From assembly GCA_963930775.1 (NCBI GenBank), contig OZ005689.1:31711235-31775234 (forward strand): 64,000 nt of DNA, written 5' to 3'. The position numbers and the translations under genes are program-made. The first letter of the stretch is position 1; the number at the start of each line of letters is the position of its first letter. Of this stretch, positions 1 to 64,000 are shown in pieces. The notes under the pieces were generated by a model. The model worked only from the letters and a program-made list of their open reading frames with translations, was not told the origin of the DNA and made no database searches. This DNA is from Cliona cf. orientalis. Its lineage: Eukaryota > Porifera > Demospongiae > Clionaida > Clionaidae.

Positions 1-181
1 TACCACGGCTCTATGCCCATAGTAAATACACGCATTATCAGCCAGCTGTGGTATATGGCAGTTATACCATGGCTGTGGTTACTCCACAGTTGCACAGTGG
101 GCAGACAGTGGTTTACATTGTATGTACTACAGGCGGTGTCTTTGATCTTTACTCTAGTCATAGTACAATGCATATTAAATT

Positions 182-1013
182 GTGACCGGATCTCCATATT
201 CATCAATCCATGAAATTTTAGTTAGCTGTATATCTGGATAGATGTAACCTGCCTCCATGTCTGAGACACATTGCACGCTTGGCTGTGGAGCTAGAGCACT
301 TTGTTTGCAATCGCGCCACACCCCCAATAATCGAGAAATTACGATCTAAAGGCGTTGCTATGCACGTGTACGGTGTTTCTGTATACTACGTGTGAACCAG
401 AAATCAGTTTAATGGACCTGGGTGGAGCGGTTCGAAATGAATGTAAAGATCGAGCAAGAGTCGGATTTCGATGTTGACAACGGACGCTGATTGTTTTAAG
501 ATGCCCAAGAAGCTAAAAGGATGAGCGAACGTACAGTAGTTGGATGAATCTAGCGACAGGGATTTCTAATTAGTACCCATAGCAACGGTCTCCTTGTACA
601 GCAGCCGTACAAACTAGGTAAGTCAAAATGAGGGCTTATTTCGCCTCAGTAACTTACGTTTACCCTCTCTGTAGGCGGTGGTAACAGCTAGTACAGTGTA
701 GTCCACCTAATTTGAATCCGCATACCACGAATTTTCTTCTTTGAAGTCGTTCAAATTTCCCATGTAGAGTTAATACATAAATTCGAAATGCCACTTTCGC
801 TTCATTAGAACATGCACAAGGTCTATCAGGCTCTAAACTGTTAATTAAAGAAAGCTAGAAATAGTAGATCAAGTGAAGTTCGCCTCCAGATATGAAAAAT
901 GTTGGATATTGCTGTAATTCAAAATTTCCTTTAATTCAAATTATTTTGGTGGATTTGTATATTCGAATTAAGTGGACCACATTGTACAAAGGTTCTTTGA
1001 CATAAATATGTGA
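182..1013 (+). repeat. MITE family A, old interrupted copy
   Basis: The stretch begins GTGACCGGAT and contains the family-A core (GCGCCACACCCCCAATAATC near 314). The same core recurs at 20.5, 27.7, 31.4, 46.6 and 56.3 kb. The copy is more diverged than the others, has no clear right terminus, and is interrupted by a smaller element at 701-977. No protein is evident, so it is read as a non-autonomous element. The right boundary near 1013 is approximate. Confidence 0.65.
701..977. repeat. Small MITE inserted in the family-A copy
   Basis: The stretch starts GTCCACCTAATTTGAAT and ends ATTCGAATTAAGTGGAC. These are imperfect inverted copies of each other about 277 bp apart. The flanks on both sides resemble family-A sequence, which implies a later insertion. 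The interior is AT-rich and non-coding. Confidence 0.6.
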
Positions 1014-1928
1014 CCCGCTATGAGAAAAGGGACCGTTCGGCGTTCGGGATAAAATACAAATTCGCGGTGGGTGGCCGAGAATATGAAAGATTAAATTTTT
1101 TATCATAATATTGTAATTTTATCACCATATGAAAATTCAGTCTTTTCTCTTCATTTTGGTATGCTACATTTGCATTTTGCACAAGAATAACTATGTTTAA
1201 CTAGAGCTCTGTAGAGCACATACCCCGCGCGCACATTGTGCATTCTATAGATTCACTTTCGGTGCATGGCTATAATAAATTTCAGAGAAACAGAAATGCT
1301 GCTTAGCCTACTGGGGGTTCCGGTGACACTTGAAAAAGCATTCTCTGCACCCAGACCCAGCCCAAATTAGGAACATATGAATTTCTACCTATATTTGTGG
1401 TAACAATACTATTATAGTAGTATAGCTGTCTTACATTATGATTGGTTACAGATTTTAGTCACTGTAGACATCACGAGCATTATTTAGAACATCGACGATC
1501 TTTACCAGTCATGTTAGTTGTGCGCATGAGCAGAAAGCACAATTGGTATGCATATGCATTGATGGGCACTGTCGATAGGCGTGGCTACGGTGGCCAACAA
1601 AAAGGCACTATTTATGACGCTCGTGGACCGTATCCCTCGATTTGACGCACGCTGAAGCCAGTTTTTCGCCGAACTCGATTGATTCGTTGTGATTACGAGT
1701 CGCTTAGATGCCTATATCTCGAGATATGGCGATTTTTGTGCTAACGACAACGACGACAACGACGACACGACCGATTACTTTACCCCCTTGCGCATGCGCG
1801 CGGGGTAATAATAAAAAGAAGTCGACCAGTCAGCTACCTTGCAGGAGAATACGGACACGTTCATGTAAGATTAGCCGATTCACCCTTCCCGCCAAATCCA
1901 TTAGCGCAAAGCAGCTGTTGTATCTCTG
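1014..1928. other. Gene-free stretch
   Basis: I see no convincing coding exon. It holds a short (ACG/ACA)n run near 1742-1775, just upstream of the next gene. A palindromic CGCATGCGCG occurs near 1791. Confidence 0.4.
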
Positions 1929-3962
1929 ATGGAGAACGAGAGAATCGCTAGGGCCTTAAATCTCCTAGGAGAGAATGCAGACCTCTTCTCAGCCGATCGT
2001 GAAGGTCTTCTCGACCTCATAGAGGACTACTTCGACGATCACGCGACTGCAGTAAGTTGCAGCCCAGCCTACTGTCCCACCCAGCAATAATTATTATTAG
2101 TGGTTACCATGAATATTCACATCAGGAATAACAGTAGATACTATAAGCCTGAGTAACAAAATATACAATACTACAATAGACGATGATGACGATTTGGGGG
2201 CTGTAGAAGATCATGAGCCTGTTTTTGATGGAGAGCCAGAAGATAGTGACCAAGAAAACACCACCCAGACAGCTGATGACATAGTCTCAGCCAGCCTAGC
2301 GAGTGGAGCTTAGTCTGAGGTGTGCGATGTGACAGCCGTGATGAGAGAGTTGGATGAAAAGGAGAGTGATCTGGTCAGGGGGTTTGTCAGTCGGGGGTGC
2401 AGTTGTGACTTTGGACCCTGGAAGACACCATGCTCCATGTTGTTCCCATTGGAACACTACCAGTCCCTCAGAGCCACCTTCACTGAGATGAGCAATGATG
2501 AGCTGGGCTTGTATGTGATGGGCCAGTCCAGTACCCTGCAAGGCCACCACAGCTCCAGTCCTGAACAAAGAAAAGGAATGTATGGCCAGTTCTACCACCA
2601 TGGCCAACGTGTTTGCCATCGTACCTTCTTGTTCCTTCACAACATCGGCATCAAGAGGTTCAACAACATTAAGAAGAGTTACCTCCAGAATGGGCCAGCT
2701 GTGAGGGTGCATGGAAACACAGGCAAGACGCCAAAGCACCACCTGACTCTTCAGCAGGTTAAGGATATTGTTCAGTACATCCTGAACTACACAGGTAGGA
2801 AAAATCATGATATTATGCATGTACATACACATAATCACATGCATGCCGTACCTGTTACAGAGGCTAATGTGATGGTGCTTCCTGGCCGAGTTCCAGGGTA
2901 CAAGCTATCTGATATCCAGCTCCTCCCCAGTAGCACCACTAAACACAATGTGTGGGAGCTGTATCAGCAAGCAGCCGCAGTGGGATCGACAAGGCCAGTG
3001 TATTACTCGATGTTCACCTTCCTTTGGCGGCAGCTCCTTCCTCATGTGGTGGTCATGAAGCCCATGAGTGATTTGTGCTGGCTCTGTCAGCAAAACAGCT
3101 CTATCATTACTAGGAGTGCGAACCGACCTGAACAAGAGAAGACACAGGTACACAGCATAGCAGTGGCAACTCCACAGGAACTCACGAGTCATGAAGTGTA
3201 ACGGCTAGAGATAGAGAGAAGACTATAGACAATAGAAGGGAGAGGAGAGAGGGGGGAGAAGGGGTCACTTCAGAATGTAATGTACCTGTACAATACACGC
3301 ATGTATAATACAAGGTGTGCATTAATTAGTATAACATGCAGTACAACATACATTTCAGGCTATTCAACAAGCTGAATTGCACCTGCTGGTGGTGATGAAG
3401 GAGCGCTCCCTCTACAAGAAGGCTCTTGATACAGCTAAGGAGTCAATCCACCAGTTCTCTTCTGGGGAGTTTAGTCCACCACCACCTGCAGAGGTCACAC
3501 CATGCTCTCGCTCCATCAAAGTGCACTACTCATTTGACATGGCCCAGCAGGTGTTCTACCCTAACGACCCCCTCCAGCTGGGTCCCATGTACTTCCTCAC
3601 CCCAAGGAAATGTGCCATCTTTGGAGTATGCTGTGAAGCCATACCGCGCCAAATCAACTACCTCATCGATGAGGCTGTTGACATGGGCAAGGGTGCTAAT
3701 GTGGTGGTAAGCATGCTCCATCACTTCTTTGAAGTACATGGGCTCGGCGAGGACGTCCACCTCCACCTCCACGCGGACAACTGTGGGGGTCAAAATAAAA
3801 ACATCATGGTAGGATACCTGCTGTGGCGCACCCGATTGGTGTTTTGGCCTCCTGAAGAAGAGGTAAGACAATGATAGTTTAATTATACGTGTAGCAATCT
3901 TAACTTTCATTCACAGATACAAGCGCACAAAGATGGGAGGACTGACTAATGCACCTATCAAT
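1929..3962 (+). pseudogene. Multi-exon DDE-like transposase gene, broken
   Basis: A putative first exon starts with ATG at 1929 and ends at a GTAAGT donor near 2052. An acidic exon starts near 2180 and is followed by a conserved body. Introns are inferred near 2796-2861 (GTAGG...TTACAG) and from about 3149 to 3359 (GTACAC...TTTCAG). The body contains YSFDMAQQ (first putative acidic residue) and HADNCGGQNKN (second). In my memory this D...D-N-C-x-GQNKN arrangement marks an RNase-H-fold transposase-like family abundant in cnidarians and sponges, perhaps DUF7869. An in-frame TAG at 2311 interrupts the acidic exon. The last exon after 3918 is unclear and no C-terminus follows. A segment at 45181-45560 resembles the C-terminal part of the same family. 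The exon assignment is inference; the motifs are directly visible. Confidence 0.6.
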
Positions 3963-4329
3963 TGTATGTCCCACTCCTCCCCACCCGAGGTATCACCATC
4001 AAACCAGGGGGAGAGAAGGGGATTTGACTATGCAGGGCCACTATCCCCACCATCAAACCAGGGGGAAAGAGAGGGGGATTTGACTGTATGAGATAATAAT
4101 TATAGTGTTGTAGCTAAATCTTATTTCATGTGCAGCTTCACCACGCACGTATACTGAGACATGGCCATGGATCCAAGACTTATTCATGTACTTTAATAGT
4201 AGCATCATAACGACTTATTTTTGAAGTTTATTAATTATTATTATTGATTGTAAAACAAAATAAACATGTCACAAAGATTAATAACAGTATCTAGCTATTA
4301 CAACATTTGATACATATATAATTAGATTC
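3963..4329. other. Gap with a short direct duplication
   Basis: It contains two near-identical copies of a short GC-rich unit (ATCAAACCAGGGGGAGAG and ATCAAACCAGGGGGAAAG, at about 3990 and 4052), each followed by GGGGATTTGACT. No coding exon is seen. Confidence 0.4.
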
Positions 4330-6244
4330 TGGTGAATATCTTCAAGTTTTTCACAGTCAGTGTGATACCAAGCATCACAGAGATCACAACCAATCCCTGT
4401 TTCTTCCTGCTCAGCTTCCTCCATGTACAGCTTTCCACATGTAGCACAAAAGTATTAGGCACCTTGTGAAGGTACTTGCTTTGTAGCTTCACTACTAGCT
4501 GTTTTTTTTCTTGGCTCTCCTGGTGGCTGCAGCCTTTGCTGCACCTCTGCGGCAATTATTGACAATAGTCTGTAAATGTTCCAGCCAGAAGCGGGTCTCA
4601 GTTGGAGGGAGTAATACTGATTTGGCAGCATTCTTGACAAATTCCTCACTGATGATCCTAACAGATGTATGGAATAGCTCCTTCAACACAACAGAGGGAG
4701 GTCTGAAGTGGTCGGTAAGGTTAGGTGCAGTCACATCCAGTGTCCAGCACAAAAAGATTTGCATGTCTTGCATGACTCACCTCCCCAAGGACTATTCTCA
4801 TCAGGTACAGAAAGCGGTAAATGGGTGAGAGGGGACCTCCTGGATACCAGCATGGAGGACTTGCTGGCTTACCAGCTTGACACAGGGGATGAATGCAGTC
4901 CTCTTGATAGCAGCAGTAAAGGAAAAATATGTATTGAGAAGGCAGACAGTGAATCATGTGGCTATTGCAGATATTCCAGATGCTTTCAAAGTAGGAATAC
5001 ATGTCTGAGTCCTCCAGTTGCAATGGTTGCTTCTGCTTCTTAGATCCTTTAAGAAAAATGAGTAGTTTTCTCCGCTTTGCTTGCCATTCCTGTGATTCTG
5101 CACCCTTGAAAAAAGATATTTAGCATCACCACAAGGACAACCGTCGACACGGTTTATATAAGCTGTAATGGCCAAATCCATATTCTTATTCACCCTTTCT
5201 TGATCAATAGTCCCCGTCTCAGGATTAATGCATGATCCAGCCAGTGTTGACGGTATAAAGGTATTGGCATGGGCTCGGGAGAGACATGCAGTTCCACCCT
5301 ATTGAGATAGCTACTGCCACTGCTTCGAGAAGTAGTGTTGCAACCTTTTTTCTCTATATTGCCTCTCAGTCCACCAATATTGCACCTCTTCATGTGACGG
5401 ACCCTCATCACTAGAGCCGTCTACTCGAACATAGTCTACTTTTTTTGGTTGGCCATTTGCATCATAAAAGGCAGACTGGAATTCAGGCTGTTCTTGAAGC
5501 ATCAAATCAGCAAAATGCTGTGATGGGTTCTTTTCATGCAAGCCTTGAGCTTTAACAACTCCTGCACACAGCTCAGCCGTTGTACCAGTCGAAGAAAAAT
5601 TATAGCAGGTCGTTTGTAGCACAGATGTATATTTATTCACAAAATCTGTTCGAGTGGTTAAAACATCTCCTTTAACGACTGGTGTAGCATACTGTCAGCA
5701 TGTTGTTAGAGTATCCAACCTAAACCCCGACGCATCATCACGGTTGATCAAGCAAATTTCTCTTCCATCCCTCAATTGAATATCATTTAGCCCTTTGTAC
5801 AGTGCAGCACTCCAGTGTGCATCTGGGTTGTAACGCAAAGTAAATCCTTTCCTTGCCCTCCTAGTTGTTACCTGGGCTACACCTCTGTATCTTGCTGCTG
5901 ATCTTCGGTGTTTGTTCCTAGCCACACAGAGTTCAACTACAGATCCATATGAGAACTTGCGATTGTAATGCTTCTTGAGGTGTGCTCGAATCCTTTCGTT
6001 TGTCACTTTCTGTGCTAGTTTAGTGTTTCCATCAAATGTTACGACACCGGTGCGCCGCCACGAATCTGCTCCAACATTGCAGTCTTTAACAAATGTTTCA
6101 ATCTGTTCACCAATATCAGGACAATCACACAAGATGCTGCTCACACATTGGGACACTTTACGAGAGAGAAAACGCCTTTCTGCCAATGTCTTAATTAGCA
6201 TTCGTTTTGCACGTCTTTGAATTGCCTTTCGCTTCTTCCAATCA

Positions 6245-6327
6245 ACATTCTGGTTTTCTCATTGAGATGATCACTGGGTTCAACGTAGTCATCTGGATTG
6301 TCACTCGGAATCAGTCACGATTTCATC
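6245..6327. repeat. Direct repeat, copy 1 (inside the transposase-like gene)
   Basis: About 83 bp beginning ACATTCTGGTTTTCTCATTG. It is nearly identical to 7343-7427 in the same orientation. On the minus strand it encodes a DNPDDYVE-SDHLNEKTRM segment. Confidence 0.8.
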
Positions 6328-7342
6328 ATTTACTGCTCTTGCTACTCTTCTCTACACAGGCATCTTTCTCGGCCATATCAAACGCTTCTTTCGATTGGTA
6401 AATTAAACTTTGTTCATGCTCACTGAAGCCCAAGTTCGGAAGCTGACTTAAAAACTCACTAAAACAATCCAAGTCATCACCACAATTGCCTGTTTCAGCT
6501 AATATTCTTTGATGAAATTCAAACCAATTATACTTACTCAGCTTCATTAGCGTCGTCTTGTTTTCAAGAGAAGGGGATAGGTTAGAGCTAGGTGGTACAG
6601 TTGTTTCTAAAGCACACCTCTCAGCAGAATCTTCTACATCTGAATCACTGCAGTCATCGTCACAGTCACTACTGTCAGCATAATTCACTCCAAGACCAGC
6701 CTTATCTTGAATGGAAGCAATCTCATCCACAGCTTCCCGTAACCTTTCATCTGCACTATTGAATCATCAACACGTAAAGCACGGGAGTTCATTTTTTCAA
6801 ATCCATACAATTTTCTAGCCTTTATTGACGTTATCCCAGAGGCTTTATAGACGACATATCGTAATGTCTCTCGTTCCCTGTCAGACTGGGCCATACTTAG
6901 CAATGCCAGCAAAGTAGAATTTTCGATTCCTGAACAATCATTGCCCTGTATGGATTTGGCCATGGAGTTGATAACCAAGGACATTTTGGTATAATCAACT
7001 TGTGAGAAAAATTCCAGCAACAAAGTCATTGATTGTCCACTTTCTGGCTGACCTACACGAACTGCAACAAGGGGGATATGAAGAAGCTTTCTCCTGGCAC
7101 GTTCTGCATTGTATGCAACATTTGGACTAACAACTTTGAAGGCATCAGGTAAAGTACAAAATCCTGAATCTAGAACTGTCTTTGCAACTTGAAACATTCC
7201 AGCACAGTTAGTGCATGATTGCGTATGATTATTTAAACAATGTTCCCTACGTACACGTACATACTGTTCTAAAGTGAGCTCCGATACTGTTGATAATTCT
7301 GATACACGATTTAGTACTGTACACTGTGATTGCTTTTTTAGT

Positions 7343-7427
7343 ACATTCTGGTTTTCTCATTGAGATGATCACTGAGTTCAACATAGTCATCTGGATTGTC
7401 ACTCTCGAAATTAGTCACGATTTCATC
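7343..7427. repeat. Direct repeat, copy 2
   Basis: Partner of 6245-6327 with only a few substitutions and a 2-base length change. It flanks the N-terminal block of the same minus-strand gene, so part of the coding sequence appears duplicated 1.1 kb apart. Confidence 0.8.
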
Positions 7428-7441
7428 ACACTGAGGAGGCC

Positions 7442-8480
7442 TCATTGAAAATGTTCCAAGCTCTCCTGCTGGACACTGCTGTCCTCTGGTTCTTCACAAA
7501 TAGAAAGTGTTTTAGCCGAGGCAGCAAGAGCAGAATTCAGCAGTTCAGCTAAAGTTTGAGACCCACTGGTTTGTGAGGCTTGTGGAGACGGAGAATCACT
7601 GGGAGAAAGTGGAAAGACGTCACTATCAATGGCAGAGCTGATGAGATCAGCTAAGGATGGAGTTTCAGAGCTAGCACAAGATTGTGGTGAGGGAGAGATC
7701 GTATCCGTGGAAACTGATGGAGAAGTTGGAGACACTGCAGTATCAGGGATAGATTTCAGTGTGTCAAATAGTGATGGCATACCAACTTGTGCACTATCCG
7801 TGGCTGCTTGACTGAATACTAATGACCTCGAAGTTGGTGTTTCTGAACTTGAAGATGGAGGTAGAAATTACAGATCTTCAGAGTCATTTCTTTTGACCTG
7901 CTTCATACTTCCAGTGATAGAACTGCTGCTCGAGGATTCAGAATTGCTTCTCAATTTAACAACTTTCTTCTTATACCACTTTGATTGCGTCTCTTTCTTC
8001 AAATCATGTAATTCCTTTTCAACAACACGTCTCCGATCCTTGAGACCACTTATCTCTTCTAATATTTGATCACATATTCCATACTGGTGAGACACAGTTG
8101 CTTGCTCCCTTCTTTTCTCCTTAAATCCCATTCTCTTAGATATGTCGTCCTCAATCTCTGATATTCGCTTAATTCGCAAAGCCTCAGTTGTCTTGACTCG
8201 CTTGGGAGCTGGAGTAGATTCATCAGATTCGCTGGATGATACTAACTGCTTTGAGCGAGACTTTCCTTTTTTTGTAGTTGTAACCAGACTTGTCAAGCTT
8301 CTTTCTAGCCTCTTCCCATAGTTTCTGTTTTGACAGTAGTATGTCTGTTGTCAAACGCAAGTTGGGCAGCAAAATCGTTGATGCTCTGTTGATATTTCGT
8401 AAGTTTCCTCTCTGAATGACGACCGAAAATTTTTGCTTGGCTTGGATGTACTGAGAAGATGATCCACTTGGACAAGGAGT
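7442..8480 (-). pseudogene. Ser-rich coiled-coil protein, unknown
   Basis: Minus-strand reading frame from about 8480 to 7442 with frame changes near 8300 and a stop at about 7868. The first part is basic. The middle (about 8200-7970) is rich in charged residues and heptad-like (EIEDDISKRMGF, LKDRRRVVEKELHDLKK), suggesting a coiled coil. The C-terminal part is Ser/Pro rich with two LADLI/LAELL-type repeats. It lies between the hAT gene upstream and the PHD-finger transposase-like gene downstream on the same strand. It could be 5' exons of the latter or an accessory element protein. I do not recognise the family. Confidence 0.4.
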
Positions 8481-8689
8481 CTATGTGGGAAAACGTACAA
8501 TAAATGAATCATATGGACTAAATTACCAAGACAAGACTTGTTTATTAAATGGTTGAGTAAAAAATGGTGGCTTGCCTAGTACAAATCAGCAGTAGCTGGC
8601 ATGCAGGTTTTGTTGAGGATAGCTGCAGCCTGAGTACTCATGCACTTCTACATACAATGTTTTCAGTTCAGTGTTATTAGTGCTTCCTG

Positions 8690-9860
8690 CACATATACTA
8701 CACACTACTACAGTCTGTATTCATCTGACACCACGGAGGTCTTCTATACCTGGGTAACTGTGGTTCACCTATAGCTAGCTGTTCAGCCATTTCAACAACA
8801 TTATCATAAAATTTTTTGAATTCCTCATCTGTTTTCTGTCTCCTGTAGAAAGCTGAAGCGAAATTGATGGATGATAATGCTTGTTAAGTGTGGTATCTTT
8901 AGCCTGCAAGCTCCTTGATACTTCTTCAGCTGTACCAAAGAGAACGTGTCTGAGTTTCAGTCCAAACAGCATGCATGCTAAATTTCTCCAATGCAGATAC
9001 AATACCACCAGCCTTCAACCCATACTCATCATGTGTAGACTTCAGTCATTGTCTCTATTAAAATAGAATATTCTTTGATCACAGCTTCAATGGCGGAGGT
9101 TCTTGCAGTCCACCTAGTTATGCATAGAGACTTGACGGTGACCACTGAATCTGATTCAGACTCAATCAATTTTTGATTAAATAGATGAGATCTCTTAGGA
9201 GAATTTTTAATTAGCTTGCCAATTTCTCTAACTGTATCCAGGGCATCTCTTAATACTGTGATTTGTCTTCCAGCATCTTGTAAGCAAAGATTCAAGGAAT
9301 GGGCAAAGCAATGCACTGGGAGAGCAGCCGGATTTTCACTCTGTATTTGGGTTGCAACACCTTTCCGTATGCCTTGCATTGTAGAGGCCCCATCATAAGC
9401 TTGTCCTCTGCAAAGAGAGACTGACAAATCACAGCGGATAAGTAGATCTTTGAGCACCTGGGTTATTGTATCTGCAGTAGTGTTTGGTAGACAAACGAGG
9501 CCAACCGGGTCTTCATATTCATCATTGACCCATCTCAGTGATAAATTAAACTGCTGTTTGCTAAATCCAGTAGCTTCATCAGCGATTATTCCATACCAAC
9601 TAGGAGTAACTTTTTTAATATTACTCAAAAGTGTAGAGTCCCATCATAGTAATTTGCTCATTTACTATCTCAGGGGACATGTATTTGTTCTGCCTGATCC
9701 AATCCTTAACACAAGGATTGGAATCAGCAGCCATCATTACTAAAGCTGTTTAAGGTTACCTTGTTGGTCATCATTATGTCCACGAATAGCTAAGCCTTGT
9801 TGTAAAAGGTATCTCAAAGAAGACAGCTGAGTAAGCAAATCTTTTCTCCTGAAAAGTATG
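8690..9860 (-). pseudogene. hAT-superfamily transposase (ZMYM1/TTF-like)
   Basis: Minus strand. From 9860 it reads through VTPSWYGIIADEATG (catalytic-region Asp), CRGQAYDGASTMQG, VHCFAHSLNLCLQDAG and CITRWTAR. It then changes frame near 9010 and continues to LQAKDTT, KNFMIM and AEQLAIGEPQLPRYRRPP near 8740. These are the hallmark blocks of the hAT group related to ZMYM1-type and DUF4371 proteins: first Asp, C/DxxH region, conserved tryptophan. The C-terminal dimerisation region is not seen, so the copy is truncated at the 3' side. The N-terminal zinc finger is also missing, possibly lying beyond an intron near 9860. No terminal inverted repeats were located. Confidence 0.8.
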
Positions 9861-10449
9861 GCTAGTTAAACCACTGAGGGAGTTCACAGCCTATCTATAG
9901 ACCCCAAGATGGCAGTTGTACTCTAAGCTGCCTAAAATTTATCCGTATAATTTAACCCCACCCAGATATGGAATCATTGGTGATTAAGGAGACTTTATAA
10001 GGTTTCCTTGGTTTATACTTCCCACTGCTACACATGCAGTTGCAGTTACACAACCAAATCGTCACAGTGATGTCACATCCATGGGCGGGCCACATTACTG
10101 TTGTACAAGATTGTTCCACCAAAGTACATTAACGATACTGTGTCAGTAGGATACCGTGTCAGTAGTGTTTTACAGTGCTGTTTATGCCTGTCTTCGCTCT
10201 GCATGAAGTTTAGTAACGATTCAGGCTATAGCTATGCCATGTAGGTAGTTCGTGCATGTTTCATTCATTGTTTGGTGGGAAAGCTAGCTAATATGTCAGT
10301 GTCAGACTGTCACAAATGGCCGAAAATGTGAATGAATCTGCCAGTGTCTCTGCGCCGTCTGCAGATGACATCGATGCTAGTTCTACCTGCGGCAAAAAAA
10401 GAAAGTTGGGCCATAATTCATAATGTAGCTATTAGCTATATAAGTAATA
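9861..10449. other. Gene-free stretch
   Basis: No credible exon. A near-tandem GATACTGTGTCAGTAGGATACCGTGTCAGTAGTG occurs near 10135-10170 as a short duplication. Confidence 0.35.
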
Positions 10450-10563
10450 GTTATATCACGGGCGCGAGGGATGTATGGCATTTATTGCACTGAAGCACGA
10501 GGGCACAAAGCACCCGGGAGTTGAGGGCAATAAATGCCATGCATCCCGAGCGCGGGTGATATA
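10450..10563. repeat. Short palindromic MITE-like element
   Basis: The left arm TTATATCACGGGCGCGAGGG and the following ATGTATGGCATTTATTGC are mirrored at the right end (GCAATAAATGCCATGCATCC, then CGAGCGCGGGTGATATAA). Two arms of about 37 bp enclose a loop of about 40 bp. It can fold into a long hairpin. Confidence 0.75.
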
Positions 10564-10642
10564 ACTAGTTTATATCCCGAAGCACTAGCGTACCTAGAAG
10601 TGCATTACATTAAATCTACCATAGTAACAAACAAAAAGTTCA

Positions 10643-11770
10643 ATGGTGAATAGGCCGAGTGCTACTGTACGAGTAGCTGTCTCACCTTTTTTGTTGGAAA
10701 GCGTCACTATTCATCCAACATCGCCCCGTTTTAGCTTAGGAATGGAAGAGTGGACCGACTCCTATCTAAGCTCGGGCGATAAACTTTCCACCGACTTTTC
10801 TCTTGACCAGAGAACCTCGAATATGTCGAACCTCGAACTCGGTGATGCCACGCGGAATTCGCTCCACCTACCGTCTATGCCCCCAAACGAGTGCTCATTC
10901 AGCCCCACCCTCAAGACCTTGAGCTTCCACCCGCAAAGAAACGCTTCAAAACACTAAGCAGGAATGATTTGGACAAGCTGTCAAAACCAGGCACTCCAAA
11001 GAACATGGAGACTTCAACCAAATGGGCACTGGAAAACTTTCACTCATGGCTTAGTCACAGGAATAATGGAGTAAAATGCGATATTGACGGATGTCCAGAA
11101 TGACTACTTGAAGATACAGATTTAACCCAGCTAAACAAGTGGTTAGCTGCATATATTGCTGAAACCAGAAAGGTCAACAATGATCCATATCCACCATCAA
11201 CTCTCCAGTCGCTTGTTTCTGGTATCTTGCGTCACATGCGATCTATCGATCCTACACGTGCACCCAATATCTTTGACAGGGATAACCCTGAATTTAGAGA
11301 TCTCCATAGCACTATGGATTCACTCTATCGACAACTGTGTGCAGAAGGTGTAGAGGAGCTGAGAAGCATTCGGCAGAGCCCTTCACAAAAGGGGATGAAA
11401 ATAAGCTGTGGAAATTGGGAATAATGGGTGCACAGTCTCCTACTTCATTACGAGCGGTTTTCTTCTACAATGGGAAGAACTTCTGTCTCAGAGGTGGGGA
11501 AGAGCATAGAAACGTCAAGCTTTCCCAATTGAAGAGAACGCAGAAGGGCTACATATACACAGAGAATGCTTCCAAAAATCGACAGGGGGTACAAGTCAAC
11601 TAAAGCTGAAAAATGAGTCCGTTGAGATACTGGAAAATTGTGACATAGGAGACCGTTGCCACTGCACATTGCTGGATTTATACATCAGTAAATTGCCAGC
11701 AGAAGCAAAATCTATGGATTTATTCTATGCACGACCACTAGAACGTGCAAAAAGTGATAATGATGTTTAG
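10643..11770 (+). pseudogene. Crypton-like (DUF3504/KIAA1958-type) protein, N-terminal half
   Basis: Three reading frames, joined by frameshifts, encode one protein. It has a Ser-rich head, then PPAKKRF, WALENFHSWL, LNKWLAAYIAETRK, SLVSGILRHMRS, and a block with GTSQ/SKNRQGG, then FYARPLERAK. This order matches the DUF3504 region of Crypton-derived proteins (ZMYM2-4, QRICH1, KIAA1958), in which a tyrosine-recombinase core has been retained. A TGA at 11101 interrupts the frame. The sequence degenerates at about 11770 before the catalytic H-x-x-R/Tyr part. That part, from the same type of protein, is found alone at 55.4 kb. Confidence 0.7.
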
Positions 11771-11948
11771 TACTACAAACAGCCGGTTTGACGCCAGAGG
11801 AGGTAGGACAGATTTGACCTTTCCTCATTAAGATCACTGATGAGGGTACCTCTATGGTGCACGCGAAGTTAATTACTACATTTTTAGCACGTGACTTGAC
11901 GTCATGACATGTGACTCGCAGGACTCGCGTGGGCTACTTTGGGCTACA

Positions 11949-12272
11949 ATGTCAGAGAAACGTCCACGAGGATCCCCGACTGGAATAACTCCCCAACAAA
12001 AGGAAAAATGAGCAGTCTCTCGTTTGCACGGCCAAAGGACAAGTCGAAGGAAGCTAGCATTTTCCTCTGTTCGGCCCGATCTCAATGTGTGGACAAATGA
12101 GGAGCATGCCCTCGTTGACTACTTACTGTCTGAAGGATTTCGCGAGTCTTGGCCACAGACGAAACGAATGGACTTTTGGGAAGGTGCAGCTCATTTTATT
12201 AAGAAGTCCTGCCCTTCTCGAAGCTTGAGAACAAGTAAGGAAATTGAGCTGTTAATCCTCCTAGCTTGTTAA
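11949..12272 (+). pseudogene. Myb/SANT-like domain first exon
   Basis: An ATG at 11949 opens a basic head (MSEKRPRGSPTG) that meets a TGA at about 12009. A different frame then continues WTNEEHALVDYLL...FREWPQ-like...FWEGAAHFI. Spaced tryptophans in a helical context (WTNEEHALVDY, SWPQ, DFWEGAAHFI) suggest a Myb/SANT or MADF-like DNA-binding fold, often seen as the first exon of transposon accessory proteins. Nothing downstream extends it. Host exon versus element exon cannot be decided here. Confidence 0.4.
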
Positions 12273-12296
12273 CCCTCGGTGCATGCGCGAGGGTTA
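12270..12296. repeat. Short dispersed palindrome AACCCTCG-N-CGAGGGTT
   Basis: AACCCTCGGTGCATGCGCGAGGGTT-type hairpin. Related palindromes lie at about 26884 and 62600. Confidence 0.6.
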
Positions 12297-13376
12297 TGGG
12301 TTATGGTTATGGTAATCGTTCAGTGTGCCTGTGTGTCTCTTTTACCAAGCTAGCTGCTACATACCTCGTTTGCAAGTCCAAACTGCGGTGTTACACGATT
12401 CCTTGTGGCGTTCCAAACACATGCATTGTGTAGATTCTGCTGAAAAAACACTTGGTTCGCCTGTTTTGGCGTCATTTGCTGATGGTAAACTTCTTGACTT
12501 TTCCCTAAGCCACACTCAATGTTCTGTTTATACATAAGGTCATGTACCGGTGCTGTATACGGTATGCTCGGAGCGTGGGCAAGGTTGAAAGCCCGGCCCA
12601 CTGAGTGAAGCGTGTATCTTGAGCTTGCAGTTTGCAAAAGCCTTTCTGGCGATGAAGTGTCGTCCTCTACCGTAGATTATATAGTCTATGCCTCTACTTA
12701 CTCGGTTGTCTACCACACCAATTCAACACAAAGGTACTAGCATGTTTCATTGTCAATCATTACCAATTTCACAAAGTACCTGATTACTTTTACCCCTTGC
12801 TGTGCATGCCAGTCAACCCATTCATGTGAACAATAGTACTTAGGCTGAGTGCACTTGTGCTGAGCATTTTGCACCATAGTGGTACTCATTTGATGTCAGC
12901 ACTACAGTGCAGTTTCATAAAACAGCCACCATGGTGGTTATTGCTGTTAGGCATCGATCCTCGAGCAATACTGCTATGCTATGCTAGCTATATCATTGCA
13001 TTGTTGTTGCCTGCTTGTTCAACTAATACCATGTGCATGCAACATGCCGAGGATTTGATGCTCTAGAGAGCTCTAGTTTCATTAGCTTTCTGTGGAGAAT
13101 TTGCACGTTTATTGGGTTTGTTCAGTGTGATCATGTTATAATTATGTGCAATTCCAAAGCACATACATGCATACATATGTATATATGAAGTTTAAGGAAG
13201 TTAAACTAAGTTAACCACGAGCGGAATCGGCGCGCGGTAGACATCTTGGCGACCATTACCTATTTAGGTACACGCATGCGCAGTTGGCCGCAGTTGCCTC
13301 GTGTTACAGGCTGGACGTTCAGTTGTGTGCTGCTGGTTTGCGGATCTTCTTTTAATGTTTATCCATATTCCTCTCC
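12297..13376. other. Gene-free stretch upstream of the DIRS-like element
   Basis: I see no coding exon. The last 150 bp (13220-13376, GC-richer, with CGCATGCGCAG near 13273) probably belong to the leader or terminal region of the downstream retroelement. I could not find a matching repeat at its other end. Confidence 0.35.
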
Positions 13377-14574
13377 GTGATGTCCTCTGACGATGAAGAC
13401 ACAACACTAGCTGGCGCTCCTACCACTTCTGCCCCCGACACACCCGCCACTACTGTGCCCAGCACCACACAAGTCTTGGCCACGCTGACAGCCCGCTTAT
13501 CCGCGATTGAACGTGCCATCCTACCTTCCAGTGGAGCCTCCTCTACCCCTGCCTCTGTCTGTGCAAGGTCAGAACTACCTACGCAATACTGTAGTCACTG
13601 GCTGCCGTACTCGCAGCTTGCAGTATCGTCTATTATGCTGCTTAATTACCACCGCAGCTGCCCAACCATCATATGCCTACCCTCCCCGCCTTTCCCTCCT
13701 TGCTACCGATCCTTAGTACGCTATTCACCTAGCCTACGGCTGCTCTCTCACCTAATACCCACTACTGTATATGTACTCGCCCGTAATCTACCCGCTGCCC
13801 TTTAGCAACCTTATTTCTCGCTGCTGCCGCCCAAACGCACCCCCCCCCTAGAAAGCCTCTACACCTTCATTTCAGCCAGCAAGCCGATGCTACTACTTTA
13901 CTGCTTTCCCAGTTGATCCCACTATCACTTCATTTCCATCTAGGTTCGCCCATAGTCTCCCTGATCTCCCGCCCATCTGCCTCCGTCATCTCAGCCCTGG
14001 CGCTCCCTGCATTCAGCGCATCCCTTGCGGGCCCCCAACTCAATTTGCCACAGTCTAGCAGCTCTACTGCCGCTACCACAGTTACCACGTCAGCAACCAT
14101 CATGCCCATCCCGTCCACATCCTACAGCTCTGCTGCCCCGCAGCTGCCGCCATACATCTCAAATAAGATACCCAGCCTCCCCAAGAAACTCACTGATTCC
14201 ATCCTTGCTTGGGAGTATATTGATCTATCTGATTTACTCCCCGAGCAACTTCGCATCAACACTCCTGGTACCTTCACATCAGAAAAAGAAGTGGTTGTGG
14301 TCCCCGAGTCTTCGTGGGACACACGGCGCAGGAAAAAACGTCAAATATTTGACATCGCCACATGGGTCGAGGTGTTTTCCACCTATACCTTAGTCTTGTC
14401 CTCTCGCTTTCCAGAATCCCTCCCCAATCTCATGTCGTACCAGCTCACTATAGTTAAGCTTAGCAAGCGCTTTCGTTACCCATCCTGGCTCTATTACGAT
14501 GTCGAATACCGCAAGTGGGCATCAGCAAATCACATCCGGGACTGGTCGCAAACCAACTCGGAACTCTTTGCTTT
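13377..14574 (+). pseudogene. DIRS gag-like protein, part 1
   Basis: An initial frame from 13377 (MSSDDEDTTLAG..., low-complexity Ser/Thr/Pro) shifts before 13913. A second frame then carries the conserved gag block IPSLPKKLTDSILAWEYIDLSDLLPEQ-type sequence, with WVEVFSTYTLVL and WLYYDVEYRKWA. The equivalent block in the second element reads LIPQKLVAKILKWEFIS. It stops at LFAF where the MITE is inserted, and resumes at 15214. Confidence 0.75.
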
Positions 14575-15205
14575 CTCAGGTAATCTGAGGACTGGGTACG
14601 CGCGCGCCACTGCAGGGGTCACGTGCGCACAATATACTTCAATACGTTTAGTCACATGATCACGATCATGGCCATATAGTAGCTGTACAAAGGCAGAGGT
14701 TGGCTGAGGCGGCGATGAAGACGCTTAGCTATAAAGATATCTCCGTTGTACGAAGCGAGTAACGACGATTTTAAGCCATACTGTCCTGGGGCAGGAAGAA
14801 CTGTTGAACGAGAGGGAGATATTCAGGTAAATAACCCTCGTGTGACCTTAGATTTATCACACTTTGGGGCATTCCTGCTCAGTACGATCACATCAACTTG
14901 CCCCAGTGATATTTATTAGTTAGGTATATAAACTTTATTTAAGGCCTAGAGACAGTCGTCCAGATTGGTCTTCACCGCCGCCTTTTGCGATCTTGTCTTC
15001 GAAATAGCCTTTACGCATGATGTCACCAGGAGGAAGCTAATTAATGGGCGTGGCCATTAATTAGTTTGCGGTTAGAGAAATGGTTGGTCTATCTTATGGT
15101 GCAACTTCCTTGTTCACAACATGTATTGTTCTGGAGATATGGTGGCTAAAGTTACAGCTAAAATCATGCTCTGAAACGGGTGTCCCAGTCCTTAGACCGC
15201 CTGAG
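14575..15205. mobile_element. Non-autonomous DNA transposon with 8-bp duplication in gag
   Basis: The ends are CTCAGGTAATCTGAGGACTGGG and, inverted, CTCAGGCGGTCTAAGGACTGGG. Flanking octamers TTTGCTTT (14567-14574) and TTAGCTTT (15206-15213) differ at one base and look like an 8-bp target-site duplication. An 8-bp duplication suggests hAT or a similar superfamily. Excising the element plus one octamer rejoins the gag frame through LFAFTGQAVS, which independently supports the boundaries. No transposase is seen inside. Confidence 0.85.
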
Positions 15206-15213
15206 TTAGCTTT

Positions 15214-15535
15214 CACTGGCCAAGCCGTAAGCCTATCTTGGTGTCCTATCTGCCAGGTTGAGGGAGACCATACCTATGACTGCCCTCGCTATGTGGCTAC
15301 CCAAGCAGCTACAACCTCACGACCCTTGGACCAGCAAGCACCCCGAAGGCAACTTCCAAGCCTCATAGACCCTCCCCCGGCGAAACGACCTCCCCCAGCC
15401 CACTGCATCCTGTACAACAAAAATGCTGGCGCTTGCCCATATGGCAGTACATGCAGGTTCCAGCACATTTGCTCTCATTGCTTCAACCCACACCCTGTCA
15501 CCAGCTGCACTAACAAAGCAATTCGCTGTGCATGA
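15214..15535 (+). pseudogene. DIRS gag-like protein, part 2 with zinc knuckles
   Basis: Continues the gag frame with CPICQVEGDHTYDC (CxxC...H...C), then a CCCH-like CPYGSTCRFQHICSHC segment, and a stop at 15533. The second DIRS-type element has the corresponding CPRCMAPDHGKSEC and CIHCGQDHRMVDC. Nucleic-acid binding is the expected role. Confidence 0.8.
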
Positions 15536-15728
15536 ATGCATCCCAGGCAAGGAGCCCCTCAGTGACCATTGATCTTAAATCCTTGAGTTTCTGCGCTGCT
15601 GTTAATAATCTCAACTCATATGCCCATTATCACTTGCTGCATTCCAGCTACCTTGTATTTATCATCATGATTATGATTATTATTGTGATCATTATTACCG
15701 CAATCTCATAAGAAAATATAATATTATC

Positions 15729-15766
<38 letters not shown>

Positions 15767-16428
15767 TAATAATAATTATATATATACAACGAAAAATATT
15801 TTTCAGACGGTCATTTTTCTTATATAGTCCGTGTCATTACATGAGGGCATGGATACGCGTCTTGGATGCGCCCGGTTACTATGAACGCGCGGCGCGGGCG
15901 GAGAGAAAGTCCGCACTACAAGGCTCAGGATTGGTCAGAACTGTAGGGCCGTGTGCACAAAGAAGAGTGGCCTTAATGCCTCGGGCCATAGCTACAGCTA
16001 GAGACGCATTTCAGTGTCGAATGATCGGCGCGAAAGCGCCGCGCGTTTCGAAAGCCTGCTAAGCAGGCGCTGGTGCTAGCCACCGAGCCTCGAGCGAAGC
16101 GAGAGGCGAGGTCTGTTATTAGTTATACCTGTCAGTAGTCCGGTAGCAACGTTTGAGTAGAGCGAGAACATCGCCATTGCACACAAAGTTGGAACCGCTG
16201 GTTGCTATGAGGGGTGTGGCCTCTGCAACCGCTTCCATCTGCGCATGCGCACGGTACCAATGGGCAATCCTATCCAGGCAGGATACTGTTTATGCATGAA
16301 CTATGTCTCTATGTTTTGTGAGCATATCCTGTTAATAGATGATTATACATGCTAGCCACATTATCCCATGATTGTGACATTAAACATACTTGTGTATACA
16401 TGTAATTAATTTTGTGACTTTGATGCAG
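15536..16428. other. Foreign spacer between gag and RT, with AAT microsatellite
   Basis: It holds an (AAT/ATA)n run at about 15725-15782. A GC-rich patch at 15840-16110 includes inverted CGAGCCTCGAGCGAAGCGAG. In the second element the gag-RT gap is only about 170 bp, so most of this is probably not native to the retroelement. Confidence 0.5.
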
Positions 16429-16860
16429 ATACAAGTGATTGATGATGTTGATCGGAATATCTTCAGGTCTACTCACTGGGCTGAAGATCTAGTCAACCTT
16501 GGACTCTCCATTAAAAATGTAAATTTCACTGCGTATAATATAGCCAATACATTATGGTTGGGAAGGGGGGATGAAGCGCTGTAAACAGAGACTGTGTATG
16601 TTTTGGATGGAATATTACAGATCACTATTCACGATGTGCCATCAGGGCCGGGGGAAGAGACAATCTACAACTACAACCAGCTTCCTCCCCGAGGTGGGTG
16701 GAACTCCAACACTCTACTCAGCCACTTCTCCCACGCCAACTGGAGTCAATTTTGCCTCTCCTATCTCTTCACCTCGGAAAGGTTCTCTGACGGACGATTG
16801 GGCGTGGCTTACATCGCCAGCCTCACCCTTGGACTCACTGGTGGCATCTGTTCTGAGAGT
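16429..16860 (+). pseudogene. Two exons of an ADAM10-like metalloprotease
   Basis: After a TTGATGCAG acceptor the first exon reads IQVIDDVDRNIFRSTHW and ends around 16585. A second block (acceptor near 16617) reads through NWSQFCLSYLFTSERFSDG, LGVAYIAS and TGGICSES, and ends at a good donor (GAGAGTAAGG). This matches the early part of the reprolysin (M12B) domain of ADAM10/Kuzbanian, where an NW-x-x-[YF]CL-x-Y-[VL]FT...GxLG-x-A-[WY]...GGIC signature precedes the zinc site. Upstream prodomain exons and the HExxHxxGxxH exon are not in the window. Splice sites are retained, so this is a genomic fragment, not a retrocopy. It lies inside the span of the DIRS-like element. Confidence 0.7.
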
Positions 16861-17108
16861 AAGGCAATCGCTACATATACCAGCTAGCACTCATAAACTG
16901 CAGTAGGTAGCAATTGCATTTTGGTTGATCCTTGTAAATGTAATAATAATAATGAATCTCCTTGTCTTAACAACCCTCATGAGCGCCCCCAAGCATGCAT
17001 GGTAGGGATCATACGCTGCCACTATTGGTACCAGCACCTACGCAGCTGTAATACACACCATGCACTGTATAACTAGCTGGCAAGCCCATTTTATATTAAT
17101 ACTCACTA

Positions 17109-18990
17109 ATACTCAGCCCTAATCCTCCACAGGCCCCCCAACTACTGCCGCCCCGCCCTGGTACACAGCCGACCTCACTGCCCTGGCTGCATGCGTCAAT
17201 CCTCAGCCACCACCACTGCCACAGAAGCTGATGTTCATCTCCACCCCATTAAACCACCAGGCATGGCAACTGGGCTTAAACGACCACCCTGACCAGGTCT
17301 TTGCCTCTTATCTGCTCGATGGTATAGCCAACGGGTTTCGTATTGGGTTTGCTCACGAGTCACATCTTTGTACCCCAGCCAAAACCAACCATCCATCCGC
17401 TATCGATCACCCTACAGTTATCTCTGAAGGTCTGCAAGCCGAAGTAGACAAAGGCAGACTGATTGGGCCCTTAAACCCAGGTGACTTCCCCTATGCCCAG
17501 GTCAGTAGCTTAGGAGCCGTGGAGAAGAAACACTCCACCAAGTGGAGACTGATCCTTGACCTCTCCCATCCAGCCGGCTGTAGCGTCAATGATGGCATTG
17601 CAAACCCCCCGTGCTCACGTAAGTACAGCCGTGTTAGCGATGTGATTGAGCAGATTCTTCGAATGGGTAAAGGTTGTTACTTAGCGAAAATTGACATTGA
17701 TAGTGCATTCCGCAATATTCCCGTTCACCCGCACGACCGCCACTTACTAGGCATGATTTGGAACGAGGCCCTCTACATCGATACGGTCCTCCCATTCGGG
17801 CTAAGATCCGCCCCCAAGATTTTCAATGCCATTGCAGCCTGCCTTCAGTGGATTGCAATCGATATCGGGGTAACCTACCTGGACCATTTTCTGGACGACT
17901 TTATCACGGGTGCTGCTTCAGAGGTCAACTGCGTTCGCAATCTCCATCTGTTAGAGACTACCTGCTCAACTTTAAATCTCCCCCTGGCACGTCATAAAAA
18001 AAGAGGGTCCATCAACATGCCTCACGTACCTTGGGATCGAACTAGACACCGTTGCTATGGAAATGCGCTTGCCAGCTCAGAAGCTTCACCGCCTCAAACA
18101 AACCATACACAAGTGGGCGCCCATGAAATTCTGCAAACGAAAGCAGCTCGAGTCACTCATTGGTCTACTGCATGATTCTAGCATAGTGGTTCGACCCGGC
18201 CGTACCTTTATTCGACAACTGATTGATGCACTGAAATCTTCCAACCATCGACGCCGAAATGTCTTTATCCGCCTCAACAAACAGGCCAGGTCAGATATTA
18301 TGTGGTGGCATTGCTTCATTGAGCAGTGAAATGGTCTGTCCATCATGATAGACAACAAGAAATCCCACCCTGATATTTCACTCACGTCAGATGCTTCAGG
18401 GAATTGGGGGTGTGGCGCTTTCTTTGACTCATTCTGGTTCCAGTTTATGTGGCCACAGATCCTCCGAGACCTACATATAACAATTAAAGAGCTTCTGCCC
18501 ATAGTCATGGCGGCTGCTATCTGGGGTGACCAATGGCAAAACAAATCTGTCCAATGCCGCTGCGACAATCTTGCAGCTGTTCATATAATCAACTCGGGAA
18601 CCAGCTCTGATGCCCATGCAATGGCCCTCCTTCGCTGCCTACATTTCATAACTGCAAAATTCAATATCATACTCTCTGCAGTTCATTTACCGGGTGTGGA
18701 TAACGAACTTGCGGACGCATTGTCTAGAAACAATCTTGCATATTTCCTTTCCCATAACCCACAGGCATCTCCCCTTCCATCCCTAATCCCAACACCTCTG
18801 GTGGATCTCCTAGCAGCAACCAACCTGGACTGGACATCTCCGTCCTGGAACAGTACGTTCAGCAGTATTTTCAAGCAGGACTGTCAAAGAGCACCCAGCG
18901 TTCTTACCTCGCAGCCCACCGCAGATACACCACTTTTTGTGAGCAGTCAGGGAACCGCAGATATCCCTCTACGCAAGACGTCCTGTGCCA
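17109..18990 (+). pseudogene. DIRS reverse transcriptase and RNase H
   Basis: The frame opens after CCTCCACAG at 17109. RT blocks: SSLGAVEKKHSTKWRLILDL, GCYLAKIDIDSAFRNIPVHP, VLPFGLRSAPKIFNA, and the catalytic FLDDF at about 17889. A run of seven A at about 17996 shifts the frame; the thumb continues LPAQKLHRLKQ, WAPMKFCKRKQ, RPGRTFIRQLI. An in-frame TGA at 18328 replaces an expected tryptophan codon. RNase H follows with SDASGNWGCGAF (first Asp), KELLP (Glu), CDNLAAV (Asp) and ELADALSRN (final Asp). The full catalytic set is visible, but one frameshift and one stop make it non-functional as it stands. Confidence 0.88.
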
Positions 18991-19830
18991 GTTCGTCAGT
19001 GTGCTAGGCCATGAAGGCCTCAAGCACCAGACTATTAAATGCTACCTGTCAGGTATCCGCTTCAATAATATTGCCCAATCATTCCCGGATCCCTTTATAA
19101 AAGACATGCCTCGTCTGCACTACGTTCTGCGGGGTATTAAGTCCGAAGAGGCCAAGCACCAGGCCCCCACTAAACAGCGTCTCCCTGTCACGCCTGTAAT
19201 TCTTCTCAAGGTATACTCTGTACTGCAGGACGACCCTTCTAACTTCGATAACCTTATGATATGGGCAGCCTCACTGGTATGTTTCTTCGGCTTCCTTCGT
19301 TCAGGAGAAATCACTATCCCATCTGTATCCGCCTATGATGCCTCTACTCACCTAAGTCCATCAGACATATCTGCCGATGTTCCCTCACAACCTACTGTTG
19401 TCCAACTAAGGTTAAAACAGTCCAAGACTGACCCTTTCCGACAGGGCGTCAATATTTACTTGGGTGCAACCAACAGCACACTCTGCCCAGTTACAGCACT
19501 GCTGAATTTCCTAGCAATTAGAGGACAAGCAGATGGCCCCCTTTTTCATTTCCAAGATCTAACACCCCTGACCAAGCAAAGATTCACAAGCAAATTTAGA
19601 AGCCTTCTGCAAAGGGTTGGAATAGACAGTTCGCAATACTCGGGCCACAGCTTTCGTATAGGTGCTGCTTCAACAGCGGCTGCAAACGGAGTAGAAGACT
19701 CCCTCATCCAAACATTCGGCCGCTGGAAATCCTCTGCATACCTTATTTACGTTCGCATTCCCCCCAGCAACCTTGCAGCTATTTCTAGACAATTATGTCA
19801 TAATCAACTTACCATGTGCACCCCATTAAA
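18800..19830 (+). CDS. DIRS tyrosine recombinase
   Basis: The frame overlaps the end of the RNase H frame by about 190 bp and reads SKSTQRSYLAAHRRY (N-terminal SAM-like region), then the catalytic domain. Catalytic signatures are Arg in FGFLRSGEITI, Lys in LKQSKTD, His-x-x-Arg in GHSFRIGAAS, and a nucleophilic Tyr in YLIYVRIP. All expected residues of the R-K-HxxR-Y set are present and the frame is open to about 19990. The natural end may be shortly after the Tyr helix, with the last 60 residues being read-through. Its role is integrating the circular cDNA of the element. The start is uncertain because of the overlap. Confidence 0.85.
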
Positions 19831-20370
19831 TTTTGCTTTCTATTGGCACACCAAATTCATATGCAGCTCATACACTACCGTAAATACATGTGTGTCATAC
19901 TGTACATGCAATATAATCCTTGGTGGTGAGATTTCGTCCAATGGCTGTGTCGGGAGGACAGGCCTCCCTAATCACCCCCAAGTATTATAGGAGCATTAGG
20001 TACATTAATCTCAAGCTTGCTAGGCCAATTCCCATTCCAGCATTAATTAGCTGGCCCTTATCATTTCATGCAGCATGTAGTTGCCCGCTGTCCTTCCCGG
20101 CACGGCCAGGTTCACCCTCCAAGGACAGTTGTGGCATGGGAGTTGGGTATTGGATAGGTTTGCTACAGCCAGTTCACTAGTTGGCACCTAATGGCTAGAT
20201 GAGAGGTTATACATACATATACATGTAAATAGGCCAGGTGTCAACATTTTGTGGGTGAATTGTATTAAATGCTGTACTCATATCTCTTAATAGGTGGGGG
20301 ATGCCGAGCACGTGTGATAATGAAGCTGAAATCCAGGTTTCTATCTCCAAGTGCTGCAAAAAGATCATAT
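19831..20370. other. 3' flank of the DIRS-like element
   Basis: No exon. I looked for split direct or inverted repeats matching the upstream flank and found none. Short repeats such as TACATACATATACATG near 20209 are simple sequence. Confidence 0.3.
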
Positions 20371-20970
20371 GTGACTGTGAGAAAACCCGGAATATGGGAT
20401 TTTTTGTGAAAGCTGAGTTTTATGTATGGTTGATAAGCTCAACCATAGAGCTAACCCGCGTTCAAGTTTCAGACCGACTGCGCTTCGTGAAGATACAGCG
20501 CTTTGTTTGCGATTGCGCCACACCCCCAATAATCGAGAAATTACAGTCTAAAGGTGTTGCTATGCACGCGTATGGCGTTTCCGCATACTACGCGTGACCC
20601 GGAAATAAATTAAATGGACCCGGGCGGAGCCGTTCGAAATGAACGGAAAGATCGAGAAAGAGATAAATTTCGTTGTTGACGACGACAGCCGATTGTTCTT
20701 AGATGCCTAAGAAGCTAAAAAGGTGAGCAAACGTACAGTAGTCCGATGAATCTAGCTGTATGTAGGTAGAGAAATGTAATTAGTGCCCATAGCAACGGGC
20801 TCCATGTACGGTAGCTGTACAGACCAGGTAGGTCAAAATGAAGGTTTAGTAAAAAGGTTCTTTGGCATGAATATGACAAAAACTCAACTTTGACATTTTT
20901 GACTTGAGATGCAAAAAATGCACGAATAGCATGCGGATCCCATATGCCGGGTTTTGTCAGATATGGTCAC
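20371..20970 (+). repeat. MITE family A, complete copy with ATAT duplication
   Basis: Begins GTGACTGTGAGAAAACCCGG and ends CCGGGTTTTGTCAGATATGGTCAC (inverted ends). It is flanked by ATAT on both sides (20367-20370 and 20971-20974). Length is 600 bp. The interior has the common core (CGCCACACCCCCAATAATC). Confidence 0.85.
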
Positions 20971-20999
20971 ATATGACCTCCCCCATGATGAAAATGATT

Positions 21000-21805
21000 C
21001 CTGGAGTGATGGTTACTCTCCACAACCGATCCAAAAAATTGAACTCTTAGTTCTGGCAGTTCGCTGGAAATAGTGAAGGAAGATCCACTGGCAGAACGTA
21101 TTGCCGAACTTTCACATGATGATCAACTTCAACTGATGAGTCAGTGGCTGACTAATCATGCATCAGAGGTCTACGGACTCTCCATACCCTCTGACTTCAT
21201 TCTTACACTAGCTGCAATGAAACACCTTCAGGATGCTCGTCGGATCAATGTCATTTATGATCTGGTTAAAGGATTTGGCACAAAACATCCAGATGGGAGT
21301 GATTCATATTTGTGATAGGCTCTGCGAAAAGGGCCCTTATCGCGCAAAATGCGGTTTTTTGCCATTCTTTAAGCGGCCACCATCTAAAGGCCATAAAAGC
21401 TCCAGGCTTCTGACTTGTTCTATAGGCAATATAGGCCTTCTAATTCAAGATTAGAAGCTAGTCCCAAACGGTGAGCTGCCAAAGTGCCGCATAAAATGGC
21501 GATTTTTGAATGCAATCAATGAATCCGCTCGCTCCGCCCATGCCGGAAATGGGCGGGGCTCGGAATTCCTTGCGCGTATAGCAGGATGATGCAAGGATTA
21601 TCATACCAATGTTCAAGTCTATAGCTACTATACTTGCTAAGTTATAAGCATTTTTAATGGATATTCGGAAAATGCGCGATAAGGGCCCTTTTCGCAGAGC
21701 CTGTCAAATTTTTCCGACAAAGCGGATGCCTATGGGCCTACTGCAGTTTATGGCACAATTTTTTGTTGCCAAACCTGGTTACAATGTATGTTACTATATA
21801 CCACA
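21000..21805 (+). pseudogene. Unknown sponge-type protein interrupted by a MITE
   Basis: The left half reads DPLAERIAELSHDDQLQLMS, then FILTLAAMKHLQDARR and GFGTKHPDGSDS (to about 21308). After the MITE the frame FPTKRMPMGLLQFMAQFF (about 21712-21765) looks like its direct continuation and runs to a stop near 21810. I do not recognise the family, but the pairing of the two halves across the insertion is convincing. Confidence 0.5.
21317..21702. repeat. 386-bp MITE with long perfect inverted repeats
   Basis: The ends are AGGCTCTGCGAAAAGGGCCC continuing TTATCGCGCA, matched without mismatch over at least 30 bp at the right end (TGCGCGATAAGGGCCCTTTT, then CGCAGAGCCT). No clear target duplication is visible. 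It splits the coding region around it. Confidence 0.9.
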
Positions 21806-22087
21806 TACCGTATAGCAGGAAACTTTCAAGGGAGAAAATCTTCACAAATTTCGTGATTTTACAGCTACCTGCGAAAGTTTCATCCATGAAGTTTTAGGCA
21901 TGCCATACCCATCTATGCAATCAGTTTAACATTCCGCGAAATGCTCCCTTCCTACAGCGGTTTTCGATGACCTTGCAACGTACCTTCAAAAAGTGGATGC
22001 GTTTGTTCTGACCAATCAGATCGCGTTAACGTGGCAGTCATACACTCAGCACGTGATCTGACCGCAGCTTAGTGCAGGGAAGGCGCC

Positions 22088-23157
22088 ATGCTTGGCTCAC
22101 TGAGCCAGCTGTCTAATGTCATCATGCAGCAAGCTCCCAACAATATTGGTGACGTTTTGAAACAATTACAGGGATTCCTTGCTAGACAACCTCCTGGCGT
22201 TGGTGGGCCTTTGGTGACGATCGGAGGGCCTGCGGTACTGGCTCAGGGTGGCAACACCAACACCATCAGCAGTGCAAGTGTGACTACTAATACAAGGCCT
22301 CAGAGTTCGGCTTCACGCAAAACATCACTACAGCCCTCTTACAGCTACAAGGTAAAGATTATTAATCCTACCAGAAAGAGTGATGTAATAGTGCGTCACC
22401 TAAATGATTGTTCAATGAAATTTGACTCCGTAACATCACTGCGAGTGAAGCTCATCGAATCTTTTAGAGAGAGTGTACCAAACACCATTGATTTTAATGT
22501 TGGATATTTTGAAGGCAGTCAGCAGGCAAAAGTGTGGCTGGTAGTACCAGATGACTAAAGACAATGTACCAAAAGTACCCTCAAGGTGGTGCCATTAATT
22601 TGTGGTGTGATGCAAGATGTGATGAAACGGAGGTTGAAAATGTTCGCAAGCGAAAGAGGGACTCAGAAGCGAGCAAAAAGCAGAACATAGAAGAGAATGA
22701 AAAAGAGGTTGAAGAAGCTTATAAGAAGCTTTTATCCAAGCATGGGTCAAAGTGGGATACTCCCCGGCTCCGCCTCTGGGCAAGATGCATTTGCTCTGAC
22801 CAGCACAAGGATTTTGAGGAACCACCTCCTCTTCCAGCTTTTAAGGATCCCGAACCAAAGAAGCGTAAGGAATCTCTAAGTGATGCTTTAGCTGGGGCTG
22901 CTGTTGCTTTCGCTACTGCAATGTCTGGCAGCAAGGATCAGTCACATTTTACCCAACCTGATCGTGATCATGATGCTGGCAGTCCTTTCGGCAACCCTGT
23001 ACCAGCTGTGTCTCCTGCTAAGGCTGTTGACTTGAGAATGAAAAATTATCAACAGTTACGCTTTCTACAGCAACTATTTGAGGATGGTATCCTTGATGAG
23101 AAAGAGTATACTGAACAAAAGGGAAATATTCTGGATTTTCTTCGCAAATTAAAATGA
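22088..23157 (+). pseudogene. PB1-like / SHOCT-like accessory protein, one frameshift
   Basis: A first frame from ATG 22088 to 22557 has a Gly/Asn-rich head and then YSYKVKIINPTRKSDVIVRH...GYFEGSQQAKVWLVV, which resembles a ubiquitin- or PB1-like fold. A second frame continues at once (MYQKYPQGGAINLWCD) with a charged coiled coil, a WDTPRLRLWARCI block, a KKRK stretch and a C-terminal QLRFLQQLFEDGILDEKEYTE segment like a SHOCT helix pair, ending at 23157. One single-base shift at about 22556 separates the two. The combination recurs in my recollection of sponge and cnidarian gene sets near transposon genes. Function unknown. Confidence 0.5.
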
Positions 23158-23668
23158 CTGCATACTACTAATAATAAAAATTTAATGACATTATGGCATG
23201 CATACCTAGCAACAGTTCAAACCATCGTTGTCGATCGAGTCGACGCTGGACATCGATGCATAGTGAGCCGACGCCGTTTTCTGTCCAACTCGAGCTTCTT
23301 CCTTCACATTCAGAACTACAATACTATCGTCTCTGCGTATAAGGCCGGCCATGTCATCGCTGTCTTGATTTCAACTCGAGGTAGTCAGAGTGCAGCTCAG
23401 TTTTTACTACTGCCGACTTGGCAAATCATTCGCTCCACCCATTCAATTAACGCAGTAAGACCTGCCCACTAATCATCTGCATACAGTACTCTGCATAGCA
23501 CTAGAGCTCTGTACTTTATCTCTTTCACTAACAAAAGATGCTGTAACTACCCTAGCGGGCATGATCATGTAAAATTTCATAGCCTCAGAGGTAGGTGTCT
23601 ATCTAGATAGACACCTCCTAGGAGGTGTCTATTTTATTTAGACACCTTCTATAAATCAATCTGATTGG
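23158..23668. other. Gene-free stretch with perfect palindrome
   Basis: It contains GGTGTCTATCTAGATAGACACC (about 23594-23615), a perfect self-complementary 22-mer. Two further half-sites follow, AGGTGTCTATT and TAGACACCTT. They lie just beyond the 3' end of the transposase gene at 23669 and may be remnants of its terminus. Confidence 0.5.
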
Positions 23669-24679
23669 TCAGAATGTTACAACCATGGTACAAGTATATA
23701 TACCACTGTGATCTATCCATGCTTGGCAGTCTTCCTCAGTTACTGATGTGAAACTGTGTAGTAGAAGAGTTTCCAGGTCAGCAACACCCAGTGCATCTTC
23801 AGTAGACCTCAAAATCGTTTTTACTTTTGAGAATAATTCCTCTATTGGATTGAGGTCAGGTGAGTAGGGTGGGAGAAAGAGTACATGAGCTCCCACATCG
23901 TTAATTGATTTGACTACCTCTGCAACGTGGTGGATAGAACAATTATCCAACACCACTACAGAATGTGGATTGATTCCATTGTAAGGTAGTAGGTGAGGTA
24001 GGAGATGTGTCTGTATGAACCTATAGAACACTTCACCATTTGCTGTTCCATGTATGGTTTTTACATCCACTAACCCAGCAGTTGACATGCATGCAATGGC
24101 TGAAATGCGTTCTCCTCGCACCAATAATGTTTGATTCTTGGCTGGAATACCCCTGATGCTATATCCGTATTTTCTCAACTTATTTCTGGCATCTGAACCA
24201 GTCTCATCAATAAATATAAACATATCGGTTGAGTATACGGATACTTCTGAGGTGAACCTCTCCCTTAGATGTTTATCTTGCTGTGAAGCAACTGTACGAA
24301 GTTTTTTGTGAGTAAAGCCATTAGTATGCAAAAATTTGCATAGGGTTGACAAGCTTACTTCCAGTAGCAGTGATACTTGTAGCTCTTTTTGAATTTCATG
24401 GAGGTATATGCCCGGTTTTTTGACAACAAGATTTAGCACAAACAACTGAGCAATAGGTGTAAGCTTTCCGGCTGCTTTATCCTTAGGGTAAGGGCGTTTA
24501 TGCACACTTCCAGTGTTTTTAAAAAGGGTGACTGTCTTTTGGACTGTTGAGGCATCCACACCAAGGTTTACTGATATTTCCCCATAGGTATAGCCTAACC
24601 CTTCCCTTTGCCAGATCATCCTCCACCTCAAATCCTCGCTGTAGGCACTGGAGCGACTTGGCTCATACGAGGTTTTCAT
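23669..24679 (-). CDS. IS630/Tc1/mariner transposase, intact (DD34E)
   Basis: A single 336-residue frame from ATG at 24679, no stop until 23669. The N-terminal third holds two helix-turn-helix-like regions (YGEISVNLGVDASTVQKTV; a second around residues 85-125). The catalytic DDE triad is FIDETG, VVLDNCSIHH and NPIEELFSKVK. The second Asp and the Glu are separated by 34 residues, as in Tc1-like and some IS630-like animal elements. LPPYSPDLNP is the classic segment just before the Glu. Length is typical for the superfamily. No introns, no frameshift, all catalytic residues present. I could not find inverted repeats at equal distances on both sides, so the surrounding element may have lost its ends. 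Confidence 0.92.
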   Translation of the reverse strand: MKTSYEPSRSSAYSEDLRWRMIWQREGLGYTYGEISVNLGVDASTVQKTVTLFKNTGSVHKRPYPKDKAAGKLTPIAQLFVLNLVVKKPGIYLHEIQKELQVSLLLEVSLSTLCKFLHTNGFTHKKLRTVASQQDKHLRERFTSEVSVYSTDMFIFIDETGSDARNKLRKYGYSIRGIPAKNQTLLVRGERISAIACMSTAGLVDVKTIHGTANGEVFYRFIQTHLLPHLLPYNGINPHSVVVLDNCSIHHVAEVVKSINDVGAHVLFLPPYSPDLNPIEELFSKVKTILRSTEDALGVADLETLLLHSFTSVTEEDCQAWIDHSGIYTCTMVVTF

Positions 24680-25131
24680 GATTGATTTGAAACGAGCTCG
24701 ATTTGAAATTCGCGGTAATATCCTGGGAGTTAATTAGCGCTATAGCGAGGGCAACGCGCACGCGCACTCGAGCGCTCGTATTCATGTCAAGTCATGACGT
24801 CAGTACACGCACGCGACATGACAGGTCACATGAATATCTATTTCCGCTTTGGCCTCGAATTCGCGAAATTGCAAGAACGTGGAAAACCGCTGTACCGATC
24901 CGCAAAAGTTTTATCCCTCGAAAATTACGTTACAGTGTTTCTTCTAGAGGGGGTACCCTGGGATCCCCCCCACCCACATTCTGCGAAATTTTAATTACTA
25001 TTATTTATGTTATTAAAGTTAAGGTGATTGATTCACTTATTTTACTGCTTAAAAATGACTAATACAAGAACCCAGCTCAAAACTGGCTCGTACATGTAGA
25101 TGGTAGTGAATTACCAACACATCCCACTGCT
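24680..25131. other. Gene-free stretch
   Basis: GC-rich and CpG-rich between 24730 and 24830, with several CACGCGCACG-type tracts, then AT-rich. No exon seen. Confidence 0.3.
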
Positions 25132-25905
25132 CCATAAATCTCTATGCAGACGATACCACTATCTACTGCTCTGCCAAGGACCCATCCATCATTATAGACC
25201 TACTTGGCAGTGATCTGGCATGTGTAGCAAAGTGGATAGAGGATAATGGTTTGAAGATAAATGTATCTAAAACACAACTATTGGTTTTGAGTCCACCAAG
25301 GAGACAGGAGCACGCCAAAACCATCAAACTTTGTCTAAAAGGGGAAGAGATTGTCCAGCAAGAAAAGGTGAAGTATCTTGGAGTCATTGTAGACAACAAG
25401 CTCAACTGGATACCCAACATCCAAAGTCTGCGCTGGAAGTGTCCAGCTGGACTAGCATTTCATCACCGCTATGGAACCCATCTTCCAGTAAACTCTCGGA
25501 AACTACTCCACCAGAGTTTCCCCTCAGTGACCAGGTAGAACGAATCCAAAACTATGCTATGAGAATTATTCTAAGCAAACCACCATGTACAAGCAGTGAA
25601 CCACTCAGAAAGCAACTTGGCCTAACCACACTGAAGATTAGAAGGCAGAATGCTACCCTACTCCAAGTTCATAGATGTCTCCACAGATGTGCCCCACTCT
25701 ACTTAAACAAATTCAAGTTTTGGTTATAACAGTACAAGGGGAGCAAACAAACTTCACCTAAAAAGACCAAACTCAAACTACTATAGAAACTCATTTGAAT
25801 TTCAAGGTGCCCTTATGTTTAACACCCTTCCTGACGAAATAAGATCACTTAAAACAAAGGCCGCTTTCAGAAGAGCACTGATCAGGCACTCCCAAACTCT
25901 TTATT
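25132..25905 (+). pseudogene. LINE (non-LTR) reverse transcriptase, 3' fragment
   Basis: Begins YADDTTIY (catalytic Y-A-D-D box), then WIEDNGLKINVSKTQLLVLS and VKYLGVIVDNKLNW. A change of frame follows, then VERIQNYAMRIILSKPP and LGLTTLKIRRQNATLLQVHR and a degraded tail ending near 25905. The block order (YADD, KT-x-hLhh, YLGVxhDxxLxW) is that of CR1/Jockey-type LINEs. The 5' part of the RT and the endonuclease are absent, as expected from 5' truncation. Confidence 0.85.
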
Positions 25906-27530
25906 AACTATTATGTACTAAGTAAGTCAATATTACTGTTAATTTTGTGTTGTGTAATTAGCTGTAGCTATACTTAGGCTGAGGACCTGCATGAAAACCT
26001 ACTTTGTGTAGATGCAGCATACCTATCAAAAACTAGAGCTCTCTTGAGCACAAAACCCTCGGCGCGTTGCATGACATTAGCTAGCTAGGGCTGGGGATCC
26101 GGACAAGGCTAATGTTATGCAGCATTGTTCAAGATTCAATAGTTCTCAGCAATTAATGACAATCCTGGTATATTGTATCGAGCACCACATGTACACGTAC
26201 TGTGGTGCCGGCTATTGCATGTCCAAAAATATTATTATCATTGCAAGTTGCTCATATTATATTATGGGTCCAAGCGCTGCATGCATGCATGCGTACATGT
26301 ACAAACTTAGCTAGCCAGACTATCATACAAATGTCAGTGTGGTTGCAAGCTATCCAGCCTTAATAGTCTGGGTGAAGGGGCTGGCAACTAGACTACATTA
26401 ATTTTATACTAGTCCAGCCTATGCATGTTAGCAGCAGTGAGTGTAACATCCACGGCCACAAGAATGCACACAATTACGTAATATGCATGCACGTGTGCGT
26501 ATATGCCTGATCAGCAGTTTTGTTACACACAAAGAAAGTACAAGCCAAGAAGCGTTGTTGATAGTCTACCGTGATCAGTGATGACTCAGTCAAGTTATAA
26601 GAGCTATCGTTACTCCTACATACTAGTCTTCTTGAAAAGAAGCCATTACTGCCTCCTTTATCCATTGTGAGCTGGTCAAGAAGCTAAGAAGGCCGTGGTT
26701 GTCAGCAAATGTCGCCAGAACTTCTGAACAAAGTATTTTCAACGAAATCCACACAATGCAGACGTTGAAATCAGCATAGAAAGCCTAATGATACCTGATT
26801 TTCAACGTACAAATGAGGTATGTAGCAGCTAGCTGGATTACAGACAGACAGACAGACAGACAGACACACAGAACGACTACCGTAACCCTACGGCGCATGC
26901 GCCGAGGGTTAATAAAATTTACTACTACTACTACCTACTCTACTACTACTACTTACCTGTGATGTTTTTGTAATTATTGTATTTCATCATAACAACTCAT
27001 GGTCACCAGACCCTCTTTATCTTGAGATTGAAGGGTGTGGCTAGCGAGACTAATGGCAACCTTTAAATTTACCACATTGGTGAAAGTTTGTTCCTCCGAA
27101 TACTTCTGCAATATAAAAGGTAGCTGGAATTGGTGAAGATTTTGTCTAGCTAAGGTTTTCATAGACTAGACTATTGTTACTGCACTAACTACAATTATGT
27201 AGGTGGTGTGTACTGATGATTATCGAGGATGGATGCAATCGATGTATGTCCTTTTTGGTACTAAGTGGTCAAAGCTCTTCTGTGGTCCACTTTGGAGTGT
27301 TGAATCTACAGAACAGGGTTCTAGTTCTAGTTCTGCATCCATCTCTCTGGATCCATTAACAGTATGTGCACACTCAGTTAACATTGCTGGGGCCTAAGTA
27401 TTCAAATCTGTGTTGATAGCTTGTGAAGGTGTGGGTTGAACTATGGACTTGATTAGTAGTATTAGATATTTGGATTTTTAGGACTGTGTTGGTTTTTATT
27501 CCTTTTATGGGAGTAGGTAGCTAGGAATTT
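25906..27530. other. Mostly gene-free, one exon-like segment on minus strand
   Basis: An open segment at 26474-26665 (minus) begins MDKGGSNGFFSRR and is related to 46990-47130 on the plus strand; both contain AGTAATGGCTTCTTTTCAA. The function is unknown. The rest is AT-rich with TAGCTAGC and GCATGC motifs. Confidence 0.35.
26841..26913. repeat. Microsatellite plus short palindrome composite
   Basis: A (CAGA)n run at 26841-26871 is followed, after about 12 bp, by the palindrome AACCCTACGGCGCATGCGCC...GAGGGTTA. The same arrangement, tetranucleotide run then AACCCT...AGGGTT, recurs at 62560-62632. Confidence 0.6.
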
Positions 27531-27711
27531 GTGACCGGATTTGGGAAAACCCTCCGTATGGGATTTTTTCAGAAAATTGAGTTTGATGCATGGTTGATAA
27601 GCTCTACCATAGAGCTAACCCGCGTTCAAGTCTTAGGCCGATTGCGCGCTTCGTTGTTGAGATACAGCACTTTGTTTGCGATCGCGCCACACCCCCAATA
27701 ATCGAGAAATT
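27531..27711 (+). repeat. MITE family A, left half (split by the Ngaro-like element)
   Basis: Begins GTGACCGGATTTGGGAAAAC and stops at ATAATCGAGAAATTA. In intact copies the next bases are CGGTCTAAAGGCG, and exactly these reappear at 40270. The two halves sum to 661 bp, matching the complete copies (600-667 bp). Confidence 0.9.
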
Positions 27712-28074
27712 AATGAGGTTTTAATGGTCACATTTAAAGCAGGTTAATTGCGCAGGAAGTCCCCGCCCTGCGCGCGCTGGCGCACTGCACATGTGCGTGC
27801 AGGATCCAGACAATACACAAGGCGCCACGCGCACGCATGTAATTAAGGGTCGCCAAAACATACACGATGCATTAGTAAACAAGATACTATTCATCACTAA
27901 TAATGATAATAGTACAAGCATAGGCGCCCCTCTCACAGGCCGAAACTGGTCGGCAGGGCTGGAAGGAGCTCAGTGTATTCAAACGGTTGCAAGCAGATCC
28001 AGAACGTGCATTTAGGTGGAGTAACAGCTCAGCGTATGAGCAGGAGGGTCAACTACGGAGCCACTAACTTGTCA
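27712..28074 (+). repeat. Split direct repeat A1
   Basis: 363 bp beginning AATGAGGTTTTAATGGTCAC and ending AGCCACTAACTTGTCA. Nearly identical to 39483-39843, with a handful of substitutions and indels in the CGCGCGC-rich part. Confidence 0.92.
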
Positions 28075-28084
28075 CTAAGAAAAG

Positions 28085-29487
28085 ATGTCGTCGCGACGTC
28101 ATCGGGCCCGCACTACGGACACTAGTGCTGAGCAAAGCTCCTTGCCGCCCACCGACCCTTCTCCCCCACCTCCTCCTGAGGATCCAGAGGGAGTTGACGG
28201 AGATGACCATCGCAACGATGGTCCTCCTAGGCGAGATGATGGTCCGTCAGACGCAGCTCGAGGGGTAGCGGAAATAAACCAGGAAGCCGTTACTACAGCT
28301 GTGTTGGAGGCACTGGCTAACCCGGAGGTCATTCGTAGGCTTCTCACGGTAGTCTCGCCGGAAGGATCAGCAGGGTCGGCGTCGTCCAGGACCGCTTCTA
28401 GTTCCAGCGGTAAGTTATCTATCACGCCAGTAATGGTCTGTAGCCTCGGCGCGAGCCGTTGAGTTATGTTATGTATTCGGTTTATATATCCTGGCTGCAG
28501 GAACATCCCCGCTTGGGGACATGCCGAACCCCTCAGAGTTGGCCTCTCTGCAGCTTCCACTCGCCCCGAGAGGGGAGGATCCCCTTTACTACTATCGCCA
28601 GCTCAACGTCGTCAGCTAGCAGGAGCGATCCTTGCAAGGTTGTCTCATCTGGAGCTACGCAGTCCACCCTCGCCGGTACCCAATCGGGAGTCTCTTCTAA
28701 CTCCACTCAGACTCAGTCGACAGAGTTTTCTCTCGGACACGGCTTCCCACTGATCCCGCAGAAGCTGGTCGCTAAGATTCTGAAGTGGGAATTCATTAGC
28801 ATGGCCGAGCTACTCCCCGACAATCTCGAACTGGCCCGCCGCTCGGGGGAGGTGCAAAAGGCGTGCTCATCCAAAGCTCCCAAGAAGAGAGAGCTAACCG
28901 AGGACTGGAAAGGTCTGGTAGCATGGTCCGTCTCTTTCTCCACATTCACGGCCATAATCTCGAGGGAACATCCTGAGAAGTTCCAGGAGCTGCTAGCTTA
29001 TCACGCTACCATCCTCATCGAAGCTCTCCGCTTTGGCTGCAAAGGTTGGCTCAGTTACGACAAGCTATTCCGTGAGCACGTCGAGAAGGACCCAAGCACC
29101 AGCTGGTCTATGCTACATCCAATGTTCTATAGCTTGTCGTTTCTGAGCCAGCGGGTGGAGGCTCTCACGTGCCCGAGGTGCATGGCTCCGGATCATGGAA
29201 AGTCGGAATGTGCCCTGTCCACGTTGGAGCCAGCTGCAGCTCAGGAGCCGCCACCTCGGATCTGGCAGTCAGATGCAAACACCGGGAGGCAATCGGGGCC
29301 GCCCTGGAAGCAGTTTCGGCGTGAGGGCACGCGAACTTCGCAGGCCTCGAAGATCTGTTTCTCGTATAATGAGGGGCAGTGCTTCCGCCACCCAAAGCCG
29401 TGCGATCGGGAGCATAAGTGTATCCATTGCGGACAGGATCATCGCATGGTGGACTGTAAGGCCTCATTCGTCCCAACTACCTCTTAA
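28085..29487 (+). pseudogene. Ngaro-like gag protein with zinc knuckles
   Basis: Exon 1 starts at ATG 28085 (Arg/Ser/Pro-rich). GTAAGT at 28410 to CTGGCTGCAG at 28500 looks like a 91-bp intron. The main frame afterwards carries LIPQKLVAKILKWEFISMAE, a WKGLVAWSVSFSTFTAII block, WLSYDKLFREH, then CPRCMAPDHGKSEC and CIHCGQDHRMVDC zinc knuckles. The spliced frame and the main frame are offset, so a frameshift lies in 28503-28700. It is homologous to the gag of the element at 13.4 kb. Expected role: packaging of the element RNA. Confidence 0.8.
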
Positions 29488-29649
29488 CCCCTGGGGTTAA
29501 TATAGCTGGAGAGCTATTCTCATGAACTATTATAAGCAGCTACATTCATCATAGCAATGATATCTGATTGTTTATGTAGCTGAACTCGTATAAAATATTA
29601 TTGCTTTATTATGTTCTCGCTGCACGCATGCGTGCATACTTATAATGAT

Positions 29650-32072
29650 TGAATACAGCAGTTTATGAGTATTAAGCTACTCTCGCGGTATACTTGTGCA
29701 TGCACCGTTACAGCTGGGGATGTCTCAGATGGTCTCTACCGTTATACTGAAGACTTGCTAGCCTTGAAAGCAGCTGCACATTACGAAGTATCACTACCTA
29801 GCAATTGCTGTCATATAACCTCCCCTCTGGAAGCCAGCATCTGGGAACGTCTCCTAGCTACGCACCCAGATAGGCAATATGCCAACTTCATCGTCAATGG
29901 CATCCAGAGGGGCTTCCGCATCGGTTGCAGTGCAAATAGGTCTGACCTCCGTTCAGCCACACGGAATATGTTAGCAGCCTATAACAATTCCAGTGTTGTT
30001 AATAAGTATTTGAAGGAAGAGTTGGAGTACAGTCGCCTTGTGAAAGTTCAGCCACCGTTGGCAAGTCTCGTCCACGTTTCTAAGCTGGGGGTTATTCCTA
30101 AAAAGCACCAGCCAGGAAAATGGCGGTTATTAGTGGATCTGTTGTCACCCAAAGGAGCAAGTATCAATGATTTTATCAGCACTGAGTTTTGCTCTCTTTC
30201 GTACAAATAGGTGGATGATGCAGCAGCCTATGTCTTTGAAGCAGGGCGGGGCACACTGCTAGCAAAGCTCGATATAAAGTAGGCATACTGCAATGTGCCC
30301 GTGCATCCCAGTGATCGTCACCTACTGGGGATTCAGTGGCAGGGGGAAACATTTGTGGACACCTGTCTACCATTTGGTTTTCGATCAGCCCCGAAGCTGT
30401 TTAACGCAGTGGCTGATGCCCTGGAGTGGGTAATGGTCAATGAAGGCGGCGCTCAGGTTGAGTTTGTCATCCACTACTTGGACAACTTCTTGTTCGGTGG
30501 ACGTCCTGGCTCAGAATCTTGCAGCAGGGCCTTGGACCATGGTCTACGTCTATGTCGGACAGTCGGCTTCCCGGTCATGCAAGAAAAAGTTCTCGGGCCG
30601 GCTACGGTGCTAGATTTCCTGGGTTTCATTATGGATACAGTATCTATGGAAATCAGATTACCTGCCGAGAAACTGTCTTGCATTAGGCAGACGATTCTTT
30701 CCTGGAGAACGAAGAAGAGTTGTACAAAGCGTCATCTTCTCTCACTTATTGGCAATTTGCAGCATGTTAGCTTGGTGGTAAAACCAGGGCGTACCTTCCT
30801 GCGCCATATGATTGATCTCTCGAAACGACAAGTCCATATGGATGGTCACTTACGGCTTAATGCGGAATTCCGAGCAGATATTCAATGGTGGGCAACATTT
30901 GTGACCGTCTACGGGAAAACCCGGCATATGGGATCCGCGTGCTATTCGCGCAATGCGCGTTTTTAGTAGCTCAGGTAGAAATTTGTCAAAGTCCAGATTT
31001 TGTCATATAACATGTCGAACAACTCTTCTTCTAACTGTTGCTGTCGTCTACGGAGGCCAGTCGATCTATACAAAGGCGAAATAAGCCTTCATCTTGGCCC
31101 ACCTAGTCGGCCCAGCTGCCGTACCCGGAGTCCGTTGCTATGGGCGGTAATTAGAATTCTCTACCTAGATACAGCTAGATTCATCGAACTACTGTACGTT
31201 CGCTCACCTTTTTAGCTTCTTGGGCATCTAAGAATAATCGGCTGTCGTTGTCAACAACGAAATTCAACTCTTGCTCCATCTTCACGTTCATTTCGAACGG
31301 CTCCGCCCAGGTCCATTTAATTGATTTCCGGGTCACGCGTAGTATGCGGAAATGCCATACGCATGCATAGCAACGCCTTTGGACCGTAATTTCTCGATTA
31401 TTGAGGGTGTGGCGCGATCGCAAACAAAGCGCTGTATCTCCACAACGAAGCGCATGATCGGTCTAGAACTTGAACGCGAGGTAGCTCTATGGTAGAGCTT
31501 ATCATAGATGCATCAAACTCAACTTCCACAAAAATCCCATATGGCAGGTTTTCCCATAGACGGTCACATTTCTTGACGCATGGAACGGTGTATCTGTGAT
31601 TTCAACTCTCTGCAGACGCCCCATTGATGCCAGACTGGTCTCTGACGCCTCTGGTTCCTGGGGATGTGGAGCCTATCTTGGTAATAAGTGGTTTGCCCTT
31701 CCTTGGTCCTCTTGCCCATCTTGGGCAGAGGTGCACATTAGTGTGCAAGAGCTACTGCCAATTGTCGTCTCGTGCGCCATATGGGGGAGCGACATGACCG
31801 GCCGTCATATCTGATGTTTGTGCGACAATGCAGCGGTGGTTGTTATGATAAACAAGCACACAAGCAAGCATCCGACTGCAATGCACCTGCTCAGATATCT
31901 CTTCTTCATATGCGCACGATCTAACATCACCTTATCTGCGGAGCACATAGCAGGTGTCACGAACGAAGCAGCTGATGCCCTATCCAGGAACAATTTGTCG
32001 GCTTTCTTCCAAAAAGTTCCTGCTGCCCATGAAGCCCCCTCAGTAATACCGCTGGCTCAACGTCCTAACTGA
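29650..32072 (+). pseudogene. Ngaro-like reverse transcriptase and RNase H, broken
   Basis: An acceptor-like GAATACAG precedes the frame. RT blocks: VSKLGVIPKKHQPGKWRLLV, LLAKLDIK, NVPVHPSDRHLLG, LPFGFRSAPKLFNA, and the catalytic box reading HYLDNFL. That last motif has Asn where the second catalytic Asp is expected. In-frame TAG codons at about 30208 and 30280 interrupt it. At 30901 a family-A MITE enters at WWATF. After the MITE, RNase H resumes with SDASGSWGCGAY, QELLP, CDNAAVV and EAADALSRN. A TGA at about 31813 is a further lesion. Confidence 0.85.
30901..31567 (-). repeat. MITE family A inserted in the RT-RNase H gene
   Basis: Ends GTGACCGTCTACGGGAAAAC and, at the right, GTTTTCCCATAGACGGTCAC. 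Both flanks are ATTT (30897-30900 and 31568-31571), a 4-bp duplication. Removing the MITE and one ATTT restores continuous coding from WWATF into the segment preceding RNase H. The core runs opposite to the copy split by the host element. Length 667 bp. Confidence 0.92.
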
Positions 32073-32195
32073 TTGTCAGCGGAGTGGTCCAGTGCTTTCT
32101 GGGCCTGCATTTAGATTTTGGATACGTAACTAATGTCAGGCACTAGCATCATGAATGTTCCTGTATCGGTCTATGTTGTATAACTTAATAATGTT
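32073..32195. other. RNase H to recombinase junction
   Basis: Short non-coding stretch ending in TATGTTTTTAG just before the recombinase frame, which looks like a 3' splice site. Confidence 0.4.
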
Positions 32196-33118
32196 ATGTT
32201 TTTAGCCATTGCCAATCATTGTGCTCAATTTGCATTACCAGCAAACGTCTCTGCAGAGTGGGAGCAATACCAAGCAAGTGCAGAGGAATACTTTACAAAG
32301 GGGTTAGCGAAGTCCACACTGAAATCATATCAGTCTGGCATCAGGAGGTACACAGGATTCTGTATGAGGCTCAATCGCCCAGTTCTCCCGATATCAGAGG
32401 ACACCCTGGCTGCGTTCTTAGCCTCTCTGGCCAAAGAGGGCGTGTCCTACGCTTCACTGAAAGTTTACCTAGCTGCAATACGGCATTACCAGATCAAGAA
32501 TGGTCAGGGGGACCCTGGTATCTCACGGATGGTGCGCTTAGACTACATCATGAAGGGGATAAGGAGAGATGGTGCCCTCAAGTCTAATCCCAGGAAGGAA
32601 CGCCAGCCGATTACTCCGGCACTCCTCAGTCGGCTGTTCTCAGTGTGGGAGAGGCGAGCAAACATAGGAAACTCCAAAATGCTATGGGCTGCTTCATGCC
32701 TGGCATTTTTTTGCCTTTCTGCGAGTTGGGGAGTTCACAACCCCGGGGGTCACTCAGTTCGAGGAGAAGATCCACCTTTCTGTATCTGATATCTCGGTGG
32801 ATCGTCTTGATACCCCGACAATGGTGTTCATTACTCTGAAGCAGTCAAAGACGGATCAGTTGAGGAAAGGCATCACAATTGTTCTGGGTCGGACAAATAA
32901 GACTCCATTATGCCCAGTATCCGCACTACTGAGCTACTTGGTGGTGAGGGGTATGGTCCCAGGTCCCCTCTTTGTGTGGAGCGATGGTCAGTTCCTGACG
33001 AGAGCTCACTTTGTGAGGGAAGTCAAGCAAGCGTTGGAGCTCGCGGGAGCAGATGCATCCGACTTCAATGGACACAGCTTCCGGATTGGAGCAGCGTCCA
33101 CAGCAGCAGCTAATGGTA
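32196..33118 (+). pseudogene. Ngaro-like tyrosine recombinase, N-terminal and most of catalytic part
   Basis: KSTLKSYQSGIRRYTGFCMR (core-binding region), then the catalytic domain: Arg in FLRVGEFTTPG, Lys in LKQSKTDQ, and HxxR in GHSFRIGAAS. A frame change in a T-run near 32709 precedes the Arg box. The frame ends at AANG, exactly where the 5.9-kb transposon entered, between the HxxR box and the catalytic Tyr. The Tyr-bearing end is at 39020-39141. Confidence 0.88.
33110..33118. repeat. Target-site duplication, left copy (CTAATGGTA)
   Basis: CTAATGGTA abuts the left terminus of the 5.9-kb element. It is identical to 39020-39028. Confidence 0.92.
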
Positions 33119-33200
33119 TAGCCTCGTGCCCAGGCTCTCGGGAGGGGGGAGGGGGAAAGAGAGCCTGGTACAGACCGTTCGCGCATGCGCTTAATTTACC
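33119..33200 (+). repeat. Left terminal inverted repeat
   Basis: Starts TAGCCTCGTGCCCAGG, contains a G-rich GGGAGGGGGGAGGGGG tract, and ends around CGCATGCGCTTAATTTA. It is complementary to 38940-39019. Confidence 0.93.
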
Positions 33201-33380
33201 AACATTCCGGTAAATTTGTATATCACTGGAGATACTTTCCGTATATGTAAGTCCTGTGACGTCATCCTTATCGCAGGATATATTGCGCATTGCACCACAA
33301 ATCGAACGCGCGTAAGGCTGATCGCGCATATTAGTTCGCATGTGAGATCGTGCGAGTGTCAACAAGGCAAGTTCCTGGTC

Positions 33381-35150
33381 ATGGCTACCGATCGAGGACT
33401 GATCCCTGGAAATGCTACAGCTGACAAAATCGATTTTGAAGAGGCCCTGTCTTTTGCCCTATGTCAGTTAGAGAACAAAGACTTCACTCTTAAAGCCCAG
33501 CAAAAAGAGGCTGTGAAGCACGTGTGGGATGGCAAGGACGTGTTCGTGCTCCTACCAACTGGCTTTGGCAAATCTATTATCTATGAAGTGTTACCTTTCT
33601 TGTTTGATCACAAGCTGGGAAGAGTGCACGGGCAAACTAAAAGCTTAGTGATAATCGCGTCACCACTTGTATCCTTGATGGCAGATCAAGTCTCAAGTCT
33701 TCGTCACAGAGGAGTGGAGGCAGCAATTATGTCCTCAAAGTGTGCCAGTGCGATGAATTTTCTTGCCACCGAGAGAGATTTCTACACATGCAGCTTTCTA
33801 TTTGGATCTCCAGAGGCACTTATCAGTTCGAAGTGGAGAGAACACATTGATACACCAACAGTAGCTGACAGAATTGTAGCTGTAGTCATTGATGAAGCCC
33901 ACTGTGTGTCCAAAATTAATGGTAAGAACTATAAAAATTCTGTTTCAATATTATGATACACTACTGTACACAAGGTGAAATTTTTTATGGGTGTGTGTGT
34001 GTGCGTCTTTGCGTGTGCCAGTGCTTGTATATGAGAGCTCGTATCTCTTCCCAGGATTTCTATGTTACAGGCGGGTAAGACGCTACCTGTGAATTTGTAT
34101 ACCCTGTAGATGGAGGCGCTAGGGTCGATTCCCAGCGGCTGTCCTGGTTACTTTCTCTTTCTGCTAGCTTACTACTGTATATGGGGTGAAAGATCTGTGG
34201 TGCTCTAGTACAGCTCGGCTGCTATCAACACAATATGAATACTAAGACCCTATACATGTTAGGCTAAGTCTGAACTATAATAATTATCGTAATTACATTT
34301 CCCTGCTCTTCATTTTTTTAATAGGAGCAAAGAATTTCATTCAGAATATGGCCGACTACATGAGCTAAGGGCACTGGTTCCTCATGGCACACCTTACGTG
34401 GCATGCACTGCTACTGCTACACGTTCTATCAAGGAAGAGGTAATTTCCAATCTGGAAATGCATGCTTGTGCAACAGTAATGACATCACCTGATCGAGCAA
34501 ATATCTACTATGAGGTACTTTCACGAACTGAAATCAGTAAGGATTTGCAGTTCTTGATTGAACAACTGAATAAAAGGAGAAACAAAGCCCCACGAGCAAT
34601 TGTGTACTGTCGCACCCTAAATAATTGTGCTGATTTGTATGCCTACTTCCATTCTGAGCTTGGCGATAAATCGTACTTAGCCCAAAAGATTAGTGATAAT
34701 CGGATATTTGGGATGTTCCATTCCTGTACACCACAGCATAACAAAGACGTTATTTTAAAAAGTCTAACTCAAAGTGATGGCCTTGTTCGTGTTGTTTTTA
34801 CTACCGTGGCTTTAGGCATGGGGGTCAATATTAAAGAAGTTAACTTAGTAGTTCACTATGGTGCTCCGCATAGCATCGATGATTACTTCCAGCAAAGTGG
34901 AAGAAGTGGTCGTAGTGGTGATAATGCACGTTCTGTTGTTTTCTGGAAGCCTTCAGATTGTCCAGTTAAGAAAGAGCCCAAGTGCCTTCATGATAGAGAA
35001 GTTATTGATGTTCGGAAATACTTGGAGAATACCACAGTCTGCCGTCGAAAGTGGTTGCTTGACTTTTTTGCTCCTGGTTGTGCTACACCAGGTGATGACA
35101 AACTGTTATGTTGTGATATATGTGCAAATTCAATTAATATTGATACATGA
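33381..35150 (+). pseudogene. RecQ-family DNA helicase carried by the transposon
   Basis: A superfamily 2 ATP-dependent helicase. Exon 1 (33381-33921) starts at MATDRG and holds LKAQQKEAVKHV (motif 0), LLPTGFGKS (Walker A), ASPLVSLMADQV (Ia) and VIDEAHCVS (DEAH box). An intron of about 400 bp (GTAAGA at 33922 to TTTAATAG at 34324) separates exon 2. Exon 2 has one extra base near 34338-34345 between AKNF and HSEYGRLHELR. It then has ACTATATRSIK (III), AIVYCRTLNNC (IV), VVFTTVALGMGVN (V), QQSGRSGRSG (VI) and a Cys-rich RecQ zinc region CRRKWLLDFF...CCDIC. There is no HRDC or obvious nuclease fusion. Apart from the single-base shift, every motif is intact, so decay is recent. Probable role: remodelling or unwinding element DNA during transposition, by inference. 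Confidence 0.88.
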
Positions 35151-35190
35151 ATGTAATAATAATAGTAGTGTTATGTAAGCATAAATTTCC

Positions 35191-38100
35191 CTAGTCTTCA
35201 TCAGAATCAGTGTCAGATCCACTTGAGTCTTCCTCTAATGAGCCTTTGAACTTAAGGTAGTCTTGCTTTTTCTTGTCTATCCATTGTTCACACTTGATTT
35301 TACTCCAGCTTTTAAGGGGATTCAAATTCATTTTTGGAAATGTGTGTTGCCTTTTCTTGTCTGATACTGAAAGTAGATAATTACAGTAGATACTACCGTG
35401 CTGACATCCTTTGCGTCACTGTATGTGGAATGCTTCCCACCTTCAATAGGAAGGTCACTGGTTTTGTCAAATTGTTCACGTAAGCGCTGAAGAGTGCTAA
35501 CAGAGCGGGCTGACCTTTACAGAGCTTCTTTTGTTAGGTTAGGCCCCATGTTTACTATTATTTGTTTGATAAGCTTATTTACATGCTCATATAAATCACA
35601 TGGTATGTTCCTGCCTAAACCTCCCCTTGTATTAATGTACCTATGCCACATTATTTCTTGAGCAAGTTGTGGGGAAAGAACACATTTCACCTGAAATTGT
35701 AGGCACAAAGCTTGTAGAGAGTATTTAGTGCGTCCTGATGCATGAAAGTGGGGCAGGAAGAGTCGCCAGCATCGAAATGATCGCTTTCCATCTGCATGCT
35801 CCCATGTATCTAGGTATTCCATTATCAAGGCCCCATAGTGGCACAGTGTTCGGGCATAGTTGTATTTGTGATCATCTGTAGTCGTAACTACTTCACCAGT
35901 GATTGCCTTGTCTATTAAGGTACATCTTCCTACTACCTGGGAGGCTAGATTCCTAATATACTGGCTTTTATCGCTCTCCTGACCATGCATGCTTAACATT
36001 GCACTAGCGTATCCAGGGAGGGTGCTCAGGGTGCTCGAGCACCCCCCTTAGGCTCAGAGGCATACAATTAATTAGTGCTGACATGCCTTAGTTTACATCA
36101 ATAAATAATGTTACTAGCATTTTGCTAGATAAAACTCTCTATTAAAGCTTCAAAATCGCTAGCTAGTTCATTAGTAGCTGCTCACCTGAATGGTTTTCAT
36201 AGTTTTTGAGCGGTGAAGGGTGAAAAGCATGGACGATTCTTAATAATGCACACCCAATAACGGGCGAAAATGGTGGGTGTGGTCAACAAAAGTGGGCGTG
36301 GCTTCCAAATTTTCGCGCGCAGATCGTCAAGCACCCTCCTTTATGAAATCCTGGATACGCCACTGCATTGGATGGCAGATTCACCTTAGAATCAAGCTTT
36401 GTGATGCCCAATATTTCACACGCCACTGCAAGTAAGTGACCCTTAACGACTGTGAGAAAGAAGTCCAGTGTGGCATTCACATCTTTTTTCACATCTACGT
36501 TTACAGTGGTATGATTAAGCTTACACCGGAAAAATCCAAGTGTGCCATGGTCACTGGCTGATGATGATTGCTTGTATAATTGTTTCCAAATGACCTATTG
36601 TGCATGTGTACAGTGGATAAAAATGTGTGTGTACATGTATACATGTACATGTATGTATCGTGTGTGTGTGTGTGCATGCATAATATTACATTGGCTATAT
36701 TATGCTGATTCATCAGGCCACACGATTAGGGCTCTCTAATTAGAAACACAATATCATTGTAATTGTCTACTTACTCCCAGCATGCACACTAGACAGTGCC
36801 AATCTTCCACTTGAGGTTCTAGAAGTTCCAGCCTCTCTACTGGATCCATCATATGCCTCTGTGCACCCAATTGACGCTCGCAAGTCTGATGATCCCCTCC
36901 TGATGCCACCCGATGCTCACTGGGATAACTTTCTCCCAGATACTCTTGCATGGTCTTCATAATGTCAACCATGTCACTGCTGCAGTTTTCATTTTTCATC
37001 AGCACATCCAGAACTACAACTTCGGATTTTTTGGACATTTCAGCTGAATATTCATGCATGATATGCTTTGGAACTACTTTAGATAGGGGTTGAAGCTCCT
37101 TAATATACTGTGTTAATACTCTACTGACCAAATTATTTTTTACACATTGTATATCTTCTGCAGAAGGCAAAAACAAGGAACTACTCATGGACCTTAGACT
37201 GCCCACAGAGCCGGTTCTGGAAAGTGCTTCAGCTTGTGTTTGCGTGCGGCTTCTCCCTACTAGGATGCTGTACATATGAAGCATTTCACCTTGATGGTCT
37301 GAACGAACATCTCGAACTTTCCGTTTGTGATCTACATTATCACCCCAGAATTTGAATATGACACCATCGGCTATCCACTGCTGTAACGGAGATGCATGAT
37401 GCTGACTTATTTCCTTAATAAGAGTGAGTGTTGCATTATAGCTGACACACACCTTCAAGTGATTAAGCCGAGTATACACCTGTATTGTGCTTGTAGTAAG
37501 TGTATGTGTATAATTATAATATTATATAGTTGTACTATACCTGCTTATTGACATGTGTAGCAAACATTGTAAGGGATACCAGCGACTGTATTCCATTCAT
37601 CTCTCTATTGCGCTCTTTCAGGATCACTGCAGCTGCCATTGAAATTCCTGGATTGTGTGCATTGCCTGCTTTCTTGTTACGGTGATCGCTGTGAGATGCA
37701 ACTGTGGACAGCACTCGGAAAAAAGTGGGAGCCCTTTCTTTCAGATCCTCTACAATAACATTCCAGGTGAAATTATCATACATGCTTGATGGTATCTTCC
37801 TTCCTAAATAGTGATGGCTGGGGCTTGAGTTGGCATAGTTTGCTACATTCTGCATTAACTTCGTCTAGAAAGTGTAAAAATACCAACTCATGCAGCTCAT
37901 TGTGTTGATACAATACTCTTTGCTAGTGATGGAAGATGACCACCTGCAAGGGCTCTCCCTATTTTCCCTTCATTATTAGCTAGTACTGTCTTCCATGGGA
38001 CTGAACGACTAGGAGTTGATACACACACCTAGTTTGGGGAAGGGAGTGGGTAGGAGATGCTATTAACAATTAAAATTAATGGTTTAATGCCTTACTGTGA

Positions 38101-38763
38101 CTTCCTTTAACACACCCGAGGAGGATTTAGTCTCCATATTTCCTGATTTGGCCACATTACCTTCCAAAAAAGATATTATTGTTGGCTACACTACTACTGT
38201 GATTGAATATTTTTGTTGAATATTTACCACATTCATGCAGGGGGAGAGGATCTTCAACAATCAGCGGAGCTTGAACTGGAATAGTACAGTCTAGTTGCGA
38301 TTTGACAGTACTGGTTGAATTTTCATCTACTATTAAATTTTAAGAGTTATTGCTTTTAATAATAATTATTAATTCTTGTCAGCTTACTGTTGAATTCCAA
38401 TCTTTTTGCTGTCAATCGTTTCAAGGGTGGTCTGGCTCTTACTATATCTGGTGAAACACCAATAGCTGTGCTACATTCCTTTTTACGTTTCAATTCACCT
38501 CTGACACTAAATGCATGGAAAGACTCTTGTGCCATCTTTCGAAATGCAGTCAGATTTTCTGATGCTTTCTCCAATGTCAAGAACTGCCTCTTGCACTTGC
38601 TACAGATAAGATGAGGCAATCCATCAGTCGAATCCACTTGTATCCCTATCAAATTTTCTAGTCGAGAACTTAAGTTATTCTGGAGTGCCCATGGGCTAAA
38701 TAAAGAGCAGTAGTGTGTTGGTGAAACCGTAGATCTGCACAAACGACAAACTTGACCAGCCAT
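35191..38763 (-). pseudogene. ZAD-like zinc finger plus DUF6589-like protein, candidate transposase
   Basis: Multi-exon, converging on the helicase. Exon 1 (38763-38388, start MAGQVCRLC) has a ZAD-like module CRLC...CSKC and ends at a GTAAGC donor. Later exons: near 38320-38220; 37855-37535 (FTWNVIVEDLKERAPTFFRV, GISMAAAVILKERNREMN); 37479-36754 (WIADGVIFKFWGDNVD, HMYSILVGRSR, SGGDHQTCERQLGAQRHM); 36555-36370 (DVNATLDFFLTVVKGHLLAV); and 35999-35517 (INTRGGLGRNIPCDLYEHVN). It ends in an acidic tail at 35191. The blocks match what I know of DUF6589 proteins, a family found mainly in transposon-rich fungal and invertebrate genomes. Conserved Asp residues such as the one in FWGDNVD may be catalytic, by inference. 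An inserted MITE (36002-36365) and a frame mismatch across it inactivate this copy. Confidence 0.75.
36002..36365. repeat. 364-bp MITE with CATTG duplication, inside the DUF6589-like exon
   Basis: The left end is CACTAGCGTATCCAGGGAGG and the right end CCTGGATACGCCACTG, inverted and imperfect. It is flanked by CATTG on both sides (35997-36001 and 36366-36370). CAGTGGCGTATCCAGG-like ends are common in hAT-type MITEs; a 5-bp duplication would fit the hAT5 group. The coding halves on its two sides are otherwise contiguous. Confidence 0.85.
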
Positions 38764-38939
38764 ATTAACCACGGAATAAACGATGGTCATACACGTGGCT
38801 TCGCTTTCGCGCAATTTGCCATTCGCGAGCGCAATCTTAATATTCATGATAATGGGCGTGTCCAGTTCCATTTACGTATATTCGCGTAAGACCATATCAC
38901 GCGTTTGGTGTATGACATCACAAGCCACAAAAGTTTGAA

Positions 38940-39019
38940 TAAATTAGGCGCATGCGCGAACGGTCTGTACCAGGCTCTCTTTCCCCCTCCCCCATCCCGA
39001 GAGCCTGGGCACGAGTCTA
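38940..39019 (-). repeat. Right terminal inverted repeat
   Basis: Inverse of 33119-33200. It ends CCCGAGAGCCTGGGCACGAG followed by TCTA. Differences from the left copy are at the fourth base and within the G/C-rich tract. Confidence 0.93.
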
Positions 39020-39028
39020 CTAATGGTA
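39020..39028. repeat. Target-site duplication, right copy (CTAATGGTA)
   Basis: Identical to 33110-33118. Confidence 0.92.
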
Positions 39029-39141
39029 TGGAGGACAGTGTGATAAAGACCCTGGGTAGATGGGAAAGTGATGCATATCACAGATATATTAGGATCCCTC
39101 GGGAGGAATTAGCTACTTATACACTCATGCTTACTTGCTAA
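39020..39141 (+). pseudogene. Ngaro-like tyrosine recombinase, C-terminal end with catalytic Tyr
   Basis: NGMEDSVIKTLGRWESDAY continues the frame broken at 33118. The nucleophile is the Tyr in RYIRIPREELA. It ends at a TAA at 39139. The part upstream of 39020 in the same open frame is transposon terminus, not recombinase. Confidence 0.88.
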
Positions 39142-39230
39142 GCTACCTGTGACTATATTAATACTGCAACTATATTCTGCATGGTACAACCTACATGATA
39201 ACCTTCGGCTTGGGGGGATTGGGATTATCT

Positions 39231-39482
39231 TGGATGCGGGGGAAGTGACGCCACGCCCCCTGGGATTATGGATCCCAAGCCTCCATCATTGTGAGGTGCC
39301 TCCTGCCGCACCGGGATCGGGGAGGACGGGAGGACTCCTCTCGCCCCCAACTGGTGGCTGAGTGGCAGGGTGGAGGTCCGGCCGGCAGACAGCTCACTGC
39401 TTAGGGGCTTCCACCAACACGTAACTCTGGTCACGCACCAGCGGACTTAGTCATGTCAGCCCAGGGAGTTACCCTGCAATTA
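39231..39482 (+). repeat. Split direct repeat B1
   Basis: Starts TGGATGCGGGGGAAGTGACG and ends GAGTTACCCTGCAATTAA. It matches 40011-40269 with a few substitutions and a G-run length difference. It directly abuts A2. Confidence 0.92.
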
Positions 39483-39843
39483 AATGAGGTTTTAATGGTC
39501 ACATTTAAAGCAGGTTAATTGCGCAGGAAGCCCGCCCTGCGCGCGCAGGCGCACTGCAAATGCGCGCGCAGGATCCAGACAATACACAAGGCGCCACGCG
39601 CACGCATGTAATTAAGGGTCGCCAAAACATACACGATGCATTAGTAAAGAAGATACTATTCATCACTAATAATGATAATAGTACAAGCATAGGCACCCCT
39701 CTCACAGGCCGAAACTGGTCGGCAGGGCTGGAAGGAGCTCAGTGTATTTAAACGGTTGCAAGCAGATCCAGAACATGTATTTAGGTGGAGTAACAGCTCA
39801 GCGTATGAGCCAGAGGGTCAACTACGGAGCCACTAACTTGTCA
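39483..39843 (+). repeat. Split direct repeat A2
   Basis: Near-identical copy of A1 (27712-28074). The joint B1-A2 is continuous and a unique tail follows. Confidence 0.92.
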
Positions 39844-40010
39844 CCCCACCCTCCCTCCGCTCTTTATGTGAATATATGTGCATGTGTGTTACTTGCTTGT
39901 TTGTATAATTGTAATTCGTTCTGATTGTTTGTTTGTTAGTTTTTGTTTGGTTAGTGTTTTTTGTTACTCTCCGCAGATTCCCTTGGCGTGATTAGCCCTC
40001 TGCTTTGTGC

Positions 40011-40269
40011 TGGATGCGGGGGAAGTGACGCCACGCCCCCTGGGATTACGGACCCCAAGCCTCCATCATTGTGAGGTGCCTCCTGCCGCACCGGGATCGG
40101 GGGGGGGGGGAACGGGAGGACTCCTCTCGCCCCCAACTGGTGGCTGAGTGGTAGGGTGGAGGTCCGGCCGGCAGACAGCTCACTGCTTAGGGGCTTCCAC
40201 CAACACGTAACTCTGGTCACGCACCAGCGGACTTAGTCATGTCAGCCCAGGGAGTTACCCTGCAATTAA
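40011..40269 (+). repeat. Split direct repeat B2 (right end of the Ngaro-like element)
   Basis: Second copy of B. After CTGCAATTAA the sequence passes directly into the right half of the family-A MITE. The G-run near 40100 is 10 bases longer-looking than in B1, a likely slippage site. Confidence 0.92.
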
Positions 40270-40749
40270 CGGTCTAAAGGCGTTGCTATGCACGCGTATG
40301 GCGTTTCCGCATACTACGCGTGACCTGGAAATCAATTAAATGGACCTGGGCGGAGCCGTTTGAAATGAACGTAAAGATCGAGCAAGAGTTGAATTTCGTT
40401 GTTGACGACAGCCGATTGTTCTTAGATGCCCAAGAAGCTAAAAAGGTGAGCAAACGTACAGTAGATCGATGAATCTAGCTGTATCTAGGTAGAGAATTCT
40501 AATTACCACCCATAGCAACGGGCTTCGTGTATGGTGGCTGTGCCGACTAGGTGGGTCAAAATGAAGACTTATTTCGCCTTCGTATAACACGACTAGCCTC
40601 CGTAGAAGACGGCAACAGTTAAGTAGGGTTGTTCAACATGTATATGACAAAATCTGGACTTTGACAAATTTCGACCTGAGCTACTAAAAACGCGCATTGT
40701 GCGAATCACGCGTGGATCCCATACGGAGGGTTTTCCCAAATCCGGTCAC
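40270..40749 (+). repeat. MITE family A, right half (split by the Ngaro-like element)
   Basis: Starts CGGTCTAAAGGCGTTGCTAT and ends AGGGTTTTCCCAAATCCGGTCAC. It continues the left half at 27531-27711. The expected flank ATTT is not regained (ATGATTT is seen), perhaps because another element abuts here. Confidence 0.9.
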
Positions 40750-41060
40750 ATGATTTCTGTATGGTAGTATGTCATTTTGTACATTATATCACCTAACACC
40801 TAGATCACTCTTTTTGAATGTATAGGTAATATTGGTTTCCTGTTAGGTTTCTTATGAGTTATATATCACTATAGGTTTTAGGCAGGATATGATTTGTCAT
40901 TTGTGTTCTAGAATATTCCTTAGCTAGGCTTTTTGTATAAATAGGAGTACGTTTTTGTGTCAGTTGTCGCATACTTTCATTAAGTAACCTCAATAATAAG
41001 TAATATATACCTCTTCCAAGTCAACTACTCTTCTAACTTCGGTCACGCAACCTAACCTAA
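40750..41060 (+). repeat. Putative 5' LTR and primer-binding site
   Basis: Begins near TGATTTCTGTATGG and ends CCTAACCTAACA. It has a TATA-like TATAAATAGGAG at about 40937. TTTGGTGGCAGCGGTGGGAT follows at once, resembling a retroelement primer-binding site. No second copy exists in the window, so the LTR call rests on position and motifs. Confidence 0.5.
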
Positions 41061-41130
41061 CATTTGGTGGCAGCGGTGGGATCTTCAATCATTGGACGAG
41101 CATATCCAAGAGCCGAACTAGTGCATGTGA

Positions 41131-41437
41131 ATGACCACCCGTGCAGGAACGCAGTATAAAGCACAAGAAGAGATGCGAAGTGAAGGAGACCGCACATCCT
41201 TGGAAGAGATGATGGCGCAACTCATCGAGGATCGCAAGAAGCGTGAGGAGATTGCAGCCGAACGTGCACAGCGCGAGAAGGAAATTCCTGCTGAGCGGAA
41301 GAGCAGGGCGTGAAGCTTGGGAGCGGGAGGTTAAGCTCCAGATGGACGCCATGCAGGCTCATATGGAGAAGCTGATGAAAGTGGTGGACTCAACGGCGAC
41401 CTCACTCAGGTGTGTTAAGGACCGGGACCAGCACTAA
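41131..41437 (+). pseudogene. Gypsy gag, N-terminal coiled-coil part
   Basis: Starts with an ATG near 41131 (MTTRAGTQ) and is rich in Glu/Arg/Lys repeats (KKREEIAAERAQREKE), typical of the coiled coil ahead of SCAN in Gmr1-like gag. It changes frame near 41300 and stops after CVKDRDQH at 41437. The rest of gag resumes at about 42880. Confidence 0.6.
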
Positions 41438-42880
41438 AACAGTGATAAGTCCCTTGTATACAAGGCCTTAGATCTCCACTTGTGAGCATGTCAGAGACAT
41501 GAAACAAACTCCACATGAATGTTAATCTTTTACCACATCAAAGGCGCTTACTAATTAACCATGCCCATCATCACCTTCGAGGGCGTGGCTGATCTCGTAC
41601 GTGCACTATTACAGCATTAAAGCCAAAATCCGGAGAACAAGCACCCTTGCTATCATCATGATAGGGCATTTATAAGAATCTACATATCCTAGTCTACAAT
41701 ATTGCCCCTGTGGTTTTTGTAAGCTGTCTTAGTTTAGGCGCTATAGCCTAAATTATGATTTTTTGCCATCCGCCCTACTACAAAAGCCTACCTCACGGCC
41801 GTCTTGTCGAATTTTGCAAAAATGGCAAATGACAGCTTACTTCAGGTAGGTACAAACAAACTGTAGAAAATGTTAACCGATTATACGCCATAGGCGCAAC
41901 TTCGTGTCATGTACGCGAACCGCCATAGGCGCGACATCGAGCCAGTATAGCTATATTAGCGCTATGGCACCGCCTACATTCCATTCCAAAGAACGAGAAG
42001 CCATAGGCTTGGCTTCCTGTCAATGACTACTAGGGGGCCTCCCTTGCATACCTATGGCGTGAGGTCAGGGTTGGCCCAACCCACCGCTCACTACTAAAAA
42101 TGATTTTGTGAAGATTGACGATAATGGCGATCGATCCGGGTACGGGAGCGGTACGTTTTCTACCACAGGGCAGGAGTTATAGCTCTGTCGCAAGTACATA
42201 GCTAGACTAGGTCTATACCTACACAGATATGACGCGCTTTTCAGCAGAGCCAAGCGCTTACCTGGGAGCGACTTGAAGATGGCGGCCATTATGGAGGTAA
42301 AGTAAGCTTATAAGCTTTTGTGTGTTTGTAGCTTATAGTATGTATAGTAGCGCCCTAGCGGCGTACTAGAATGTAGCAGCTACCTGTCTTACATATCATG
42401 AAGGCCTGTACTGCCTGTGTAGCTGTGCTGCTATGCTGTACAAGACACTTGATTTGTGTCACTATACTTTCTTGCATACAATTCGGCGTTGGCAATACGT
42501 ATGACGTCATGACCTCTTGGCCTATAATCGGTTAAGCGAGGCATCTGGGGCTTCTTTGTTCTCCAATGAAGCTACCCTACTAGGTTGCCTATACTTTGTA
42601 CAGGAATGGGTGTGGCATGGTCACGTGACCAGGCAGGTGGCTGATCGAGCAGACCGCTGAAACAGTGTAGTTTGAAGCCTTCTTCGATCCTTTTGGCGTC
42701 TTGTACGCTCTATTTCACATATAGTCCACGTATTCTGCCTTAGAATCTATGTTAGAGGTCACCTTCGCCGGCTATACCACTGACGTTGGCCACGCCCACC
42801 AATTACTGCACGCGAGTGTGTGGTCCCAGTCCTTAATTCACCTAAGTAGCGGCCAAGTCAGTAGGTGAACTGAGCGGAGT
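41438..42880. other. Insertion in gypsy gag, including a TTAA-type MITE
   Basis: Gag coding is absent between TATSL and VKLVPLSE. The middle is the MITE listed separately (41873-42535). Flanking parts contain no exon I recognise. Confidence 0.5.
41873..42535. repeat. 663-bp MITE with TTAA ends
   Basis: Starts TTAACCGATTATACGCC and ends GGCCTATAATCGGTTAA. The inverted ends each include TTAA, the target of piggyBac and Kolobok elements. Related sequence, in the reverse sense, is at 48060-48480 (shared GTAAGCTTTTAAGC-like and GACCTAGTCT segments) and an end-like piece at 53895-53916. Confidence 0.8.
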
Positions 42881-43590
42881 GAAGTTGGTGCCATTATCCG
42901 AGTAGGACGACATCGAGGCCTACTTGGTGACTTTCGAACGCATTATGGAAGCGCACAAGGTGGATAAGGGACGATGGGCGCACTAATTGGCTCCCCAATT
43001 GACGGGACGAGCTCAGCTGGCATTCGCCGCCCTACCGACTGCTGAGTTTGAATCCATTAAGACTGCTATCCTCCAGCGTTCTGACATCAATGAGGAAGCG
43101 TATAGGCGCCGTTTCCGTACGGTGACGAGAGAGGCTGGGCAGACCAACCGTGAATACGCTGTGAAGCTAATGGATCTACAACAGAGGTGGCTGAAGGAAT
43201 ATACTACCGTGAAGCAGGTGCAAGAGGCTATTGGGCTGGAGCAGTTCCTAGGTTCGCTACCCATGGAGAAGAGAGTCTGGGTGTACAAGAAGAAGCCCAA
43301 GACCTGTGTGAAAGCGGGTGAGCTTGCAGATGAGTATGAGCAAGTACGCAAGCAGGCAGTAAAGGTGGAGCTGCAGCAAAAGCTGACTGGAGGCCCGAGT
43401 GCATCAGGAGAGCACCCAGCCAGGGCAGCTCAGCTAAGGAGGAGACAGCTGCCAGAACAGCTGGAAAGAAGTTGCAGTCGAGAAAGACTGGATGGGATGG
43501 GATTAAATGCTTTGAGTGCAGGCAGCCTGGTCACATCAGGAGGGACTGCCCAGAGAAGAAAGAAACTGACAAGGTATATTTGTCTGTAGA
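42881..43590 (+). pseudogene. Gypsy gag with SCAN-like domain and CCHC knuckle
   Basis: Resumes with DDIEAYLVTFERIMEAHKVD, then LTGRAQLAFAALPTAEFESI, ILQRSDINEEAYRRRFRTV, YAVKLMDLQQRWL, IGLEQFLGSLP and CVKAGELADEYEQVR. The helical spacing and the LxGxAQ...Y...I...R..FR...L.D...W pattern are those of the SCAN dimerisation domain. In an adjacent frame CFECRQPGHIRRDC is a CCHC zinc knuckle (about 43510-43553). A TAG near 42903 and a TAA near 42984 interrupt it. Confidence 0.8.
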
Positions 43591-43617
43591 GGAAAGGAGC
43601 AGCAGCCATCCTGAGAG

Positions 43618-45180
43618 GTGAAGAAATACCTCAGGGTGCGGCGTCAGGGATGTGTGGAGGGCCAGATGGTGCAGGATATCTTGCTGGACACCAGATGCAC
43701 GCGGACGATGGTAGGGTTCTTCCACAGGGAGGGACTGCTCTACAGGAGGTGGACACCCCCTGGACGTGCTGAGGAGAGCGAGATGGAACAGCTAGTGCTA
43801 CCAACGGAGTGCCGTCAGATGGTGCTGGAGCTGGGGCATGAGATCCCGTTAGCTGGCCACCCTGGGATTGAGAAGACCAGGCAGAGGATTCTGAAGCGCT
43901 TTTACTGGCCCACACTCTATAAGGATGTGGAGGAATTCTATCTGACGTGTGTGAAGTGCCGAAAATCGGCAAACCGGAAGGTCCCTCCAGCACCTCTACT
44001 TCCTCTACCTGTGATCAGTGAGCCATTCAAGCAAGTGGCAATGGATCTCGTTGGGTTGCTACCAAGAAGCAAGTCAGGGAACAAGTATATCTTGGTGCTG
44101 TGCAATTATGCCACGAGATACCCGGAAGCAATCCCCCTACGGAGCATAGATGCTGAGCATGTGGCTGAGGAAATCATTAAGATCTTCGCGAGAGTTGGGA
44201 GTCCCTGAAGAAATCCTCACAGATCAAGGGAGTCAGTTCATGTCTCAGCTGCTGGCGGAGCTCCACCATCTACTCCATATCCACTCTATCCAGACTAGCC
44301 CATACCATCTACAGACAGATGGGCTCGTCGAACGCTTCAACCAGACGTTGAAGAGCATGCTCCGGAAGGCTGTAGCAAACGAGGGCAAGAATTGGGATAA
44401 GTTAATTCCATACCTTCTTTTTGCCTACAAGGAGGTTCCACAAGCCTCTACTGGATTTTCTCCCTTTGAATTGCTCTATGGGAGGAATGTTCGTGGCCCT
44501 TTGGATGTGATCCGTGAGATCTGGGAAGGAAGTCGGCAGAGTGAGGCGAGTGTGGTGAGCTATGTGCTAGCAACACAAGACAAGCTGAGGAAATGGCAGA
44601 GCTCGTAAAGGAGAATTTGACGATATCCCAACAGAAACAGAAGACCTGGTATGACAAGAATGCCAGGGTGTGTGAGTTTGCTGGCGGTGATCCAGTACTA
44701 GTCTTGTTGCCAACGTCCAGCAGCAAGCTACTTGCTCAGTGGCAAGGACCCTACCAGGTTGTGAAGCGAGTTGGAAAGGTGTCCTACCTGGTGGATATGC
44801 ATGACAAGAGAAAGAGGAGAGTCTTCCACGTCAATATGCTGAAAGAATTTAGGGTGAGAAGACCGGTGGAGAGCAGCTATTGGGTCGAGTGTGTCATGGA
44901 AGGTGACGACCCGGAAGATGATTTTGACGCTCCGGTATGGAATGAAGCACTTGATAAGCAGCCCATAATCGGGGAACAGCTCAATCAACAGCAGAGGGAG
45001 GAGCTGCAGGAGATGCTAAGCGAGTTTGAAGATGTACTACGAAATGAGCCAGGACGGACCTCACTGGCAGAGCATCATATTGACACTGGAACTGCGAACC
45101 CTATGAGGTTACCTCCATATCGTCTACCACACGCCTATCGTGAGTCAGTACAAGAAGAGCTAGGAGAAATGCCCAGCTAG
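43618..45180 (+). pseudogene. Gypsy protease remnant, integrase and start of RT
   Basis: QDILLDTRCTRTM is a protease motif with Arg in place of the expected Gly after D-T. Integrase: HEIPLAGHPG...CVKC (HHCC zinc site), then Asp in AMDLVGLL, Asp in LTDQGSQF and Glu in LVERFNQ; D and E are 35 residues apart. A single-base shift at about 44205 separates the first Asp from the rest. GPYQVVKRVGKVSYLV is the GPY/F module at the integrase C-terminus. At about 44960 the RT N-terminus begins (FEDVLRNEPGRTSL, HHIDTGTANPMRLPPYRLP) and ends at GEMPS-stop (45177). No RT catalytic motif remains. Confidence 0.85.
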
Positions 45181-45560
45181 TGGGGACCCAAGATGGTGAA
45201 GTGCTGGTGCCGACCTATGATTGGGCTGAATTTTTTGATGCTCCATAGACAGTCAGCCCTCAAAGGGATAAAGGCCATGCATCATTTGATTTTCACTCAC
45301 ACCAAACCAGGCCGTGTGATTGTCAGAGACTCCGTGACCAGCCCAGAGAGAGAGATAAACCTCATACAAGATAAGAGCTGGAAGCCTACCACGACTGACC
45401 TTCCTCCCATCATCTCTCCGCCAGGACTCTCACTCGAACGGCAGTAGTATTTGACAAAATTAGAGAGTTCTGTCCACCAGACTGTCGAGATCTTGTCTGC
45501 CCACAGCGGATGCCGGAACACTCGACACCTCCACCACCTAAGAGAAAGCGTCGGCATTGA
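45181..45560 (+). pseudogene. C-terminal fragment of a transposase-like family protein
   Basis: In two frames: GEVLVPTYDWAEFFD, HHLIFTHTKPGRVIVRDS, PTTTDLPPIISPPGLSLER and then FDKIREFCPPDCRDLVCP ending in a KRKRRH basic tail. I recall a PPGLS-x-ERQWYLY-x-KIREFC type ending in the same family as the gene at 1.9-4.0 kb (the GQNKN motif family). It follows the gypsy truncation directly, which marks a junction at about 45178. Confidence 0.45.
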
Positions 45561-46049
45561 ACACTAAGCTTGATAGTTACTTTTATTTGTTGTATGGTTA
45601 TATACGTCTATCTTGGTTTTGTACACAGAGTACAAAGCGAGCTAAAAGCTAAAAATAAAAAAGGAGGACAGGGTCCCCTTCTAGTACAGCTATTAGAACA
45701 TAGTACTTACTTACCGTGTCCGTCCATTCGCTTGATTTCTCGCTGGCTGCCTTTCTTTTTTACCTTTGGCTATGCTTCACTTACTAACATCAAAGTCAGC
45801 TGATTGTCACGTTACGTTACGTAATGCGCAATGCGCGCACGTACGTATGCGAATAGTATACGGAGATTGAACGTGCTGCGCATAGCAAGGCGTTTGGGGC
45901 GTGATTTCTCTAATTCAATAATTCCAGCGCAAGCACATAAAAGCACTCATAACTTCACAACTACGCATGTGAGCGGTTTCAAATTTGCTGGGCGATCAGT
46001 TCAAAGGTCATACCATACATACTAACGATCTGTGTAGCGATCGCGATTT
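45561..46049. other. Gene-free stretch
   Basis: AT-rich then CpG-rich (45810-45870, CGTTACGTTACGTAATGCGC). No exon seen. Confidence 0.3.
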
Positions 46050-46092
46050 TTTAAAAAAATCCCATACGGAGGGTTTTGCCAAATCCGGTCAC
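46050..46092 (-). repeat. MITE family A, 43-bp end fragment
   Basis: AATCCCATACGGAGGGTTTTGCCAAATCCGGTCAC is a family-A right terminus. It lies immediately beside the complete copy starting at 46098. Confidence 0.8.
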
Positions 46093-46097
46093 AATAT

Positions 46098-46750
46098 GTG
46101 ACCGGATTTGGGAAAACCCTCCGTAAGGGATCCGCGCGCGATTCGCGCAATGCGCGTTTTTAGGTCGAAATTTGTCAAAGTCCAGATTTTGTCATATACA
46201 TGTCGAACAACCCTTCTTCTAACTGTTGCCGTCTTCTACGGAGGCTAGTCGTGCTATACGAAGGCAAAATAAGCCTTCATTTTGACCCACCTAGTCGGCA
46301 CAGCCACCGTACACGAAGCCCGTTGCTATGGGCGGTAATTAGAATTCTCTACCTAGATACAGCTAGATTCATCGAACTACTGTACGTTCGCTCACCTTTT
46401 TAGCTTCTTGGGCATCTAAGAACAATCGTCTGTCGTCAACGAAATTCAACTCTTGCTCGATCTTTACGTTCATTTCGAACGGCTCCGCCCAGGTCCATCT
46501 TATTGATTTCCGGGTCACGCGTAGTATGCATAAATGCCATACGCGTGCATAGCAACGCCTTTAGACCGTAATTTCTCGATTATTGGGGGTGTGGCACGAT
46601 CGCAAACAAAGCGCTGTATCTCCACAACGAAGTGCGCGATCGTCCTAAGACTTGAACGCGGGTTAGCTCTATGGTAGAGCTTATCAACCATGCATCAAAC
46701 TCAATTTTCTGGAAAAATCCCATATGGAGGGTTTTCCCAAATCCGGTCAC
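46098..46750 (-). repeat. MITE family A, complete copy with ATAT duplication
   Basis: GTGACCGGATTTGGGAAAAC at the left and GTTTTCCCAAATCCGGTCAC at the right; ATAT on both sides (46094-46097, 46751-46754). Length 653 bp. Internally very similar to 30901-31567. Confidence 0.92.
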
Positions 46751-46754
46751 ATAT

Positions 46755-48059
46755 TATACTAATTATAACCTTAGATGCATGTGCTGTAGGACTACAGTTG
46801 TCATTAAGTATGCGTGAGTGTCCATTTGTTACCACAAAATTTCCTACCTACCTGCCTTGTTTATGTCGAAAACAAAGTGTTGTAGATTTTTGATAGTGTT
46901 TTGTCGTGGCTCTCACTAAAAATGCTTCGTTCAATAGCTTTAATGTTATTTATTGGTCATCGCCACCTTCCTCACTCCCTGCAGAGTTTTCGTTGGACAA
47001 GAGATAGTAATGGCTTCTTTTCAAACTTGAAGGGTACATGTATGGTTAGCGATAGATCCAACAAGACAACTGGGTCACCACTGATCATGGCACACTGGCA
47101 TATAAGCTTGTTTTCTGTGCATGCTATAAACTGCTGACACTGCTGACACAGCACTGCTGTACGTATGTTGTATATGGCACACTGTGATACTACTACTTTA
47201 TTATTACTCGTGTGCAATGTGCATTCCTGTGATGACGTCTGACTCTGGCTAAGCTTAGCATTGAGATGCTTTGACCAGTGTGAGCAACTTTCAGTGGTAC
47301 TAATCACAATAGTGGTTGTGAAATATTGCTTAGTGCACTTGCACTGAAGGTTTTGTTTACGTGAATGCTTGTATACATATTTGTTGGTAATTTACCGGCT
47401 ATGGGAAGGAGTTGGGTCATCATAAAGTAGGCCAATTATGAACAGAAGTCAACTACCAACAAAATAGTTATCTGCCAGTAATTGGGGTGCATGAGATGCA
47501 ATTATTGTGCCGCTTGATTTGTTTATTGCAGACCTGTAGATGGTATCGTGGGTTTCACCCGCGAGACCGTAATTGTTCTCACTACCAAGATAGAGTCAAG
47601 AGTGGAAAAGGAGATTATACAGCAGCCAAGGACACCCGCCCGAGAATCCCCGTGCATCTACAACGGACGATGTAGAATGTTTTTTTTAGTGTCATGTGTG
47701 ATATGGTGGGCACATATTTCACTGTGCGGCAAGTGAGGTATAATTGGAGGAAGGTGTGCTCAGAGTTGATGAAAAGGCTTGATCCAGACTTGGGCTTCTT
47801 CTACCACACTGCAGCCCATGATCGATTCTATGAAGGTGAGGTTTCATGTACCTGCAAAGAAAAAATGTGAAGAAGCAGAGAGTGGCTGGCACAACTAGTA
47901 TGGGCAACTCTACCTGTTCCTGGAGCACGTTCTGTACGACTTCAGTATCACAATATTCCAGTGTAACTTCCGCCCCCACCCTGTACTCATACTCCTCACT
48001 TGGAGCACTCTTATGCTAAAGCAATCCTAGGATTTAACTGGCACAAGCAGACTCCCATA
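46755..48059. other. Exon-like scraps of unknown genes
   Basis: 46990-47130 (+) reads SNGFFSNLKGTCMVSDRSNK and is a relative of 26474-26665. 47531-47670 (+) follows a TTGCAG acceptor and reads VDGIVGFTRETVIVLTTKIE. 47728-47831 (+) reads YNWRKVCSELMKRLDPDLGF before a GTGAGG donor. They look like real exons by splice context but I cannot name a family. Confidence 0.35.
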
Positions 48060-48480
48060 TTAACCGATTATACGCGGAATGTACATGACGTCATTACCCG
48101 TAACCGCTAAATTAATTTATGTAAAAGTAGTGTATTAGCTATTAGTCTTTGTACAGCGTCCTAAAACGGTTGTCATAGCTATGGACACTTTATTAGGAGT
48201 CATTGTACAACCTTCGTAGTTACTTTAGCTTCGTATGTACGTATAGTACGCTATTTCTGAACATAAAAGCTTAAAAGCTTACTTACCTCCAAACCGTCGT
48301 CTCAAGTCCATCTGTGGTTAGTAGAACTCTTCATCTCACTTTGTCTACACATAAAGGTAGACATAGACCTAGTCTAACTGTATGCTTAGCGATATGTCTG
48401 TACTGCACGTACTGTAGCAGAAAACAAGGCTACTTCAACGCTTAGGTCGATTGTCCATCTTGATAAGTAATCTCGTTAGT
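48060..48480. repeat. TTAA-type MITE, partial copy
   Basis: Begins TTAACCGATTATACGCGGAA with ATGACGTCAT close by. It then shares segments with the inverse of 41873-42535 (CTTACTTACCTCC, GACATAGACCTAGTCT). No matching right TTAA end is seen, so the copy is truncated or diverged. Confidence 0.65.
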
Positions 48481-49945
48481 ACTTCCTTTCTGAAGGTCAA
48501 CAAGTGACCTCGAAGCCACACTGGAGTAAGGTATTTCCTGTACTAACCTCAGACAGGATGCCTAGCCCAAACTAATCTACTATGGAATGATGGGCGTGGC
48601 TATAGCATAGCAATAAGGTTCCCGTTAGGTACAGGCCGAATGCTGCAAGGTCAAAGGTCAATGACCACTTAGGGGACCCCTCCCCTAGCCCTGGATCGCG
48701 GCCCTGCGCCGCTATGGAACACACAGCCCCGAGTCTTATGTGGACCAGCCAGAGAAGTATGGAAGGCAGGGGTCTCTCGATGGTAGGGCATCTTCGAGAT
48801 AGCTTATTAGAGTCTAGTCTGGCTATCAGAAGTTCACAAGGAGAGGCTGGCACCCAGACTATCAATTTTAGTCACCTAAGCAAGTCATGGAGGAGGGAAT
48901 CAGGAACCCATGACTCTAAGAGATGCCAGTACACGCAGTAGCAATTTTAGTGCCAAATTTTGATGGTAGTCAATAGGTCACTTTTGGTCTGAACTTAGTA
49001 CTATGACTTCAAATTCAGTTTGGAGAGGCACCCGTATTCTCTACCACTTGTTGATAATAAGGATCCAATACGTGTTTGAATCTGGGACTTCATACAAGAT
49101 TTCGTCATCATGCTAAAGTCCTGGACTTAGTATGCTGTGGTGCATGCACATTTAGCTACTAACTGATTGTGGCCTTTCAAGAAATTTATTAATGATTTTT
49201 ATGACATTATGGTGATGAATGCACTACCTCTTTCAAGTTTTTATGTTCAATGATTGAACCTCTTTCAACTAGACGATCTAGATAGTTACTAGCTACCAGC
49301 TAGGATAACTGCTTCACCTATGTTATGAAGATATACAGTTAAATATCTTGTGAAGGGGCTGGCACCCAGACTAAGACATTCGCACGCGCTTGCACCGCAC
49401 TAGCGAGCTAGCCTCTCTCCTCTTCTTAAGATCTTGCACGCTCGAAGGAGGCGGGGCTAGCTCGCTAGACTACACATGCGCACTAGCAAGAGTAAATAAT
49501 AAGGAGGGGAAGAGAGTGTCGAACGCGCTATATACCCCGTGTAATATGTTTTCGGCAAGTAATGTGACTTGCAGCCGTGCACACGTGACTAGCCCAAGGT
49601 GCTAAACACTTGATTTTTCTTAGAACTGAGAAGAATAGAGGCGTTTTTCATGAGTTTTAAGCTAGATTCTTCATAAACGCTCGTTTTATATTGTGATCTG
49701 CTCGTGCTTTCGGTCGAAATCGCACTCGCGTTAGCTTGCACTCGAGGCCACGCAAATGCGTTCAATTAGTAGGTAACCGCACCCATGTAGTGGTTGCATT
49801 CCATGTGGTCGCACATGACCACTGTGTGGTTTTGGTACAGGATACACAAGTACAGTGCAGTGTATATGTATATGTACATACATACAGTACAACTTAGTAC
49901 AGTATTATGTGTGTAGCGCGCGTGATCTATCACAGTAGGTAAATT
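48481..49945. other. Gene-free stretch
   Basis: No recognised exon. GCTAGCTCGCTAGACTAC and inverted CTAGCGAGCTAGC near 49400-49480 form a loose inverted pair about 60 bp apart. A GAACTTCTGATAGCCAG-like segment on the minus strand of 48570-48865 is open but unsupported. Confidence 0.3.
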
Positions 49946-50297
49946 GAAAGTCAGTTTAGAAGAAGAGAGACTCAAGACAGGGCAAGAATAGAGCAGGTGA
50001 GTTTCTAACTAGTACACAGATGATATTGATGATACAAGTCATAATCATGTGCAGTTTGAAAGTCAGTTTAGAAGAAGAGAGACTCAAGACAGGCCTAGGA
50101 CAAGAACAGAGCAGGTGAGTTTCTAACTAGTACACAGATGATATTGATGATACAAGTCATAATCATGTGCAGTTTGAAAGTCAGTTTAGAAGAAGAGAGA
50201 CTCAAGACAGGCCTAGGACAAGAACAGAGCAGGTGAGTTTCTAACTAGTACACAGATGATATTGATGATACAGACAAGTCATAATCATGTGCAATTT
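49946..50297 (+). repeat. Tandem repeat, three units of about 112-122 bp
   Basis: Each unit starts GAAAGTCAGTTTAGAAGAAG and ends AATCATGTGCAGTTT (starts at 49946, 50058 and 50176). Unit 1 lacks a CCTAGGA insertion and unit 3 carries an extra ACAG near its end. Each contains GCAGGTGAGTTTC, a good 5' splice-donor consensus. It abuts the 3' end of the minus-strand gene ending at about 50260. Confidence 0.93.
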
Positions 50298-53094
50298 AGC
50301 TTGAAGGCTCAGGTGGTTCCCTTTACCACCCTTTCCGTACCTAGGGCAGGCAAGTTCTGGTAGTAGGGCGGAAAAATAGAAATCTTTGAGCTTTGGTAGC
50401 TGCTGATCCCACCATGCTTGATTTCTGAATATCCTTTCTATGTGGATATCTTTTTGTGTGCGCACAACAAAGTCACACCACCGGGTATTTGTGCAGTAAA
50501 GCTGGCATTGAATTTGGTAGTAATAGTCGTGTTTTGGTTTGAGCTGGTAGGTGTTATTCTCTGTCTTTTCAAGGCAAAAATTCTTCAATTGTTGGCATGC
50601 TTCTGGTACTGTCAACAGCTTAGCAGAGTGAGGATTTTTGTACTCGACTAGCCCATTGGCAGGTGTTGCACTGGGGTCATATACCTTGTCATCTGGGCTA
50701 GCAGCTAGCCATGGATTATCTGGTCATATTACCAAGCCTGTTTTCTCTGTTGTCAGATTACAGTGACCATGTTGCTGTTGATAACATACGTACTGTTGAC
50801 GTGCTACATCTTCCATCAACGAACCATATCTTGTAGCCTCACTGCCTCTAAACCTGCTATACAGCATATTTTTGACTCGTGTGCTCCGCTTTGTTTTCTT
50901 TTGCATTTTTGCGATGCCCCCCACCACAGATGCAGTTATTCTTTTCCGTCGTTCAGTCATCCACAGGTCGCTATCACTTTGTTCTTTTGTATTCTGTTCA
51001 ATACGTTCCATCTCTTGTTTGGAAACCACTACTTTATTCTTGTAGTAACTCTCTTTGAGTTCACGCAAGTGCTCTTCAGATACATCATCAGCCACATCAT
51101 CAGGAGTAACACCGCCATCGTGGCGACTGTATGCTTTCTTTGCTGCTATGGAATTATCTCTACGGGAGTATTTGCTTTCTCGCCGTTTTCTCTTTGAGTC
51201 ATCTGTTGCTTTTCGCTTTCGCTGAAGCTCGGCTTTCTTGGCGGTGGATTGTGCTACCTCCAAAAATACAGAATTGGGAGCGTCTTCTGTCATTTCATTC
51301 CACACCTTAGGACCCCACATTGAACCATGGTTTTGCTCTAATCCAGCCCCCATACATCGATGCTGCCATGATCCACTTTGTGATCGATTGATGAACTTTC
51401 CGCCATCGAATTTACATCTGATGTGCATCCAAGCCTCGGCTAGATTAGTGGTGTGGTTACCAATTAGTTGCTTAGACTTCGCAGCTAGTCTGCTGACAAG
51501 GACTTGTACATCGTGAAGCAGCTGAGGGCTAACATTGAGGGGTGTCTCTCCTCCCCTGCATGAGGCTTCTTCCGTTTCTCGGGAGTCATCCACTGTGTCT
51601 TTCCATAGCAATTCTTGATCATGCAAAGTTTCTGTGTGAATAATTGTAGCATATGCACACATCATTTTGAGCAATAAAATATGTGTGACTGTAATATCCT
51701 ACATGCATGTCAGTGTACTAATATAATTAATTTTTCTATTCATGCATACACAAATTTAGAGAATGGTCACCTTCCACATTATTTGAGTTATCATCCAAAG
51801 TTGACGTCTCATCTTCGGCTGCAGTAGTATTGGAAGAAGTTGAAGGTGCACTAGGCACACTAGAAGGATCTGTAGGATGCCGTTCTGAGCTGATTCTCAC
51901 GAGCAGTGGAGCAGAAGTCAGGACTGCACTTGTTGTGATAACCAAAGCAGTGAAAAGGGCCATTGAGGAGGTCATGTTCAAGAAGTCTGGCCGCCACGTT
52001 CCTATTCGGTTCCTGGCTTCTCATTTTGATGGCACAGCGGCCGGCACTTGTAAGTCGCTTTCTCATCTTTTCCGTCAATCCACCCTTCCCCTTGTACGAT
52101 GGATTATTGGTGGCTAGCTTTTCAAGAGAGGACCTGTAGCATTTACATGCATGATTCGTGCATTCAATTTTCTGAATATCAAAACCCCATATGGGTACAT
52201 TCTCTCTCAACGTCGGGAACACCGAACTATCACCATCACCGACAAATCGTGTATATCGCGAGCCATGTGTCTTTTCAGCTTTCAGAAAGCCGTCCAGAAT
52301 GATGTCTGTTTCCATCAGGATGAAGCATCCCAATTTTTGAAGCAAGTATGTTTCTCTGGTGGTTTACCCTGTGCACATGCTGAACAATACTTATTCCTCA
52401 CGCCGACATGCAAAATCTTACCAGTTCTTTGGCCAATGATAATTCCTACGCCGGATTTTGCATTATATGAGTGCTTATGCGAGCGTTTCGACCAACCACC
52501 ATCGACAATGACAGTGATAGCCGGCACACCCTGGTGATAATCGCCCCTCTCTTCCGCTAATCGCTTCTCTTCCTTGCCAGCTTCAAGCATCGCCTTCTCC
52601 ATCTCTCGCTCCCACAGCTCTCCAATATCTCTCTCTGTCTGGATGAATGTCGTCTTTGACATTACAGGCACTCCAAGAACACTCATTGCATCCTGTAGGT
52701 TGTTGTGACCATTACCAGTGCTCATCTGACCCCAGACAGCGGCTAAGTTGCTCTCCCAGCGTTTGTAACCATTTGGACCCTTCACCTTACGAGACGTCTC
52801 AAGGCGTATACAATCACCACACTGTGTGCAAGTACTGCTTAGAATCGAAGCAAGCCCATTCCTCTGCTCTCCTATCAACTTCACAGTACCACCACATTGA
52901 GAAGCATGAGAAGTGAGCCTCTCAATATAACACTGCAACTTATCCAAGTTGATGATACGAGATCCTGCAGCCTGTAGTGATGGCTCCTTCCGTGGTGACC
53001 GTCGTGATCTAGGCTGTGACTTGTATACATGCTTCTTCCTGAATACTCTCCTATGATTATTGTAGTGACACCGCTGGTTCTTTCTATTTCCCAT
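50298..53094 (-). pseudogene. Mutator-like transposase joined to YqaJ-type nuclease
   Basis: Minus strand from ATG 53094. The first part is basic with Cys/His pairs (LSSTCTQCGDCI), then the Mutator-like transposase core: AITVIVDGGWSKRSHKHSYN (first Asp), RNKYCSACAQ, TRFVGDGDSSVF (second Asp) and KIECTNHACKCYRSSL. After about 51750 an exon starts near 51670 with a basic linker. It then has the YqaJ-type PD-(D/E)xK region: RRKRITASVVGGI, GSLMEDVARQQY (Glu), SPDDKVYDP (Asp) and VEYKNPHS (E-x-K), ending ACPRYGKGG near 50320. Frame changes at about 52320 and 51890 and a TGA at about 50725 disable this copy. This pairing is known from many invertebrate genes. Role: DNA strand cutting and joining plus exonuclease, by family. 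Confidence 0.82.
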
Positions 53095-54040
53095 CTCGAG
53101 AGATAGCTATGCACTTTATATTCTGACTCTTCTCCAAGTTAGCACTGTGCATAGAATCTCTTATTGTTGCTCACTATTGCACTATTCCCGCCGGATTCAT
53201 GTCTCTGAATTTGCCGCATGCGTATTATTAAAACGCGCATAAATATTACTACGCGAATGTACGAATGCGTGGGCGGTTATGCTCGAGCCGTTGTACAGTG
53301 CGGTCAACATAGCTGCAAATGCACGCAGTTAATCTTGCACGTCAATTTTCCCGATTCTTACGGCCGGTCTTACCGTATATAGGCTCTTCTCCGATAACGA
53401 AATCATAGGCGCAGGGCCCCACGAAGAGTTTTTTCCAGAAAAATCAACCATCGTCCAGATATGACCACAAGTTCAACGTGGAACCTTCGCCAAGCGGCGA
53501 TCGAGAGGGCATGTCGAGCATCATACTTTCGCTCCAGAATAAACTGTCTCTAAAGCGCTTTGTGTGTCCCTGCAGCTACCAGGTAAGACTCTTTTGGTGC
53601 AGTTAAACTTTCGTTTTAGCTTACGTGTGTGTCCAAAACTGACGTGAAACCTCTTCGCAAAAGTCCAACGATCCAGCGTCCAGCAAGAATAAGTCACTAT
53701 TTCTTAACTATCATATATTGCATGCACTATAGTATACCTATTTAGCAGTCCTTGTTCTGGATTCCTGGTATCTTCCAAACTTGATATATGAACGTTTATA
53801 TTATACTAATTAATTATTCATGAAGAACGTTGACCGTAACCTTAAGGCGTCTCTCGTGCTTAATGACATGCACGCGCATGCGCCTTAAGGCGCTTCTCGC
53901 GTATAATCGGTTAAGTGTCTATTACCATACTTGTTAGTGTTAGGTATTGAAGCTAGAAGCATTAATTTTATAATTGTATTCTGCTGCAAATGTGAATAAT
54001 GATGACAACAAAAGCAAACTGTTAGTGTTAAGTTGGTTTA
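53095..54040. other. Gene-free stretch with a TTAA-type MITE end
   Basis: 53826-53916 contains CCTTAAGGCGTCTCTCGTGC mirrored by CGCCTTAAGGCGCTTCTCGC and ends GTATAATCGGTTAAG, like the right end of 41873-42535. No exon is apparent. The region around 53400-53570 is GC-balanced without a long frame. Confidence 0.45.
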
Positions 54041-55070
54041 TCAAAAAGTACCTATCTCGTGCTGGCTGATCGAACCACCGCAGAGGGCCAGAAACCCTTC
54101 TTGGAGACATCCACTCCGGCATAATATCCATATCCAGAGCGCCAATGGGTGATGAATTTTACCCACGCAAACCTGACATCGGTTGTTTCGTGTCGTGCTA
54201 AGCATGCATTGATGAACCTCTTCAAGGATTTCACTCATGACATAACCAATCCTATACCACTTTTCATCCATGAAACACATAAAGGCAATAGCTCGGGAGT
54301 CGAAGGGATTTTCTGGCTCTGGTGTTAGCCTAACAGGAATATCCTGCCCATCCTGCATTGCATCACGGCACTTCTCCAGAACATCCTGATATATTAACTC
54401 TTTCTTGCAGCCTATCACCTTAAAGCTCACTGTATGTGTAAAAATCTCCTGTACATCCTCTTCATTTCCATTTTCACTCTCAGGACTGCCAGTGCTTTTA
54501 TTGCTATCAAGTTCGCTTTCTGAGTCACTTTTAGAATCCCCAGCATTATCATCTAAGGATGCCACTACGTTTGTATCCCATTTCCAAATCACCAAGGCTC
54601 CACGTTCAGGTAGAGAGAGATTCGATGTATCGATCGACTTCAAATTCAGTGGCTGTTAGGAAGTACATGTATTGTGGTGTGGAGTGAGTAAGGGATTGTG
54701 TGTGCGTGTGTGTGAGTGATTGTGAGAGAGTCATTCATGTTTATTTGTAGCTATAGTAAGTACTTACATCAACGTAGCAAGCTTCAACAATGCTTATTGT
54801 CGCTGGAATCACCAGAGGTTCACCTACGACTCGCATGAAAGCATCTAAGTTTGACTGTCCATCCATAGCATTCACTTCTACGTGTTTGAGGATCACTGAT
54901 GCGACAGTAAAGGTTAGAATGGTGTAGGAGTATATTATATCACCAGCATATCACATCCAGAACTAGCTCAGTTGGCCCGGAGCTGCAAGTTGACGTGGGA
55001 ATAGTTGATGTTGCTCGTTCTGGAGAAGTATCATCAGAGCTTTGGCTAGGACTGTCGACCGCTCTAGATG
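54041..55070 (-). pseudogene. HIRAN-domain protein, probably three exons
   Basis: Minus strand. Exon 1 starts MASRAVDSPSQSSD (about 55070-54955). Exon 2 (about 54920-54768) reads QSNLDAFMRVVGEPLVIPAT and ends at GTAAGTA. Exon 3 from about 54655 has an acidic Ser/Asp tract. It then has HTVSFKVIGCKKELIYQDVL, IPVRLTPEPENPFDSRAIAF and KWYRIGYVMSEILEEVH. This FxVxG...hxLxxEPxNPxDxxAI...hGYV pattern is the HIRAN domain, which binds DNA 3' ends in HLTF. A frame change at about 54220 separates this from a tail ARHETTDVRFAWVKFITHW. No helicase motifs follow, so it is a stand-alone HIRAN protein. It may be a host gene or an element accessory protein. Confidence 0.65.
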
Positions 55071-55359
55071 CCATATACTTGATCAAATATGACAGAAAAA
55101 AGCTGACGACTAAAAACGTACTCGTAGTACAGAGCCTGTAGAGAGATAGAAAGCAGAGAGCAGAGTGAGAATGACTGAGCCAGCACATGCACGCAGAGCA
55201 TGCACGTGGCAATGCCGAGCCCACGCCCATGCCCAGAAGCATGTACAAGTCACACGCTAAAAATACAGTAATTAACTTCACGCGCACCATAGGGGGTACC
55301 CTCATCAGTGACCTTAACGAGGAAAGGTCAAGTCTGTCCAACCTCCTCTAGTTTGACGC

Positions 55360-55760
55360 AATAAACTATCGAAGATGGTGAGCGAGATGTGTATGCTGGT
55401 AAAAATCCCTGGTCATCACACCAATCACAGCATCCGCGCCACAGGAGCTACTGCACTTGATACAGCTGGTATTCCTGAAAAGATAATCCAGGAGCGCACT
55501 GGGCACCGATCAATCGAATGCTTATGAATGTATGAGCATTCTACTGAGAAACAGCAACTTACGGTCTCAAAGGTATTGTCTTCCACGATTGAGGTTAATT
55601 TTCGGTCAGAAATTGAGATTGGAAGCACATCGCTCTAACACGGTTCCATCTAATACAGTTGCCACTCCTGGAAATCACATGACCTTTAACAACTGCCAGG
55701 TCAACATCAGCTACAACAATGGTCCATCAGCTCCAGTCAACATCTCTTCACAGCATAATT
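55360..55760 (+). pseudogene. Crypton-like recombinase, catalytic C-terminal fragment
   Basis: MVSEMCMLVKIPGHHTNHSI then RATGATALDTAGIPEKIIQE, TGHRSIECL and MYEHSTEKQQ. HxxR-like NHSIR, GHRS and the Tyr in the MYEHS segment fit the catalytic end of a tyrosine recombinase of the Crypton/DUF3504 type. A TGA just before MYEHS and another shift after 55610 break the frame; the tail NCQVNISYNNG is typical of this protein family. The N-terminal half of such a protein is at 10.6-11.8 kb, on the same strand. Confidence 0.75.
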
Positions 55761-56177
55761 AGATAAAAACAGAGACATACACATACATATCAAGCTAGAG
55801 CAAAATAACACTGTGTGACACTACTTATCAAACTAATAATTATCTAGAATCTATTGTACATGTACACATGCAGAACTTTCCTATCTGTTCCTGGGGATAT
55901 TATATTGCACAGTAAATTTATCTTAGGCTACTCATATTGTACAGTTACCAGTGCAATATGGCTAATATAGCACATAGCAACAACATAGCGACAGGATATA
56001 AAGACCTTATTAGATATACAGTTCTTATGAGTTGATAGTTACATCAATCCCGAACTGTTATCTACAATTATTAATGAAGGCCAGCTCCTCCTCTAGTAAG
56101 GTAAACAAGCAGTCTACAGGTGGATGGTGGCTCTCTACTAGAAGGTAGTTACATGCAGTATATGTAGCTAGCTATAT
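55761..56177. other. Gene-free stretch
   Basis: AT-rich with TACATGTACAC motifs. No exon. Confidence 0.3.
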
Positions 56178-56608
56178 GTGACCAGATTTGGGAAAACCCT
56201 CTGTATGGGATTTTTTCAGAAAATTGAGTTTGATGCATGGTTGATAAGCTCTACCATAGAGCTAACCCGCGTTCAAGTCTTAGGCCAATCGCGTGCTTCG
56301 TTGTGGAGATACAGCACTTTGTTTGCGATCGCGCCACACCCCCAATAATAGAGAAATTACTGTCTAAAGGCGTTGCTATGCATGCGTATGTCGTTTTTCG
56401 CATACTACGAGTGACCCAGAAATCAACTAAATGGACCTGGGCGGAGCCGTTCAAAATGAACATAAAGATCGAGCAAGAATTGAATTTCGTTGTTGACGAC
56501 AGCCGATTGTTTTTAGATGCCCAAGAAGCTAAAAAGGTGAGTGAACATATAGTAGATCGATGAATCTAGCTGTATCTAGGTAGAGAGTTCTAATTAGCGC
56601 CCATAGTA
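56178..56608 (+). repeat. MITE family A, 5' part
   Basis: Starts GTGACCAGATTTGGGAAAAC and follows the family to GCGCCCATAG. The right terminus is missing, replaced by a head-to-head fragment of the same family. Confidence 0.88.
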
Positions 56609-56631
56609 CTTAGCCTGTGTAGTCTAGTGTA

Positions 56632-56835
56632 TTTCTGGGTCACGCGTAAGTATGCGGAAACCCCATACGCCTGCATAGTAACGCCTTTAGACCGTAATTT
56701 ATCGATTATTGGGGGTGTGATGCGATCGCAAACAAAGCGCTGTATCTGAACAATGAAGCGCGCGATCGGCCTAAGACTTGAACGCGGGTTAGCTCTATGC
56801 TAGAGCTTATCAACCATGCATCAAACTCAATTTTC
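56632..56835 (-). repeat. MITE family A, inverted fragment
   Basis: Runs opposite to the preceding copy: GGTCACGCGTAAGTATGCGG, then AATTTATCGATTATTGGGGGTG and ATCAAACTCAATTTTC. The pair makes an incomplete head-to-head structure. Confidence 0.85.
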
Positions 56836-58132
56836 AATTTCCGCAGTTCCACAGCTGCACTAAAAATATAATGCATTAGGAGGCATAGAATACAATATTG
56901 ACTCTTAACTATGATATTCATGCAAAATTCATAACCCTAACCTAACATAATTTTCACTAAAATTTGACTACTATGGTTAATATCTCCAAGGCAGTTTGTA
57001 GTTAAGGCATCAAATTTGGTATAGAAGTACAACTCAATGGTACCTACCAGCAGACCAAATCAAGGTTCTTAACTACAAGTGAAACTCAACCTAACCTAAC
57101 CTAACATAAAAATGCACAATTTTCGGACATTTTCCTCTCTAGATCCCTGACGAAAGTTCATTACACTCCATAATTTGACATGTAGATAGTCCAATCATTG
57201 ACCTGTGTACAAAATTGAAACTGAATACATGCGAATTTCACATGTAAAATCTGCAGAAACCACACAGTGGTCAAAATCTACTCTCTTGCCCGATTAGCAT
57301 CCAAAACATCAATTGATAGAGATTTCCTCTTGATCTCTGCCTTTTTCTCCACTTTCTTCATAACCAATTATATTACTAGTGGTGATGAAAATTATCTGTG
57401 TGGGGCGAGCCTTCGCAAAAATCACAAGATTTCTTTGCCAAAGCACAGGCATGCATGCGCACATGGGATTGGTACCCCAATAGCTAGGCCTGAGAAGCTA
57501 CCACGACAGTGAAAGTATCACAGATTGCTAGTATAGTAGCTATAGTCCAATAATGTAAAAAATAGTAGTCTTTACATGACCATGAGTCCAAGTACCTGTA
57601 ACCAGGCCCTGAGAGGATAGCAGTCATCTTCATGCTCAGGAAAGTGAAGTCTACCGGTGATGGTACAGCACTCACCTTTCCAGTTTTATGCCTTGCCTAC
57701 ACCAAGAGTACACTCGAGTTTTCTCTCAGATCGATGGTGCAGTGCAGGCGTATGCGCATGCGCATGACGACTATTACCTTACACGTTCAAAATTTAACAC
57801 TCTTCTCACTGAGATGATCGCCCCACAAACATATATATATAAACAAAACTGCTTCCTGTACCTTGTGTATTCGCGGCTCGCTCACGCTCGCCCTGAATTA
57901 TCATCATCATAGGATATTCCCAAATCTTCTGCAATAAGATGTTCCTATGTTTCTTTGCTAATTTCAAAATGAGGATAGCCGATCTTAATCTATTCTCTGA
58001 AATGGACAATGTCATAGTAGTTGCTGTGTGGGCAATCTTCAGCCATTTCTCTAGTAAACTTGCGCTGTAGCATTGTGAGAAATAATCTCTCATCAAACTC
58101 AGCATCACACGATAGCAACAATTATGTATAGG
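56836..58132. other. Gene-free stretch
   Basis: A CCTAA run (CTCAACCTAACCTAACCTAA, near 57087) and AT-rich sequence. Short open frames lack splice or family support. Confidence 0.3.
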
Positions 58133-58499
58133 CAAGGGCGGAGAACAGGTAGCAAAAGTGGGGGGGCTCAGACCTTTGACTGTGTACTGTGAGAAGCGTT
58201 AGGCTGTGGTCATATGGCCACAGCCCACCTAGGGGGGTCTGGGGGCATGCTCCCCCAGAAAATTTTGGAAATTTCGACTCTCTGAGAGCGTTTCTGATGC
58301 AATCTGGCACCAGTTTTTGGACTGATTTTAGTAGCAATTTCTACTTTAGCACTCTTTGCAAACACCTAGAATTATGATAGAACTATGTTGCTGTAATTTT
58401 GTAGTATGGGCATGTGATAAAATGGGGGGGGCTCAGCCCCCCTTGTTTCCAAAGTGGGGGGGCTGAAGCCCCCCTGCCCCCCCTATTTCTCCGCCCCTG
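58133..58499. repeat. 367-bp MITE with ATAGG duplication
   Basis: The left end is CAAGGGCGGAGAACAGG and the right end CCTATTTCTCCGCCCCTG (inverted). It is flanked by ATAGG at 58128-58132 and 58500-58504. G-runs (GTGGGGGGGCTCAG) recur three times inside. Size and 5-bp duplication parallel the element at 36002-36365. Confidence 0.8.
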
Positions 58500-58504
58500 A
58501 TAGG

Positions 58505-59321
58505 TTGTATACTGAGGTGCAGGTCTCTACGCTATTTACACAACCAAGGGCAGAAGGTCCAAGGCTGTGTAAATCGTGTATAGACCGAACCGAGGTATAT
58601 AACGGACTTGTACCATGGGCTACGTGGCCCTGACGACGCATCTTCATGGTAACAACGACAGCAAAATATAGAATTTCGAATCGTCATGACCGTGAAAGCC
58701 ATCTAGTATTTAATATACCTACCGTCAGGCCTTCAAGAAGGCTAAGATGCTTCAAACTTTCACAGCAATGGCTTTCTTGTGTGTGATATGGGACCCCCAT
58801 GTTGCTGGCTATAGAGTGGTGTCCCCATTCATGTGATACAGGGATCAAATAATATTTTAGTGCAGTAGCTAGCAGGCATCCCTGAGTACTGAAGACACCC
58901 ACCCCTAGGCTAGCTATCGATATGGGGGTCAGGTCTAGTGACCTATTTCAGGAGCCATTTGAAGGGGGATAGTCTGGTGTGGCTGGAATTGCAGGTGCCA
59001 ATATTAGTATACCGGTAAAGGCTGACCTACATATGAAGCCCAAAAGCAGCACAATCTGGCCCATAGAAAAGACAACACATCAAATAATTCTTGCATAAAG
59101 TATCGAGGTACATACAGCATGAGGCTAACTAACATTCAATGTTGGAAGCTGAAGACCCATTTTGTGCCCATAATTATCTATTTTTCTTCTGCATCAGTTT
59201 GTGCTCGTCCTTTTAATTACTGCCACTGGCTAGACATACGTCGATCGAGAAGAGAGAACCTGCATGTCTTGGGCACTGATTATAATAGGTATAGGTCGTC
59301 ACAACACACTCGGTGGGCATG
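58505..59321. other. Gene-free stretch
   Basis: No exon or named repeat. A loose inverted pair ACGGTCATGACG / ATGACCGTGAAA lies near 58680. Confidence 0.3.
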
Positions 59322-59472
59322 TCATTCCACCATTCCATTCCATTCCATTCCACCGTTCCATTCCATCATTCCATTCCATCATTCCATTCCGCTGAATATA
59401 GACATCTGTCTAGATTCAGTGGAACGTGGAATGGAACAGTGGAACGGTGGAATGGTGGAACTGTGGAATGGG
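59322..59472. repeat. GGAAT satellite-like hairpin
   Basis: (CATTC)n-rich strand at 59322-59392 is mirrored by (GGAAT)n-rich sequence at about 59417-59472. TGAATATAGACATCTGTCTAGATTCA lies at the centre. The two arms can pair as a long imperfect hairpin. Confidence 0.75.
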
Positions 59473-59814
59473 CAACTATGACTAACGACCCTGTACCACA
59501 CCAAACTTATTCGAGTGTGCACACTATGCAGCTCAGCCAGGGTCCTATGATGGCGAGTCAATCAATGCTTCAGTAGCTAGCTATCACAGGCTAGGTGTGC
59601 CAAGGATTGATATGGCTTAGTCCACTGCTGAGAATAATTTGTTAGTCAGATAGCTATAGCTATGCGTAATACAACAACACATGCACAGGCTCCTTTGGAT
59701 GCACTCTCAACTTGCAGGTAGCCTCGCATCCAGACCATCCCAACGTCAATTTCTAGTGCGCATGACCAATTGGTCCACTTATACAAGTAAAAACGGTACA
59801 GGGTCGTTAATCGA

Positions 59815-59874
59815 CATTCCAGAATTCCACCATTCCACTATTCCATTCCACCGTTCCACGTTCCATTGAATCTA
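59815..59874. repeat. Second ATTCC cluster
   Basis: ATTCCACCATTCCACTATTC... followed by GTTCCACGTTCCATTGAATC and TAGACTCC. This is the same end sequence as the centre of 59322-59472 (GATTCAGTGGAACGTGGAAT inverted), so the two are related copies or halves of one element. Confidence 0.65.
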
Positions 59875-61479
59875 GACTCCCTATGTATGAAGTTCTCGGC
59901 TGTTTAGTAATACTCTTGTCAGCTTTTGGTTGCACCCTTAAGATAACATAATATTATGGTCTGGCCCAGAGAACTTTTTGAATCCACCCTGATCCAGCTA
60001 CATGTGTGATTAAGCTTAATCACCCTGTACAACTATTGTAGCACCAAGTAGGGTGGCTAGGTTTGCTGAATCAACAGCGCGACCAGCAATGGCAGAATGC
60101 CGTTTGTTTTGGCTATAGTATTCATCTGCTCTGGAAGGTGTACAAATTTGTACACCCCATCACACTTATAACCTTGACTGAGTGTACATTAACTTCCAGG
60201 TTGTACGAATTTGTACAATCATTGAATAATGTAGTTTGAGTACTGGAGACTACATCAAAATGACCATTGTGCTTTTTATTTATCTAGGTTGTTTCTGCTG
60301 CTGGATAGACTAGGTGTCAGAAGTATAATATAATATTATCCTGAAGAAAATCCTGCAGCAAGACAGTTAATCTTGAACAACCTCAGCAAATATTTGCACT
60401 TGTTCACAAATTTTTAACCATAGTAGTGTTTTTTGCTCAGTTTATTGGCATAAATTTCACTAATCAGAATTGGAACTTACTAATCAGACACGGGTTTGTG
60501 CGAATATGTCAATGATTCATAGTGTCCTGGGCAAGTGCCCACTCCCAGGTAAGCGCCTAGGTACCACATTTCATGGGACCACTGTAGCAACTTCTATACA
60601 AATGTATGGAATTTTGATCCTGGGTAAGCACCCATGCGGGCCAAAATCACAAGTTTTATTTATGTCAACAAGCACTTACCCAGGACACTACAGTATGTAA
60701 CCATGGCTCCTTGCATATGCAACCATCATGATTCCAAGTGCATGCTGGCAACATTAGTAACTCTCCTGGTGAAACTGAGTGATAGTAGTGTTACATAAGC
60801 TGTGTAATTACACCACTGTGATGCAGATAATATGAACCCCTTGTTTTGTAAGACTGAATTTGGTGTGCATTATATGCTTCATAGTATAAATGAGATAAAA
60901 GCTTGCAATAATGTGATTCCCACATTTTGATAACAGACCTTACTTGATCCTGTTGTATGCATGTGTGGGATATATTAGCTATAGTAGGCTTATAAGAGTT
61001 AATGGCTCACTTGGTCTTGTTCTTCTCTAGAGGGATATTATCCAGTTCAGATTCATTGTCACTATTACCTAAAGCAATTTATATCCCTTTTATGTAGTTT
61101 TCTAGGACAATTAATATATTAATTCGAATACTAGCCGTGGCTACTATTAATTTCAGCTTTGCTGGAGTGCAGCTACTAATGGGGTAACTGTAACAATAGT
61201 GAGTGTAGTTATAAGTGCTAATAACAAGGAATGTGCACCTTAAAGCTAGGTACAAATTATCTACCTGACAATGAAGTGCTGAAGCAACACCAATGAGTGT
61301 AACTGTTACACTTTGCTTATGATTTACACCTTTAGGTGTCAATTTTACACTATGAGATGGTTTAGTTTCTACACTGATGGTGCTAATACTACTCTACTAC
61401 CCATTTTTAACAGTGTGCAGGACACTATGATAAGTATGAATGAGAAATTTATATCAGCTCAACTACTGTTAACTATCTT
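59875..61479. other. Gene-free stretch
   Basis: Duplicated GTACAAATTTGTACACC / TGTACGAATTTGTACAATC near 60139 and 60202 (short palindromic units), and inverted AAGTGCCCACTCCCAGGTAAGCGCC / GGGTAAGCACCC. No convincing coding exon. Confidence 0.3.
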
Positions 61480-62200
61480 ACTTTATGCCCAGAAAATTGC
61501 AAGAAGCCGAACTTGAAAATCTTCTTAGAGATCCCAAAAGTCGTGCTGATAGACTGTGCCGGCTGGGAATGACATCACGTATGATGGGAACTAGTGAACA
61601 TTTTGTATAGCAGCGTACATCTGCTTCACTTCTTCCATGCATTAAGATCATTTGTGATGAAGACCTCGCACCTGCCTCTCAGCCTATAAGATCTGGAAGA
61701 TTTGGAGCATGCTACTTGCGTACATTTTGTCATTATCAAGTATGTGTGAAGCAGTTGAAGTGTAAAGATAGTAGTTACTGTAATAGTGTTTTTATCGACG
61801 AAGCCAATATTCTATCAAAATTTTCCCACATTAATCTGCCCTACCTCTTCTGAGTATACCTCGGTTGTCGTCCTTCAATTGTAACTAGCTTTCATGGATT
61901 TGGTGATCAAGCTATTACTGTTCACTCTGCTCTTTATTCACCTTCTAAAAACATACAGGATATCATAGCCAGTGTTTCTTGGATGGATGTTCTTCAACAA
62001 ATGTGTGCTGGTCTTGCTTCCACATCACATGCTTGTATTAAGGCAGTTATTGACTTCAGAAAAGCCTGTTTGATAGTTGAAGGAAAAAATACACCCTTAA
62101 TTATGAATGCACAGGAGTGCAAAACCCTCACCGCTACACGCATGCATAACTCATGCACATGTAGATCTATAGTTATCTCAGTGTGTATGCCTGCTCAATA
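61480..62200 (+). pseudogene. Unknown broken protein-coding remnant
   Basis: One frame, with stops at about 61609 and 61853 and otherwise good coding texture, reads PRKLQEAELENLLRDPKSRA, RLGMTSRMMGTSEHF, PIRSGRFGACYLRTFCHYQV, VFIDEANILSKFSHINLPYL, SFHGFGDQAITVHSALYSPS and WMDVLQQMCAGLASTSHACI. No methionine start or splice sites are clear. I do not recognise a domain. It may be a host or element pseudogene. Confidence 0.4.
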
Positions 62201-62207
62201 TAAGGAG

Positions 62208-62266
62208 TATTGAACTAGATACATACTACCATAATAATATTATGGTAGTATGTATCTAGTTCAATA
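62208..62266. repeat. Near-perfect 59-bp palindrome
   Basis: Two 29-base arms (TATTGAACTAGATACATACT...ACCATAATA) are perfectly complementary around a single-base centre. It lies within 10 bp of the end of the preceding open frame. RNA from either strand would form a very tight hairpin. Confidence 0.95.
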
Positions 62267-62559
62267 TTATATTATATTATACATACCCTGCACCTGAGGT
62301 ACTCCAGTTATGATATAGGCTAGGGGGAAGGCACCTGCCTATGTCACTATAATAACTGAAAGCCTCTGTGACTACTTAAACTCAATTATGCACTTGAGAG
62401 CCACTGCCTGTTTACACTGTCACTTCATTGACAACTGACCAGCAAGGCACAGAATGGCAACCACAGCTGCACACTATTATACCACTGGAACGTGACCACT
62501 CTTCCTTGATGTCTGGTAATCCTCAGATGCGTACTTTCTCTAAGACGATCCTTACCATA

Positions 62560-62632
62560 CGGACGGACGGACGGACAAAAATCGCCAAACGATTGCAGTA
62601 ACCCTCCGCCTACACTTTGCAGCGAGGGTTAA
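62560..62632. repeat. Microsatellite plus palindrome composite, second copy
   Basis: (ACGG)n at about 62557-62576, 20 bp of AT-rich spacer, then GTAACCCTCCGCCTACACTT...GCAGCGAGGGTTA. Parallel to 26841-26913. Confidence 0.55.
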
Positions 62633-64000
62633 TTAGCAAATGGAGCAATACAAGATCAACCACCCTCATGTAGCACCTGATGTACGTGATGGTTTGTACA
62701 ATCTGAAGCATCAGGTAATTTATTCTTTTGGTAGGATTATCAATGCTATCAATTCAGTCTCACTGAATAATGAAGTAGTGAAAGAATTGTCGTGTAGATG
62801 CATGCAATATCAAAACCAAGTACGCCCGAACATAAAAATATAAGACATATTCATAAAAAATTATGTATTAATTATGACACTACAATCGTTTATTATTGCA
62901 TAATATAATTATAATAGTAATTGCCGAGTGCCTTAGTGTGGGGTATCTAACTCTGTTGCACTGTCAGATTGCATTTCTATACATCCGTCACTTTAATTGT
63001 TACATGAGTACTGTACGTTTTAGTGTCCATTTATCCCAAGCCATGCACTGATCCACAGATTCACTCTTTTATCTACTCTTATATAGTGGAATCTAGCGTA
63101 CCGCACTTCACAGACTCTTCCACCCGACATGGTATCCATGCTATACCTGCTGACAATTAAGATGCCATCCTCAGACCCGGCTCCGAAACACCGCTGCAGA
63201 GATCATAGCCAAGGCCTTCTCGGGCTGCTCAAGTTAGCTTCCACATGTTTTTGTCAATGCTCTACTGCACACACTACATTATACCTATAGTTACATAGTT
63301 ACTAATTAAGTGTTAATTATGTGTAATAATATCCCCCAATGTCCTATACATGCATACAGTGTATATAATACGTTTGTCCATCTTGCCAAATTTGTGGAAA
63401 ATCATGGCATTTGCATGGCAACTATAGGTTTTTTGTAACTGCAACTGTTTGGTGGTGTTTTTGATCCCTGCAATCCTTGGTTGGCCTTTGAGCTTTGACC
63501 GATGTTGGAAGGGATAGAACTACATCATACAGTTGTTCTACATAGGTGTGTCATAATCTGAGTGCCATATTATATATAATTATAATAATATGCTCAAAGA
63601 ACCACAAACTTAGCACTGCCAATTAATTTTGCACAGTATTATGTGTTATGGTAATGCCATAACTAAATACAATAAAATTAAAGGCTAATTACATTAACAT
63701 CCTTAAATTTGTACCACATTAAACTTGTATTGTAGCGCATAATTTAATATTTAATCCATTAATTAACCCACTTGAGTCTTGATAATCATAATATTGCTTA
63801 AACTATATTGCAGTGTGCATATATATGCTTTCGTGCATTCATGATTGTGATTTTTGATCCCCGTATGCCTGAGTTGGCCTCTAAAAGCTTTGACTTTTGG
63901 TGTAAGGGATTGAATTCAATCATGATTATCATTATCTATGACAAAAGTATACTACATTATTTCAAATAAACAAGTGACAATTGTGGGTTAATAATAACTC
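62633..64000. other. Gene-free AT-rich tail of window
   Basis: A short open frame at 62640-62843 (MEQYKINHPHVAPDVRDGLY) is of uncertain status. The segments GTTTTTGATCCCTGCAATCC...TTGG and TTTTTGATCCCCGTATGCCT...TTGG near 63460 and 63853 resemble each other, hinting at a diverged repeat. Otherwise nothing seen. Confidence 0.3.

Follow-up and report, generated by a model that had tools for sequence, protein, structure and literature searches.

A ZAD zinc finger heads the DUF6589 protein of a helicase-bearing, AcademH-like DNA transposon in the sponge Cliona cf. orientalis

We analysed a 64,000-nucleotide stretch of the Cliona cf. orientalis genome (hereafter, the window) and found that positions 33119-39019 (5901 bp) are a complete DNA transposon with inverted ends and a duplicated target site. 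The element is, with good confidence, a cut-and-paste transposon of the AcademH type, in which a DUF6589 protein would act as a DDE transposase, a ZAD at its N-terminus would make dimers and a RecQ-type helicase would assist. The element type is already known; the ZAD head on its transposase is undescribed in the literature searched.

The inverted ends, put at about 72 bp in the original prediction, pair over 80 bp with 77 identical positions in a local alignment, and a 23-bp tip pattern occurs in the window at the two transposon ends only (two occurrences versus 0.00 expected). The 9-bp flanks were correctly read as identical (Table 1). When the flanks were joined with one target copy, the resulting 200 bases aligned in full at 97% with two genomic places and for most of their length at 79-86% with additional ones; at the two best insert-free sites, longer flanks continued unbroken at 93-95%. 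These insert-free related sites indicate that the element landed in one copy of a repeat, and together with the ends and the exact duplication they bear out the complete transposon proposed from the sequence. In Pfam searches of the window, the repeat at the insertion site gave integrase N-terminal domains above their cut-offs and a reverse transcriptase match of 26.7 bits, below the cut-off of 29.6. It looks like a DIRS-like retroelement, a name that we infer. This recipient covers window positions 29653-33118 and 39029 onward, with repeated stretches in the right flank. Rfam gave no match within the window.

Table 1 Features of the transposon in the window, in window coordinates
Feature	Position	Strand	Basis
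Left target-site duplication, CTAATGGTA	33110..33118		Exact repeat of 39020-39028
Left terminal inverted repeat, starts TAGCCT	33119..33198	+	77/80 versus right end; present in other copies
RecQ-like helicase exon 1	33381..33921	+	DEAD 63.9 bits; tblastn with L010 protein; splice site by eye
RecQ-like helicase exon 2, zinc-region cysteines at end	34325..35150	+	Helicase_C, RecQ_Zn_bind, tblastn
Putative transposase exon 6: DUF6589 C-terminal half, NEH motif; stop and MITE	35191..36594	-	DUF6589 55.3 bits
364-bp MITE in exon 6	36002..36365		Absent from L010 and L009
Putative transposase exon 5: DUF6589 N-terminal half, GDN and GGD motifs	36775..37479	-	DUF6589 40.4 bits
Putative transposase exon 4, two frame changes in window copy	37541..38028	-	Alignment and tblastn versus L010
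Putative transposase exon 3, linker	38096..38160	-	L010 homology, mapped by eye; least sure splice choice
Putative transposase exon 2, linker	38228..38329	-	Homology to L010 gene model, mapped by eye
Putative transposase exon 1: zf-AD (ZAD) head and basic GVSP motif	38388..38763	-	zf-AD over cut-off; alignments
Right terminal inverted repeat	38940..39019	-	Local alignment and tip pattern
Right target-site duplication, CTAATGGTA	39020..39028		Exact 9-bp match to left one

Searches of the 217-Mb genome returned at least 41 matches to the left end; here and below, searches score the best candidates only and genome counts are lower bounds. Twenty stretches around left-end matches were examined, six of which had one end only and were left unmeasured. 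Among the 14 elements measured at both ends, the window's included, 13 had perfect target-site duplications, nine of 9 bp and four of 10 bp (those of L022 and L026 obtained after shifting both ends five bases), and L025 had none. Element sizes were 506, 623, 625 and 874 bp, 3.9 kb (L026, in which ZAD gave no match), 5.2-6.6 kb and, in one case, 11.2 kb; the four smallest (L016, L017, L020 and L027; 506-874 bp) are short non-autonomous derivatives that share these ends and have 9- or 10-bp duplications. A second, more diverged AcademH-like group was found at four mid-scoring helicase loci (L029-L032), all four with inverted ends starting TAGTCT, duplications of 9 or 10 bp (in L031 once both ends are moved by one base) and matches to both helicase and DUF6589, with Pfam run on part of them.

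The predicted convergent, multi-exon DUF6589 gene lies on the strand opposite to the helicase. In the window copy, Pfam finds DUF6589 in two pieces (55.3 and 40.4 bits versus a cut-off of 27) and zf-AD at 30.4 bits (cut-off 28). The closest complete copy, L010, differs from the window copy by 68 substitutions over 5497 aligned bases (1.24%), and its six-exon gene, with splice sites chosen by eye, yields 930 residues, with zf-AD at residues 5-66 (28.4 bits, 0.4 bits over the cut-off of 28) and a full-length DUF6589 at 441-848. These were the sole Pfam domains in the L010 protein, which has no C2H2 array. L010 apparently reads intact. The window copy had been called only lightly decayed, which understates the damage: compared with L010, both genes are broken. 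Helicase exon 1 ends in a frame change (also relative to L009 in the alignment), transposase exon 4 has two, exon 6 contains both a stop and a MITE, and one more frame change lies near the transposase C-terminus. The MITE, presumably hAT-like from its look, has the ends CACTAGCGTATCCAGG and CAGTGGCGTATCCAGG, with CATTG on both sides.

Several comparisons bear on the ZAD head. All five further heads scanned from the same genome scored over the zf-AD cut-off, and the public protein P0003 scored 26.1 bits, below the cut-off of 28. The C-x2-C ... C-x2-C spacing was 44 in all eight aligned heads from the genome (L015 was omitted from the alignment, having a stop codon). Searched against the PDB, a single ZAD sequence found no ZAD, whereas a nine-row profile found ZFP276 (E 1.2e-5), Grauzone (E 2.7e-5), LD30467p (E 8.4e-5) and LD15650p (E 9.9e-5), the last two of which we take to be fly ZAD proteins. 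With the Pfam cut-off passed and solved ZADs matched, the suggested ZAD-like finger is upheld and, on these sequence comparisons, the head is real and common to the transposon group. The likeness to ZAD-C2H2 transcription factors (fly Grauzone and vertebrate ZFP276) lies in the ZAD domain; in those proteins C2H2 fingers come after it, whereas here DUF6589 does. Directly after the ZAD, a conserved basic motif (KRxK ... GVSP ... R) was seen in L010, L014, L021, L022, L023, L025 and P0003, and a GVSP-KRP stretch is also present in L029 of the second group.

ZAD is the head of the largest insect family of gene regulators. Zfp276 is called the sole vertebrate ZAD protein (PMC8887482). It is close to an even question whether the transposon group captured its head from a host ZAD gene and was not the source of host ZADs. 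Capture would fit the heads of the second group, which are not recognised as ZADs: L029, L030 and L032 have two CxxC pairs each, the L031 head equals that of L030 over the aligned stretch, Pfam found no zf-AD in the three heads scanned, and a profile comparison of ZAD heads with second-group heads gave a probability of 13.8% and E 0.002, values compatible with homology and with its absence. Against it, 26 of the 27 listed zf-AD matches in the genome (at least 27, with 25 of the 27 over cut-off) adjoin a helicase or DUF6589 exon of the ZAD-headed group, although the search may overlook host ZAD genes; the 27th (C4:7184806) has a score equal to those of two of the 26, at C9:7391229 and C2:14118920. 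The search reads frames exon by exon, such that an intron-split ZAD could escape it, and it gave no zf-AD match in 14 control genomes, a set without a known ZAD gene. The opposite course, in which ZAD arose in early animals as the dimerisation domain of an AcademH transposase and its domestication followed through C2H2 fusion, is conceivable and on the unlikely side. In the literature searched, a ZAD head on an Academ-type transposase is not described and no paper brings Academ and ZAD terms together; papers on ZAD and transposases, by their titles and the start of their abstracts, include none on a ZAD-headed transposase.

The helicase gene has two exons on the plus strand and faces the DUF6589 gene. 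In the window copy, DEAD (63.9 bits) and Helicase_C (62.7 bits) were above the Pfam cut-offs and RecQ_Zn_bind was below (20.4 versus 25 bits), while the spliced L010 helicase reached 243.9 bits with NCBIfam recQ_fam (cut-off 219.8). Helicase motifs I to VI were assigned by visual inspection. The element's helicase carries the RecQ family marks, an SF2 core and a RecQ zinc region, the latter below its cut-off in the window copy.

We then tallied how often the two genes occur together, counting DUF6589 loci through protein matches to exon 5. The tally took in 34 of 34 ZAD-exon, 27 of 27 zf-AD, 87 of 107 exon-5 and 119 of 137 helicase matches; 20 exon-5 and 17 helicase matches left out were second pieces of retained places, and one more helicase match (C17:4589608, 42.3 bits) was a separate weak piece. 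Opposite strands were tested for helicase and exon-5 pairs, and convergence for ZAD loci only. At the ZAD-exon loci (at least 33), a same-strand exon-5 match was present in 30, a convergent helicase in 28 and both in 27. All 24 listed helicase matches of at least 220 bits had an opposite-strand exon-5 match within 7 kb, and 23 of the 24 had a ZAD locus within 9 kb; the fractions were 51/80 and 6/80 for listed matches of 50-220 bits, and 2/15 and 0/15 below 50 bits. The condition set to refute the original reading, systematic lack of one or both genes, thus came out in favour of that reading, with both partners at 27 of 33 ZAD loci. The 29 of 80 helicase matches of 50-220 bits that have no nearby exon-5 match may be decayed copies, copies with over-diverged exons or another helicase-bearing element. 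Many of the matches below 50 bits have long open frames and several look like mutual copies. Examples are the RecQ-like matches of 43-46 bits at C1:12449635, C1:17166117, C1:7359070 and C4:9368413, which are almost alike in identity and in the part of the query matched and lie in open frames of 395-1310 residues; such matches may form another multi-copy family of helicases, with no relation to the AcademH-type element.

This pairing bears on whether the transposon picked up its helicase gene as a passenger that plays no part in transposition. L016, L017, L020 and L027 have the same ends and duplications and no helicase, as a passenger would allow, but they could have moved in trans. A DUF6589 exon lies near all 24 of the listed strong helicase matches, helicase and DUF6589 occur together at all four loci examined in the distant group, and many helicase matches have no internal stop, all of which makes a passenger improbable.

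The likely function of the DUF6589 protein comes from its predicted fold. The structure model had a mean pLDDT of 87.6, and its best-ranked solved structures, at modest Z, were the DDE transposases Hermes, P element and RAG1; alignments to the hAT (Hermes) and P element transposases were at 6-8% identity, and Foldseek alone found nothing below E 1.1. Because the best-ranked structures are DDE transposases, the DUF6589 protein is very probably the transposase of the element, in agreement with the original prediction. The likeness to hAT (Hermes) and P element lies in the predicted RNase H-like core, which a helical stretch breaks into two. Neither hAT nor P elements are known to carry a helicase gene, and both make 8-bp duplications. 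A DDD/E-type transposase is a feature of the Academ superfamily. Published work counts Academ among the DDE/D superfamilies (PMC10294476). Pfam matched no KDZ or MULE profile in the window or the L010 protein, DUF6589 had no description in the searched literature, and no relative of transposase exon 5 or helicase exon 2 was found in viral contigs.

In the published passages on the two Academ lineages, duplications are 9 or 10 bp in AcademH and 3 or 4 bp in AcademX, a difference linked to an encoded helicase in the former and a nuclease in the latter (PMC10045372). We found both AcademH marks, a helicase and a 9- or 10-bp duplication, in the window copy and its relatives (13/14 in the first group and 4/4 in the second), which is why we assign the element to AcademH, as had been proposed; occurrence in animals is a further likeness. 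This comparison was made with the published marks, and the passages on AcademH make no mention of a ZAD head. AcademX, the other lineage of the superfamily, differs in its nuclease and 3- or 4-bp duplications, whereas here the duplications are 9 or 10 bp and the genes found are a helicase and DUF6589. On a comparison of described marks, the element could instead belong to a separate superfamily of DUF6589/ZAD transposons, convergent with AcademH in helicase and duplication only; the joint presence of both marks in two divergent groups makes this very unlikely. That two host genes simply lie between chance inverted repeats, for which we found no favouring point, is refuted by the target-site duplications, the insert-free sites and the many copies.

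Elsewhere in the genome, a cathepsin-like exon (C12:3671655-3671825) has serine at the active-site position (context QGQCGASYAF) that is cysteine in the seven other stretches read. Such a serine is presumably the hallmark of silicatein, a demosponge protein, and points to a probable demosponge host. A tandem cluster of cathepsin-L-like exons (C19:4508728-4580694) has the usual cysteine in all six read.

Returning to the AcademH-type reading, the ends, duplications, insert-free related sites, gene pair, domain homology and predicted fold come from the analysis itself, and from them we infer how the element may move; of the movement, the sequence shows the outcome only, in the ends, the duplications and the insert-free sites. 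The ZAD most likely makes transposase dimers that help to pair the two ends, a role proposed because ZAD has been described as a protein-interaction domain. The DDE core, with a putative D-D-E triad, would catalyse cutting at the TAG tips and joining of the ends to the target strands at a spacing of 9 or 10 bp. At most loci the gene for the RecQ-type helicase faces that of the transposase, and its product probably serves to open or clear DNA at the element's ends or at gaps.

With L010, there is at least one AcademH-type copy, apparently intact, in which to ask what the helicase does in transposition. The ZAD in a sponge transposase is also a lead on the origin of the domain, in either direction. 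Just as THAP has been compared with the P-element transposase (PMC9810180), the origin of ZAD regulators becomes testable.
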